Source of the DNA: Plasmodium relictum
Taxonomy: Eukaryota; Apicomplexa; Aconoidasida; Haemosporida; Plasmodiidae
Reading direction: 5' to 3'
Assembly (NCBI RefSeq): GCF_900005765.1
Contig: NC_041688.1
Span: 62,001-126,000, forward strand
DNA: 64,000 nt
The translations under genes were made by a program, and so were the position numbers. Positions 1 through 64,000 of this stretch are shown here, one piece after another. The notes under the pieces were generated by a model, which had not been told where the DNA came from, ran no database searches, and saw only the letters and a list, made by a program, of their open reading frames with translations. Positions within the stretch are counted from its first letter, which is position 1. Each line of letters opens with the position of its first letter.

Positions 1-438
1 TTGAGAGCTATAGAAGCTAAGACAATGATGGGAAAAAATCTTCAAAAACTAGGAAAGAATTTAACACCAGGAAATATATTTGCATTGTTAACAATTTTTT
101 CTGCAGTATTCTTAACACCTGCTTTATTCCTAGATGCATTCAAATGGAAAGATGCTTTTCGTTATTTAATGAACAATAATGCTAATGTAAAAATATTAAC
201 AAGACATGTTTTAATGTCAGGTCTATGGTTCTACTTATACAATGAATTATCATTTATGGCTCTTCATCGATTAAATCATATTTCTCATGCTGTTGCAAGT
301 ACAGTTAAAAGAGTTTTCTTAATATTAACTAGCTATTTTATATTTGGAACTAAATTTTCTTTTATGGGTGGACTTGGATCTTCTATAGCTGTTACAGGAA
401 CATTCTTATATTCACTAGCAAAACAAAAATTTGGTTAA
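1..438 (+). CDS. TPT: triose-phosphate transporter, 3' end (partial)
   Basis: C-terminal 145 residues of a drug/metabolite-superfamily triose-phosphate/phosphoenolpyruvate translocator; the 5' part lies outside the window and the frame is open from base 1. Visible are the last membrane helices, the family-like 'HRLNHISHAVASTVKR' stretch and a final helix ending in 'LAKQKFG'. In Plasmodium these antiporters sit in the apicoplast membranes and bring in phosphorylated C3 compounds for isoprenoid and fatty-acid synthesis. Two paralogues are known (inner and outer membrane). The linkage to a SNARE gene recalls the inner-membrane copy on P. falciparum chromosome 5, but the leader that would decide this is not visible. 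The gene converges on the SNARE gene. Confidence 0.93.
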   Translation: MRAIEAKTMMGKNLQKLGKNLTPGNIFALLTIFSAVFLTPALFLDAFKWKDAFRYLMNNNANVKILTRHVLMSGLWFYLYNELSFMALHRLNHISHAVASTVKRVFLILTSYFIFGTKFSFMGGLGSSIAVTGTFLYSLAKQKFG

Positions 439-1509
439 TTTTTTTTTAAAATTTTTTATGAGTATTGCAATGTTGCAACTTTTTTTTTTTTTCTAAATAA
501 ATTAGAAATAATAGGAAAAAAATAATTATATATTTTTATATCCTTGTTTTTGTTTTTAAAAAAAATAAAATAAAATGTATTAAAAATATTGTAAAAGTGG
601 ATATTCTTTATATTTATATATATGTACATTCATACGTATTAATATATAACTATTTATATATATATATATTTAATTATATTTATTTTAGTGTATTTTTTAA
701 ATATTTTTATGTTAAGGCTACATAAATAATTCTATAATATTTTTGTCTAATTTTATTTTTAAAAAAGAAATTATACATTTTAAATTTATAATGTATTCCA
801 ATTTCTAACTTTTTAATTTTTTCAATGTAATTTTTTTTTTCTTTTTTATTTGAATTAATAAATAATTTGCATATTTTTTTTTTTTTTTTCACCTTAAAAA
901 TTCAAAAAAATTTATTCTTACGTGTTGAATTACTATTTTATTATTATTTATTTATTTAATTTTTTTTTTTTAATACCACATTTACATTAAATATTATTTA
1001 TAAAAACATGCGTGAACTTGCATAGAGATTAAAAAGTAATAAAGCTATTTTATTTTATTTTTAATAAATATTATTTAAAATTATTTCATAAATTAGTAGT
1101 TGTAAAAAAATAATATATATTTTACCATATTTAAGAAAATAAAGTTAGTACTTATGAGAAAGAGCTATAAAGAGAAATGCTATAAAAAAAAAAAAATGAA
1201 AGCTGTGTTACCAATAAAAATTTCAGTATTAATAGTAATACTGTAAATAGATGAAATTTGTTATTAGAAGATACTGATTTCTTTGGAATTTCCTTTTTTA
1301 TTTTATATTTTCCCCTTTATGAATATACTTAATATGGAATGTATTTATTAAAAGAATTTTTTTTTTATAAAATAGTTAAAGACAACTTTCCTATAATTAT
1401 TATTTTATTTTTTGAATAGTTAATTTAAAAAGTATATATATTTTGGAGTGGACAAAAATATTTACAAAAATAATATAACTTTAAAACAAAAAAAAAAAAA
1501 AAAAAAAAA
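439..1509. other. intergenic, convergent 3' ends
   Basis: AT-rich spacer between the convergent TPT and SNARE genes. It must hold both 3' UTRs. A perfect 8-bp stem with a 4-base loop lies at 1224-1243. The small open frame at 707-892 is Lys-rich translated A/T tract and is not supported. Confidence 0.6.
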
Positions 1510-2273
1510 CTAAAGTAAAATTATAAAAAGTATAAGAGTAGTTGTTAAGATACCAATTATTACATACAAAAAATAATTACTTGTATTACTAGTAACTCTT
1601 GTAAAAATATTTCGATTTCTATTTAGTAAGTTATTTGTTTCATCTATATCTTTGTCTATATCATCTAATAGTTCATTATGTACATTTAGTTCATTATTTA
1701 TGTTGTAACTAATATTTTTTAAATTATGTGTTGTTCCTTCAAGGAAGTTTAATTGTTCATCTTGCAATTTTATTAAGCTTTGTTGTTTTAGTAGTAGCTC
1801 TTCCTTATTTAAATCATTTATATATAGATCATTTTCATTATCAAAATCATTTATATTATCCATATTTATACTAAGTGAAACATCCTAAAAAAAAAAAAAG
1901 GAAATATATATATATATAAGTATATTCATATATTTATTTATTCATAATATATTTTAGTTTTTCTTCTTACTTCCTTATTTGTTGATGTAAAATCTTCATA
2001 TAATGTAGATATTTCTTTTTTAAGTTTTTCTAATGTACACATTTTATTTTTATATTTGGTTATATTCCGTTGATATATTTTGTCATTCTTTATATAGTCA
2101 TTATTTAATTGATGAGTTAGAAATTTTATGTTTTGATTAAATTCAGTTATTTTCCCTCTTAAAATTGCTCTATTTTTAGCCTTTTTCTTTTCTTTTTCAT
2201 TTTGTCTTAAAATTTTTTTTATTTCTTTTCCATTTTCTAAGGCTTTTTGATAATCTTTTTCCCATAAATCCAT
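1510..2273 (-). CDS. Qc-SNARE, syntaxin-6/8-like
   Basis: Two exons, 2273-1971 and 1884-1510, joined in phase 0 across an 86-base intron (donor GTAAGAAG, T-rich acceptor), giving about 225 residues. Residues 1-105 are charged helices. A SNARE motif follows that aligns well with syntaxin 6 (shared 'QDEQL', 'LKNIS', 'NEL'), then a C-terminal membrane anchor of about 20 residues and almost no lumenal tail. This is a tail-anchored Qc-SNARE of endosome/Golgi fusion. The position of the ionic zero-layer glutamine is histidine (codon at 1678-1680). Syntaxin 6 versus syntaxin 8 cannot be decided by eye. Start chosen at the only ATG that begins the helical N-domain. Confidence 0.88.
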
Positions 2274-3821
2274 TTCCCCTTTTCTCTACACACACACACA
2301 TATATATATATATAAATTTAATGAGTGAAATTTTAATAAAAGTATACCCTTTATATATTAATAAGCATTGTATATTATTTACAAGTATGAAATTTAATTA
2401 TAAAAACTTCGTTTTTCAAAGGGAATAAAAAAGAAAAAAGGTACATTAAGAAAAATTATAAATATAATTCATTAAAAAAAAATACTAACAACAAAAATAT
2501 CACAAAAGAAAACTTTAAATAAAATATTTTAATAGCACTTAAAACAAAAATTATCTTATTTTTTTCTTTTATCATATAATTATATATATAAAGGTAAAAT
2601 ATATTTTAACAAAAAATTAAATAATACAAAAATAACTCTAAAAATTCACTTCTCTATATTTTAAATAATATTTAACACTATATCAAAAGCATTACTTTAT
2701 GATTCTTAAAATTATAACTTAGAAATATCTAAATAATATATCCACACTTATTAAATAAAAATAATTCTACAACTATTTATAAAATATATTATAAATGAAT
2801 GTATACTTTATCTTAATAATGATAAAAATATATTTATATATGCAATCTTAAAAAAAATAAAATAAATAAAATAAAAGAACATAAATTAATGAATGGTATT
2901 GTTTTGTATAATACAATATAATTAAAAATACATTAATCGGGCGTTATATATGGATTTGATTTTTAAAACAAAAAAATAAAATATATAAATTTAATGCAAA
3001 GATACTATAAAAAAAAAAAAAATCGTCTTTTTTTCTCTATAACATTTCAATATGTTTCACTTATGAGAGTTGTGTTTGAATTAATAATTAGTATTAAAAA
3101 AAAAAAAATCTATGAAAAAATTGAAATTAGTTTCAAATTTATTTAATAACTTTTATCAATTAAAAACATTGTATTTTTATAAATTTAGAATTTACTTTTA
3201 TAGTTCATTTATTTTATTTTATATTTTCTTTTTTTTTTTTTTTTTTTGGTTAAAACACACATGCTATGAAAAGATAATTTTATTTTTTATATTTTTTTAT
3301 TTATTATTATTTTACTTTGATAATTAATTGTTTCATTTGTTAAAAGATCATCTTTTTTATTTCGTTGTTTTCTTTTTTGGAAAATAAAATTAATTCAATG
3401 CTATTTTTTTTTTTTTTTCATAATTTATGAATTTTTAATGCATATTATATATATATATATATATATTTTTTTTTTTTATAATTACATACTTTTACATATA
3501 AACAGACACAAACTTATTATTATTGAGGAATAATGAAATTTATTCTAATGCTTAAAAACAAAGAAATTTTATGACTTATTAAAAAAAAGATAAATATATT
3601 TATTTTGTATTTAATAATTAGTTTTTTTTTTTTTTTATTTAAATTATTTCAATAATTTATAATTGTTTTTAAGGTTATTTTAATTATCCTTGCAGAAACA
3701 AAAAATTACTATACATTGTTTATTATTTATCTTGTTTATATATATACTTTTTTTTTTTTTTATATCAAAGAATATATTAATATTTTTTTATTTAATTAAA
3801 AAAGTAAAAATAAAAACAAAA
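2274..3821. other. intergenic, divergent promoters
   Basis: Spacer between the divergent SNARE and 3822 genes; poly-A/poly-T and (AT)n tracts (about 3450-3467). The open frame at 3112-3327 is Phe/Tyr/Ile-rich T-tract translation without a supporting motif. No RNA gene was recognised. Confidence 0.55.
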
Positions 3822-4067
3822 ATGAACAAAAATAAGCAAAGAAGTAAAAAAAGATTACCAAAAGGAAGAGAAAGATATATTCCAACTCAGGAAGAAGTAG
3901 AAAGAAGAAATGCGGAAATTTCTAGGAAACAATATGAGGAAGAATCAGAAGATTCAGAAAGTGAAAAAGAAGATCAAGAAAATAAAAAGGAAAATCCAGA
4001 GAATAAAAAAGTGATAGACAACAAAAATGATATTAAAGATAGTGAGAAATCTCCTTTAAATGAATAA
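3822..4067 (+). CDS. small charged protein, N-terminal PP28/PDAP1-like
   Basis: 81 residues from the ATG at 3822, which follows an AAAA context; the upstream frame from 3690 is hydrophobic T-tract translation and was not used. The N-terminus 'KGRERYIPTQEEVERRNAE' resembles the start of the heat- and acid-stable phosphoprotein PP28/PDAP1 ('KGR..Y..PEE'), a casein-kinase substrate. An acidic Ser/Glu run follows, with several SD/SE sites that CK2 could use, then a Lys/Asn/Glu tail. The conserved C-terminal half of that family is not present before the stop and I found no exon for it downstream. It could be a shortened homologue or an unrelated charged protein. Confidence 0.6.
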   Translation: MNKNKQRSKKRLPKGRERYIPTQEEVERRNAEISRKQYEEESEDSESEKEDQENKKENPENKKVIDNKNDIKDSEKSPLNE

Positions 4068-5439
4068 GAATATAAGGTTGGAGAATACCACATATATTCA
4101 TAAATATATATATATATATATATATAGAATTTATTAATATCTTTACGAAAGCGAATTCTATAAGTTTTTGTTTTAAAAGTTAGAACTAAATTTGTTCTAT
4201 TGAAAAAAAAGTTAAAGTTTTTATTTTTTGTTTTATATATATCATTTTATATTTTACTAATATAAAGAAAAAACTGAATGGAAAGCTTTTGTACTTAAAT
4301 ATACAAAATTAATAATTAAATTTTTAAATTTTTATAATAATTATATTATGTTTAAATTATATGAACTAATATATATGTATATATAATAGAATTGTTTTTT
4401 TTTTTTTTTTTTCCCCCCCTCAAATGATTTATTTTTATATAGAAAGTAATCTTAATATGACTCTAGAAATATCTATAATAATATAAATTATTTTTTTCAG
4501 ATTATGGCTATAGTTTTTAAAAAAATCATAAGTAAAATATATTTTAATTTTTATTTTTTTTTTATATTTATATATTATAATTAAATATATATGTTTACAA
4601 TAAATTGATAAAAAAAAAAAAAAAAAAAAAAAAAGGAAAAATATATATTAATTAATATTGCGTTTTGTATACAATTTGTAAATGAAAAAAAAGTTTTTTT
4701 AAAGTCTTATACATAAAAGTTTATAAAAGAATTCTTATAAATTTACAATAATTAAAATAATAGAAATTCCCAATAATTAACATTAAAATTAGATGAAAGC
4801 ATTAGATTCAAATTAAAATATTTATTATTACTAATATTACTACACTTATTTATAATTGAGTATTATATTCTAAAAGTTTAAAAATTATAATCTTTTTTTC
4901 TGTTTATAAAAGATTATTTTATATACTTCTTTTAATAAGAATATTATAAGTAATAAACAATAATAATAATGTGATAAAAATAGAATAATAAGAATAAATT
5001 AATTAAAAGAGTATAATTAAGATTATATGATTAAAGTAGAACAAAAAAAAAAAATAAAATAAAATAAAATAAAATAAAATAAAATAAAATAAAATAAAAT
5101 AAAATAATAAAATTAAGAAAATAATATAAAGGTAAAACAATAAAAATATTACAACTAAAATTAAAAATTTAGATTGATTATTAGAATAGAAAAAATATTA
5201 TGATAAAAATATGAAAAACAATTTAATGAAAATATGATGATGAAAACTATATTAATAGAAAAAAATAAAAAATAAAAAAATAAAATAATATAAATTACTT
5301 AAAGTATAACTATTAAATTATAAATAAAATAAGTTAAGAATAATGTAAAAATTCATCTAAATAAAAAATATATATAAATATAGCTGTCTAAAATAGGAAA
5401 TATATAATTTTTTTTTTATTCATCAATTATACATAAATT
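4068..5439. other. intergenic, convergent 3' ends
   Basis: Spacer between the convergent 3822 gene and the PGM-like gene. It holds long A/T tracts and a pentanucleotide repeat (listed separately). No coding or RNA signal was found. Confidence 0.55.
5051..5105. repeat. AAAAT pentanucleotide microsatellite
   Basis: Eleven uninterrupted AAAAT units between the stop codons of two convergent genes. Confidence 0.95.
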
Positions 5440-7706
5440 TTATATAACAACAGTTGGATTTTCTGTTCCTATGAAATCTTTTATTTTACACATTTTTAAT
5501 CCAGCATAAATTAAATCTTCAAGAATTTCATGATTTGTTGAAAAGATACTTTCTTTTTCAAATTTTTCAAAGTAAATTCTAATAGTACTTTGTTCTATTG
5601 TATCTTTTGATTTCCTATAAATTACTGAAGATTCATTTTCAAATGTAACTTTAATTCCTTCATCATTATATATTTCTTTTGAAACATGATCTATATACAC
5701 AAAAGTTTCCATTTTTTTTATTCTATGATTAGGGTTATTTATATTTAGTTCTTTCACATTTTCATAAAGAGGTAATTCATTTTTCACTATTTTGTTTAAA
5801 AATTCAAACATCTTATCACATTTATTTATATCCACTTGTTCAAAATCATATCTTGTGTAATAAGATCTTCCATATTCCTTCCAAAATTCGTGAACAATAT
5901 CTTTTACAGAAATAAAATCATTGGAATTATCATAATTTTTTACTACATTGTTCTTATATGCTAATATAGATAACCAACATAAAATAGTAAATAATCCATC
6001 TTTTTCTCTAATTAAACTACTTCCTATACCAAATGATTCCTCCCCGAAAATAGAAATTTTATTGTCATTTATTAAATTAATAAAGTATTTATATCCTGGT
6101 GGTGTTTCATAAATATTTTTGTTCATTTTTTCAATAACTTTATCAACAGCTTTAGACGTGGGGTAGGATTTAGCTACGCCTAAAAAATTATTTTTAAAAT
6201 AAGGAATACATTTTTCTGCATAATGAGTAATAATAGCAAGATTGTCACAAGGATTGACGAAAATATTTCTTCCTAGTATCATGCATCTGCTTCCATCGGA
6301 ACTGCAAACACCAGCTAAATCTGGTATTACTTCATTTATGTTTTTCATTTCTTTGTTTTCACTATCTTTTTTTTCATCTTTTTTTTTATTCTGAATAACA
6401 TCTATTTTCATTATATCAACTAATTTTCTTGCATGTATTAAATTTGGGTCAGGTATTAATTTATTGAAATCGTTTTTATTATCTAAATTGAAAAAAAATT
6501 TATCATTTAGTTTTAATTCATTTACAAATAATTCTTTGGCATATTCACCTGTTGCTCCATGAAATGCATCGTAGGCGAAAATAAAATTCTTATTTCTTGT
6601 TAATTTTTTAATTAAATCAAAATCAAAAGCTTTTTTCATTAGATTAATCCAATCTTCAACAGGATTAACAATTTCAACAATTAAATTGTCAACTGTCTCC
6701 ACTTTTATTTTATCCAACATTATTTTATCTATTCTCTTCTTTTTTATACAGTCTATTTTTAATGTTTCCTTGTGAAATTTATGTAAAAATTCTCCATTTG
6801 GTTTATTATCGTCATATTTATTAACCTTTATTCCAAAAACTCCGTTTTTCCCTCCTGCATTATGAGATGCTGTTAATATTATACTAGCAAAGCACTTTTT
6901 TATAGGATGTGTAGAATCATTTTTTTCATTTATATTTTTTATAATTGAATCGCATGCGGCAGCAGTTGCTAATCCTTTATGAGGAATTATCACATGCTTT
7001 ATTTCATTACCAGCGGCAATTTCACAAATTATGTGAATAGCCTTGTCAGAAAAATATCTCCCATCACTACTAATTAATAAAATATCTCTTCTTAGAGTTT
7101 CTTTATCTATTATATTAAATAAAGATTGTATAATATTATGTAGATAATTATGTTTCATAAATATTTTAGTTTCTTTTCTCAATCCATATGGCCCAAATTT
7201 TTGATCATCATATGGATTCGTTTTTATTATAGTAAATCCATCTTTATCTTTTTCTCGAAAAAATCCTTCAGTGCAATCAATTTCATGAAGTTTTTTTTCA
7301 CAACATGTAATGTAATTACCTTTTAAAAAAATAAAATAAAATATATATGTATATATTATGTAGTTCTTATATAATTAAAACAGAAATAAATTATTCTATC
7401 AATTTAATATATATATATAAGGTTAAATAAAAAAATTTTTTTTTTTTTAATTATTATTATAATTCTTATTTTTATTTTCAATTTTCAATAGTATTTCATC
7501 AATATCGTTTCTATAGATTACAGTTTTTTTCTCAGTGATATATACCTTTAGATTATATGATATATATATCCTTATTTTATTTTAACAAAAATGCAAATAT
7601 ACACATTTATATAGATATAGATATAAATATAATTTTTAATAAAATATATAATTTTTATACTTGAGGAATCAATGATAATTTTTTTTTTTTTTTCATACTT
7701 ACCCAT
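5440..7706 (-). CDS. phosphoglucomutase-1/parafusin family protein, probable pseudoenzyme
   Basis: Two exons: 7706-7703 (just ATGG) and 7319-5440, joined in phase 1 across a 383-base intron (donor GTAAGT; acceptor AAAAG); 627 residues. The join reads MGNYITCCEKK, a textbook N-myristoylation signal (Gly2, Thr6) with Cys7/Cys8 for palmitoylation. The body aligns end to end with PGM1: 'NPYDDQK..PYGLRK' near residue 40, catalytic serine loop 'TASHNAGG' (Ser153), metal loop at 341-346 reading SSDGSR where PGM1 has DGDGDR, sugar loop 'GEESFG' at 427-432, and domain 4 ending 'TVVI'. Two of three Mg-ligand aspartates are serine, and the domain-4 phosphate loop (RLSGTGS in PGM1) is RKSKDTI. Family members convert glucose-1-phosphate and glucose-6-phosphate; activity here is doubtful. 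Closest idea: a membrane-tethered parafusin-related protein. Confidence 0.9.
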
Positions 7707-9882
7707 TATATTTATCTTATTTTTTTCTTTTTCTTTTATTTTATCAATTGAATATTATTATTTTTATTTAACATTCAATGTGTATCTTTTCTTTTGTTCT
7801 TAAATTCTAAATAATAATGAAATATATATCTGATGCAACGAAAAATAATAAAAATACTCTAAAGTAACTGATTTTCTTGAGATTTTTTTTAAAGCATTTA
7901 TATGTATGTTAATTTTTAAAATAAAAGAAAGAATGTAGTAGTACAAATGTTATTTTACATCTATATTTTAGGAAAAAAAAAAAAAATTTATCAGAATTCT
8001 TAATATTTCATATATAGATGTCTATTTAAAATATAAAATTCTATAAAAAGAAAAATCAAAAAACAAAATTTTGTTAAAAAAAATTAGTCAATTAAGGGCA
8101 CTTAATTTTTGGAAAAGCAGAAATTTATTATATTTTTTTTTATAATATAATAAGACTTTTTTTTTTTTTTTACAATGTTTATGAGATATCTTAGGTAAAT
8201 TTTGTGCAAGCTCTTTTATGAACATTTTTTACTTTTTTTATAATATTGAAAAAAAATGATCACAATAAGGTAAATAATGGTATTGTGTATGCCAATTTAA
8301 TAGTACTCACTAAAATAATAATAATAATATTGTTTATAGTAATAGTGATTACTATTTTAATAATTATAACATTGCTTATTAAAGTACTGATAAATAAAAG
8401 AGCATTAATCAGGATAATAGTAATAAATAAAATAGTAATATATTGCAAAAATAGAAGTAACATTAAAATAAAAGTAAGAATTTTATTATTAATTCTAAAT
8501 GAAATAAAAAAAATTATTAAGGAGTTGAAATTTTTTTTTTTTAAAATATGTATTCTTATTAAAAAAAGTTCTTAAATATATCTATAAAAACTTTTAGATT
8601 TTATATTAAAAAAAAAAAAATTCCTATATTTTTTTTTTTTTTTAATGCATCTTTAAATTCTAGGATAAATATAAATGAGTTAATGAGATTATACTCATTG
8701 AAAACTTTTATTAATTTTATAACAATTTTCTAATTAATTTTTTATTATTTTTATTATATTTTTTAATGAAGTTCATTTAATATTAACTTATTAATATTTT
8801 ATACATAAAAAAAAAGGCTCATTATTATAATTTATTTAAATCCAAATTTTTAAGAATACTAAAATAATTATACTAAACAGAAAAAAATTTCTTTGAATTA
8901 ATATAATAGTATAAATACTTGTACAATGCTTCTATTTTAGATAAAATCTTAAAAACGAAACTGCTTTTAATAAATTACTATAAATATTCCATATTTTTAA
9001 ATGCCATTTATTTTCACTTGATTAAAAGCCAAAAAAAAAAAATTAAAAAAAAAAAAAGTCTTATATTGTTTTCTATTTATTTTATATAATTTAGTAATAC
9101 AATTTTTGAAATATGTAAATTAAAAGTTTTAATAATTAAATATGTAAAAAATTAGTTATATACCACTAAAACGACATTTTTTTTTTTTAAATTATTTTAA
9201 TATTGTTTTTTATTGGCAATGCCTTATGCTTCTATATATATTATATTCTAGTTTAATTATGTTTAAAATATCTTCTTATTTAAATCTTCTCCTAGAAAAA
9301 TATATTAAAAAAGTTTAATTTACATTTTACATTCATTTTTTTTTTCTTTTATTTTTTACTTTATAAAAATTAAAAATATCCTTGATAAATTTTATTTGAA
9401 CTTGTTTGAATGAGAAAAGGTATGAATTTATTAAGTATGATTTATTAATTATTCTATGAAATTTCATTTAGCCAAATGTTTGTGAATTTTTTTCAATTGT
9501 ATATAATTTTTTTTTTCTATTTATATTTATTTAATATTTTATAAATGTTAAATGTATTGGAAATATTTTCATATTTTTTATGTGTGCAAATGCAATACTT
9601 CATTTTTTTTTTTTTTATGCAGTAAAAATTTATCGTTTTATTTTTCTAATTTTTCATAATTTCATTTTTTCATTAAAATATTTTTCTTTTATTTTTTTAT
9701 ATTTTGAAAAAAAGTTAAATAATAATGAATTGTATTATTAACATTTTTTAAATTCAATATTTTTTTTAGATAATTAAAAATTTTCAATTTTTTTTTTTTT
9801 GTTTCAGAATATTTTTTTCATTAAAAGGAAATATATATGAACAAATATTCATATTTTTTATAAATCACTATTTTTTACAAAA
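7707..9882. other. intergenic, divergent promoters
   Basis: About 2.2 kb between divergent genes. At 8246-8575 both strands are open, but the sequence is ATA/ATT-type simple sequence translating to Ile-rich peptide; I do not treat it as a gene. No RNA gene recognised. Confidence 0.55.
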
Positions 9883-10556
9883 ATGGTAGAAGAAAATGCT
9901 GTACGTGGATATTTAAGGAGAATTTACATAAATACATCTCATGTAAGTATAAGAAATGATAATAGAAATGCTAATGGCTTTTTTTTTTTTTTTGAATATG
10001 TATTTTTAATCTCCTTAGACATGTATTACTTATTTTGTTTTCTTTTAAATATAGAAAAATGAAAAAAAATTAAAAAGAAATAGATAAATATTACTTTTAA
10101 TATAATTTAAAGCAGTTATATATATATTTAATGAATATTTTTATTTTTTTTTTTTTTATGAATAGTATGTAAAAAATTATATGACAGCATCAGATCAAGA
10201 AATGCAAAATAATGCCGATCCTATAATGGATATAATTGCAACAGCTCCTAGTGATTCATTGTATTTCATCGAACGAATAAATCTCATATCAGCAATAATA
10301 AGTATAAGTACATCATTTCCTTATTTAACATATCTGATTATATATTGGAATGATTGTTCATGTAATGATATTCTAAGATGGTGGATTGTTATTAACAGTA
10401 TTTTGCAATTAATACAAGCTCCTGTAAGATTCTTCTTGTATTTTTTATTGAGAAAATATAAAAGAGAAAATGAAAGAATGCATATTCACGCGTAAGAAAT
10501 AAGATTCATGATGAAAAAAAAAAAATTCTTATTATTTATACAGATAAATTATCTCT

Positions 10557-10595
<39 letters not shown>

Positions 10596-11492
10596 AAATT
10601 ATGAGTTTGTGTTGATAAATATAAATTCGTTTTTTAAAGTACCATTAAATATTTCTATATATTTATGCATATGTTAAAATAATAAATGGTTATATATTTA
10701 TAAATATGAAATTTAAAATATAGATGTAATCATTATATGAATTTTATGAATAAATATAGATATGTAAATATAAATTTGCATAAATAATTGTATAAAACAT
10801 TGATGCATCAATACATATATATTATTAATTCCTAGTTATAAGTAAACTTTCAAATACATATAATTATAAATAGAAATATATTTTCATATATTTTTATAAT
10901 TATTATTTAAATGTATCTTTAATTATATATATAGTATATAAATTATTTTTATTGATGTGTTCATTTATAATAAGCAGAAAAAAAGGAAAAAAAACATTTT
11001 TTTTTTTTTTTTGTTATATTTTTTAGCTTAAGAAGATTAACTAGTTCAAAGGGATGGAAATTAAGTAAAAGATTTAGTTTATTAAATTATTTATGGTTTA
11101 TAACAGGAACAGTTGTTATGGTTGTCACAAGAAAATATACAAAAAATTTTTATCTTTGGTTTATTTCTTGGACTATTATTTTGTCATGCATATTTAGGGT
11201 ATTTTTTACAATTATTTGGTTTTGTTTTTTTTTTCCTTATAATCAAAATATACCAAAAAAAAAAAAGGGAGTACCAAAGCAATTTTTTTCTGAAATGCAT
11301 TCTTTTAAATATTCTCCAGATATGAATTTAAAAAATGAATCTTGTTCTATTTGCTTATCCGAATTTGTTGAAAAAGAAGATATTATTCAACTAAGATGTT
11401 TACATGACTTTCATACAAAATGTGCGAAAAAATGGCTATCACAAAGGAGACAATGCCCTTTATGTCAAAGAGATGTTATGAAAGGAAACTGA
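9883..11492 (+). CDS. multi-pass membrane RING-H2 E3 ubiquitin ligase
   Basis: Three exons, 9883-9942, 10166-10491 and 11027-11492, joined in phases 0 and 2, giving 283 residues. Exon 1 encodes 20 residues (donor GTAAGT). Four to five hydrophobic segments follow ('ISAIISISTSF', 'WWIVINSILQL', 'YLWFITGTVVMVV', 'FISWTIILSCIF'). The C-terminal RING-H2 domain, about residues 235-277, has the order C-x2-C ... C-x-H-x2-H-x2-C-x10-C-x2-C, so all eight zinc ligands are present. Membrane RING-H2 proteins of this layout act in ER/endomembrane protein turnover; the substrate is unknown. It diverges from the PGM-like gene and converges on the coiled-coil gene. Confidence 0.9.
10561..10592. repeat. (AT)n microsatellite in intron 2 of the RING-H2 gene
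   Basis: Uninterrupted AT dinucleotides a short way downstream of the exon 2 donor at 10492. Confidence 0.9.
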
Positions 11493-12867
11493 CTGAAAAT
11501 GAAGAGAATGCTTTACTAATGACTTATATATATATATATATTTAGGTGTAGATATATAGGTATATTTATAAAATTATTTATATACATTTTTATTTTTTTA
11601 TATTTTAACTTTTTTTTTTGATCTATAGACATTTTTTTTTTATTTTTAATTATTTTTTTTTAAATTCGTATAAATATCTCTTATATCTTTTTATATTGGA
11701 AAGGGATTTTTTATTACCATTATTTTTTTTTTTTTTTTAATATGTATTTATTAATGCTAATATTTTAATATATTTTCTTTTTTCTTTAATAAATGTATTC
11801 TTAACTTATAAATTCCATTTTGTACATATAAGGATATTCAATGTATTCTATAAAAATAACTTCTTTTTTATTTTTTGCCTTTTAATATATATATATATGT
11901 ATATCTATCTAGATATACATCTTTATATATTATAAGAATTATTTTTGTAAATTTAAGTGCTTATATATTATTTTTTTCTTTTTTTCTTTTTCTTTTTAAT
12001 AGTACTAAGAAAATAATACTCTAATATTTTATAATAAAAATATCCTTAAAATTCAAATTATTTTTATTTTAAACATTTTAATATAAGTTTTAATAAAAGT
12101 AAATTCATTTTTTACTTTATATTTTATATAAATAGAAAATATTTACACTATTTTTCCTTTTATCGTAATTTTAATAAATTCTGAGAGTTTATAATAATTG
12201 AATTGTTTTATTATTAGTTTTTTTTCTTTTTATTTATTAAACATATTATCAAGATTATAATAAAAATTATTTGAATAAAAAAAATAGTATTTCAAAAAAA
12301 AAAAAATTATTTTAAAATTATTTTTTTATTAAATAAACAAACATCAAAAAAAAAAAATTTTGGAAATATAAAATTTCAAAGAAAAAAAAAAAAAATATAT
12401 GTGTAGAATGTAGGACAGTTTAATGGAAAATTATTTTTTTGTATTAAAAAAGAAAGTAAAAACAATTTTTTTATGACATTTAAAATTAAAAAAAAAAAAG
12501 AATAAGTATTGTAATAATTTTAAAAAAAAATTTAATAAAATAAAAAATAATTATTTCATATGTAAAAAAAAAAAAAGGGAGAAGTGATGAATGTGCAAAT
12601 AAATATAAATTCGTTGTACAAATTATGTAGTTTTTATAGAAAAGTATAATGTGATTAAAAACATTTTTCTATTATAAAAAAAAAAAAAGAAACTAAAAAT
12701 TACCTTTTGTTTAAAAAAGGAATATTTAAAATAGAAATACTTATATAAATTTTTGTTAAAATATACATATATAAATGGAAAAAATATATCTTTTTAACTA
12801 TACTTATGAATTCCTATAAATTTTTTTGTACCTTGATCTATTTTAATACATTTAATTTATTCTATTT
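11493..12867. other. intergenic, convergent 3' ends
   Basis: Spacer between the convergent RING-H2 and coiled-coil genes. Mostly A- and T-tracts; nothing else recognised. Confidence 0.55.
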
Positions 12868-15800
12868 TTAAAAATATTCTCTATTTGATTCTTCAATAGG
12901 TTTAATTATTTTTAAAGGATCACATTTATATTGATCAATTTCTTCATTAAATTTAAATTTTGATAAATTACTTAGCAAGCTATCTTTTTGTAATGTTTTT
13001 GAAGATAACAATGAAGTGGAATTTTCTTGTACTTTTGTTAGATCATTAGTTAAATCTATTGTTTTATTATTAGTAGTATTTATAGAAGCATCAATTTCTT
13101 CACTTTTTAAATTTTTCAAGACATTCATATATTTATTATATAAATCTTTTTTTATTTTTGATTTGTTTATGAATTGCTCATTTTTAATATTACTTGTAGA
13201 GTTTGTTTCCTCTTTTTTATAATTTCCACTTTGAATATTATTCTTTTCTTTATTATGATATAAAGAGCTATCACTATTATCATTTTTTTTTTTTATGAAT
13301 GCATTATCATGGTTACTATTTCTATTGTAATCTATTTTATTCTTAAAATTTAAATCATTTAATTGACTATTAAAATTATTTCTATTATTATTATTATTAT
13401 TAAAATGATCAACACTAACATTGTGAGCAAAATCAGAACTTAAAGAATCTAATAAAATACTACTAGTATTACTATTAGCCTCATAACTTGTTTGAGAAAT
13501 AAAATTATATTGCTTTTTATTTTTCTCATTATTATGTATATTTTTGTCGTATTTATTATATTGATTAATATCATTTGCATTTAGAACATTTTTTTTATTA
13601 TTTTTTGATAAATTCATCTGAGAGCTATAAGCAAGATCACTTATATTTTTTTTATTTTTACTTTCTTTTAATTTATAATCATTTGAATTTTCGAAATTGT
13701 TAGACTTTTTTGATAGCTTTTTTTTATTGTAATCTGTATTAATATTAGAATGCTTAATATCATAACTTGATTTCAATAATTTTTTTTTTTTTTTTTCTTC
13801 TTCAATATATTTTTTTTTATTTTGAATATTATATTGAAAATTATCTTCATAGTGGTCATCTACAAAAGTATTTTTCATTTTATTTTTTCTTTCTTTATTA
13901 AAGAATGATTTGTCTAAAGTAAAGTTAGAATCTTCAAAATTGTACTTTAAATCATTTTTTTTACTTTTTTTTATTTTTTCATTTAAAAGTTCTTTTTCTT
14001 CTTCTCTATGTTTCCAAATATTTTTCAAATCAAAAAATATATCATCATAAGAATCATTCCTCTTACTATCATACACTTTATTCTTACTAATATTCATATC
14101 ATAAGTATTATTTTTATTATTGTTGTAACTTTTTAATTTAGTATATTTCATTAATTTTTTTCTCTCTGTGTCATTGTTATTTGTTCTACTTAAATTAAAC
14201 ATTTTTTTAATCTTTACACTACTAAATAAAGAAATATCGTTGTTGCCTAAGTAAGAAGAGTTTTCACTAGAAAAATTATTTATATTTAATTTGTCATTTC
14301 TATTTTTTTCTATATTATTTAAAGATGATAAACTTAATTCTTTTAGTAAAGTTATCGAATGATCATTATCCCCATCATTTTGATTTAATAAATATTTCTT
14401 AGAATTTTTATTAAAAGACAAAAAGTCAATATTTGTACTTTTTCCATTAGAAGAGGTATCTGTATCATTTAATTCTGCATTCATATTTCCGATAATGCAT
14501 AAATCATCTTTGGATGCATTCTTTTTTCTTAATTTTAAATTTTTATTATTTTCCTCTTTTTTATCATTACTTATATCTGTTGACTTATTGTTTTCCTTAC
14601 TGGTTACACTAATTTCCTCTTTATTCCCATGTGAAGTTTTTTTCATATTTGTTTCTTCATTTTTATTGGTAATATCATCTTTTATGTTATATGAATTATC
14701 CATTTTATTCTCTTTTTCCTTCATATCTTTAATATTTTTTTCTTGATTCACGTCATTATTTAGTTTATTTTTATAATTTTTTTTTTTTGCGTTGATAAAA
14801 ATAGTAAAATCATCATTGTAATCATATATATTTTCTTCTTCTTTGGATTTTTCATTAAAAGAATCATTTTTATATAACTCTTTATTATTTGTATTATAAT
14901 TTTTTTCATTATTTTTATTTTCAACGTTCTCTTTTCCAATCTCATTAGCATTAATATCATTATCGTTATTTGGGAGTATGATTTCTATGTTGTTATCTTT
15001 ATTTTTTTCATTAATTAAATCATTTTGATTTTTGAAAAAGTTATTCGTAAATTTATTAATACTATTTCTTTCTTGATCATTTAATTCTCTTAATTCATTT
15101 TTTAATTTTTCTATAATTATTATGTTATCGTTATTATTTATAGTTAGCTCATCTATTTCTTTTTTTAAATTTTCAATGATTTTTTCATATGAATTATATT
15201 TCTTTTGAGCATTTATATGAAATTCATCATATGCCATTGCATTTTGTTGCCATTTTTTTTCTTTTTCTTGTAATAATTCTAATTTTATAGTTTTTTCATT
15301 TAAATTTTCTCTCAATGTTTTTATTTCATTTTTTAGTATAATTTGTTCTTCTTCTTTTTTTAGATGCATCATGTTTATTTCACTTATATTATTCTGTACA
15401 TATTTTACATTGCTTTCATATTCACTTAACTGTTTTTTTAAATCATAAATTATATTTTTACTTTGTATCAATTCATTTTCATAATGTGTTTTATCAATAG
15501 CTACTTTTGTTAATGCATCTAATGAATCATCCCGTTGTGTTTTCAAATTTGATATTTCTACTGATAGTGTTTGAATATATGTTTCTAAATTTTTAATTTT
15601 ATCAACTGATTTCTTTAATTCTGTTTGTATTTTTATAGCAGCTTCTTCAATTATTGTTTTTTCTTGTAAAACAACTTTATAGTCTTCTTCTATTTTTTTT
15701 AGGTGACTATTAGTTACATTTAATACTTGAATTTCTTGTTGCAACTGTTGAATAATTAGAGTAGTATTTGCGTTATAAGAAGAATTAGTAATTTGTAAAT

Positions 15801-17913
15801 TTTTATTTTCTTTTAATAATTCATTATATTTTATTGTTAAATCACCGCACTCCTTGCTCATATTTTCTAATTTGCATTTAAAATTTTCTATTGTTTCATC
15901 TTTTTTGTCTAAAACAGATGCTAATTCATCCATTTGATTATTAGAGTCTATTAAATCACTTTTTAATTTTGTTATTTCTTTTTTATATGATTCAATCTTC
16001 TGCTTTTGTAATATATTACTATCTTTTAATTCACCAATTTTATCATTAGATTCGCTTAATTTATTTAATAAATTATGTATATAATCCGTTAGATGTTTTT
16101 TAGTTTCATTAGAACAAGAAATTATATTATTAAATTCAGCTGATTCTAATTTTAAATTATTAATTGTATTTCTATTCAAATTGAATTCGCTTTCTTTTAC
16201 TTGAATTTCTTCTTCTAAATTTTTTAATTCTTCTTTTAATATTGCTATTTCACTTTTTTCCTCGTTATACTGTTTTTCATATTGTTCACTTCTTTTTTTT
16301 TCGTCTTTTAATTCCTTTTTTAATTTCTCTAATAAATTACTTAATTCATTTATTTCTTCTTCCTTCAATTTTACTTCCTTTTTTAAATCATGTAATTCAT
16401 GCAATTCTTCATTATTTTCGCTACTTTCTGATTTATATATATTATTCTTTTTTTTTTTATTGTCAACATCATTTATTAAATTTAATTTTTCTTTCAATTT
16501 TTTTTCTTCATCATTTTTAATTTGTAATTCTGTTTCCAATAGCAAAACACGGTTTTTTAAATGATAAATTTCATTATTCCTCACTCTTAATATTTTATTT
16601 AAATTATTTATATCATTAATGCAATCTTCATTTTTTGTTAAAACATCAGCACTTATATTATCTCCTAAATCGAAATTGTAACTTTTTTGGTCATTATAAT
16701 TCTCATTTAGTGTACTTTCACAAATATAACTATCTGTTGAATTCTTGAATTCTTCTTTTATATCATTCATCATTCTTAATTCATTGAGTTTTCTAATTTC
16801 TATTTCATATTCGTTTAACCTTTTTTTTAAATAGCTAATTTCTAAATTTTTTTCTTCAATAACACTTTCATTTATTGCATTATCTTTACTATTTTGGTTA
16901 TTCTTTTCTTCAGTTTCATTTATTTCTTCTTTATTATTATCACATAAATTATTATCTTGTATATTTTTTTTTTTTAATTCTTCTATTTCTATTTTAAAAT
17001 CCTTACATAGTTTTTTATAATAAGTTAATTCTTTTCCTAGTGATAAAGTGTAATCATTTATTATACTAATTTCCTTTTTATATTTATTTTTTTCATTTTT
17101 TTTTATTTTGTCAACTTCAAAATCATCAAATGATTTTGTTTTATTATTAAAACAAGAAAAATTATCATTAGACAATTCATCAGTCGATTCCTCTAATTTT
17201 TCTTTTTTATTACTTTTTATGATATCTAGGGAAAATTTCAATTTTTTATTTTCTAGTAAGTATGACTCTTTTAACGTAGTTTCATCTTCCAACTTTTTAT
17301 TTAGCTCTTCTATTTTTTTTTCGTGTTCTTTAATTATTAAATTTGTATTATTTTCTTCTCCATCTAAAAGGAAATCATTTTCTACTTTATTTTTTTTTAC
17401 ATTTACTTCTATTTCTATATTTTGTGTTTTTTTCTCAATTTTTAATTCTTTATATTTTTTTTGGCATTCTTCATATTTATTCGATAATTTTTGAAAATTC
17501 TGAATGGCTTGAATTAAATCATTAAAAATAATTTGAACTAAGGGAGTACATAAGACACATAAATATTCTTTATAATTTAAATTATTTAATTTTTTTCTTA
17601 ATTTCTTAAAATTTTTATTGTCCATATCACTTGTAACTTCATTTCTTAACATTTTTTCAACTGATGCATTTTTTACATTTTCATTATTATTCCTTTCTTC
17701 AATTTTATTTTCTCTAATAGCTTGTTCATTGTTTTTATCTTTATTAGAATTTATACTATTTCTATTTTCTTTATTATAATTTTTTTTTTCATCATTTCTA
17801 TTAGGAGATATATTTTCTTCCATATTTTTAGTTTCTACTCTTTTTATTTCATTTTTTTTATCTTTTTTATCTTTTTTTAAATCATTGCATATATTTTCAT
17901 TTCTTCCTTCCAT
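12868..17913 (-). CDS. large coiled-coil protein with Asn-rich C-terminal half
   Basis: Single-exon gene of 1681 residues starting MEGRNENICNDLKK. Residues 1-90 are charged Lys/Glu/Asn. A short less repetitive stretch near 115-145 ('YLCVLCTPLVQIIFNDLIQAIQ') is the only hydrophobic part and could be an interaction site. Heptad-rich coiled coil runs from about 145 to 960, broken by Asn/Glu inserts. The rest (about 970-1681) is Asn/Lys/Ser low complexity with scattered phosphorylatable serines and no visible fold. No motor, ATPase or membrane segment is present. Such proteins in Plasmodium are often cytoskeletal, centrosomal or basal-complex scaffolds, but nothing here fixes the place. I do not recognise the gene. 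Confidence 0.85.
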   Translation of the reverse strand: MEGRNENICNDLKKDKKDKKNEIKRVETKNMEENISPNRNDEKKNYNKENRNSINSNKDKNNEQAIRENKIEERNNNENVKNASVEKMLRNEVTSDMDNKNFKKLRKKLNNLNYKEYLCVLCTPLVQIIFNDLIQAIQNFQKLSNKYEECQKKYKELKIEKKTQNIEIEVNVKKNKVENDFLLDGEENNTNLIIKEHEKKIEELNKKLEDETTLKESYLLENKKLKFSLDIIKSNKKEKLEESTDELSNDNFSCFNNKTKSFDDFEVDKIKKNEKNKYKKEISIINDYTLSLGKELTYYKKLCKDFKIEIEELKKKNIQDNNLCDNNKEEINETEEKNNQNSKDNAINESVIEEKNLEISYLKKRLNEYEIEIRKLNELRMMNDIKEEFKNSTDSYICESTLNENYNDQKSYNFDLGDNISADVLTKNEDCINDINNLNKILRVRNNEIYHLKNRVLLLETELQIKNDEEKKLKEKLNLINDVDNKKKKNNIYKSESSENNEELHELHDLKKEVKLKEEEINELSNLLEKLKKELKDEKKRSEQYEKQYNEEKSEIAILKEELKNLEEEIQVKESEFNLNRNTINNLKLESAEFNNIISCSNETKKHLTDYIHNLLNKLSESNDKIGELKDSNILQKQKIESYKKEITKLKSDLIDSNNQMDELASVLDKKDETIENFKCKLENMSKECGDLTIKYNELLKENKNLQITNSSYNANTTLIIQQLQQEIQVLNVTNSHLKKIEEDYKVVLQEKTIIEEAAIKIQTELKKSVDKIKNLETYIQTLSVEISNLKTQRDDSLDALTKVAIDKTHYENELIQSKNIIYDLKKQLSEYESNVKYVQNNISEINMMHLKKEEEQIILKNEIKTLRENLNEKTIKLELLQEKEKKWQQNAMAYDEFHINAQKKYNSYEKIIENLKKEIDELTINNNDNIIIIEKLKNELRELNDQERNSINKFTNNFFKNQNDLINEKNKDNNIEIILPNNDNDINANEIGKENVENKNNEKNYNTNNKELYKNDSFNEKSKEEENIYDYNDDFTIFINAKKKNYKNKLNNDVNQEKNIKDMKEKENKMDNSYNIKDDITNKNEETNMKKTSHGNKEEISVTSKENNKSTDISNDKKEENNKNLKLRKKNASKDDLCIIGNMNAELNDTDTSSNGKSTNIDFLSFNKNSKKYLLNQNDGDNDHSITLLKELSLSSLNNIEKNRNDKLNINNFSSENSSYLGNNDISLFSSVKIKKMFNLSRTNNNDTERKKLMKYTKLKSYNNNKNNTYDMNISKNKVYDSKRNDSYDDIFFDLKNIWKHREEEKELLNEKIKKSKKNDLKYNFEDSNFTLDKSFFNKERKNKMKNTFVDDHYEDNFQYNIQNKKKYIEEEKKKKKLLKSSYDIKHSNINTDYNKKKLSKKSNNFENSNDYKLKESKNKKNISDLAYSSQMNLSKNNKKNVLNANDINQYNKYDKNIHNNEKNKKQYNFISQTSYEANSNTSSILLDSLSSDFAHNVSVDHFNNNNNNRNNFNSQLNDLNFKNKIDYNRNSNHDNAFIKKKNDNSDSSLYHNKEKNNIQSGNYKKEETNSTSNIKNEQFINKSKIKKDLYNKYMNVLKNLKSEEIDASINTTNNKTIDLTNDLTKVQENSTSLLSSKTLQKDSLLSNLSKFKFNEEIDQYKCDPLKIIKPIEESNREYF

Positions 17914-19523
17914 ATCTAAGCAATTTTAAGTTTAAAAAAGATAAATTCATTATATACTTTTATTCAGGATTTTTTATATATTTTTATTTAAAAATATTGT
18001 ATTTAATAAAAAAAAAAAAAAATGAAAAAAAGAAAATACAAAAAAAAAAAAAAAATTTTTTTAAAAAGAAATAGAAATAAATTATAATTTAAAATATTCA
18101 TAAAAATAAATGAAATTATTTATAACTTTAAAAATAAAATCTCAAAAGAATTATAAAAATATTTTATTATTTATATGTAATAAAACTTAGGGTAAACATA
18201 TCAAATAAATATATGAGCATAAAGTTCTTAATATTTCAATATTAGTATAAAAAAAAAAAAAAAACTATAAAATATTAAAATTATGAAGTTAAATAATCTA
18301 AATAAAAATAGAAAAATAGGAAGAATAAAATAAACGCACAAGCAAATTTAATTATTTCAAAAAGAGTATAATATGGAAATTCTTTATTACACAAAAAAAA
18401 AAAAAAAAAGGATATATACAGATAAATATATAAATAATTTATATTATTTTAAATTAAAATTATAGTTAGTAAAAATAGAATTAACAAAACATAGTATAAA
18501 TATTTTAAATATTAATTTATTCCTATATTAATTATTTTTATTATAATTTCTTTCTTTTCTTTTTTAATTCTTTTGAGGTTCTACTGTGCTAATTTCCAAA
18601 ATTAAAGTTTGTATTTGAAATAATAATTTAAAAATTAATTTTATAAAAGAAAATATTAAAAAGAAACAATAGAAGATAAATTTAAAATATGAAATATGTC
18701 AAATATATATGCATATACATAAAAAAAAATTTTCTTTATTTTCTCCTAATATTAGAAACTTTGATATTTTTAATTAAGAAACAAAAATATCCATTTCTTT
18801 TATATTTAAAAACTGATATTAAATGATAATGAAAATTTTATTGATAAAAACAAGATTGAATACAAGAAATTTACAATTTAATTTCTTTTTTTTAGGTTTT
18901 TGTTTATTAATATAGGAAATTTTTTTTTATATTTCTGTATTTCTTAAATAATTTAACTTCATTAGATAATTTTAATGGTTCCTTCCTTTTATTCCTTATA
19001 TTTAAACTTAAAATATTTTTCATAAGATTAGTTTATAATAATTAATTTCAAAATGGATGCTTATAAATTAAAATGAAAAAAAAAAATAAAATAAAGACAA
19101 ATACTACTAGAAAACGTTCTATAAAAAATATTTTGTATAAAAAAATTTCATTATGAATCACGGTAAATTTCAAGTATAAATAAAATTTTGTTATTGCTAT
19201 TGAAATAAAAAAAAAAAATTTTATGCATTAATTAGCATTTATTAAAAATATTTGAATTATGTTATAACTATTAATTATAATATGAACATATTTTTTCAAT
19301 CTATATGTATAGATAAAATAATTTTGACACAAATATATAACATTTTGTATTAACATAAAAATAATAGAACTTACTATTCTTCATATTTATTTAAATAATT
19401 AATTATTGGGAAAACGAATTACCTAATTGTATATAATTATTTTTTTAATCGTCTCTATATATATTTAATTTAAAATTTAACCTTGGATATTTAAATTTTT
19501 TTATTATAACATTTTTTATTCTT

Positions 19524-19570
<47 letters not shown>

Positions 19571-19952
19571 AATATTTATAAAGTTTTTTGATATAAAATT
19601 AATAGGCATACTTTTATTTAACATTATTTTATTTTTTTAATGTTTGATTATTTTTCAAAAATATAATTTTGATATATCAATATTATATATTTCAAAAGGA
19701 ATAGGCTATATTTTTCCTTAAATTATAAATTAATAGTAAAAAAAAAAAAAAAAAAGTTAATATGTTTGATTATTAAATTATAACAACGTACATTATTAAT
19801 TATGAGGACTCCCAAACCATATCAGTATACTCATAAAATGATAAGTAAATGAAACTATTTAACAAAATTATAAAATAAGGTAACAAAAAGTAAAACAAAA
19901 TCAAATAATTTTTTCTCTATATTATTGATTTGTTAAATATATAAGGAATTAA
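17914..19952. other. intergenic, divergent promoters
   Basis: About 2 kb between divergent genes, with A/T tracts, an (AT)18 run at 19527-19562 and a small GC-richer islet with a 7-bp inverted repeat at 19800-19836. No open frame of note. Confidence 0.55.
19527..19562. repeat. (AT)18 microsatellite
   Basis: Uninterrupted AT dinucleotides about 390 bases upstream of the helical-repeat protein start. Confidence 0.9.
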
Positions 19953-22695
19953 ATGAATTCCTTATTTTTTTTAAATTCTTTAAAGTATAAAATATTCCAA
20001 AATTTTAAAAATGAAAAAATATATTTTTTTAGTTCGGTTAAAAAAAAATTTGGTGAGTTGCACCAACCAAGAACTAGATATGAAAAAAAAAGTCATTTAG
20101 AAGTAATTGACGAAGTATATTTTGATATGGTTGATGCTATGAAGGAAAAAACTAAATTAGAAATGGAAGAATATAGCAATATAGATAAAAATATATCTGA
20201 AATTATTTTAAATCATAGTGTTTCAAAAAAAAATGAAGTTATAAAAAGTTTGATGAGATATTGTATTGAACTAAAAAACAAAAAAAATGAAATGGGAAAT
20301 AAAAATGAATCTGGAAATATAAAAGAGTTTAATAATAGAAATAATAATATAGAAGACATCCTAAATATAATAAAGAGCAACATAAGAGATTATAGTGGGC
20401 ATTTCAATTCTTGTGAAATAGGTATAATTTTAAAATGTTTTCTTAAAATAAAAATAAACGATCTAAATACTGTAAATATATTGTTGCATCACTATTTTAA
20501 AAGAAATATGAGATTTTCTCAATATGGTTCTCTATATGTGTTAAATTCTTTTTCTAAATTAAATTTACTACCAAATCAATTGAATAATTTCAAATTATTA
20601 TGTTCTGATATATTAAAAAAGTTAAACAATTTTGAATTTAAAAATTTATGTTTAATTTGCAATTATTCCTCAGGATTATATAATTTCAGTAGAAAATTTA
20701 TTAGTAATTTTATTGAGGAAATTTGCAATTTTTTAGTAAAACAAAATTATAGCGATGATTATTGGTGTGCTGATTCTATTCATTATGTTGCAAATTCTTG
20801 TGCTAGAGTTAATTATTTAAAGAAGGAATTATTTATTTTTCTAGAAAAAAAAATTAAAAAAAAAATTAATTTTTTTTCGTTAGATCAGTTGGTCTCTTTA
20901 ACTAATGCATATAGTAAATTTAAAAATGCAGAAGAATCAAACTTCTTATCTTTATACTTAATAATAGCAGATGAAATAATAAAGAAATCTTATTTATTAA
21001 AACCAAGACATTTAGGTGTTTTAGCTAATTCTTTTAACAATGCGTGTATACTTCATGAGCATTTATTCCATGTTATTACTGAAAATAGCTTGATAAATAT
21101 AAATTTATTTGAACCTAAGCAAATAGTTATGTTAATACATTCTTATGTAAATATTGGCTTATTAAATAATAATTTATTAGATTCTATATGGGATAGAGCT
21201 TTTTTATTTATAAAGGATTATAGCCTTCAAGAATTGTCTATGTTATTACAGTCATATACCAAAAGTTGTTATCATAAAGATGATTTTCTTAACAAAATAA
21301 TTGAAAGAATATATCAATTTATTTCATTAAATTACCCTTTTATATCAAAGAAAGTGGATACATATACTTATGAAAAATATATAAATGCAATGAATTGTCT
21401 AAAAAGTAATCAAAATTATAAATCATGTAATGTTACATTAGATGAATGTTATATAATTTTTTATTTAATATACAACAAGCAAAATAATTTTAATCATATA
21501 AATGAAAACTTGAAGAATCAAAATAAAATGAATGATTATATTTGTTCAAATAATATAAGCGATATGAAAAAAAATAATAATTTAAATAATGAAATGAGTA
21601 ATGAAAAAAAATGCAATCAAATAAAAAATTATTCAGGAGTCAATTTACAAAAAAATAATTTAGAAGAATTTTCCATTAAATTAAAAGATCATAAAAATAC
21701 TTATGATACCAATAAAAGTGATAAAAATTTTCAAAATAATATTTCAATTTTACAATCAGTAGATGGAAAAAAAAAAAAAGAAGCTAACAATAGTATAATT
21801 GATGATATAACCTCTAGTAAAAAGAATTGTGTTAATTATTCTATGAATAATTACTGTAACCTCATTTGCAACGAAAATAAAAATGATTATTTACAAAGTA
21901 CAAATTATTTATTAGATTTTAATTACTTGGAAAAATGTTTAATAAAATATCTGAGTAAAGATATAAATTCTACATTATTATGTTCTATTATATATTCTTT
22001 AATTAAAGGAAATTGCTATTTACAGTATGATTTATTAATTTGTTTATCAAAATTAGCTATTATTTATATGAAACAATTTAAATTTTCAGAACTAGCTAAT
22101 ATTTGCTCTGCTTTATCAGAAGCTTATATTTGTGCTTCTGATGAAAATAACAAACAAAATGAAATAATATCAAAAAAACAAAAAGAAGAAATAACGAATA
22201 TTTATAATTCATTTGAAGCAAAGGAGGAAATTTTAGGGTCAATTAAAAATACAAAATATGACGAAAAATTATATAATTCTTCTAAGGAGTATTTAATCAT
22301 ATGCAAATTATTTTTTGATAATGTTGAATTTTATTTGAAAAAGAAAAAAAATTTATTCACCGATGTGTATAGTATATATAAATTTATAACTTCTTTTGGT
22401 GCATTAAGAATAAACAAATATTCGTCAGTTGCATTACATTTATTTAAATTATCTCTTATGGAAATCAAAAATTTATCTTATTTGCCACTTCAAAAAATAG
22501 TAATATTAATACATATATATATATATACGGAACTATTATATATTTATATACCTTTTTTTTTTTTTTTTGTTACAAAATTACATTATCATTAAAATTTCTA
22601 ATATTTTTTAGGCAAATTCTTTTATACAAATGAATGTTTACGATGAAGATGTGTACGCGTTTATAAATAAAGTGCAAAAAATGAAAAAAAAATAA
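19953..22695 (+). CDS. heptatricopeptide-like (HPR) organellar RNA-binding protein
   Basis: Two exons, 19953-22499 and 22612-22695, phase 0, 876 residues. The N-terminus is basic, Phe/Ser-rich and without acidic residues for about the first 15, as in a mitochondrial presequence. From about residue 150 there are tandem helix pairs of 35-40 residues with repeated 'LGVLANSF', 'IVMLIHSYV', 'LSMLLQSYT' cores, the pattern of OPR/HPR/RAP-type proteins that bind organelle RNA. An Asn/Lys insert (about 510-650) interrupts them. No RAP domain is seen at the C-terminus. In Plasmodium such proteins serve fragmented mitochondrial rRNA and transcript processing. The last intron cuts a repeat; the predicted donor (ATA|GTAATA) would shorten its first helix by about three residues, so that boundary is less sure. 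Confidence 0.83.
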
Positions 22696-23796
22696 GGTTG
22701 TATTTCATAAAAAAAAATTTTATATAAAAAAATTCAGTATATCCTGCTTTATTAAATAATTTTATATGCATAATTAATTCATAATTAAAAAAATATGTTC
22801 AATTTTTTTTTTATCTCCCTTTTAAACACTAATTTTTAATATTTATTTTTAATATTTTTTGTTTTTTAAAAGATATTGTAAATAAATTTTAAAAATGTAA
22901 TAATTTTTTTTTATGTATATTGTTTACTCTTTAAAATAATCAGTATTTTTTATTTATCTTCTTTTTTCTATAAAATTAATTTTTTATTGTGATTTTCATG
23001 ATCATTTACTTCTTAATAATTATAAAAATATTAGTAAATATCATGATTATGGAATTCATTTTATGTCTGTTAAATATTATTTTCAAAGTTATTTTTCTTT
23101 TGTTTTTGGAATTTTTATCATATATTTATTTAACCAAGATACTAAAATATAATAAAAATTTTGGAAATAAATTATAGAAATATTTTTTTATAAGAAAAAA
23201 AAACCTTATTTCTTAGTAGTTCAAAAATTGAATGCATTGAAACATTTTCTGATTTTTAGATCAAATTATTTTATATTTCAAAATTTTTTTTTTTTTTTCT
23301 TTCCATCTCCGTTTGATTTTATTTATTATTTTTATTTGTTTTTAATTATTGTTATACATATATATATTTATTATATTTATTTATATTTTTCTTTTATCAA
23401 AAAAAAAAATATATTTTATATCATTTGTATTTATATTCTTATTTTTCTTAAATTTTTTTTAAATCTAATTTTATTTTATTTTTTTTTAATAATATTCATA
23501 TTTTAAATATTCTAAAAATTCTATAATTTTTACATATGGGATTTTACTCAATGTTTTTTACATCTATTGTGTTAAAATATATAATTTTTTCTTATTTATT
23601 TTATATTTACAGCTAAATTTTATGAACATAAAATATAATAATCGATATTATATATATACTCAATATTTAATTATTATAAAACTTAAATAGAACTTAAAAT
23701 TTTTGAAATTCCTAACTTAATTTAATTTAAATATTGGACCTTATTGTATATCATTTAAGTTTCACTTTAAATGTTTATTTTTTTTTTTATAAATTT
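22696..23796. other. intergenic between HPR gene and tRNA gene
   Basis: T-rich spacer. The open frames at 22989-23177 and 23228-23506 are Ile/Phe/Tyr translations of T-tracts and have no homology signal. Confidence 0.55.
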
Positions 23797-23869
23797 TAAC
23801 GACGGCGGGACTCGAACCCGCAATCTTCGGTTTCGAAGACCGATGCCTTATCCATTCGGCTACGCCGTT
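23797..23869 (-). tRNA. tRNA-Arg (anticodon UCG)
   Basis: A full 73-base cloverleaf reads on the minus strand: acceptor AACGGCG pairs with CGTCGTT (one G-U), D arm GCC/GGC, anticodon stem TCGGT/ACCGA with loop CTTCGAA giving UCG, five-base variable loop, T stem GCGGG/CCCGC with loop TTCGAGT, discriminator A. CCA is not encoded and there is no intron. A T-run follows the 3' end, as for a Pol III terminator. It decodes CGA and other CGN codons, rare in this genome. It is the most GC-rich stretch of the neighbourhood. Confidence 0.98.
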
Positions 23870-24356
23870 ATAAGAAATTAATTATTTAAAATATATTATT
23901 TATAATATTTATTTTATTTTTAAAATTACCAATTAAAAAAAAAAATTAGCAATGATGTATATTATTTTTTTCATTATATATAAAACAGTTTAAATTACGA
24001 TTTACTGTTTGATTAAAATTTGAAGGAAATATATTTTAATTTTCTATAGTAAAATGTGCAGCATATAAACTAAAATAAAAAAGGGAAAATATTATTAAAT
24101 ATAGCATATCTAATATAAAAAAAGTTTTATTAGGATATGTAATATTTTTTGAATTTTAAAAATTTCATTTAAATTTTTTTGTTTTGTTTAAATAATAAAT
24201 TTCATTTAATAAAATTAACATAAAAAAAAATTGTAAAGAAAAAATTATGACATATATATTATTCTAATTTTAAAATAAGGTTTCCATAAATTAACATAAA
24301 ATTACAAAATAAGCTAAGTTATAATTTATATAAATAAATAATTTAAAAAAAAAAAT
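23870..24356. other. spacer between tRNA gene and MCTS1 3' end
   Basis: AT-rich; contains the tRNA upstream region and the MCTS1 3' UTR. Nothing else seen. Confidence 0.5.
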
Positions 24357-24606
24357 TTAATTTTCTATTTTAAAATTCCATAATCCATCATTTAAGTAAT
24401 GTATATTTTCTATACATATGTCTTTATTTTTTTCCACTCTAAAAAATAAAAATATATATATGTGTGTGTATAAAAGTAAATTTAAAACATATTAAGACTT
24501 ATTACATTTCTTTAGTTGACATAGTTGTTATTCCAACAGCACAAGCATACTCTTTATTTTCTGCCGTAATTTGCTAAAAAAAAATAAATAAAATAAATAT
24601 ATAAAA

Positions 24607-24645
<39 letters not shown>

Positions 24646-25406
24646 ATATATATATATATATATATTAGTAGTGAAAAAAAAAAAAAAAAATTACAATAAC
24701 TTTATTAGCTTCAACATCTTCTTCTAATTTTCCTCCAGGAGATGTAACTCCTGGGCACATTATGTTCGATCCTCTCAAGACATGTTTGACTGCTCCCTTA
24801 TCAACTTGAATTTTTGGCATCATAAATGGGTCTAAGAAAAAAAAAAAATTTTTTTTAAGTAAAAATAATATTTTCCTTTTTTTTTTTTATGTATGCAATA
24901 TTGTCTCTTTCTTTTCCTTTACACTTATGCACTAATTTTAAACTAGGAATCCAGGGACCATTTCTAATTTGAAAAAAAAGAAGTTCTTGGTTTCCAATAA
25001 TTACTGTTACATGATTTATACTAATAAAAGAATATAATATATAAATATATATATATATGTATTCTTTATTTTATTTTATTTTTTATACGGATAAAAAGTA
25101 ACTGTAAGTATATTTAATTTTATTTCTATTTTTTTTAACCATTTTCCAAGAAATAGAGGACCTTTTTTAGGAAAAATGTTTTCTATGAAATCTTCTAATT
25201 TAGGATATTCTTTTAATATCTTTAAAAAAAAAAAAATAATATTTTTTATTAAAGTTAAATTACTTATTATTCCATAGGAAGATAAAAAAAAAAAAAAATA
25301 CTTTAATATAAAATAAAAAATAAAATACCGTTGCCTTAATGCTTCTTTGTACTGAAGATTTCATCAAATTCTGAGATGAAATGTTATCAATGGAAAAACT
25401 TTTCAT
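24357..25406 (-). CDS. MCTS1: MCTS1/Tma20-like translation factor (PUA domain)
   Basis: Six small exons: 25406-25329, 25219-25140, 25020-24923, 24831-24695, 24573-24506 and 24438-24357. All intron phases agree and the joined length, 180 residues, equals the family's usual 181. Residues 1-95 form the MCTS1 N-terminal domain ('[12 protein letters not shown]', '[20 protein letters not shown]'). Residues 100-180 form the PUA domain with the signature '[14 protein letters not shown]' and end '[15 protein letters not shown]'. With DENR, MCTS1 binds the 40S subunit in re-initiation and recycling after termination. Introns are about 75-120 bases, and intron 4 holds an AAAT/AT microsatellite. The six pieces are each too short to stand out alone, so the gene is easily missed by simple ORF calling. 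Confidence 0.95.
24605..24666. repeat. (AAAT)n followed by (AT)n in MCTS1 intron 4
   Basis: About ten AAAT units running into AT dinucleotides, wholly inside the intron between exons 4 and 5. Confidence 0.85.
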
Positions 25407-26599
25407 GTTTCATAATTTTTTTGTAATATTTTATTTAGTTTTAGAAGAAAAAAAAAATTTATATGAAGTATTTTAAATTTATTTCTATCAGCTCATGAAA
25501 ATATCTGAAAATTTTTTCTTTTTAAATAATTATTTTTCGTGTAAATATTTTAAAATACTCAAAAAAAAAAAAAAGATTTAAATTTTAATATAAAAATATA
25601 TTTTATTTACTTTATAAATAAATGCTTCATGTATTTTTTAAAAATAAAAATTATAAAATTACTATTATAATTTTTGTAAAAAATTTTTTTTTTTTTATAT
25701 TCCATATATATAAGGATATAATTTAATTTGAAAATATCATCTTAGGCTTTAAAAAAAAAACAAATTTAAAATAGAGATGAAGCATTATATATGAAGTAAT
25801 ACAAATAAAATAAATTTAAATTGAATTTATAAAAAAATAAGCAGTATTCAATGGAATGATAAAAATAAATGACTTCTTTAAAAAAAAAATATATATTTTT
25901 TAGAAGATTATGTAATAGAATAATAGAATCTTTATAACTTAAATATTGAATTTTTTTTTAAGAAAAAAAGTGTATTTATATTTAGTTTATTCATTTTTTT
26001 TTGAAAAATATATTAATTAAATATTTATTACTATTTTTATAAAATATAAAAATTTAATACCAAAAAAAAAAAAAAAGAAAAAATATATATAAAACTATGT
26101 GTGACATAACGAAAATACTAAAACTTGTAGATTAAAAATTATGGAAATAGAAAAAAAAAAAAAAGTAGAAATGTGCGAAATTTTAAAAATATACAGAATA
26201 AAAAATACAAAAAATACAAGCATACAAAAATATAAAAATAATCAAAATAAATCACAAAATGAATACAAAAAACATAAGGGATCGTGTAAATTTGTGGAAA
26301 ATTTTAATTATAAACTTATTTATGTAAATGAGTTTCTCTTTCCATAAAAACAAAATGAAAAAAAAAAAAAAGAAGGTATATATATATTTATATACTAATT
26401 TTTTTTTCTAATATGTGTATGTAATTTTATCTTTAATTATATTTTTTTTCTTTTCCCTTTCTCTTTATTTTTATAAAAAAAGAAATATTCATGAATTCTA
26501 ATAACTTTTTCTAAGTTTAAAAAAATAGTAAGATTGAGAATATTTTAAATATGCCAATTTCAAGATTAAAAATTAATATATGAAAACAAAATTCCTTAT
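25407..26599. other. intergenic between MCTS1 5' end and large Asn-rich gene
   Basis: Tandem (both minus-strand) gene spacer, about 1.2 kb. It contains the MCTS1 promoter and the neighbour's 3' UTR. A Lys-rich 68-codon plus-strand frame at 26141-26347 is unsupported. Confidence 0.5.
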
Positions 26600-27059
26600 T
26601 TAATCCTTCTGCTCATTGCCACTTTGATTTCCTATAGGATTATTTTTATCATCATCTTTATTGTTATTTTCTTTATCTTTGCTACTGTTATTTTCCTCTT
26701 GATTTTTTATTTCATCTGTATTTGAGTCATCACTTAGTGAACATAAAGTCAGTGGTAAGTGATGTGAAACAAAGAAGGAAGTGGGTGTTTTGAATGATTC
26801 AGCATTGATATCCATTTTATTAGATTTTAGTTTTTCAAGAAGTTTTGAAAACATTCCATTTTCATTTAAATCTTGCATTGATCTTAATTGACTTTTTACA
26901 TCATCATTTGATATCATTCTTCCTTCAATAAGCTTAGCAAATGCATTTAAATTTACTTCTACTTTACTTAAATAATCTAATAATCCAATTCTATGTTTTA
27001 TTCCTTCAATAATCTACGAAAAAACAAAAATGATTAAGATATGAAGTTATATTTGTATG

Positions 27060-27090
<31 letters not shown>

Positions 27091-30000
27091 TATTCATTAC
27101 TTTTTTTTGTATTAATTTTTTATTTTGTTTATTTTCATTTTTCCATTCTTCTCTTATTTGATTTAAAGAATATTCTATATCCATATCCCACTTTATATCC
27201 TTTAAAAAAAAATACGTATGCATATATATATATATATATATTTACGTTAAGTTTTATTTTATTTATTTTCTATTTTACTTGAATTAAATTCATTATTGTC
27301 ATATTAGAAGGATCAAATTTATTTTCAATTGTTTCCCCAATAGCTGGAAAAACTACATCATCTATATTAACATCTAATTCAATATTTGCTTTCTTTATTT
27401 CATCAAAACTTAAGTGAAATTCATTTACTGTTTTTTCTCCATATAATGATATAAGAGAATTAATAATATTATTAGGATCTATATTAATTGACTCTAAAAT
27501 TTCACATATTTTGTTCCATTCCTTTATTAATAAATTCATACATTCACTTTGTTTTTCCCAATATTTACATATCAGCTTATGCTCTTCTATTTTTATTTCT
27601 TTTTCTTTTGCACTCATTTTAGATTTTATAGTTTCTTCTTTTTTCTACAATAAAAAAAAAAAAAATATATATTTATATATATATGATTATATATTTTAAT
27701 TTTTTCTATTATTTTTCTTATGTCTAATAGTTTTAAGCTATTCAAAACATCTGCATCTCTTTTTTTTAAATTTATATTATTTTTCTATAATTATTTTATT
27801 AGAAATATTTTTTTTATTTTTATTTCTTTTTTTTACCAATTGATCATCTTTAGAAGGAGCTACAGCATTTGCTTCTAAGAATTTTTTTTTTATTTCTGAA
27901 TTTATTTGATTTCCTAATAATGCAATTAACTTTAAAATCATTTTTTTCCTTTTCTCATTAAAAACTTCTTTTATTTCAGCTCGTTCCATACTTTTTGTAA
28001 TGAATTTATAGTAATTGTTAGAAACCTATAATGAAACATTAAGTTATGTACATTATAATTTTATTTATTTATTTATTTACTTATTTTTTTTTTTTGTTGT
28101 TGTCATTTTTTAATTACTGTAAGAGCCAAGCTTAAAAGTCTTGCATTATTATTTTTCCCAACTAACTGTGAATAATCTAATGGTTCCATATAATATTTTT
28201 CAAAAGGATTAGGTATATCATATTTTTCTAATAAGCCAGTAACATGTTGAATTTTTTTTAATTTAATTTCAGTTGCTTTTTTAACTTTACTTGAATCTAA
28301 AACAATTTTATTATTTAAATCTTTTTTTTTCTCATTCTTCGATTTTATTTTGGATTCATCAAAAATAGAGGCTCTTCTTTTTTCCGTAACTTTTTTGTCA
28401 ATTTTCAAATTTTTTAATTCTTGCGATAATATATGATCTTCTATTTTTTTATTTAATTCTTTATTTTTATCTATGTTATCTTCATTTTGTGATATCGTAT
28501 TATTTTTATCTTCATTATTAATTAATGATTTACTATCATATTCATTATTTGATAATTTAAATTTTACGCTTAAAGATGAGCCGCTTTTATTTCTTAATGA
28601 AGTTCCCCTGATAATTGATTTCAGCTACAAATAAAAGAATATATATATATATATAAGTACATAAAAAATCAAATTTAAAAAAAAAAGAATATAACATGTA
28701 TATATAAATTAATTATGCAATGTTACGTTTTTATCATTTTCTATTCCATTTAATGATTCCTTTGATTTCTCAAGAGATTCTTCAAAGAAAAAAAAAAAAA
28801 TAATAAATAATAAAAATAAAGTAATATAGAATAAATTTTAAGATTTATATGTTTTCAAAAAATTAAAATGATGTTATCTTTGAATAATTATTTTTTATAC
28901 CTTTTAACGATTCATCAGATATAGGAACAACACATGATGCTATATTTGGAATTTCGTCATTTTTTTGATGATAATTGGTAGTTATTATATGTTGCTTTAC
29001 ACTCATATTTGGATTAACAAAAAGTGGAGATGGAGACTGTAAAGTGACATGTGTAATATCATCATATTCAGCTACTTCTACTACTGATTTAGGTATTAAT
29101 GCATATATTTTTTTATCTACATTCTCATTTTTTGATAAAGCTTTTAATGCATAAGGATCAACTTTTTCATTTAAAGGAATTGCTGTACTATACATATCAA
29201 CTAATGATTTACCATAATCTATTTTTTTTTTTTTTTTTTTTACTTGTTTCTTATTTTCAGCTGGAAGTCTAATTATTGTCAATGAACCTTTTTCTATACA
29301 TATATACAAAAAAAAAAAAAAAAAAAATTACATAAAAAATTGAAAGAAATTATGGCATTAAATAAAAGATATACATAAATCTATTTTTATTTTTTTTAAG
29401 CTATATTTATATAAATAAATATTTATTTAAAAAATTTACCATTTTGAGAATCGTATAAATAATTATTTGAATAATTTCTAATATCTTCATGTTTTTCTAT
29501 ATCTAAAAAAAAAGGAATTACATTATATACACATATAAGTATATTTACGTATAAAAACAATTATTATTTCTAAGAGTAAATACCTGAATATTGTGCATTT
29601 GCATATGTATCATTTCTATAATCATCATATGATTTTCTATCAGATGTATTATCAATATTTGGATAGCATTCAGATGAAAAGTTTTTAAAATTACGGCTAT
29701 ACTGATTATTTTTATAATTTTCTTTTGTTGAATTTAACGTGATATCATGGCAAGGTCTTTTAATTCCCCTTTCATTCATATATTTATAGTTAATTTTTTT
29801 CTTATAATAATTCTTATCATTTCTTAGATATTCTTTTTCCATCTGTAATTCATCATTCATGTTTTCATATAATTCATTATTATCATAAGAATCTGAGGAA
29901 TGGTATCTATTGTATTCTTCTTCATTTATTTTATTATAATTCATAATGTTTTTATTTAAATAATTCATCTCTATATTTTCTATATTTTTTGCTTGTTTTC

Positions 30001-31897
30001 TTAATTGTTTATCATCATATTTTGGTGAGCTATATTGATTTATATTTTTTATATTATTTTTATAATCTCTTGAATTATCTATCATACTTCCCTTAGATAT
30101 TTTATTTTCATTTATTATACCTTCAATTCTATTATCATAAGCAATATTGCTTATGCCATCATTCCCAAATTCAGGTGATGATTTTCCACTATCGTTTTTA
30201 TTATACTCATAATTTTTTGCAATAAGATCATTTTCTCCTTTATCTAAAAATCTTTGTTTATCCATGGCATTATTATTAACATTTTGTATATTATCCTTTT
30301 TAAAGGAAGGTTTTTTATTACTTTTTTTTAAATTATATTCATATTCTGATGAATACATAAATTCTCTTGAATTTGCTTTATTACCTAAATTTTGATCATT
30401 AACTACATTATTAGTTCCCATATATTTACTTTCTTGTTTTATATCATTTATAGATATTTTTTTCTCTTCTATATATTCCATATTATTTTTTAAATTATTT
30501 TCCATATTATTATCTTTTCTTGAGTTTAAATTTAAATCTAAAAAATTTGGAGTAAACTTCTTTTCATAATTATTTTGATTAGAGTAATTAGAATCAATTG
30601 TACTCAGTGATAAGTTATGATATTCTTTTTTTCTATTTCCATCTTTGTCTGGTAAATTTTGATTTGGAAGAACATTAGCTTCTTTTTTTGAGGAAGAAAA
30701 ATTGTGATATTTATCTCTTATATTAGAATTATGATACATTAACAAATTGTTATTACTTATTCTATCTTCATTTATATCATCACTATATTTATTAAGGCTT
30801 CCAATTTTTTTAGAAGGTAGCATCATATTTTTGTCTTTTGATATAAATGAAGATGCTCCATTTATTGTAGTTTTTTGTATATTTTTATTTCTCTGAAATT
30901 CACTATTTACATTAGTTATTCTATTATCAGTAACGTTATTATTTTCAGAAAAATCCTTATCATTTAAATTTTCTTTTTGTATATCATTTTTAAAAACTTC
31001 CTTATTAATATTATTACTACTTACTTCATTTATATTTCTATGGTAATTTATATCTCTTTGAACATAAGGAGATGGTAATACTATCATAGAATCGCTCAAC
31101 TCTGTTTGTAAAAATTTTTTTTGATTTCTATTTACCTTAGAAAACTTTAAATTCATATTATTTTCGTTATTTACATAGTTATAATCATTTTTTTGAAATA
31201 GTATACTTTTTTGATTAAAATTATCATAATTCTCATTATTATTTCTACTATATTCATAATTTTGTTTTTTGTTACTTGGAAAACACTCAATATTACTTGA
31301 ATTCTTATTTTTTATTATCATTTCTTTATTAGGAAGTGTTTTATAATCATTATAATTTCTTTGTATATTATTATTATTAATGTTATTATTAATATTTATA
31401 TCATTATAAGCATAATTAGAATTTAGATTATTTTCTTCATTAAACTGTTCTAATCTTCTAATTTTTGATCTATCTTTTACTACATTATCATCGAAAAACT
31501 TCCTCTCCGCATAATTTTTATTTAAATTTTCATTTACTTTATGATTCTTCGGTTTCATGTATTCTTGTTCATTATTATTGTTAATATTCAATTTATCATA
31601 ATATATTTTTTTTTTTAAGTTTGTATTATTATATAACTTATTTTTTATCATACTTTCTTTTCCTATTTCTTTATTATTTATATCTTTATTGTTTTTATAA
31701 TTGTACATTATTTCATTACTCATTTCTTTTCTTCTGTTTAAACTATTCGGAAAATTTTCATTAATAATAGAATTATGCTCAATAGTATCCTTAAAAGAAA
31801 AAAATTTTTCTGCTCTACTTTTTTTTATATTTAAAATATCATTTACATCTTGTTTACTTTCTATATTTGAAAATTGGTTTCTATTATAATTAGGCAT
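26600..31897 (-). CDS. large multi-exon Asn-rich protein of unknown function
   Basis: Exons by splice signals and phase: 31897-29584, 29502-29440, 29293-28901, 28779-28727, 28624-28118, 28025-27837, a doubtful 27784-27749, 27644-27279, 27199-27101 and 27013-26600; about 1465 residues without the doubtful exon. The first exon (771 codons) is Asn/Lys/Ser low complexity with no fold. The later exons are far less biased and look conserved: a segment with 'STAIPLNEKVDPYALKALS', one with 'PFEKYYMEPLDYSQLVG', then an all-helical C-terminal third ('LICKYWEKQSECMNLLIKEW', 'RIGLLDYLSKVEVNLNAF'). A Lys/Asn/Asp-rich tail ends the protein. No catalytic motif, signal peptide or membrane segment was seen. 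I do not recognise it; the helical C-terminal third suggests a scaffold or complex subunit. Confidence 0.75.
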
Positions 31898-32418
31898 AGT
31901 GATATATTTTTCATTAAAAAAGATAACATAAATATATATATATATTTAATATTAAAAATTTTAACCGTTTATAATTTTTTTCTTTTTAAAAAATAATCTT
32001 ACATCATTTAATAAAATCACACAAATATATATATGTATATTCGTATATTTTTTTAAAAAATGTAGCACTAAACAAAAATGTTTAAACAAATGAAATAATT
32101 TTATAAAAAATTAAGAAATATAGAAATTTTATAAATTTAAAAATTTATTTACATTGTAAAGAAAATTATATATATATATATATATGTATGAATGTATGTA
32201 TATTTATATATTTATAATATTTATGCATTTTGTATATTTAAATTTTCTTTTTTTTTTTTTTTTTTTTTGTATCATTTGTTTATCAAAAACATTCAAGTTT
32301 CATTTTGATATAACAAGACATAATAGTATAGTTTAAAATGTTAACTTTTTTTATCTGTAAAATCTTAAAAAAAAATTTATTATCTTCGATATATATATTT
32401 TTTTTTTTTTTACCTAAG

Positions 32419-32468
<50 letters not shown>

Positions 32469-33434
32469 TAATGGGTATTTTTTTCTTTTTATTTTTCCAT
32501 TGATATTCTAGTAAAAAAATATTATTTTAAAGATTTTGAAGTATTATAAATTTTCATTCAAAAAAAATTTTACAAAAATTAAAATATAAAAAATAATAAT
32601 ATTTCGAAAAAAAAAAAGAGCTTATAAATATTATATCATTATATTTAATATATAATCGTTATATAAAAGAGAAATTTGGGAATATTTTAAGTTTTTATAT
32701 TTTTAATTAAATTTTTTTTTTTTTTATTATACGCTTAAAACAATATAAAAACAAAAATGCGCTAAATTTTTATTATAATATTTTTTTTTTTTTTTTTGTG
32801 TGTGCATAGATTATTGTCAGCGTATTTTTGTTTACTGGACACTTTTTTAATTAAGATATATTCCTAAAACAAATATATGAATATACATATATATATACAC
32901 GTATATATAATATATATATACAAATATAAATATATATATATAAATATATATATATTTATATATATATGTATATTATTAAATTAAAAAAATATAATATAGC
33001 TAGAATTATATAATTTTTTCTTACCTAATTTCTATTTAATAATATAAATCTGCTTCATATTTTAAAATTATTATTGGTTATTCAGAAGTGCGCTATTTTT
33101 TTTTTTTATAAAAATATACTTTTTTTTTATTAAGGAACATGAAATATAAAAACAATTTAACAGCATTTTGTTAGGATAACTTTTAATTAATCATTATTAT
33201 TATTATTATTATTTATTATAATTTTTAATTTTTTGTGGTGGTAATTATCAATTAAAAACATTGAATTTTTTATCAGAACAAATTAAAAAAAAGTAATGCA
33301 AAATATTCATAAAGAAGGTAATAAAAAAAAAAATAAAGTCGTAATATTCTAAAAACTAAAAAAAAAATTAGGAGATACAATATTTCAATAAAAAAAATTA
33401 TAAATAAAATAGTTCTCAAAAATACATATATATA
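31898..33434. other. intergenic between TIC22 3' end and large Asn-rich gene 5' end
   Basis: About 1.5 kb of very AT-rich spacer with several long (AT)n stretches. Nothing coding recognised. Confidence 0.55.
32421..32466. repeat. (AT)23 microsatellite
   Basis: The longest uninterrupted AT run in the window, in the promoter side of the large Asn-rich gene. Confidence 0.92.
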
Positions 33435-34671
33435 TTAAAAATATGTTTTCTTTATTCCAATTCTTTTTAATTGATCTAAATAATTTAAGCTTTTAAAACT
33501 TGGTATAAAGCCAAAATATTTATGATTATTCTGAAGAAAAAAAATAAAAGGTTTAGACATATTTTTTATTATATATTTACTTTTTATATTATGTAAATAG
33601 CAAAATATATAAAAGCATTAAAAGGTAAAATAAAATAGATTTAATAAAAGGAATGTAAAATACAAAAAAAAAAAGTAATGAATACATATAAAATAAATTG
33701 TTATTAAGTGTAATTATTCAAACTACATTATTAGAATATAGAAAAAAAAAAAACTTGTATAAAAAAATCAATTTTTAAAAAATATATATGATTAAAGTAT
33801 ATATATATTACATTCTATATTTTATAAAATATACAAAATTTATTATTAACATGTATATATATATATGTATGCATGATACTATTTTATTTTATTTTATTCT
33901 TCTCTTTACCGAAAAAATTAAATCAACAAAATTGAGTACTTTGATTTTGTAATTTTTTATGTTAGAATTTTCAAATTTTTCTTCAATAGTTTTTTTTAAA
34001 TCTTCTAGGTCAAAAAATAAAGGTATAATGTTCTTTGAATCACGTTGTATGTATAATCCTTCTGCATAAAAAATTGGAAATATTAAGTCACTTTTTTTTT
34101 TATAAGACAAAAAAATTAATGCATTTTGAATTTGCTTTTTGGATGGCATTAATTTCCAATATATGTTATTCTTTTTTATGTCTTCATTTCTCTTTTCCAT
34201 TCTTTTTAAAAGTAAGAATTCTTTTATTAAATTGTATGCCTTTTCCATACTAATACTATGAATTTTTATATTACTACTATTTTTTATACCATTATTTTTT
34301 TTTATTTCATTTAGCATAGTTTCTGCATCATATGGACATAAGAATAAGTAAACTACTTGTTTATCATTTTCTTGAAATATATATGGTGAATCGTTATGAT
34401 TTGTTAAAATGTAAACTGGTATGACATTCAGTTTTTCTTCAATAGATCTTTCATAATATTTTTTTTTCCAAAAATTAATATTTATTCTATTTCTGAGTAC
34501 ACACAAATTATGTCGAAGCAACTTCTTTCTGTATATCCCTTCATTTGAAACTAAAATGTTAAGACATTTTTTAAGATGAGAAGAAGATTTTAACGCTTTT
34601 GCCGTATTTAATAAATATATACATAAAAAAAAAAAAAAATACATTTTAAAATATAAATTATTGTTTATCAT
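33435..34671 (-). CDS. TIC22: apicoplast TIC22-like import protein
   Basis: Two exons, 34671-33910 and 33530-33435, phase 0 across a 379-base intron; 285 residues. It starts with a signal peptide ('MYFFFFLCIYLLNTAKA', preceded by a few residues) and a basic stretch, a bipartite apicoplast leader. The mature part matches Tic22: 'VIPVYILTNHNDSPYIF', 'VVYLFLCPYDAETMLNEIK', a Met-Pro-Ser-Lys repeat start, 'PLFFDLEDLKKTIEEK' and 'KVLNFVDLIF'. The second exon adds the 31-residue end 'FGFIPSFKSL...'. Tic22 proteins act in the intermembrane space of plastids as chaperone-like factors of protein import. The same gene sits next to a sugar transporter in P. falciparum, from memory. Confidence 0.88.
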
Positions 34672-34689
34672 TTATAATACTTTTACTCA

Positions 34690-34726
<37 letters not shown>

Positions 34727-35683
34727 AACTTTTTTTCATGATGTATGAATTTTATAATGAACTGTAATTTAAAAATAAAATCTCTTTTTATGAATCTTAT
34801 ATTTTCACTACATTGAAGTATTTTTATTTTTAAATTATCTTATGAGCATTTTTTAAATCACATCTTTATTTTAGTTAATTTTAATTTTATATATTATTTT
34901 TTTTATACATAATTTCGAGTTTTTCCTTTAAAATTTTTCTCTTTTAATAATTATCTTTTTAAAATATCTTATCTATTTTTATCCATAGATGTTATCATTT
35001 CGCTTTTTTTTTATAATATAAATAGAAAGTATAATTATAAAAAAAGAGCACAAATCAAGTAAATATTGTGAAAATTACATTTTTCTTGTACTTTTTTTCA
35101 AACAACACTTTATAGATAAATAAGCAGTTAAGATATTCTATTATTACTAATATTCTTTTATATGTTTAGTTAATCATTTGAAATTCGTTCTTATCATAAG
35201 TATTCATTTATTTTAATTTTTTTTTTTTTTTAAACTTCTATTTAAAATTATTTTAGTTTGAATCTCACACTTCTGATGTTTTTCTTTTATAAAGAACAAA
35301 TATGTGTACTTTAAAAAATATAAATTTATAAAATTATTAAATAAAAATTTTTTTTGAATTATAAACAAATACAAATATTTTAATTTTGTAACAGATTTAA
35401 AAAGAAAAAAATGAGTATGTAAAAAATGACATAAGTATGTTTTTAATTAAAAAAAAATAAAAATGAAATAAATTTACAATTATATGAAAAAAATATATTA
35501 GACTTTTTTATTAATTTTTTAAGATAGCAACCAATGCTAAATCATTAAATAAAATCATATAAGTTCAAGAAAAAACTATGAATGTAGGAAAATGAAAAAG
35601 AAAAAAATAAATATGCATAATTTTACTGTACACCAAAACATGAGACAAATTTTTAAAAAAAAAAAAAAAAACATTCGATAATT
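34672..35683. other. intergenic between TIC22 and MFS transporter
   Basis: About 1 kb, both genes on the minus strand; AT-rich with no recognised feature. Confidence 0.5.
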
Positions 35684-37542
35684 TTAAATTAAATTTTGGT
35701 TATCTATTTTGGAAAACGGTAGTAATATTTTTCCTGGATTTAATGGATCTTCAGCACATTTTCCGCTTTTCCTTAACTTTGTACCTTCTAGAATTTTCTA
35801 TAAAATAAATATGTATGCATATATGTACTTATTTATTTATTGTTTTACTTGCTTATTCATTTACATGTTTCATTTAATTTTTTTTTAAATGATGTATATA
35901 AATAAATACGCAATCATTTAAATAGTTATTTTTAAAAAAATAACATAAATTATATAATAATATTAATTTGTATAATTTAATATATAAAAGTACGTTAATA
36001 TAATTTAAATACCTCATGCAAGTTTCTATCAATTGGATAAAAAAACATTGTAAAACAAATTATTAAAAATGTGATAGATATGAAACCAGCAAAGGCAGAT
36101 CTAATAGCCCATGTTAATTTTTCATTTGCAGCATTTTTTGAATTATCGTAACCAAATAAATTTATATAATATAAAGAAAATTTTAAACCAATTCCAGCAA
36201 TTAAATTTGCAAAGCACATAAAAAATCCTGAATATTTAGCATCATTTCTTATTCCATTTAAAAATTCATCATAATCAATAACATCGGCTTTCATAGCTTC
36301 TGGCGTAGAAAAAAATGATCCAACTGATAATCCTCCAATAACGCAAAAAAAAAGAAATAACTTTTCCTCGTTTTTTTTAACAACAAAAGAGCAAGTAGTT
36401 AATGATATACATAATAATCCTGCAGATAATATATATTTCCATTTTTTACTATGAAATGAAAATAATTTACTCAAACATATCCAAAATGGAATCCCTATAA
36501 TAGCTGAAGTTGTAAAAAATAAAGGAGACCAATTTATTAAAAAAGTAGATTCAATAACATATCTACAAAAATAAGGCAATAGCATTGGAGAAACAGCACC
36601 AGATAATAATGTGAATGAGTATGCTGTAAGTAGTAATTTGAATGGTTTATTTTTAAACATATTTTTTATAATTTTATAATTATTTTTAAAAGAATTATTT
36701 CTATCTAACATATCTGAGTTCCACATTTCTTTTGTTGATCCATTATCTCTTAATACTGCTAATATTACAAATATTCCTATTAAATATAAAATACTATATA
36801 TTATTGTTATTATGAACATTTGCTTCCTCACATTTTTCATATCATCATCTAAAATAGAGCCTAAGATACCATTCAATAAACCGCATGATGTAGACCCTAT
36901 AACTGATACAGCTGATGTTAATAACTTTTTTTATAAAAATTATATATATAAATTTTATTTTTTTTTGTAGAATAAATATATATATAAAAATGGCGTTTTT
37001 TTTTTTTTTTTTAATTTTTACTTTTTATATTAAAAGTATAAGAACAAATAACATTCTTTCAAAATTTTATTATTACTTGCAATTTTGATCTTTCATCATA
37101 ATCATAAGTTAACTGAGAAGCTAATGAATGATGAGCTACTTCACTACATCCCCAAGACATACCAAAAATTATAGACAAACTATATGACCATATTTTTAAA
37201 TTCCCTATTGAATTTATTTTTATAGGGGGATTTAATAATAAAAAAAAAGAAACTAAAAAGAGAAAAAAATAATGAAAAATATGAAAAAAGGAAAAATTTT
37301 TAAAATACATAAATTATCAAAAATAAATGAATATAACATGTAGAAAATTATAATTTTATAATAATTAAAAAATACCTGCTTGAAAAATAGAGGAAACCAA
37401 TAAGAAAGGTTTTCTTTTTCCATACGTTTTAAAAATATATCCTTTAGATATATCACTAATACAACCAAATATGGGTTCACTAAAAGCATATGTAAACATT
37501 AAAGTTAAATGAACATTTCCAACGGTTTCTTTTAAAAAAAAA

Positions 37543-37594
<52 letters not shown>

Positions 37595-38090
37595 TTATTA
37601 TTTTTTTAAATTATTTTATTATTTATCATACTAGAACTTAAACCTATAATATCAGTATAAAAAAAAGAAGCATAGGTAGTTGAAATTAAATTCATTCCAC
37701 CAACTCCAATCATGGGGCAAGCAAAACTAAATATAGTAGTCCATTTCAATTTTTTTTTTTTTTTTTTATTTTTGAAATCTTCATTGTCTGAATCTAAATC
37801 ATTTAATTATTTTTAAAACATAAATTAATCATTATACAATATTAAATTTGTATACATATTGTATATATATGTATTTTATATTTAACAAATTTTAATACTA
37901 TACATGTCGAATAAGTTGGTAGAGAATTATTTGATAAAAGTTTTTCTGAAGTATTATAAATTTCATCTTCATTTACATTTTGGTTTTCATTCAAATTATA
38001 ACTATTTTTGTTATTCATTATTTCAAAACTACCGTTATTCAAATTTTTATTAAAGTAATTTTCTACATTTTCAGTATTATTATTTATCAT
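35684..38090 (-). CDS. MFS sugar transporter (GPH/sucrose-type)
   Basis: Six exons: 38090-37904, 37793-37632 (or from 37787), 37528-37376, 37252-37077, 36924-36013 and 35797-35684; phases agree, about 567 residues. Residues 1-85 are an Asn-rich cytosolic N-terminus ending in a Lys run. Twelve membrane helices follow from 'TTIFSFACPMIGVGGMNL'. The MFS loop 2-3 motif appears as 'SDISKGYIFKTYGKRKPFL', and the GPH-family 'ADVIDYDEFLNGIRNDAKYSG' lies near the end of the second half. The C-terminal 45 residues, in their own exon, are cytosolic. The family contains cation-coupled disaccharide carriers; the substrate here is unknown. Two in-frame acceptors six bases apart begin exon 2. It diverges from the thioredoxin gene. 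Confidence 0.9.
37545..37589. repeat. (AT)n microsatellite in MFS intron 2
   Basis: About 22 AT units just upstream of the exon 3 acceptor, replacing much of the usual polypyrimidine tract. Confidence 0.88.
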
Positions 38091-40071
38091 TTTTTTTTAT
38101 ATTATGTTTGTTTTCTCTTGATAACTGTTTTATTTTTTCCTTATTTGATCTTATATATTATATTCTTGTTAATTTTATATATTTTGTTCTTATCTTTTTT
38201 AATTTTATATTGTCGAATGAATTACAAAATGTACATATATTGTTTCATTAAATTGTATATATATATATATATATATTTAGTTTATTTGAATTATATAATA
38301 TAAAATAAATAAACGATGATTTTTCTATTGTCTAATATAAATAAGAAGAATAATATTAGCATATAAAATGTATATACTTACAAAACTAAAATATTTTAGA
38401 ATAAAAACTTAAATTAATTTTTTTAATTTATTAATTAAATGTGCCTAATATATTAAGTAATTAAAACATATTATTACATTATAATAATTGATAATTTTGT
38501 ATGATATTTATAAAAATATTTTAAAATATATGTAGGTATAATAATTTTTTTTACATTATTTCTAAAGTAAAATATTTATAAATTGGTTACAAAAAATAAA
38601 AAAGAATAAAAATCTAACATTAAAAAAAAAAAAAAAAAAAATGAAGTTTAACAATTAGAAAAATGTCTAATTTAATATCTATTTTAGTATTTGAGAAAAA
38701 ATTTTTTTTTACAGTTTTATATATTTATACACAAATACAGTAAGATGCTATTTTTGTATAACATATTTAATTTTTTTTTTTTTTTCTTTTTATATATATA
38801 TATCTTTATAATTTAAAATTTAAGAGTTATGGAACAGATAATTGCATTGTAATCATACTAAAAACAAAAAGAAAAATTCTTTAATTATTTTTTTTTTTTT
38901 CCCCTTTTGGTTGTAGAGAATTTTTTTTAATGTGAACTTGTGTTATTATTAATACTTTTTAGAAAAAAAAAATTTTTATTTCTTTGAATTTAAGCAATGG
39001 ACATATCTTAGAAAAGACATATATGTCATATATACATATATATATAAATTTTTATTTCTTGAACTAAAGAAAAAAACACACCTAAAAAGTAGTTTTTTTT
39101 TTTCCCCCCTCTTTCTAGAACAATGCACACATTACTATTTTTGTTTTAAATTTTCGAAAAAAAAATTTAAATACTATTTATTTTTATTCTACACAGAATA
39201 TATTTTTTCATTTACTTAAAAAATTATTTAATTATACATATAAAGTGTAATTTTTTGCATTTTAGTCCCATTTTTAGAGCATATTGATAGAGGTATTGCT
39301 TTAATTTATTTTTTTGTTTTTCTAATTTTCAAAGAATAAAAGAACAAAACTTGGAGATTTTAAATTGGAAACAATTTTTTATTTTATAATAATAAATACT
39401 CTTAGGTAATTATGTAACTTTCAATAAAAAAGTATTATATTTTTCCCCCTTAATTATTAATGAGAAGCAACACGAAAAAAATAAGGATTTATGTAATAAA
39501 TATTTTAAGAAGTTTTATTATTTCTATTTAAACTTTACACCTTAAAATTTTAAGGATATAATATTAATCTTTTATTTATTTTAATTATTTGCATTCGTAT
39601 TTTAGAAAAGTACATAAAGGAAATACTAAAAAAAATTCATACTAAAATATATTTCATTTAAATATTCAAAAAAAAAAAAAAAAGAATAGAAAAATAATAA
39701 ATCAATAACAGTATTTTTTTTAAAAGAAATAAAAAATAATAGCATAAATATTATTTACAATATATTTTTTTTATTTATAAGATTTAAATAAAAAACATAA
39801 CAAAAATATAGCAGTTTTTTATTTTTTTTTTTAGCCTTCTTAATATGAGAAAAATAAAAAACAAGACTTATTTTGAACTTTTTTTTTTGTTTTTTTAAAA
39901 TTTTCAAATATATACAAAAAAAGAAAAATTTTGATTTCTTTTACTCTAACACTTATTTTTTTTAAGAAAACTAAAAGTAAATCTTAATATATTTATATAT
40001 ATATATATATAAAATTATTATTGTTTTTCAAAATAAAAATAGTTATACTTTCAAGTTTAAAATTTTCTTTA
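38091..40071. other. intergenic, divergent promoters
   Basis: Nearly 2 kb between the divergent MFS and thioredoxin genes; A/T tracts only. The plus-strand frame at 37980-38303 is antisense to MFS exon 1 plus T-rich sequence. Confidence 0.55.
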
Positions 40072-40714
40072 ATGTTTATTCTTTTTTTTTTTAAAATATT
40101 TCTACTTTTAAGTTATTTTATAAATTATAATGTAGTTGGAGGTTTATCTAAACAAAGTTTTAGTCTTCGTAATAAAATTATTCCACAAAGAATAAATAAA
40201 AATTTCTTCAATTCAATAAAGAATAACAAAATATCAAATCAATATTTAAGGAGGAATAATTATTCTTTTATTCATTTCAAGAAAAAGAGGTTACCACATC
40301 TTTTATGTTTCCATAGTAAAGACTGTGAATACTGTAATAGTATGGAAAAACTATTAAAAAAATTAAAAGAAGAAGAAAATATAAAATTTCTCAAATTAGA
40401 AATGTATGAAAACACCTATAATTTTGAATTATTGCAACAATTAGATTATAACAATTTATGTGGTGGTTTACCATATTATTATAACTTAAAGACTCATTAT
40501 AACATTTGTGGAGCGACTACATATAAAAACTTGAGAAATTGGGCATTGGATAAAAAATGCAAGTAAGCCCATATATATTTTTTCTATTTTTATGTTATTT
40601 ATTCTTTTTTTTATTTATATATCATTTCATTTATTTAATATAATTTCCATTCAATTCATTTTTTTTTTTTTTTTCCTTTATAGTCCAAATGAGCCACCAA
40701 ATGATGAAATATAA
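40072..40714 (+). CDS. secreted thioredoxin-like protein, probably apicoplast
   Basis: Two exons, 40072-40562 and 40684-40714, phase 2; 173 residues. The start at 40072 was taken because it begins a clean signal peptide (about residues 1-18, 'FILFFFKIFLLLSYF'), followed by a basic, Asn/Ser-rich transit-like stretch to about residue 72. The Trx fold follows with redox motif C85-E-Y-C88 ('HSKDCEYCNSME') and a cis-proline at 'CGGLPYY'. The last exon adds only the tail NPNEPPNDEI. A bipartite leader plus Trx domain recalls apicoplast periplastid thioredoxins (ATrx type); location is inferred from the leader, and the exact paralogue is not established. CEYC replaces the usual CGPC, so its redox potential probably differs from classic thioredoxin. 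Confidence 0.82.
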
Positions 40715-41805
40715 ATATACTTAATTTATAATTTGCTTTTTTTTTTTTTGCTATTTCATGAAAAAAAAAATTGGAATAAAAAGCAGTATCTACGTCTATA
40801 TACTTAAAAAAGAAAAAAAAAAAAAAAGCAAATATATAATACATAATTTAATATCGTGCAAATATTTAAGAAACACTAATTAAAAGTATTTATAAAAATA
40901 AAGAAAACATTATATATATATATATATATAAATTAAAAAATAAATAAATAAATAATAATATGTTTAACTCCTTTTTTATAATTATTTTTAATTTTCCATT
41001 TTTATTGTTTTTTTAAATTAATCTCTTATAAAAGGAATCTAAGAATAAGGTTTTTTAAGGAACATAATAAAAATAACTATATTTTAATTTTTAAATTTAT
41101 GAAATGAAATAAATTAAGTTTTTTTTGATAATAATTTGTTTTCACTTTATAAAATTGTATATTTTTTTACATTATTATTTACATTACCATTTTTTATTTA
41201 TTTTTAATACTAAAATTATAAATTTTTTTTTTTTTTTTTTTTTGGAATTATTAAAAATACTAGTAACTAAATGCTAAATTAATTATTTTTTCATTATTAG
41301 AAAGAATGATTATTTTCAAATCATATATAGAAAATATACTTTATTTTATTATTTCTTTCAATAAAATACATATTTTAACTGTATATGAAATATAAGAATA
41401 TATTTATATAAACTTTTCTATTTTTTCTTATGTTTATTTTTTAGCTCATTTTTTTTAAAAATTAAACTGAATTTTCCTTTTTTTTTTTTTTTTAAACTAT
41501 AAATTATTTTTTTTTATGTATTTATAAAAATTTTCATAATTTATATTTTTTTTTTTTATTAAGTTCCATATTGGACTGTTTAATATATTTTTTAAAATAC
41601 AATAAGTTGTCTTTTTTTAATTGTGTTAATATTTTTAAGATGATATTTAAAAAAGATACCGTTTCTCTTTTTAAAACTATATATTACTAACGAAAAACAT
41701 ATATATATATATATATGTAATATAAAACAATAAAATTATATTTTAATGTAACTAGATGATTGCATAATTATATTTTATAATTTCTTTTTTTTTTTTCTTA
41801 TAAAG
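40715..41805. other. intergenic, tandem genes
   Basis: About 1.1 kb of A/T tracts between two plus-strand genes. The minus-strand frame at 40656-40844 overlaps the thioredoxin last exon and is spurious. Confidence 0.55.
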
Positions 41806-43929
41806 ATGGATAATTTATTAAAATACAGAAAATTTATTGTTTTAGAAATACTACTGATTATATGTACATATAGAATAATTTCAAATATTTTTAATAATTT
41901 ATTAAATAAGGATTGTACAAAAAGAAACATATATGTAGAAGGATATAACTGGAATGTATTAGAAAAATGGAAATCAATAAATAAAAAGGAAAAATTAGAA
42001 TATAAAATAAATTATAATATTGGGTTAAGTATAGATGCAGAAATTGGTGATTTTGGTGATTATAATTCAGATGTAAAAACTGATCTAATTTTATATAGAT
42101 ATGATGAAGATAAATTAGTTAGTACTATATTTGTGTACATATTTAGTGTGAAAGAAAATAAATTTGTTTATTTTACTGAAGTTAGCTTTCAAGGAAAAAT
42201 TATCAATATTACAGCAATAGACTTAAATTTCGATGGCTCCTTAGATATTTTAGTTTTATTTTCTGATCCCCAAAATAGTAGTAGTAATAAATATTATATA
42301 TGTGCCTTTTTTCAAAATGAAAATGAACACTTAGAAGAAGCATGGAATTCAAAAAAAAAAGAAGAATTAAATGAAAGTATATCATATAATGAGAAAAATG
42401 ATATATATTATTCTAATATACATCCACTAGTTTGTGATATAAATAATGATGGATTACCCGATATTATCGGTCAGCAAATAAATAGTAATAACTCTTTTTT
42501 TAGGTTTGTTTGGATTAATAATAAAACTGGTTTTAAAAGTATTCTGTGGGAAAATATGGATATTTTTAAATATAAAGAATTGGGTGAGATTAGTAACCCT
42601 AATTCTAGTGCTATAGTAGATATAAATGGAGATTGTAAATCGGATTTAGTATTTACTATAATAAATAATGAAAATAAAATTTCTTTAGAGATTTGGTTAA
42701 ATAAAATTGTAGATGGCAAAAGTGTATATATAAAAGATGCTAAGAATTATGTTCTTCCCGTAAACTCTCTGCAAGTTTTATTTGGTGATTTTAATGCAGA
42801 TGGATCAATTGATTTAGTTGTACCTACTTGTGTTAAAAAACCTCTATGTAATAATTGTTGTGTTCAGGATGATAAAATTTACTTTATTCCAAATATACAA
42901 AAAAAAATATGTGATAAATCATGGAAAAAAGTAGATGAAACCAAATGTAGACCTGCATCTAATTTATGTTCAGAAAGTGATTTTGAGTTTAAGGAAAATT
43001 TAAATAATGATTTTATATCTATAGTCGATATGAATGATTTACATTTATCTGGAAATTCTAATTATCCTTATTATTTGAGTGTTGGCGATATAGATAATGA
43101 TGGTTATTTAGATTTATTAATAACATTAAGAAATGATAAAGGTAATAAATATGTAAGAATATATAAAAATGAGTTCAAAGAATATGATGAACAACATGGT
43201 TTAGAAATAAGAGGTTTTTATAATTTTTATCAATTTGTTACTTCACCTAATGAATCAGTAACTGATGTATATAATGCAGCATTTTTTGATATTTTTGAAA
43301 ATGGTGTTTTAGATATATTAATATTTGGAAAGTATATAAATGATAATAAAAAAACTAAATATGCGGCTGTTGGATTCGTAAGGGATAATGAAACAGATTC
43401 TTTATTTTTAAAGTCTACTGCATTAAATGGAATATGTGTAAATGATTGTTATCAGAAAAATGAAAAAATTATAACTAAAACATTTGGTGGGAATGCGCAT
43501 GGTCCAGCATTTAAAATAACAGTAATTGATGTTAATGGAATTAAAACAAGTAGAATTGGAATTCAAAAAAGTCAGTCAGCTCACTCTCCACTTCAACTAC
43601 CTTATGTTTTTTTTGGTTTAGGTAGAACAAGCAATTATGTAGAAGAATTTTATGTAGGTATGCCAACGCATGAAAAGAAATATTTTAATATGTGGGTTTC
43701 TATAATTCCGAATTCTCACATTATTGTTATTCCTTATCCTTTAAATGATTCTAATAAATGGCAAATTCAACTTTCTGTGAATCCTTCAAAAAAAATTTAT
43801 TCCATAATATATATTACTCTTATATGCTTAACTGTTATTGGAATACTTATTTTTATTCTAGACAGAAAAGAAAAAATTGAAGATTCAAAGGATGAACTTG
43901 GATTTAAAAGTCATTTCGTTATAGGATAA
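41806..43929 (+). CDS. ITFG1/LINKIN-like FG-GAP membrane protein
   Basis: Single exon, 707 residues. An N-terminal hydrophobic segment (about 9-28, signal anchor or signal peptide) leads into a large extracellular/lumenal part with FG-GAP/VCBS blades. Several carry calcium loops of DxDxDG type: 'DLNFDGSLDIL', 'DINNDGLPDI', 'DFNADGSIDLV', 'DIDNDGYLDLL'. Near the C-terminus is the ITFG1-typical 'LPYVFFGLGRTSNYVEEF', then a membrane helix (about 664-685) and a short cytosolic tail of about 22 residues. ITFG1/TIP/LINKIN proteins are type I receptors of seven-bladed propeller shape found across eukaryotes. Cys pairs in the middle blades ('CNNCC', 'CVND C') suggest disulphides in the secretory path. 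The parasite role is not shown by sequence. Confidence 0.9.
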   Translation: MDNLLKYRKFIVLEILLIICTYRIISNIFNNLLNKDCTKRNIYVEGYNWNVLEKWKSINKKEKLEYKINYNIGLSIDAEIGDFGDYNSDVKTDLILYRYDEDKLVSTIFVYIFSVKENKFVYFTEVSFQGKIINITAIDLNFDGSLDILVLFSDPQNSSSNKYYICAFFQNENEHLEEAWNSKKKEELNESISYNEKNDIYYSNIHPLVCDINNDGLPDIIGQQINSNNSFFRFVWINNKTGFKSILWENMDIFKYKELGEISNPNSSAIVDINGDCKSDLVFTIINNENKISLEIWLNKIVDGKSVYIKDAKNYVLPVNSLQVLFGDFNADGSIDLVVPTCVKKPLCNNCCVQDDKIYFIPNIQKKICDKSWKKVDETKCRPASNLCSESDFEFKENLNNDFISIVDMNDLHLSGNSNYPYYLSVGDIDNDGYLDLLITLRNDKGNKYVRIYKNEFKEYDEQHGLEIRGFYNFYQFVTSPNESVTDVYNAAFFDIFENGVLDILIFGKYINDNKKTKYAAVGFVRDNETDSLFLKSTALNGICVNDCYQKNEKIITKTFGGNAHGPAFKITVIDVNGIKTSRIGIQKSQSAHSPLQLPYVFFGLGRTSNYVEEFYVGMPTHEKKYFNMWVSIIPNSHIIVIPYPLNDSNKWQIQLSVNPSKKIYSIIYITLICLTVIGILIFILDRKEKIEDSKDELGFKSHFVIG

Positions 43930-45499
43930 AAAAGAAAAGAAAAAAAAAAATATGCATAACAGAAATAAAATTTGAATAAAATAACTAAAAAAAATGATCC
44001 ATCCTTATGGTATTATTCCTATATTTTTTTCAAAAATAGGATTAAATACAAATTTTATTATAATAAATTTTTTTTTATTATAATGTATACAATATTTTAA
44101 TAATAAAATATTTTCATATACTTATAATAAAACCTAATATATATTTTCTTTTCATTATTTATTATTTTATTTTTTTTTAAGATTATTTTTCTTAGTTTGA
44201 ATTATTTTCAATTACATTATTTGTTTTTTTTATATTCTTCTTTTTTTTATTTTTGTTATTTTCTTGTTAATTATAACAAATTTAAAATATTTATGTTAAA
44301 TTAGGAATCAATTTTTTTTTTAAATTTTTTAGTTTAGTTTATTTATAATACACTTATTTTCTTTTTTCTTCTATTTTTTTTAAATTATTGGAATTATTTT
44401 CTTCTTTATTTTGAAACATTATTATCTCACAATTTTCTTAAAAACATAAAAAAATAGAAAAAAAAACATTAAATCTATAAAAAGAATTATAAAATTATCC
44501 AATTACTAATTAAATATTGCTATAAATATATAAAATTAGGGTAATCATATATTATTTATTTATTAATTTTTTTATTTTTTTGATTTTTAAATTTGCTTTT
44601 TCACTAGAGTATTTTTTTGTATATACATTTACGGTGTCCCAAAGGAGGCAACATAATAACAAAAAAAAATTATGTACATTATGAAATTTTTTTTTTTAAT
44701 CTAATAAAATCATAGTATGAAATGAAAATAATTAATTACATACATAATTTTAACATAAAATATCTTATATTTCATTTACTTTTAATTATATTTGTACTGT
44801 CTTTTTCTTTTTCTGTTTCCTTCTTTTTTGTTGTTTTTTTCATTTATAATTTATTATTCAATTTATGAACAATGTCTACTGTAAAGAGATTATTTTGTTG
44901 TATTTTTTTATTTATAATAGTTGCAAACATTGTATAAGAAAATATTTTCTCTTCATTCTTTTTTATAATCCTATAATTTTTTTTTTTTTTTTTTTAATAT
45001 AATGGGTAGGTTTCTAGTTTCAATTTTGATAATGAAATAAAACAAAAAAATTATTTGGTTCTACAAAGTATTTTCCTATTTAAAAATTATTATAAAAAAA
45101 TATAAATTCTTTATATTTTCAATTTTTTTTTTCTTTTTTTTAAACTATACATGATTTAAATATATTTTAAATATTACAAAATGTTATTTGAAATATTTTT
45201 ATATACATTTTATTTTTTATAGAAGCATATATTGATTGCAAAAATTATAATGGTTAAATAAAAAAAGGAGATTATATATATAATTTTTTTTCTATTTTGT
45301 CTATTATGTATATATAAATATAAAATAAATTTTTTTCTAAACAGTTGTGAATAAGAAAAATAAAAATCTTAGTATAAATTATGGGGAACTGGTTTAATAA
45401 ATAAAAAGAAAAAAAATATTTTATTAAAAATTAAATTTTTTATTTAACATAAGATACTTTATTTTTTATTTTTATTTTTTTTTATTCTTTATCTTCAAG
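43930..45499. other. intergenic plus unresolved first exon of the next gene
   Basis: AT-rich spacer with a compact GC-richer islet at 44631-44653. It must also contain the first exon of the downstream gene; candidate starts are at 45250 (ATG followed by GTTAAA) and at 45381 (ATGGGGAACTG followed by GTTTAA). Confidence 0.5.
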
Positions 45500-46514
45500 T
45501 ATTGCAATGAAGATCCATTTTGTCAATACTTTTTATTTAATAATGAAAAAAAAGAAATACGATTATGCTATGATAAAAAAATTGTCATAAAGAAACCGAA
45601 ATATGATAATTTGTAAAAAAAAGAAAAGAATGGATTTAACTAATTTAAAAAATAAAAGAAATAAAAACATACACTTTTTTTTTTAGATGGTTAACAAGTA
45701 TAAAAGAAAAAGTTTTTGGAAATTTTTCTCCTTGTCTTGTTAATACCCAAGGGATATGTAATCATAAAGTTGATAAGTTTTTTTTTAATACTTTAAATGA
45801 AGCAATAGAAAAAAGAAAGGTTTTAAAATAACAAAGAAAATATTTTATCTATAGTTAAAGACATTATTAGCCATCTATATATATATATATATTTATATTT
45901 ATAAATATATAAAATAAATAAAAAATGATATATACATATAAAATTTATTACAAACCAACTAAAAATAAGGAAATATATGATATTTTATTAGGAAATGAAA
46001 GAAAATTTTATTATCTTAAACTTTCAACCAAATAAGAAAGGTAGCAGATTAACATAAATAAGGATTAAAAAATTAGTTATAGTATAAATAAATATTTCGA
46101 CAATTTTATTAAATTTCTCTTTTATTTTCAGAAAGAAAAATAGAAGCATATTTTTGCGAAATGATAGATTACTTTATTTATAGAGAAGGATATGTTGTCT
46201 TTGATTTTACTAAAATGGAAAACCCACATCAATCATGTTTAAAAACTCAAAAATGTAGTCTAAGAGGATCAGTAATAAAATACATATAAATAGAAAGAAA
46301 AAAAGACAGAAAAAATAAAATAAATATAGAAATATATTAATATTTATAAAATTTCATAGAAATGTCTTAAGTTATAAAAAATAATTATTTTATTATTATC
46401 TAAATAATTGTATTCGTTTCTATTTTTCTTTTATTTTTTTAGATACAATCAGATGATAGTAAGCATGATGAAGGCATTAATCCTGGTGATATTGTAGAAG
46501 CTCATAAATTTTAA
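45500..46514 (+). CDS. conserved-looking Cys-containing protein, five exons, 5' end unresolved
   Basis: Exons 45500-45612, 45687-45819, 45992-46040, 46132-46271 and 46443-46514 join with agreeing phases (2, 0, 1, 0) into 168 residues plus an unseen start. All have good GT...AG borders. Composition is much less biased than the surroundings. Cysteines are spread along it: 'YCNEDPFC', 'IRLC', 'NFSPC', 'GICNH', 'AYFCE', 'QSCLKTQKC'. There is no signal peptide in the part seen and no recognisable domain. Exon 2 must be entered in phase 0; the ATG at 45250 fits that (exon 1 = ATG only), whereas the MGN start at 45381 would enter in the wrong phase. I do not recognise the family. Confidence 0.75.
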
Positions 46515-47852
46515 ATTTTCATTTTTTTTTTTTTATAAATTTTTTTTTTTTCTCTTTTCATATTTTATTAAGAAAGATAATAAAAACAATTAAATAAATA
46601 ACAAAATAAAAAAGTTAAAAATTTTTTCCATTTTTAAAAATATAGAGTACAAAAGGTATTAAAAAAAAAAAAAAAAAATCATATTCTTATTAATATATTT
46701 ACCAAATAATTAAAATGAATAGAAACAATCACACATCTTTGTATTTTGTAAACTACTGATAAACTCTTTTTTTCTCATTAAAAAATTTTATAATATATAT
46801 AATATATAACAAATACCACTGCTACCTGTTTTTATGATGAAAATTTCCTTAAATATTTTAAATATTTTTAAATATTCTATTTAAGATTATGTTTCTATCT
46901 AAAATAATATACACAAAAAATGTTTTTTAATTATGAAAAAATTGAAATATTTCTTTTTCTTTTATTTAAATTTGACAAAATGAAATAATATTTGGAGCTA
47001 ACAACATATTATATTACATTTTTTGATAATTATTTTAGTGTAATGAATGGAGACAACAAAATTAAAAGCTCTTCATATTTATAACTAATAAAAACATTAA
47101 AAAGTTTATGTATAAATAAAATAACCACATTATAGCAAAAACTTTTTTTTTTTTTTAATTTTCACTTAGCCTATGTATTTATGAGTAAAATTTAATATTA
47201 ATATATATGTTATATGTATATATTTTATTTTTTCTTATAAAAACAATAGAAATTCATTTTGTTGTATCTTGATAAAACTTATTTTAGGGGCAATTTTTTT
47301 TTTTTTTTTTTTTTTTTCAGCATTATTATTATTTTTTAAATTATTAATCGTAATTAAATTAAGGTAAACAAAAGTATACATTAATAAATAATTTTATCTA
47401 AGAATATATATAATTTAAAAAAAGAAAAAAAAAATGTTTACTATAAAGAAATAAAATTAATATAATACTTTTTATTTATTAAAAGCATTTTCATACAAAA
47501 AAGTAATTGTTTGGTTTTTTAAAAAACAAATCAATAAAAAAAAAAGAATCTATTTTTATATGCAAATATTGCTATAAAATAATAATTCAGAAATAATATT
47601 TTTGTTTTTACTAATTTTAATAACATCAGAAATAAAATATATAACATCTTTATGATAACAATGATAATTTTAATTTGTTAATTTTTTTTTTTTATTATAT
47701 ATGCATATATTTATTTGTTAATTTGTATGTATTAAAATTATTTTTAAAGAATATTTTTAAAAATTTATTTATTTCAAAAAGTATTAAAAGTAACTAAATT
47801 TTAAAATTTTAAAATAAATATCAAGATACTTAATATTTGAAAGTTAAAAACA
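46515..47852. other. intergenic, tandem genes
   Basis: AT-rich spacer of about 1.3 kb; nothing recognised. Confidence 0.55.
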
Positions 47853-49301
47853 ATGGTTAAATTAAAGCAAACAAGCAAAAGGCAAACATTAAAGCAGAAA
47901 TATTCGATTATAAAAAAAGTAGCTGCTCATAAGAAAAAGTTAAAAAAAATAATAAAAAAAACAAATATTCATAATAGAAGGGCAACAAAAAATTCTTTAA
48001 AAATACCTGAGTGTATATTTAAGAAAAGTATTTTAAAAAATATCAAAACCATTGCAGAAAGTAAAAAAAATAAAAATTTTGAGAAATGTACAGAAATTAA
48101 AATTGATGATATTAATGAATCTACAGTAAGAAATGTCAAATATTTATTAAATAATAATTCATCAAAGGATAATTTAGATGATACCATTTCAGAAGTATAT
48201 TTAGAAAATATAAATTTTAACGATTATGTTCAATTAGATTTTAATATAAAAATGAAGATATTTGAGAAAGTGAAAAATGAAAATTACTCTAAATTAAACG
48301 ATAAATATTTATTTATTGATAGCCTAATAGAAGTAATAAAAAATAGTGATGCCATTTTTTATATTGTAGATATAAGAAATCCTTTATTATATTTAGATAA
48401 AGATATAATTGATTTTATTAAATTATGTAAAAAAGAAATTATTATAATTTTAAATAAATGCGATTTAGTAGATTCTGGTATAATACAACAATGGCTTACT
48501 TATTTTCGTAATTATTTTATAACTCTACCTTTTATATGCTTTATTAAGAAGATTCCTAGCTATTTGAATAAAAACAAATTGCCTGAAAAGTTATATGATC
48601 ACTTTATAAATAAAAGTTATGTAAAATATATTAAAAATATTTTCAAAAATACAAAAATCACATATGGTATTATAGGACACATTTATACAGGAAGAAATAG
48701 CTTTATTCATACTTTGTTAAATGAAATGAATTATAATAATAAAATACAACGAGCAGACATTAAAATTGATGAAAATATTAATATATATGGCAAATATGGA
48801 TTAATTTTAAAAAAAAATTTGACGGGAATAGAATTGGTTAAAAAACTGCATTCATTAGATAAAAAAGAAGTTACAACACTTTTAGATGAATTTTTATCTT
48901 GTTTAAGTGGGAAGAATTTAATAAAATTGTTGAGAATTTTAAAGGAAGATCATATTATTGATAAATACCAGTTACATTTTTCGGCTAACGATGACAAATT
49001 AGAAAAGAAAGAAAAAAAAAGGAAAATAATTCATTTCTTTTTATATGAAAATGGGGAAAATAACATTAATGTTAATAATATGAAAAAGTTATATAATAAA
49101 TTATTTTTAAATAAAATACTATATTACATAATCCCAAAAAGCAAAATAACATATTTTAATGAAAACCCCGATTTTTTAAAAGATTTTGCTAATTTGAATG
49201 ATAATGTTTATCATAAAATTGATGAATTTATACTTTCTCAAAAAAAAAAATATAGTAATTACATTATAATTAAAAGTGATAAGTTTAATTTTTATACTTA
49301 G
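47853..49301 (+). CDS. nucleostemin/GNL3-like nucleolar protein with degenerate GTPase
   Basis: Single exon, 482 residues. The N-terminal 45 residues are the basic GNL3/Grn1 type ('TSKRQTLKQKYSIIKKVAAH'), with nucleolar-signal character. A circularly permuted GTPase follows: 'DAIFYIVDIRNPLL' (family DARDP), G4 'NKCDLV' at 201-206, then the P-loop position at 275-282 reading GHIYTGRN where the family has GxPNVGKS. G3 (usually DxPG) is not recognisable. A normal GNL3 handles late 60S assembly in the nucleolus; here nucleotide binding or hydrolysis is doubtful because Lys and Ser of the P-loop are Arg and Asn. Length is close to the family's 430-550. It is the second of four plus-strand genes in a row. 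Confidence 0.85.
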   Translation: MVKLKQTSKRQTLKQKYSIIKKVAAHKKKLKKIIKKTNIHNRRATKNSLKIPECIFKKSILKNIKTIAESKKNKNFEKCTEIKIDDINESTVRNVKYLLNNNSSKDNLDDTISEVYLENINFNDYVQLDFNIKMKIFEKVKNENYSKLNDKYLFIDSLIEVIKNSDAIFYIVDIRNPLLYLDKDIIDFIKLCKKEIIIILNKCDLVDSGIIQQWLTYFRNYFITLPFICFIKKIPSYLNKNKLPEKLYDHFINKSYVKYIKNIFKNTKITYGIIGHIYTGRNSFIHTLLNEMNYNNKIQRADIKIDENINIYGKYGLILKKNLTGIELVKKLHSLDKKEVTTLLDEFLSCLSGKNLIKLLRILKEDHIIDKYQLHFSANDDKLEKKEKKRKIIHFFLYENGENNINVNNMKKLYNKLFLNKILYYIIPKSKITYFNENPDFLKDFANLNDNVYHKIDEFILSQKKKYSNYIIIKSDKFNFYT

Positions 49302-50569
49302 TCCTATTAAATTTTTTTTTTTTTTTTTTTATATAAAAATTTGATTGACATTTATTTTCTAATTGCTTAAAAAGAAGTGAAATTAAATACTGGTAAAAAA
49401 ATAATATGTAAATTATTATTATAAAAGTGTATCTTAAATTATTCTTTAAAAATGCCTTAATTTTATAATTAAAAAAAAATGTAGGAATTATTATAGTACA
49501 ACAAAAATAAAAATAGAGTTAACATATTAATTTTTATATATCTACAAAAGGTTTACTATAAATATCATATTTTTAAGTATTTATTTACTTCCATAAAAAA
49601 TTGAATACATAAATTACTTTTACTAAGAAAATTTTACAAGCTAATATATTATTTATTAAAAATAGATACATGATATTTGATTAGTATTATTGCTATTGCT
49701 AATATTTTTTTTTTTTTTTTTTATAATTTGCATTAATTGTTTAAATAATATTTTATTTTATGTTTTTTTATATTTTAATTAAATTTTTCTCTTTATACAA
49801 CTTTTATCAATTAAATTTTTTAATTTCTTTTAAACCTTTTTTATTTTTTTTTAATTTTAAAAAATAATATATTTAAAATTTTTGTAAATATCATAACATT
49901 TATAAATTTAATATTATATAAAAAACATTTATATAATTTATTTAATCTTTCCTTTTTCCTATTTTTTTTCTTTGATATATAAAAATATTTACAAGTAAAT
50001 ACCTTAACATTAATATTACTTTTCATAATTTTTTGTTCTATTTTATGAGTTTATTACAAAAAAATAATTAATAATAAAAAAAAATAATACATGATAATTT
50101 ACATAAACTATATCATATGGTATGTAAATGAAACATTGTAAATATAATGAACTCTATGTAATGTATAGGTCAAATGTAAATGCAAAAGAAATATATGAAT
50201 AATCTATAAGTAATATACTTATAAAAATACTGCTCTAAGGAATTATAATGTTAATATAGAATAATAAATGTTAAATATTTTTTAAGTTCCATTTTCATTT
50301 TATTGTTATATTAAAATAAATTTGACTTAATAATTTCAAAAATTAAAGTAAAAAATATCTTAAACATTATATGTATATAGATAATTATTTTATGGCATTC
50401 AAGTTATAGAGAAAAAAAATAGTATATATTCATATCAATAAGATAATTTGAGAGATTAAAGATATATTTAGAATTTTTAAATATTAAATTAAAAATATCT
50501 AAGAATTTTTTTTTTGTATGTTTTTACTATAATTAGAAAAACAAAAAAAAAAAAAAAAAAAGCAAAAAA
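49302..50569. other. intergenic, tandem genes
   Basis: About 1.3 kb of A/T tracts. The minus-strand frame at 49841-50026 is Lys-rich tract translation. Confidence 0.55.
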
Positions 50570-51178
50570 ATGTTTACTTTATGTAAAGGGTACAGTGATG
50601 ATGAAGAAGAGGAAAAAGACTTAGCTGATTCGTTAAAAGAGAAGAAACAATCATTAGAAGAAAAGATAAGTTACTATAAATTAAAAGGAAAAGATGAAAG
50701 GGGGCACATTACTATATATACTAACTTGGGAGATTTTGAAATTGAATTATATTGGTATCATAGCCCTAAAACATGCTTAAATTTTTATACACTTTGTAAT
50801 ATGGGTTATTATGACAATACAATATTTCACAGAGTTATACCTAATTATATAATACAAGGTGGGGACCCAACAGGAACTGGAAAAGGTGGAAAAAGTATTT
50901 ACGGGGAATATTTTGAAGATGAAATAAATAATGAATTGAAACATACAGGAGCTGGTATATTAAGTATGTCAAATAATGGTCCAAATACAAATACGTCTCA
51001 ATTTTTTATAACTTTATGCCCTTTACCACATTTGGATGGAAAACATACAATTTTTGCTAGGGTTAGCAAAAATCTGACTTGTATAGAAAATATTGCAGCT
51101 GTTCAAACTACAGCAACTAACAAACCAATTTTTGATGTGAAAATATTACGAACATCAACAGCTATTAATGTTGACTAA
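50570..51178 (+). CDS. CYP23: cyclophilin-type peptidyl-prolyl isomerase (PPIL1-like)
   Basis: Single exon, 202 residues. Residues 1-42 are an acidic then charged extension ('YSDDEEEEKDLADSL'). The cyclophilin domain covers 45-198: 'GDFEIELYWYHSPKTCLNF', catalytic Arg88 in 'FHRVIPNYIIQGGD', 'GILSMSNNGPNTNTSQFF' with Gln144, and 'LDGKHTIFARV'. The family's cyclosporin-contact tryptophan (Trp121 of CypA) is His154. PPIL1-type cyclophilins are spliceosomal, acting near SKIP/Prp45; the lack of a targeting peptide fits a nuclear/cytosolic place. The gene name follows the syntenic P. falciparum gene from memory. Confidence 0.92.
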   Translation: MFTLCKGYSDDEEEEKDLADSLKEKKQSLEEKISYYKLKGKDERGHITIYTNLGDFEIELYWYHSPKTCLNFYTLCNMGYYDNTIFHRVIPNYIIQGGDPTGTGKGGKSIYGEYFEDEINNELKHTGAGILSMSNNGPNTNTSQFFITLCPLPHLDGKHTIFARVSKNLTCIENIAAVQTTATNKPIFDVKILRTSTAINVD

Positions 51179-51875
51179 AAAAAAAAAAAATGGCATATCA
51201 ACATAATGTATATAATATGATGAAGATACAAAATAATATTGTAAAATGATATATGAAATTATATAATTTTAAATATAAAGAAAATTAAAAATTATAATAA
51301 TATTTATTATGTTGTAAATTTTTTGTATTTGTAAATTTAGATTAATTTTTTTTTTTTTTTTAGTCAATTTTTTTTTTATCGTTGAAATTAATTTTTTTTA
51401 AATTAATTTTTTCTGCAAGGTAAAATTATATAAATATATGAATAAAATTTTTAATACAAAAGTATTTATTTATTTAATTTTTTTTTTTTCTTTTAAATTC
51501 CTTAAGAAATATAAATTTATATATATATATGAAATAATTTTGACTTTTATTTTTTTTTATTTTTTATAGATATATTTTTATTGAATAAATTACTTTTTTT
51601 AATAGATAAATTTTTAAAAAGAAAAAAAGTTCATTTTGATCTATTAAATTTTATGACCATATAAGTTTTATGAAAAAAATAAAGAAATTTATTAATGACT
51701 GTTAAATTGTTATAATTTTTTTGTTTTTAAAAATACATTCTGCAATAAATATTAATATAATAAGTTGCGGTCAAAAAAAATAAACTTGAATGAAGAAATA
51801 AAATTCAAAATATATAAGCTAAAAAGGATTGCATAAAAAAAAAAAAAATATATATTAATAATATAAATCATAAAA
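51179..51875. other. intergenic, tandem genes
   Basis: AT-rich spacer with no recognised feature. Confidence 0.5.
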
Positions 51876-52178
51876 ATGATAAAAGATGAAAATTTAAGTC
51901 TTGAATCCATCAAAAAGTTAAAAAAATTAGAAGAAAAATTAAATGAAGAATCGAAGAAGGAAAAAAGGAAAAAAGAAGAAAATGCTATAATTAATTATGC
52001 GAAATTAAAAGCTTTGGAGAATTCATTACCTCAGAAAATTAAGAAAAAAATTAGAACAATGAAGATAAATAACATCAATGATCTCAAAAAATTAACTATC
52101 ACTAAAAAAAAGAAATATTATATCAAAATATTAGATGAAAAAGATTTAAAACAAAAAAAAAGAAAAAAGAAGACATGA
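51876..52178 (+). CDS. small basic helical protein
   Basis: 100 residues, about a third lysine, starting MIKDENLSLESIKKL. Predicted long amphipathic helices, a less biased middle ('ENAIINYAKLKALENSLPQK') and a C-terminal Lys/Arg run 'KQKKRKKKT' that could be a nuclear or nucleolar signal. The Leu/Ile pattern and the ATG in a good AAAA context suggest a real gene rather than tract translation. No family recognised. It converges on the capping-protein gene. Confidence 0.6.
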   Translation: MIKDENLSLESIKKLKKLEEKLNEESKKEKRKKEENAIINYAKLKALENSLPQKIKKKIRTMKINNINDLKKLTITKKKKYYIKILDEKDLKQKKRKKKT

Positions 52179-52305
52179 ATAAAACAATTTTTTATATAAT
52201 CCGTTATAATTTATATATAATTTGTTATAACAAAGTAAAATATTAATAAATATTTTTTAATTTTCTTTTTTTTTAATATATATTTATAAATATTTCCTAA
52301 TTTTT

Positions 52306-54570
52306 CTATGTGAATAACAATATTAAGTAATACTGACTAAAATATGTGGTTTTTTTTTTTTACAATCATAATTTTTTTTTTATTGTTTTTTTGCTTTTAA
52401 TAAAAAATATGATAATATTATTCAAACAATATATATATATATATATATGTTTTATTAACCTAATTTGAATGGGAATGTCTTGATAAGTACTTTTCCAGTC
52501 AAACTTCTCTCCATTTAATGGTATTATTTTTCTGGTGTTTTTTATTAATTCTTTGTCTAAAAAATTAAATAAAATAATTAAAAAGTAACATTATATACAT
52601 ACCCTTTTTTTCGTTTTCAAGAAAAAATTATTTAAAATATGTTTATATATTAGAAGTACTTTAAAATATAAATATATTTTATTTTTATTTGTTATTCATT
52701 ATAATTATTATAACGTATTTTTTTTTTTTTCTCTTTTACTTATATTGATTAAAAAATTATTTAGATCATACAACATGTAATTTTCATATTCATTTATAGC
52801 AGACAAAATATTCGAGGAAAATTTCTCAATATCCTAAATATAAGATAAATATATAAATAAATAAAAAAAATTTTTTTTTTGAATGTATAATATCTTTTTT
52901 CTATTATGCATTAGCATCTTTTTAATTTACATTATTCACATAAATTTTTTTTTCAAATGTTTTGGTTGTTTTAAAATTTATATTGGCATCTTCAAAATAA
53001 GTAAGAGCTATATCTATTGTACCCTTAAATTTGTAAAATTAAATTTATATTTTTAGCAAAAAAAATTATATTAGTAAATACATATATGAGTGTATAAACT
53101 TCATGAAAAGAAAAAAAATTAAATTTAAATTTTATTTTACATTTAAAAGAACTTCTTCATCTGTAAGTAAAAAATTAACATTCCATGAGCTTCTCCATGA
53201 GCTGGTGCTAAAAAAAGAAAAAAAATTGGTATTGTTGCATTTTATTATTAATAAAAATTTAATTAGTATTATTAAAATTATTATTTATATAGATATTATT
53301 GTTATTGCATTGTAATAAGTTATGTTCTAAATATAATTATATTAAATTTTGTTTTAATTTTACTAAAAATTTTTTATATAATATCTATCACAACATATGA
53401 TAAAAAATAAATTAAACTTTTGTTCTTTTTCACAAGCATAGACTGAAGAACTGCATTTTACTGATAATCCATTTTTAGAATTTATATTAACAGTAGGAAA
53501 ATTTATTGTTTGTATTTCATTCCATTTTTGGAAATGTGCTTGCATATATTTTTCTAGTTTTTCATCACAAATTTTTCTATATAAAAAAAAGTGTAAAAAA
53601 AAAATCTTCATATATAAAAAAATAGAGATTTTTAACATTCTTACAACTGATAAGAATATTTTGAAAATTACTATTATGAAATGTAGCTTTAGATAATTTT
53701 TTTTTTTTTTTTTTTTTATTTCATCTAACCTATAATTTTCTAACTCATTTGAATAGTTTAATTCTTTTAATTCACTCACTGAAATTACTTTCTGAAAGAA
53801 TTAATTTTTCATTGTATTTCATAGGCATTGGAATTTTTTTTTTTTTTTTTCCATCTAATATCTATATATAATTTTAAATAATTACTCTTTTCATATGGTT
53901 AACATTGACTAACAATTTTAATTTTAGGTGAACATAAGAATTATCAATTTTTGATTTCTCACAAGTTATTACCTATAATATAAAATTAAACGTATATATA
54001 TGTGTGTATTTTACTTTAAGGTTACTTCTCATTTTATGTAAATTTTATTAAATTTTTCTTTTTTAATGTTTTTTAAATATACATAATCATTATCTCCAAC
54101 AGGAATAAGTGTATAATTATTTTCATTATAATTTTGTACAGCTTCTTCTATTAAATTCTGAATAAACTGATTAGATCCAAATAGTATTTTTAAATCTACG
54201 TAAAAGAATACACATATATTTGTATACTTTTTCTTATAATAAACTATTTAAGATCGCTTTTTTTTATTATGTTTTTTATATTCAAATTTCTTTTTATTTT
54301 CTAAATGAAAATTTCTCCTTTAAAGAATTTATTATTTTTTTTTTATTCTTTCTTTTTTTCTCTTTTTCTCTTTTTTATTTATTTATGGTCATTAATATCT
54401 CTTTTTTTTTTTTTTTTATTTAATAAGAATATGTATAAATATATATGAAGTTTTTTAGATATAAATAAAAATACATTTATACCTGATACTAAATCATAGA
54501 TTTTTCCGGGAGGAGCATTTGATATAACATGCCTAATAAAATTTTTTTTTTCATTTAATAAGCTTTCCAT
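52306..54570 (-). CDS. CPalpha: F-actin capping protein, alpha subunit
   Basis: Nine sure exons: 54570-54483, 54195-54083, 53972-53886, 53791-53730, 53576-53364, 53207-53141, 53023-52931, 52833-52740 and 52556-52460; phases agree, about 271 residues. A short last exon at 52336-52306 fits the phase but has no other support. Family marks in order: 'FIRHVISNAPPGKIYDLVS', 'VITCEKSKIDNSYVHLKLK' (compare LITEHGD), 'RKICDEKLEKYMQAHF', 'YYIKNFYTSSWRSSW' (KNFWNGRWRSEW in animals), 'ALTYFEDANI' and a final 'GEKFDWKSTYQDI'. With the beta subunit it caps actin barbed ends; in Plasmodium it matters for sporozoite motility. The start lies in a frame open upstream without an earlier ATG. Confidence 0.88.
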
Positions 54571-55745
54571 TTTATCTAATTTGTTTAATTCTTTAAATTT
54601 ATCGTTAATTACATTTAGTTCTAGTCTTTTTTTTTTTTTTTTTTGGAAATAAATTTAGTATTATGAAAAGATATTCTTCTATTTCAAATTCTATTTTTAC
54701 GTATATCTATAATTAAAATATATTAAAAAATATAAAATAAAAAAATATAAGAATGCTTATATTTTACAAAATGAATTTAAAAAAAAATTTAACTTAGTCT
54801 TTATTACTCAAAAAGAGAAAATTGAAACCTGTAATAGCAATATTTTTTAAATACAAATAACATGTAATAAAATTAAATTGGAATTTATAATAATCATAAA
54901 TAATAATTAAAATGGCTTTTAACAATTATTTTTATAGAATCCCATTTTTTTCTTTCTTTTTTTAATTGCACATTTATATAGTTTCCTTTTTCAACATGAA
55001 AAAAAGGAAAAGAAAATAATTATTTTAAAGAATAAATACAAAAAAAAAAAAAAAAAATAAAATAAAATAAAATACTTTTGTTCATCTTATAGTAATTTAA
55101 TAAAAAAATATATTTTTTTTTATATTCAAAGAAAAAAAAAATGTAAAGACAAATTCCTCAATATTCTTTATATTGTCTTTTAAATTTTATATATTTCTTT
55201 GTTCACGTATTTTTAATAAAAATGCGTAATGAAAAAAAAAAAAAAATAGAAAAACTCATGTATTGCATAAAAAAAAAATGAATAAAAAACTATTAAAAAT
55301 ATACATAAAAAGTTTCATGATTTTTTATTTATAGTAAAAATAAAAAGGTATTTTCAACAAACTAAAATTAAAAAAAAAATTTCTTCTTAAGAAATAAACT
55401 TTTAGGTTTATAATCAAACAAAACATAATAAAACATGTGAAAATTAGAATATACACACTAATAAAATGAATAATAAAAAATGAAAAAAAAAAAGATTTAC
55501 AATGTTAAAAAACTATCAACCATATAAATATATGTTTTAACAAAAAAAAAAAAAAACGAAAAAAAGAAAAAAAAAATATATATGTTTGTTATACAAACTC
55601 ATTAGTAAATTTTAAATTATAAGTATACAACAAAAAAACATAAAAAAAAATTTAATGATAAAGTATTTCTTGTTGAGATATTTATCATTAAAAATTATAA
55701 GACATATATTGAGTAAAATTTTTAAAGTAACACAAATTAAATTAT
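54571..55745. other. intergenic, tandem minus-strand genes
   Basis: About 1.2 kb between the DHHC 3' end and capping protein 5' end; A-tracts and T-tracts only. Confidence 0.5.
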
Positions 55746-58189
55746 TTAATATTTTCCTTTTATTGGTATTGTTTCAGATGTTTCTTCATTATAACCTTGA
55801 TTATAACCTTTTACAAAATTTATACCATCTCCTCTTCTATTGTCTAAAATAATTCCAAAAATATTATACATGTATGTTTATATAAAAAGTAAAATGTATA
55901 TAAATTAATATGCTATAAAATATTTATATAAGACATATACATAAAAATATGTAAATCTATTTATATACTCATTTAAAATAATTGAAACATTGTGCAATTA
56001 AAACACAAGGGAAAATATAATACGAACTTTTATAGATTTAAAATTATAATGAAAAAAAAAATTATTTATATATATTCTAATAAAAAAAGATGTGTATATA
56101 TATTTTTTTATTTTATACTTTTGAGAAATTATATTTATAATATATATAAACAAAAATAATAAAAAAAAAAAATGGAAAAAATTAAAAATAACCAATTGGT
56201 AGAAACCATAAAAAGGGAGAATCACCAAAAACATCTTTGAAATTTCCGTATATGCCTTTATTATAATATTTCTGTAATTCAAAATTTTTAATAAAATATA
56301 AAAAAATTATTAATAATTAAAATATTATAAAAATTATGATATTTTTTAAAATAACTAAAAAAAAAAATTATTACTGAATAAGATTGATTTTGGTAATTTG
56401 TCTGCTTTTCACAAAATTCTATTGTTGTCATTGCCTTAATCATTAACCTTAAAAAAAAAAAAAAAGAAAAAATTTTAATCAAATTATTATATATATCAAA
56501 AGTATATCATTTTATTATATTATGTATTTGGATAACCATATATGAAAAATTAAAAAGCACGTTACAATTAAAGCTAAGATTGAGTTTAGTGTTTCTCCAA
56601 ATAAAAGTAAGAGCATTTCACCAAAAGGTATCTATAAAAAAAAGGATGAATTTTTTAAATTATTAAAGTAATTTATGTTCATCCAAAAATTATAAAATAT
56701 AAATATAATATGTACTCTTTATAAACATAATATACTATTATAAGTTATATCAATTTTATTAATACTGTATATATATATATATACAAAATGAAATGTAAAA
56801 TGTATGGTACAATTATATTACTTTTCTATTTTTAATAGTTTCTTTAACAGAATTGAACATAGTAATTGAAACGAAAATACTAGTAATACAGCAATAAATT
56901 AATGAAAGCATGAAATATTTGTGATTTTTCCATCCAACACAATTATATATCCAAGGACAATGATGATCCATTTTTAAAACACATGTCTTGCAGACACGGC
57001 AATGATGAGTTCTATCAGGTTTGTATTTACAACACCATTTACAATATCTTCTTTCTCCGGTTTTTTTTTTTTCTAATAAATAATTTTCAATATCATCTGA
57101 ATAATTTTCTTGGAAATCATTAAACACCCACTCTTCTGTATTAGGTATAGATCCAGGTGGTACTATAATTGATAAAATATAATTCACCAAATACATGATC
57201 AAAAAAAAATGAAAAATAATTATCTCAATTATCCCCCTATATAAAATATAATATATATATATATAAAATATTGCACACATTCATTTTAATGATCACTTTT
57301 TTTTTTTTTTTGATAAGTTATCTTAATAAAATGAATATGAAAATACCTTTTCAGGTCATAGTTTATGTAAACTTTTTTATAATCTTTAAGTATTAATGGT
57401 AAACAATGATACTATAAAAAAGAGAAAATTTCATATTTTCATATGTCTATTTTAAATGATAACATATATTTATTAAAATAGTTATCCGCTTAAACTAATT
57501 TAAATTTATATTTTTCAATTTTCTATAATTATTTTTATCATTTTGTTTTACATAAAAATTGTTAAAATATATATAATGTAAATAAGAAAAAAATAAAATA
57601 ATATATGCATAATTTTTTTTTATATGTAATTGTTTTATAAATAAGGAGTTACCATTATATATATTAGATATATTCCTAATAGTAAAATAAATATAAAAAT
57701 TACTGGTAAAAAAAGAATACATCTATTTTTATTAATTTGCATTGTATGTGAAGTATCTATATGCTTGTTCTTTATTTCTTCATTTTTAATATTATTTGTT
57801 TTATCTAATACTATGCTATCTTTAATTTCTTCTTTTATGATTTTTGTAAAACTTATAATGTTTTTATCGTTAGAATATCTCCTATTTTTATCATTTCTAT
57901 TTTTTTTATATTTATTTTTCTAAAGTAAAAAAAAAAAAAAATCACCTAAATTGAATATTGAAAATATTAGTAAAAATTAAGTAATGTAATTATAATATTA
58001 ATAGATATAAAGATAACAATAACTTTAAATATAATTTTGTATGAATTTTTCTTTTTAAAAATTGTTGTCACATACCTTTTTCTTTTTAGTTTTATCGTCT
58101 TTAGATTCTTTTTGATCAGACACTATTGTTATTTTACTATCATCAACTAAATTATTATGCTTATTATCCTCTCCATTTAAATTTGTCAT
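55746..58189 (-). CDS. DHHC7: DHHC palmitoyltransferase
   Basis: Eight exons: 58189-58076, 57919-57653, 57411-57347, 57236-56822, 56631-56537, 56447-56375, 56271-56193 and 55843-55746; all phases agree, 401 residues. Charged N-terminus of about 100 residues, helix 1 ('ILFLPVIFIFILLLGIYL'), helix 2 near 155-173, cytosolic Cys-rich domain with catalytic D239-H-H-C242 ('RTHHCRVCKTCVLKMDHHC'), helices 3 and 4, then the conserved 'TTIEFCEK' (TTxE) and a C-terminal 'GNFKDVFGD....WFLPIDNRRGDG'. Without the last exon the chain would stop after 'LPIGYF'; the splice at 56193 restores the family-type tail. It S-acylates membrane proteins. The number DHHC7 rests on remembered synteny with P. falciparum, not on a search. 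Confidence 0.92.
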
Positions 58190-60884
58190 TTTATGTATAA
58201 TATTTTTAAAATAAAAAGAAAAAAGAAAGAAAATAACATATCAAAAAATTTTCAATAGATTCTATTTATACATAATGCTTTATTTTGGATATTATTAATA
58301 TATTATTTTTATTATACTTATTTTCTGTATTCTAGTATTAGTGTCTTTAAAACTAATTAGTTTCTAATTTATTTTACATAAACTATTAAATATAAAAAAA
58401 TACTCAAATAATCCTATTTTTTTTTTAACTAAATTCCAGTTGAAATTCCAGTATATATAAACGTATTTTTTTTTTTTTTAATTATGAATTAATAATAAAA
58501 TAATCAAATAAATAGACAAATGAGCATATAAACAAATAAAAAATTAAATATATAAATACTTATTCTTTTTCTAATAAGTTATAGTCTTCTGATACATAAA
58601 TAATTCTTAAGAAAATACATGATATTATATCAAAAACTAAATGTATAAAATAAAATATAATAACACACACAAAAAACTAAAAAAAATTGTTACATTAAAA
58701 AAAAAATAATATTAAAAATTATTATATTAAAACAAATCCAAAGAAAATTTTTTTTAAAAGCTATAAATATGTTATTAAAAAAAATAAATGATTTTTTTTT
58801 TTTTTTTACACATTTATTTATTCTGTATAATTAATAATTTTTTTTTTCCATTATTTGAAATAATAACGAAACAATATTATTACATAAACAATGTCAAAAA
58901 ATACTATGAAAAAATATAAAATAAAATATAATAAAAAAAAAAACATGTGCTTTAATATATTTTTATGAAAATACAATGTAAAAAAAAATGAAGAAAATTT
59001 TTTGTAAAAATTATATATATAAAAAAAAAGAAAATGGTATGTGTATAAACATATATCTGTGATGAATAATAAGGATATTATATTTTTTAAATAAAAATAT
59101 TGAATACTCTGTCTTTATATTATTATATATATACATAGAAAATGAAAATATTTAAAATAATAAAACAAAAATGGGAAAAAAAAAATAAAGAAATAAAAAT
59201 GAACAATAACTTATTTAATTTTCCATTTTTTATATAAGAGTTCATTGATTAATATTGCAAAACATAATAAAATGAGTTGTCTAGTACTTTATATATGAAA
59301 AAAAAAAAAAAAAAAAAAGTCAAGAATAAGAGCTTAATATTATAGACAAAAAATACAATTTTTTATGTTTTTGTAACAATTGTATTATATTCATCTTTTT
59401 TTAAGAAAAAGATGATTAATACTATCAAAATTAAATAAGGTTTTTCATGTTTAAGCAATATATAAAAAGTTTATAAAACATTCTTATGTAAATAGTTAAT
59501 TTTTTTTTTTTTATTTTTTTATTTAAGGAGATAATTTATACTGTAAAACTCTTTTGTATTTTATAAAAAAAAATTGTTCATAAATGAGATAAATTTATAT
59601 AATATAGTATAATAGAATAACGATGTTATAATATATATATACATTTATTTCCCCCTTTTTTATTTTTATATATAATAGAATTTTTTTTTTTTCCTTTTTT
59701 ACTTTCGGAATAGAAACAATTTCTCTTTTTTTTTTTTTTTATCTTATGTAGAGAGGAATTTTTAAAAAAGAAGAGTAAACTTTTATATTAATGCACACAT
59801 GAGCATTTAAAGAAGAATATGTTTTAGTAGATTTTTAGTAATCAGCTATATTTGTTATGTCTTTATTTGATATAATTATTTTATTTTATCAATAAATTCG
59901 CATTTTTTTCTTATGAATTTCATAACAGTTTTTTTTTTTATTTCCTTATATTTTTTTTTTTTTCTTTTGACTTATTAAAAAAAGACAATTTAGAATCATT
60001 TTTTAAATTAAATTATCTCTGTTAGATTAAATCTAAAGCAAAAATATAAAAATACAATTTTTTCAATTATAAATTAAGCTTAGTAAAATTAAGTGTATAG
60101 AAGTCTTTGTTATTATTTATTTATTTTTTTTAAGAAAAATATTTTATAAAAATATTTCAAATAAAACGAATAAAAAAAAAAACATTGACACTATATATTT
60201 TAATTTAATCCTTTCAAAATATAAAAATATGCGTTATTTTTACATTTTATATCTTTTAATTTAAATTTATCAATATATAATATTCCTGCTTTTTTTATTT
60301 CACTTTTAACATTTACAGTTAATCATTTTGTATAATTATATGTATTATATTAGTAAGATAAATTATAATTTTATGGTTTCAAACATTTAAACATGCACAC
60401 GAAATATAGTTGAAAAATAAAATCAATGAAAAAATATTTCTTCTTATTCGTAAATATATTAAAAGAAATAGTTATCAATTAAACAAAGCATTCTATATAT
60501 ATTACTAAATTTATCCTCAAAATGCAATTTTATTACTTTGCTATTTTTCTTGTATATCGATTTCTACAACGAAAAAAAAAAAAATTATTATCATATATAT
60601 GATTTAAGTTATTTATTTATAAACTGTTTTTATTTATTTATTTTTTTTTCCTTACTTTTTATTTGTCTTTTTTTTTATCTATTTTTCATTAATCTATTAT
60701 TTAGATGTATTATTACTTATTTCACCTTAAATATAAAGGGAAATTAAAATATGAAAAGGCATTCCTCATAAATATCTTAAATTAAAAATATATGGAACAT
60801 TAAAAAAAGAAAAAGAGAAAAAAAAAAATATGAAGGTTTTAGTAACACTTACTTTTTTTTAGAGATTCCAGATAATAAAATAAA
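58190..60884. other. intergenic, divergent promoters
   Basis: The longest gene-free stretch, about 2.7 kb, between the divergent DHHC and 60885 genes. It is A/T tracts throughout. The frame at 60538-60747 is Phe/Tyr T-tract translation. Nothing else recognised. Confidence 0.6.
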
Positions 60885-62459
60885 ATGATTAGCTGTAATA
60901 TAAAGAAAAGAAATGGATCAGAAGATTGTAGTGGTAATTCCTCATTTTGTTCTTTAGAAACAGAAATTTTAAATTTATATAAAAAAGATGATTATATGAA
61001 ATATTGCTTTGTTAGCGATAATATAGAACCAATAGCATTAGATGATGAAATTCATATTTTAAAAAAAGTTGAACAAGAATCGTTTAAATTAAATGATATA
61101 TTAAAATCATTAGAAACTAAAAAAGAAAAAGAAAAGTCTGATATTCTTTTATCAGAATATGAAAAGCATGAAATAATTGAAAATGAAATAGAAGATGAGG
61201 ATAGGATTAATTGTGGAATATTTTTACATGATGTTAATATAATAGATAATTCAAATAATAATTTTTTGTCTGATAATATATTTGATAAAAGCTCTAATCC
61301 TATAAGCATAAAGGGTGATGTATTTATAAAAAATATAGTAGAATTTCAAGATCTTTCTCCTTGTGCTTCTTCTTATGAAGTATATAAAATAGAATGGTTT
61401 TTAGGTTTAGATATAAATGATAATCGGGTTCATGAAATAGTACCAATTCATCAAGGAAAGAATTTTCAAATTCCTTTTGAGGCATTAGGAAAATATATAT
61501 TTTGTAAAGCCTATAGGCGTATATATAAAAATTTTATATTTCAAGAAAAAGGGAAAAATAGTGTTTTCGATCCTCATACATCTACTACTAAGCCTATTAA
61601 ATTTAAAAGGAACCCGGAATATATAGAATTTTTTTCAGTTGCCTCTAAAGGTCCAGTTTTAATTTCTTTAGATGTTTCTATGAAAATTTTAACACATTTA
61701 TGTAACAATAATTATTCTGTTAAAGTAATTATTGAAGATCCTTTAGATAATTTATATCATATATCTTCACCATCTTCTTCAGATGATGATATGACATATA
61801 CTACCACCACAAATTCTACACAAGAAAAGAATTATGATCAATCTTTTCTCACTACCTTGTCTATCAATTTTAATGAAATAGAATTCGATTTTTCAAACGA
61901 TTATAATGGCATAGAAAGTAATCTGAAAAAAAAAGAATCAATATTTAATTTTTTCAAACTTTTTGGATTTAATCATGGTAATTCGTCATTATTGAAAGAG
62001 GAAAATTCAAATAGTTTGGGTAACGAAATAGTTTATAAAAAAGGAGATGAAGTAAAATCAAAAGAAAATAATAACTATAATAAACAATTTTATAAGAAAA
62101 AAATAGTTTTTAATATTTATGAAGTAGAATTCCGATTGTCTAATAAAGAAGACTGTATAGTAATAACGATTGGTTCTGATTTACAAAAATCATTCAGACA
62201 TGTGAAATATAAAATGATAAATATTAAATCTTATGAAAAAAATACTTCTATAAATGAATTGTGGCTGATATTGTTAGCTTTTAAATCTGCTTATTCATAT
62301 AAAAATATCTTTAAAAAACATTCCAAAATAATTTACAGAAATACTAATATCTCTTTTATACAAAATATGTTAAATAAATATTTGATTAAGTCAGCGACAA
62401 AAAATGTAAATGAAAAATTACCTTTTCATAAAATAAATACAATATTTAATGAAACTTGA
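60885..62459 (+). CDS. conserved protein with one Ig/AIR9-like segment, unknown function
   Basis: Single exon, 524 residues. Residues 1-120 are charged and acidic ('ILKSLETKKEKEKSDILLSE'). A more ordered part spans about 145-275: 'DVFIKNIVEFQDLSPCASSY', 'EVYKIEWFLGLDINDNRVHE' and 'FQIPFEALGKYIFCKAYRR'. The pattern 'xIEWFLG ... IP...LGKYIxCKxxR' resembles the repeat of plant microtubule protein AIR9 and related A9 domains, but I rank this as a hint. A Ser/Thr-rich spacer (about 300-320) and an Asn/Lys insert follow, then a basic C-terminal helical stretch. No signal peptide, no membrane helix. The start follows AAAA and no earlier in-frame ATG is near. Confidence 0.72.
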   Translation: MISCNIKKRNGSEDCSGNSSFCSLETEILNLYKKDDYMKYCFVSDNIEPIALDDEIHILKKVEQESFKLNDILKSLETKKEKEKSDILLSEYEKHEIIENEIEDEDRINCGIFLHDVNIIDNSNNNFLSDNIFDKSSNPISIKGDVFIKNIVEFQDLSPCASSYEVYKIEWFLGLDINDNRVHEIVPIHQGKNFQIPFEALGKYIFCKAYRRIYKNFIFQEKGKNSVFDPHTSTTKPIKFKRNPEYIEFFSVASKGPVLISLDVSMKILTHLCNNNYSVKVIIEDPLDNLYHISSPSSSDDDMTYTTTTNSTQEKNYDQSFLTTLSINFNEIEFDFSNDYNGIESNLKKKESIFNFFKLFGFNHGNSSLLKEENSNSLGNEIVYKKGDEVKSKENNNYNKQFYKKKIVFNIYEVEFRLSNKEDCIVITIGSDLQKSFRHVKYKMINIKSYEKNTSINELWLILLAFKSAYSYKNIFKKHSKIIYRNTNISFIQNMLNKYLIKSATKNVNEKLPFHKINTIFNET

Positions 62460-63626
62460 TATGTATTTAAGAAAAAAAAAAAATATATATAAATTTTTAT
62501 ATGAATTTATCTTATAAATTATATGCAATTTGGATCTTTTTTTTATTAAATATATTTTAATAATATATATATATATTTCAAATAATTGATATTATTTTTA
62601 CACTTTATTTAATGTCTTTAAATCATTTAAAATTTTCTATTAATCTCATCTATTTCTGTCATTAAAATGCTTAATTTAAAAAAAAATAAATAAATATTTA
62701 TTTCTTTAAAAAGTAAATATATTTATTCCTAAAATAATGACTATTTTTATTAATTTTAAAAATCTTTATTTTATCCCTTTTGTCATTATTCTTTTTTTTT
62801 TTTTTGTATTATGCTGCTTTTTAATTTCAAAATCTTTGATATTTATGAAAATTGTTGTTATTTATATTTTTAAACAAGGTTACATTTGATTATTATTAAT
62901 AATAAAAAAAAAAAAAAGATAATTTTATTATAGAAAAAAACTTTAATATTTTTATAAAACAATTTTCTTTGACACAATTTTTTTTTACAAAAATAAAATT
63001 TATAAAACAATATTTAATCAAAAAAGATAAGGAAATATGATTAATGAATTATATAGTGAAATAAAAGAAAAAGAAAAAGAAAAAGAAAAAAAACCAATTT
63101 AAATATTATTCTTAATTATTTATACATTTTTTTTTAAAATTAAATAGAAAAATTATTTTTAAATGTAAAAAAAATTTTGAAATAATCCATGCATTGAAGA
63201 ATAAAAAGAAATATATCTTTGTATGAGTAAAAAAAATATTTATGCTATTTTGCAATTTGTTTTCATTAAAAAAAAAAAATAGAATATTTAAGTTAATAAA
63301 AATGTATATATATTTATGCTATAAAAAATAGAATATTTATCAAAAAATCTTAAGTAGATCTCAAAAAAAAATTTATCAGTAGAATATTCTTGAAAAAACA
63401 ACTACATAATTTATTTATTTTTTTATAAAATAAAATTTGAAAATAATAAAATATAAATAATTTACAAGATGAAATTTTTTTTTTGAATTATGTAATTTTC
63501 ATGTAATTTAAAATATAATAAAATAAAATTTTGTTATTTTTTAAAGACTATTATTTTTTTTTAAAGGTTTTATATATATTTATATAAAAAAAGAATAAAA
63601 AAAAAAAAAATTATATAATAATTAAT
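62460..63626. other. intergenic, tandem genes
   Basis: About 1.2 kb, A/T-rich, with a short GAAAAA-type run at about 63064-63090. Nothing else recognised. Confidence 0.5.
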
Positions 63627-64000
63627 ATGGAAAATTTTGATAAAAGCCAATTTGATTTAACAAGTAAGTTATGTTCTTACTTAGATCCTCATATGATTCA
63701 GATTATATTATTGTGGTTAAAGGAAAATAAAGTATTCAAAAAAAAAAAAAAAAAAAAAAAAGTGTGAAATGTTTTTATAATAAGAAAAAGAAAGTTTTTT
63801 ACATAATATTTTAATATATTTTGTATCATTTTAAAGTTATATTTTATATATTTCATTTTTTAATCTCTTTATATATATAAGTTTGTATATGTTTTTTAGT
63901 ATATATTTTCTTAGATTTATGTTTATGTTTTTTTTATATATTTTCTATATCATTTATATTTATTTTTAATATTTCTATCTTTTTTTTTTTAGATACATGA
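63627..64000 (+). CDS. EIF3E: eukaryotic translation initiation factor 3 subunit E, 5' end (partial)
   Basis: Exon 1 is 63627-63731 (35 codons, donor GTATTC, phase 0); exon 2 begins at 63993 after a T-rich acceptor and runs off the window. The visible start 'FDLTSKLCSYLDPHMIQIIL' followed by 'LKENK' and 'IHE' matches the eIF3e/INT6 N-terminus (YDLTxRIAxFLDRHLxFPLL...IYxE). eIF3e is a PCI-domain subunit of the 40S-binding eIF3 complex. The first 261-base intron holds long A and T tracts. Position next to the other genes fits the remembered P. falciparum order. Confidence 0.85.

Follow-up and report, generated by a model that had tools for sequence, protein, structure and literature searches.

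The window analysed here, a 64 kb stretch of Plasmodium relictum DNA (C10:62001-126000; 17.5% GC, in an assembly of 22.6 Mb and 514 contigs), encodes on its minus strand a PGM1-family protein whose predicted gene opens with an exon of four bases. On balance we favor the reading that this protein is an N-myristoylated, probably palmitoylated pseudoenzyme of the PGM1 family, tethered to a membrane on its cytosolic side; we infer its lipidation, location and function. Three points, all read from sequence, are new: Gly2 and Cys8 are conserved, the N-terminus is linked to the Met-Gly start seen in Toxoplasma-type PGM1, and the active site is degenerate. A Gly2 anchor common to Toxoplasma-type PGM1 and a degenerate Plasmodium relative would, if true, separate location from catalysis, and the scaffold hypothesis would be directly testable by loss of a single residue. 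A bird-infecting Plasmodium carries a PGM1-family gene, although the consulted sections of one study report only PGM2 for the genus and PGM1 as absent from mammalian Plasmodium (Saha et al. 2017, PMC5705807); another, in the sections consulted, places PGM1 in "some haemosporids" and finds none in most (Nie et al. 2021, PMC8781159).

A four-base first exon

Direct reading of the minus strand finds ATGG followed at once by the donor GTAAGT (7702-7697), as the preliminary description had it. The ten bases ATGGGTAAGT occur once in the 64 kb, both strands counted; in 100 dinucleotide shuffles they averaged 0.02 occurrences and were present in two. The intron (12.8% GC) ends in TTTTTTTAAAAG at 7320, and joining ATGG to 7319 gives an open frame of 627 residues, N-terminus MGNYITCCEKK, in which the Gly2 codon is split as G|GT. 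The phase-correct join yielding MGNYITCC that had been proposed for this site holds up, and the frame is identical to a database protein, P0002, flagged as encoded by the window (contig of 1,164,052 bases), so that the spliced gene model is already in use and not new. The earlier statement that simple ORF calling would miss this start is right for the mechanical ORF list, which begins at a TTG at 7182 (580 residues, 47 lost), but not for the database, where the spliced model exists. The frame stays open across 626 codons, which base composition alone would give with a probability of about 6.6e-30; GC is 24.8% overall and 35, 25 and 14% at codon positions 1, 2 and 3. Coordinates are collected in Table 1.

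Table 1. Features of the PGM1-family gene, in window coordinates
Feature	Positions	Strand	Basis
Exon 1, ATGG: start codon plus base 1 of the Gly2 codon (predicted)	7703..7706	-	direct reading; joined frame open and identical to P0002
Phase-1 intron, 383 bases, GTAAGT ... TTTTTTTAAAAG (predicted)	7320..7702	-	sequence; ATGGGTAAGT expected 0.02 per window
Exon 2: PGM1-family coding sequence from the last two bases of codon 2 through codon 627 and the stop	5440..7319	-	sequence, Pfam
N-terminal leash (predicted), residues 3-33, with Thr6, Cys7 and Cys8	7225..7317	-	pLDDT below 50 for residues 1-27; alignment
Loop 0, GPYGLRKE vs GTSGLRKK, Arg49 kept	7171..7194	-	alignment
Catalytic serine loop, TASHNAGG, Ser153 and His154 kept, Pro replaced by Ala	6850..6873	-	alignment
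Metal loop, SSDGSR vs DGDxDR, two of three metal-binding Asp replaced by Ser	6286..6303	-	alignment
Sugar loop, GEESFGIGSSLIREKDG, largely kept	5995..6045	-	alignment
Phosphate loop, RKSKDTIEQSTIR vs RLSGTGSxGATIR, GTGS core lost	5578..5616	-	alignment

We scanned for other first exons, taking single ATG...GT exons shorter than 600 bases and no more than 2 kb upstream, six AG acceptors, and a frame open into the core. The scan returned 51 open combinations, and the top donor score, from a short list of our own rather than a trained matrix, was reached in five of them, every one ATGG|GTAAGT. Among the acceptors, T is most frequent in front of 7319 (7 of 12), but six T in a row also precede 7253; the choice of 7319 does not follow from sequence alone, and the relatives decide for it. 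It is preferred because in two close relatives, P0003 and P0004, the spacing between the Met-Gly start and the core is the same, without gaps, as in the 7319 join, and because the window-encoded database protein is identical to that join. That the gene model is wrong, with another first exon or acceptor in use and MGNYITCC a coincidence, we consider very improbable: on paper 51 in-frame combinations can be drawn, and exon 1 could also be joined to 7265 (again giving Met-Gly), 7253, 7247 or 7241, but no other candidate first exon has a GTAAGT, GTAAAT, GTATGT or GTAAGA donor, and the Met-Gly start of both relatives sits where the 7319 join puts it. The predicted splice of ATGG to 7319 is strongly supported as a real feature of the sequence, and we infer that it is used in vivo.

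A pseudogene was rejected because the frame is open over 626 codons, and a bacterial contaminant because of the AT-rich window, the long contig and neighbors that include RING-H2 and ITFG1-like proteins. Neighboring plus-strand genes are those for the RING-H2 protein (10974-11492), the ITFG1-like FG-GAP protein (41752-43929) and a cyclophilin (50537-51178). Beyond the stop codon, at a distance of about 335 bases, lie eleven ATTTT repeats (5051-5105, minus strand).

The Met-Gly terminus and its relatives

After the window's own protein, the top matches were P0003 (51% identical) and P0004 (45%), encoded on contigs of 2330 and 2383 bases. Their N-termini, MGNLLAICDK and MGAYLSSCDK respectively, align without gaps to the window protein across the whole N-terminus. 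If their genes share the intron, these contiguous frames must derive from transcripts; alternatively the genes are intronless. In a tree of 35 proteins, built with the N-terminal columns left out, the three form one clade (100/100), and a further branch, with support of only 89/86, groups them with coccidia against the rest. The two degenerate proteins, from the window and P0004, are paired at 99/93, a pairing that is unsure given the odd composition of all three and the long branch of P0004. FYMINK/GARP ratios of 3.43, 2.27 and 2.51 in the three, vs 1.01 in Toxoplasma, reflect an AT-biased residue make-up, and P0003 and P0004 are therefore taken as haemosporidian proteins. A profile search built from the three sequences (7993 candidates scored, 1893 under the limit) placed the same three ahead of all others among the best 120 of the 1893; no Plasmodium-named protein occurs among those 120, which does not prove absence in the genus.

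PGM1 enzymes had been said to start later than this protein, and the alignment agrees: relative to the short PGM1s in it, the window protein is extended at its N-terminus by about 30 residues. MGNYITCC fits an N-myristoylation pattern of PROSITE type, with Gly2 in a permitted context and a small residue at position 6, in keeping with the earlier proposal that Gly2 and Thr6 suit N-myristoyltransferase. Over residues 1-33 the three close relatives agree pairwise at 7, 11 and 10 of 33 positions, and only M1, G2, C8, K10 and I32 are invariant; Gly2 and one Cys are thus retained within a rapidly changing stretch, but the Cys pair is not. Gly2 and Cys8 occur in all three, Cys7 in the window protein's group only once, and neither Toxoplasma nor Neospora has Cys at 7 or 8. 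The Cys pair of the preliminary description is thus conserved at Cys8 but not at Cys7 in the close group.

The same genome has an N-myristoyltransferase (NMT) domain match on C13 (E 3.8e-67), with one in-frame TAG inside the match that presumably marks an intron. The window itself carries, besides the predicted palmitoylation target, an ORF (56813-57280, minus strand) that matches the DHHC palmitoyltransferase domain (PF01529, E 5.3e-30).

From these sequence features we regard N-myristoylation of the window protein at Gly2 as highly probable and palmitoylation of Cys8 as probable; these gradings, like those given below for loss of activity and for a scaffold role, are judgements and not computed values. 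In the favored scheme, splicing of the ATGG exon would supply Met and the first base of Gly2, Met would be removed during translation, and the parasite N-myristoyltransferase would acylate Gly2. A DHHC enzyme would then palmitoylate Cys8, possibly also Cys7, and a flexible leash of about 27 residues would hold the PGM1 body against the cytosolic side of a membrane. Judging from Toxoplasma PRP1, that membrane would most likely belong to the pellicle or to a secretory organelle. An alternative that overlaps with this scheme, and that we hold to be somewhat doubtful, has the protein myristoylated without stable palmitoylation, so that binding is weak and reversible and the protein partly cytosolic. 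It would suit Gly2 as the most widely kept feature, the lack of Cys at both positions in Toxoplasma and Neospora, and Toxoplasma PRP1, most of which is described, in the sections consulted, as equally split between soluble and membrane fractions (PMC5705807); the presence of Cys8 in all three close relatives, within a stretch that otherwise changes fast, speaks against this alternative.

The wider PGM1 family was surveyed in 266 proteins, the best 120 of each of three overlapping searches, with thousands more scored. Gly2 is present in ten of these 266: the three close relatives, four named sarcocystids, one moss and two other transcripts. Six fit the myristoylation pattern, namely the three close relatives, Toxoplasma, Neospora and one of the two other transcripts, from MMETSP. 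All four listed sarcocystid PGM1 proteins (Toxoplasma, Neospora, Besnoitia and Cystoisospora) have the MG start, and two of them, Cystoisospora MGGTSH and Besnoitia MGGKHR, have Gly2 without fitting the pattern. None of the seven eimeriid-type models listed for the Toxoplasma query (best 120 of 7993) has Gly2; one of the seven is truncated, and two were assigned by 81% and 87% identity to Cyclospora. The conserved MG...CC that had been predicted for orthologs is thus borne out for Gly2 in the close group and the sarcocystids, but fails for Cys7 and for Gly2 in the eimeriid-type models. Six of the latter (P0022, P0079, P0139, P0168, P0178 and P0194) differ just upstream of a common K/R-Y-[ST]-G-V (MPDKYSGV, MTNKYSGV, MFSVKYSGV, AGKYSGV), which suggests that a short first exon is unsettled there too.

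We tentatively raise the further possibility, which we think doubtful, that the MG anchor is ancestral to coccidian and haemosporidian PGM1, that membrane recruitment preceded loss of catalysis, and that some haemosporidia have the tethered pseudoenzyme only. In that case PGM1 would have come to sit on the cytosolic side of the membranes of the pellicle or of secretory organelles while its catalysis was not yet expendable, with only a tethered scaffold or sensor function left in some haemosporidia; the contested localization of Toxoplasma PRP1 to membranes would be accounted for by the same myristate. The eimeriid-type models without Gly2 weaken this idea; by our own count, not a computed one, a single gain plus an eimeriid loss requires as many character changes as two gains.

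The PGM1 body and its active site

Three Pfam models match over their cut-offs (PF02878, 60.9 bits; PF02880, 55.4; PF24947, 125.3), covering domains I and III and the PGM1-specific C-terminal domain; the domain II model had no match in the window protein at E 0.001. Paramecium parafusin, 1kfi, is the best solved match by sequence (E 1.4e-111) and the best PDB fold match by E-value (E 1.7e-59, TM 0.82 by query length), while some human PGM1 entries reach TM 0.83. An AlphaFold model built from 11 sequences has a mean pLDDT of 82.8, with residues 1-27 below 50, as expected of a leash. The model predicts that the four-domain PGM1 fold is kept, and the sequence, Pfam and fold matches together uphold the earlier assignment to a PGM1/parafusin-type body.

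The word "enzyme" in that assignment, taken as a claim of activity, is probably wrong. The TASHN serine of an active mutase is present, while the three-Asp metal loop and the SGTGS phosphate loop are absent, a degeneration that had been overlooked. Eight other members of the alignment share the same residue at 190 positions; of these, the window protein is changed at 67, P0003 at 43 and P0004, which has lost the Ser loop as well, at 87. With a degenerate Mg2+ site and phosphate loop, normal mutase activity is most likely absent from the window protein, a loss that the sequence makes very probable in our judgement. Because Ser153, His154, Arg49 and also Lys441 are kept, residual activity is possible. 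P0003, with GTSGLRKK, TASHNPGG and DADGDR, retains the greater part of the active site, with loop 0, the Ser loop and all three metal Asp in place, as well as the MG start and Cys8; the same anchor is therefore found on possibly active and probably inactive bodies, and it is not tied to loss of catalysis.

These retained residues, and P0003 with its retained loops, are what would favor a protein that is membrane-tethered yet catalytic, in which the anchor serves only to move a phosphohexomutase or phosphatase of slow or altered activity to a membrane. For the window protein we find this unlikely, as two of three metal Asp are Ser, GTGS is gone and loop 0 reads GPYG, and in P0004 the Ser loop has been lost too. 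More improbable still is a decaying gene without current function, its MG start a leftover. Eroding catalytic residues would fit decay, as would the description of Plasmodium as having PGM2 only (PMC5705807) and the report that most haemosporids are without PGM1 (PMC8781159), each in the sections consulted; against it stand the 626-codon open frame with the codon-position composition given above, the splice signals and the full-length predicted fold.

In the favored reading of a lipid-anchored pseudoenzyme, the tethered body would serve as a scaffold or as a sensor of sugar phosphates, and catalysis would be left to a separate enzyme of PGM2 type. An intact-looking gene of that type lies on C8 of the same genome, its motifs TASHNP, DPDADR and RASGTEPK being our basis for reading it as PGM2. 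The scaffold or sensor role itself is a plausible suggestion to which we give somewhat less than even chances. A third PGM-family domain I match occurs at G000:C9:950880-951005 (E 4.6e-6), perhaps a phosphoacetylglucosamine mutase.

Comparison with known systems

The P. falciparum gene PF3D7_0413500 we take to encode a phosphoglycerate-mutase-like protein. It is listed as an annotated P. falciparum PGM in the consulted part of PMC8808168. The main text of the Toxoplasma myristoylome paper, in the sections consulted, names neither PRP1 nor PGM (PMC7373427), that of the P. falciparum NMT-inhibition paper mentions neither phosphoglucomutase nor PF3D7_1012500 in the corresponding sections (PMC8544853), and a term search of the available text of a CDPK1-target paper found no PRP1 (PMC9882037). 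In the open-licence literature, as available and exclusive of supplementary tables, we found no report joining PGM1 or PRP1 with myristoylation; nor did that literature, as available, yield one joining P. relictum, P. gallinaceum and phosphoglucomutase.

Toxoplasma gondii PGM1/PRP1 (P0007) resembles the window protein in belonging to the PGM1 family and in having a Met-Gly N-terminal extension with an NMT-like context, MGAKAS. A further likeness to the proposed anchoring is its reported membrane pool and its signal in live cells, where, according to the sections consulted, PRP1-YFP marks the inner membrane complex (IMC) and an area over the rhoptries with no microneme overlap; the cytoplasmic signal of PRP1 antiserum in methanol-fixed Toxoplasma was regarded by the same authors as a fixation artefact (PMC5705807). 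The PRP1 gene, GPM1 (TGGT1_285980), encodes a product stabilised by micromolar Ca2+ in thermal profiling, per the part consulted of PMC9436416. Unlike the window protein, PRP1 has intact active-site motifs and no Cys at 7 or 8, and N-terminal identity between the two is 4 of 33.

Parafusin (pp63) of Paramecium (1kfi, 1kfq), the best match to the window protein by E-value in both sequence and fold, is related to PGM1 and has been linked to regulated exocytosis (PMC5705807). It aligns only from window-protein residue 34 on, and its metal loop, DGDADR, is intact. Vertebrate PGM5 (aciculin) has the PGM1 fold, is inactive, and plays a structural role at membrane-cytoskeleton sites; human PGM5 is an earlier example of the PGM1 fold serving a structural role in an inactive protein, although herring PGM5 keeps the three metal Asp, unlike the window protein (PMC7761743, sections consulted). 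Cryptosporidium CpPGM1B, another apicomplexan PGM1, also has additional N-terminal sequence and associates with membranes, but it relies on a signal peptide and has enzyme activity (PMC8781159).
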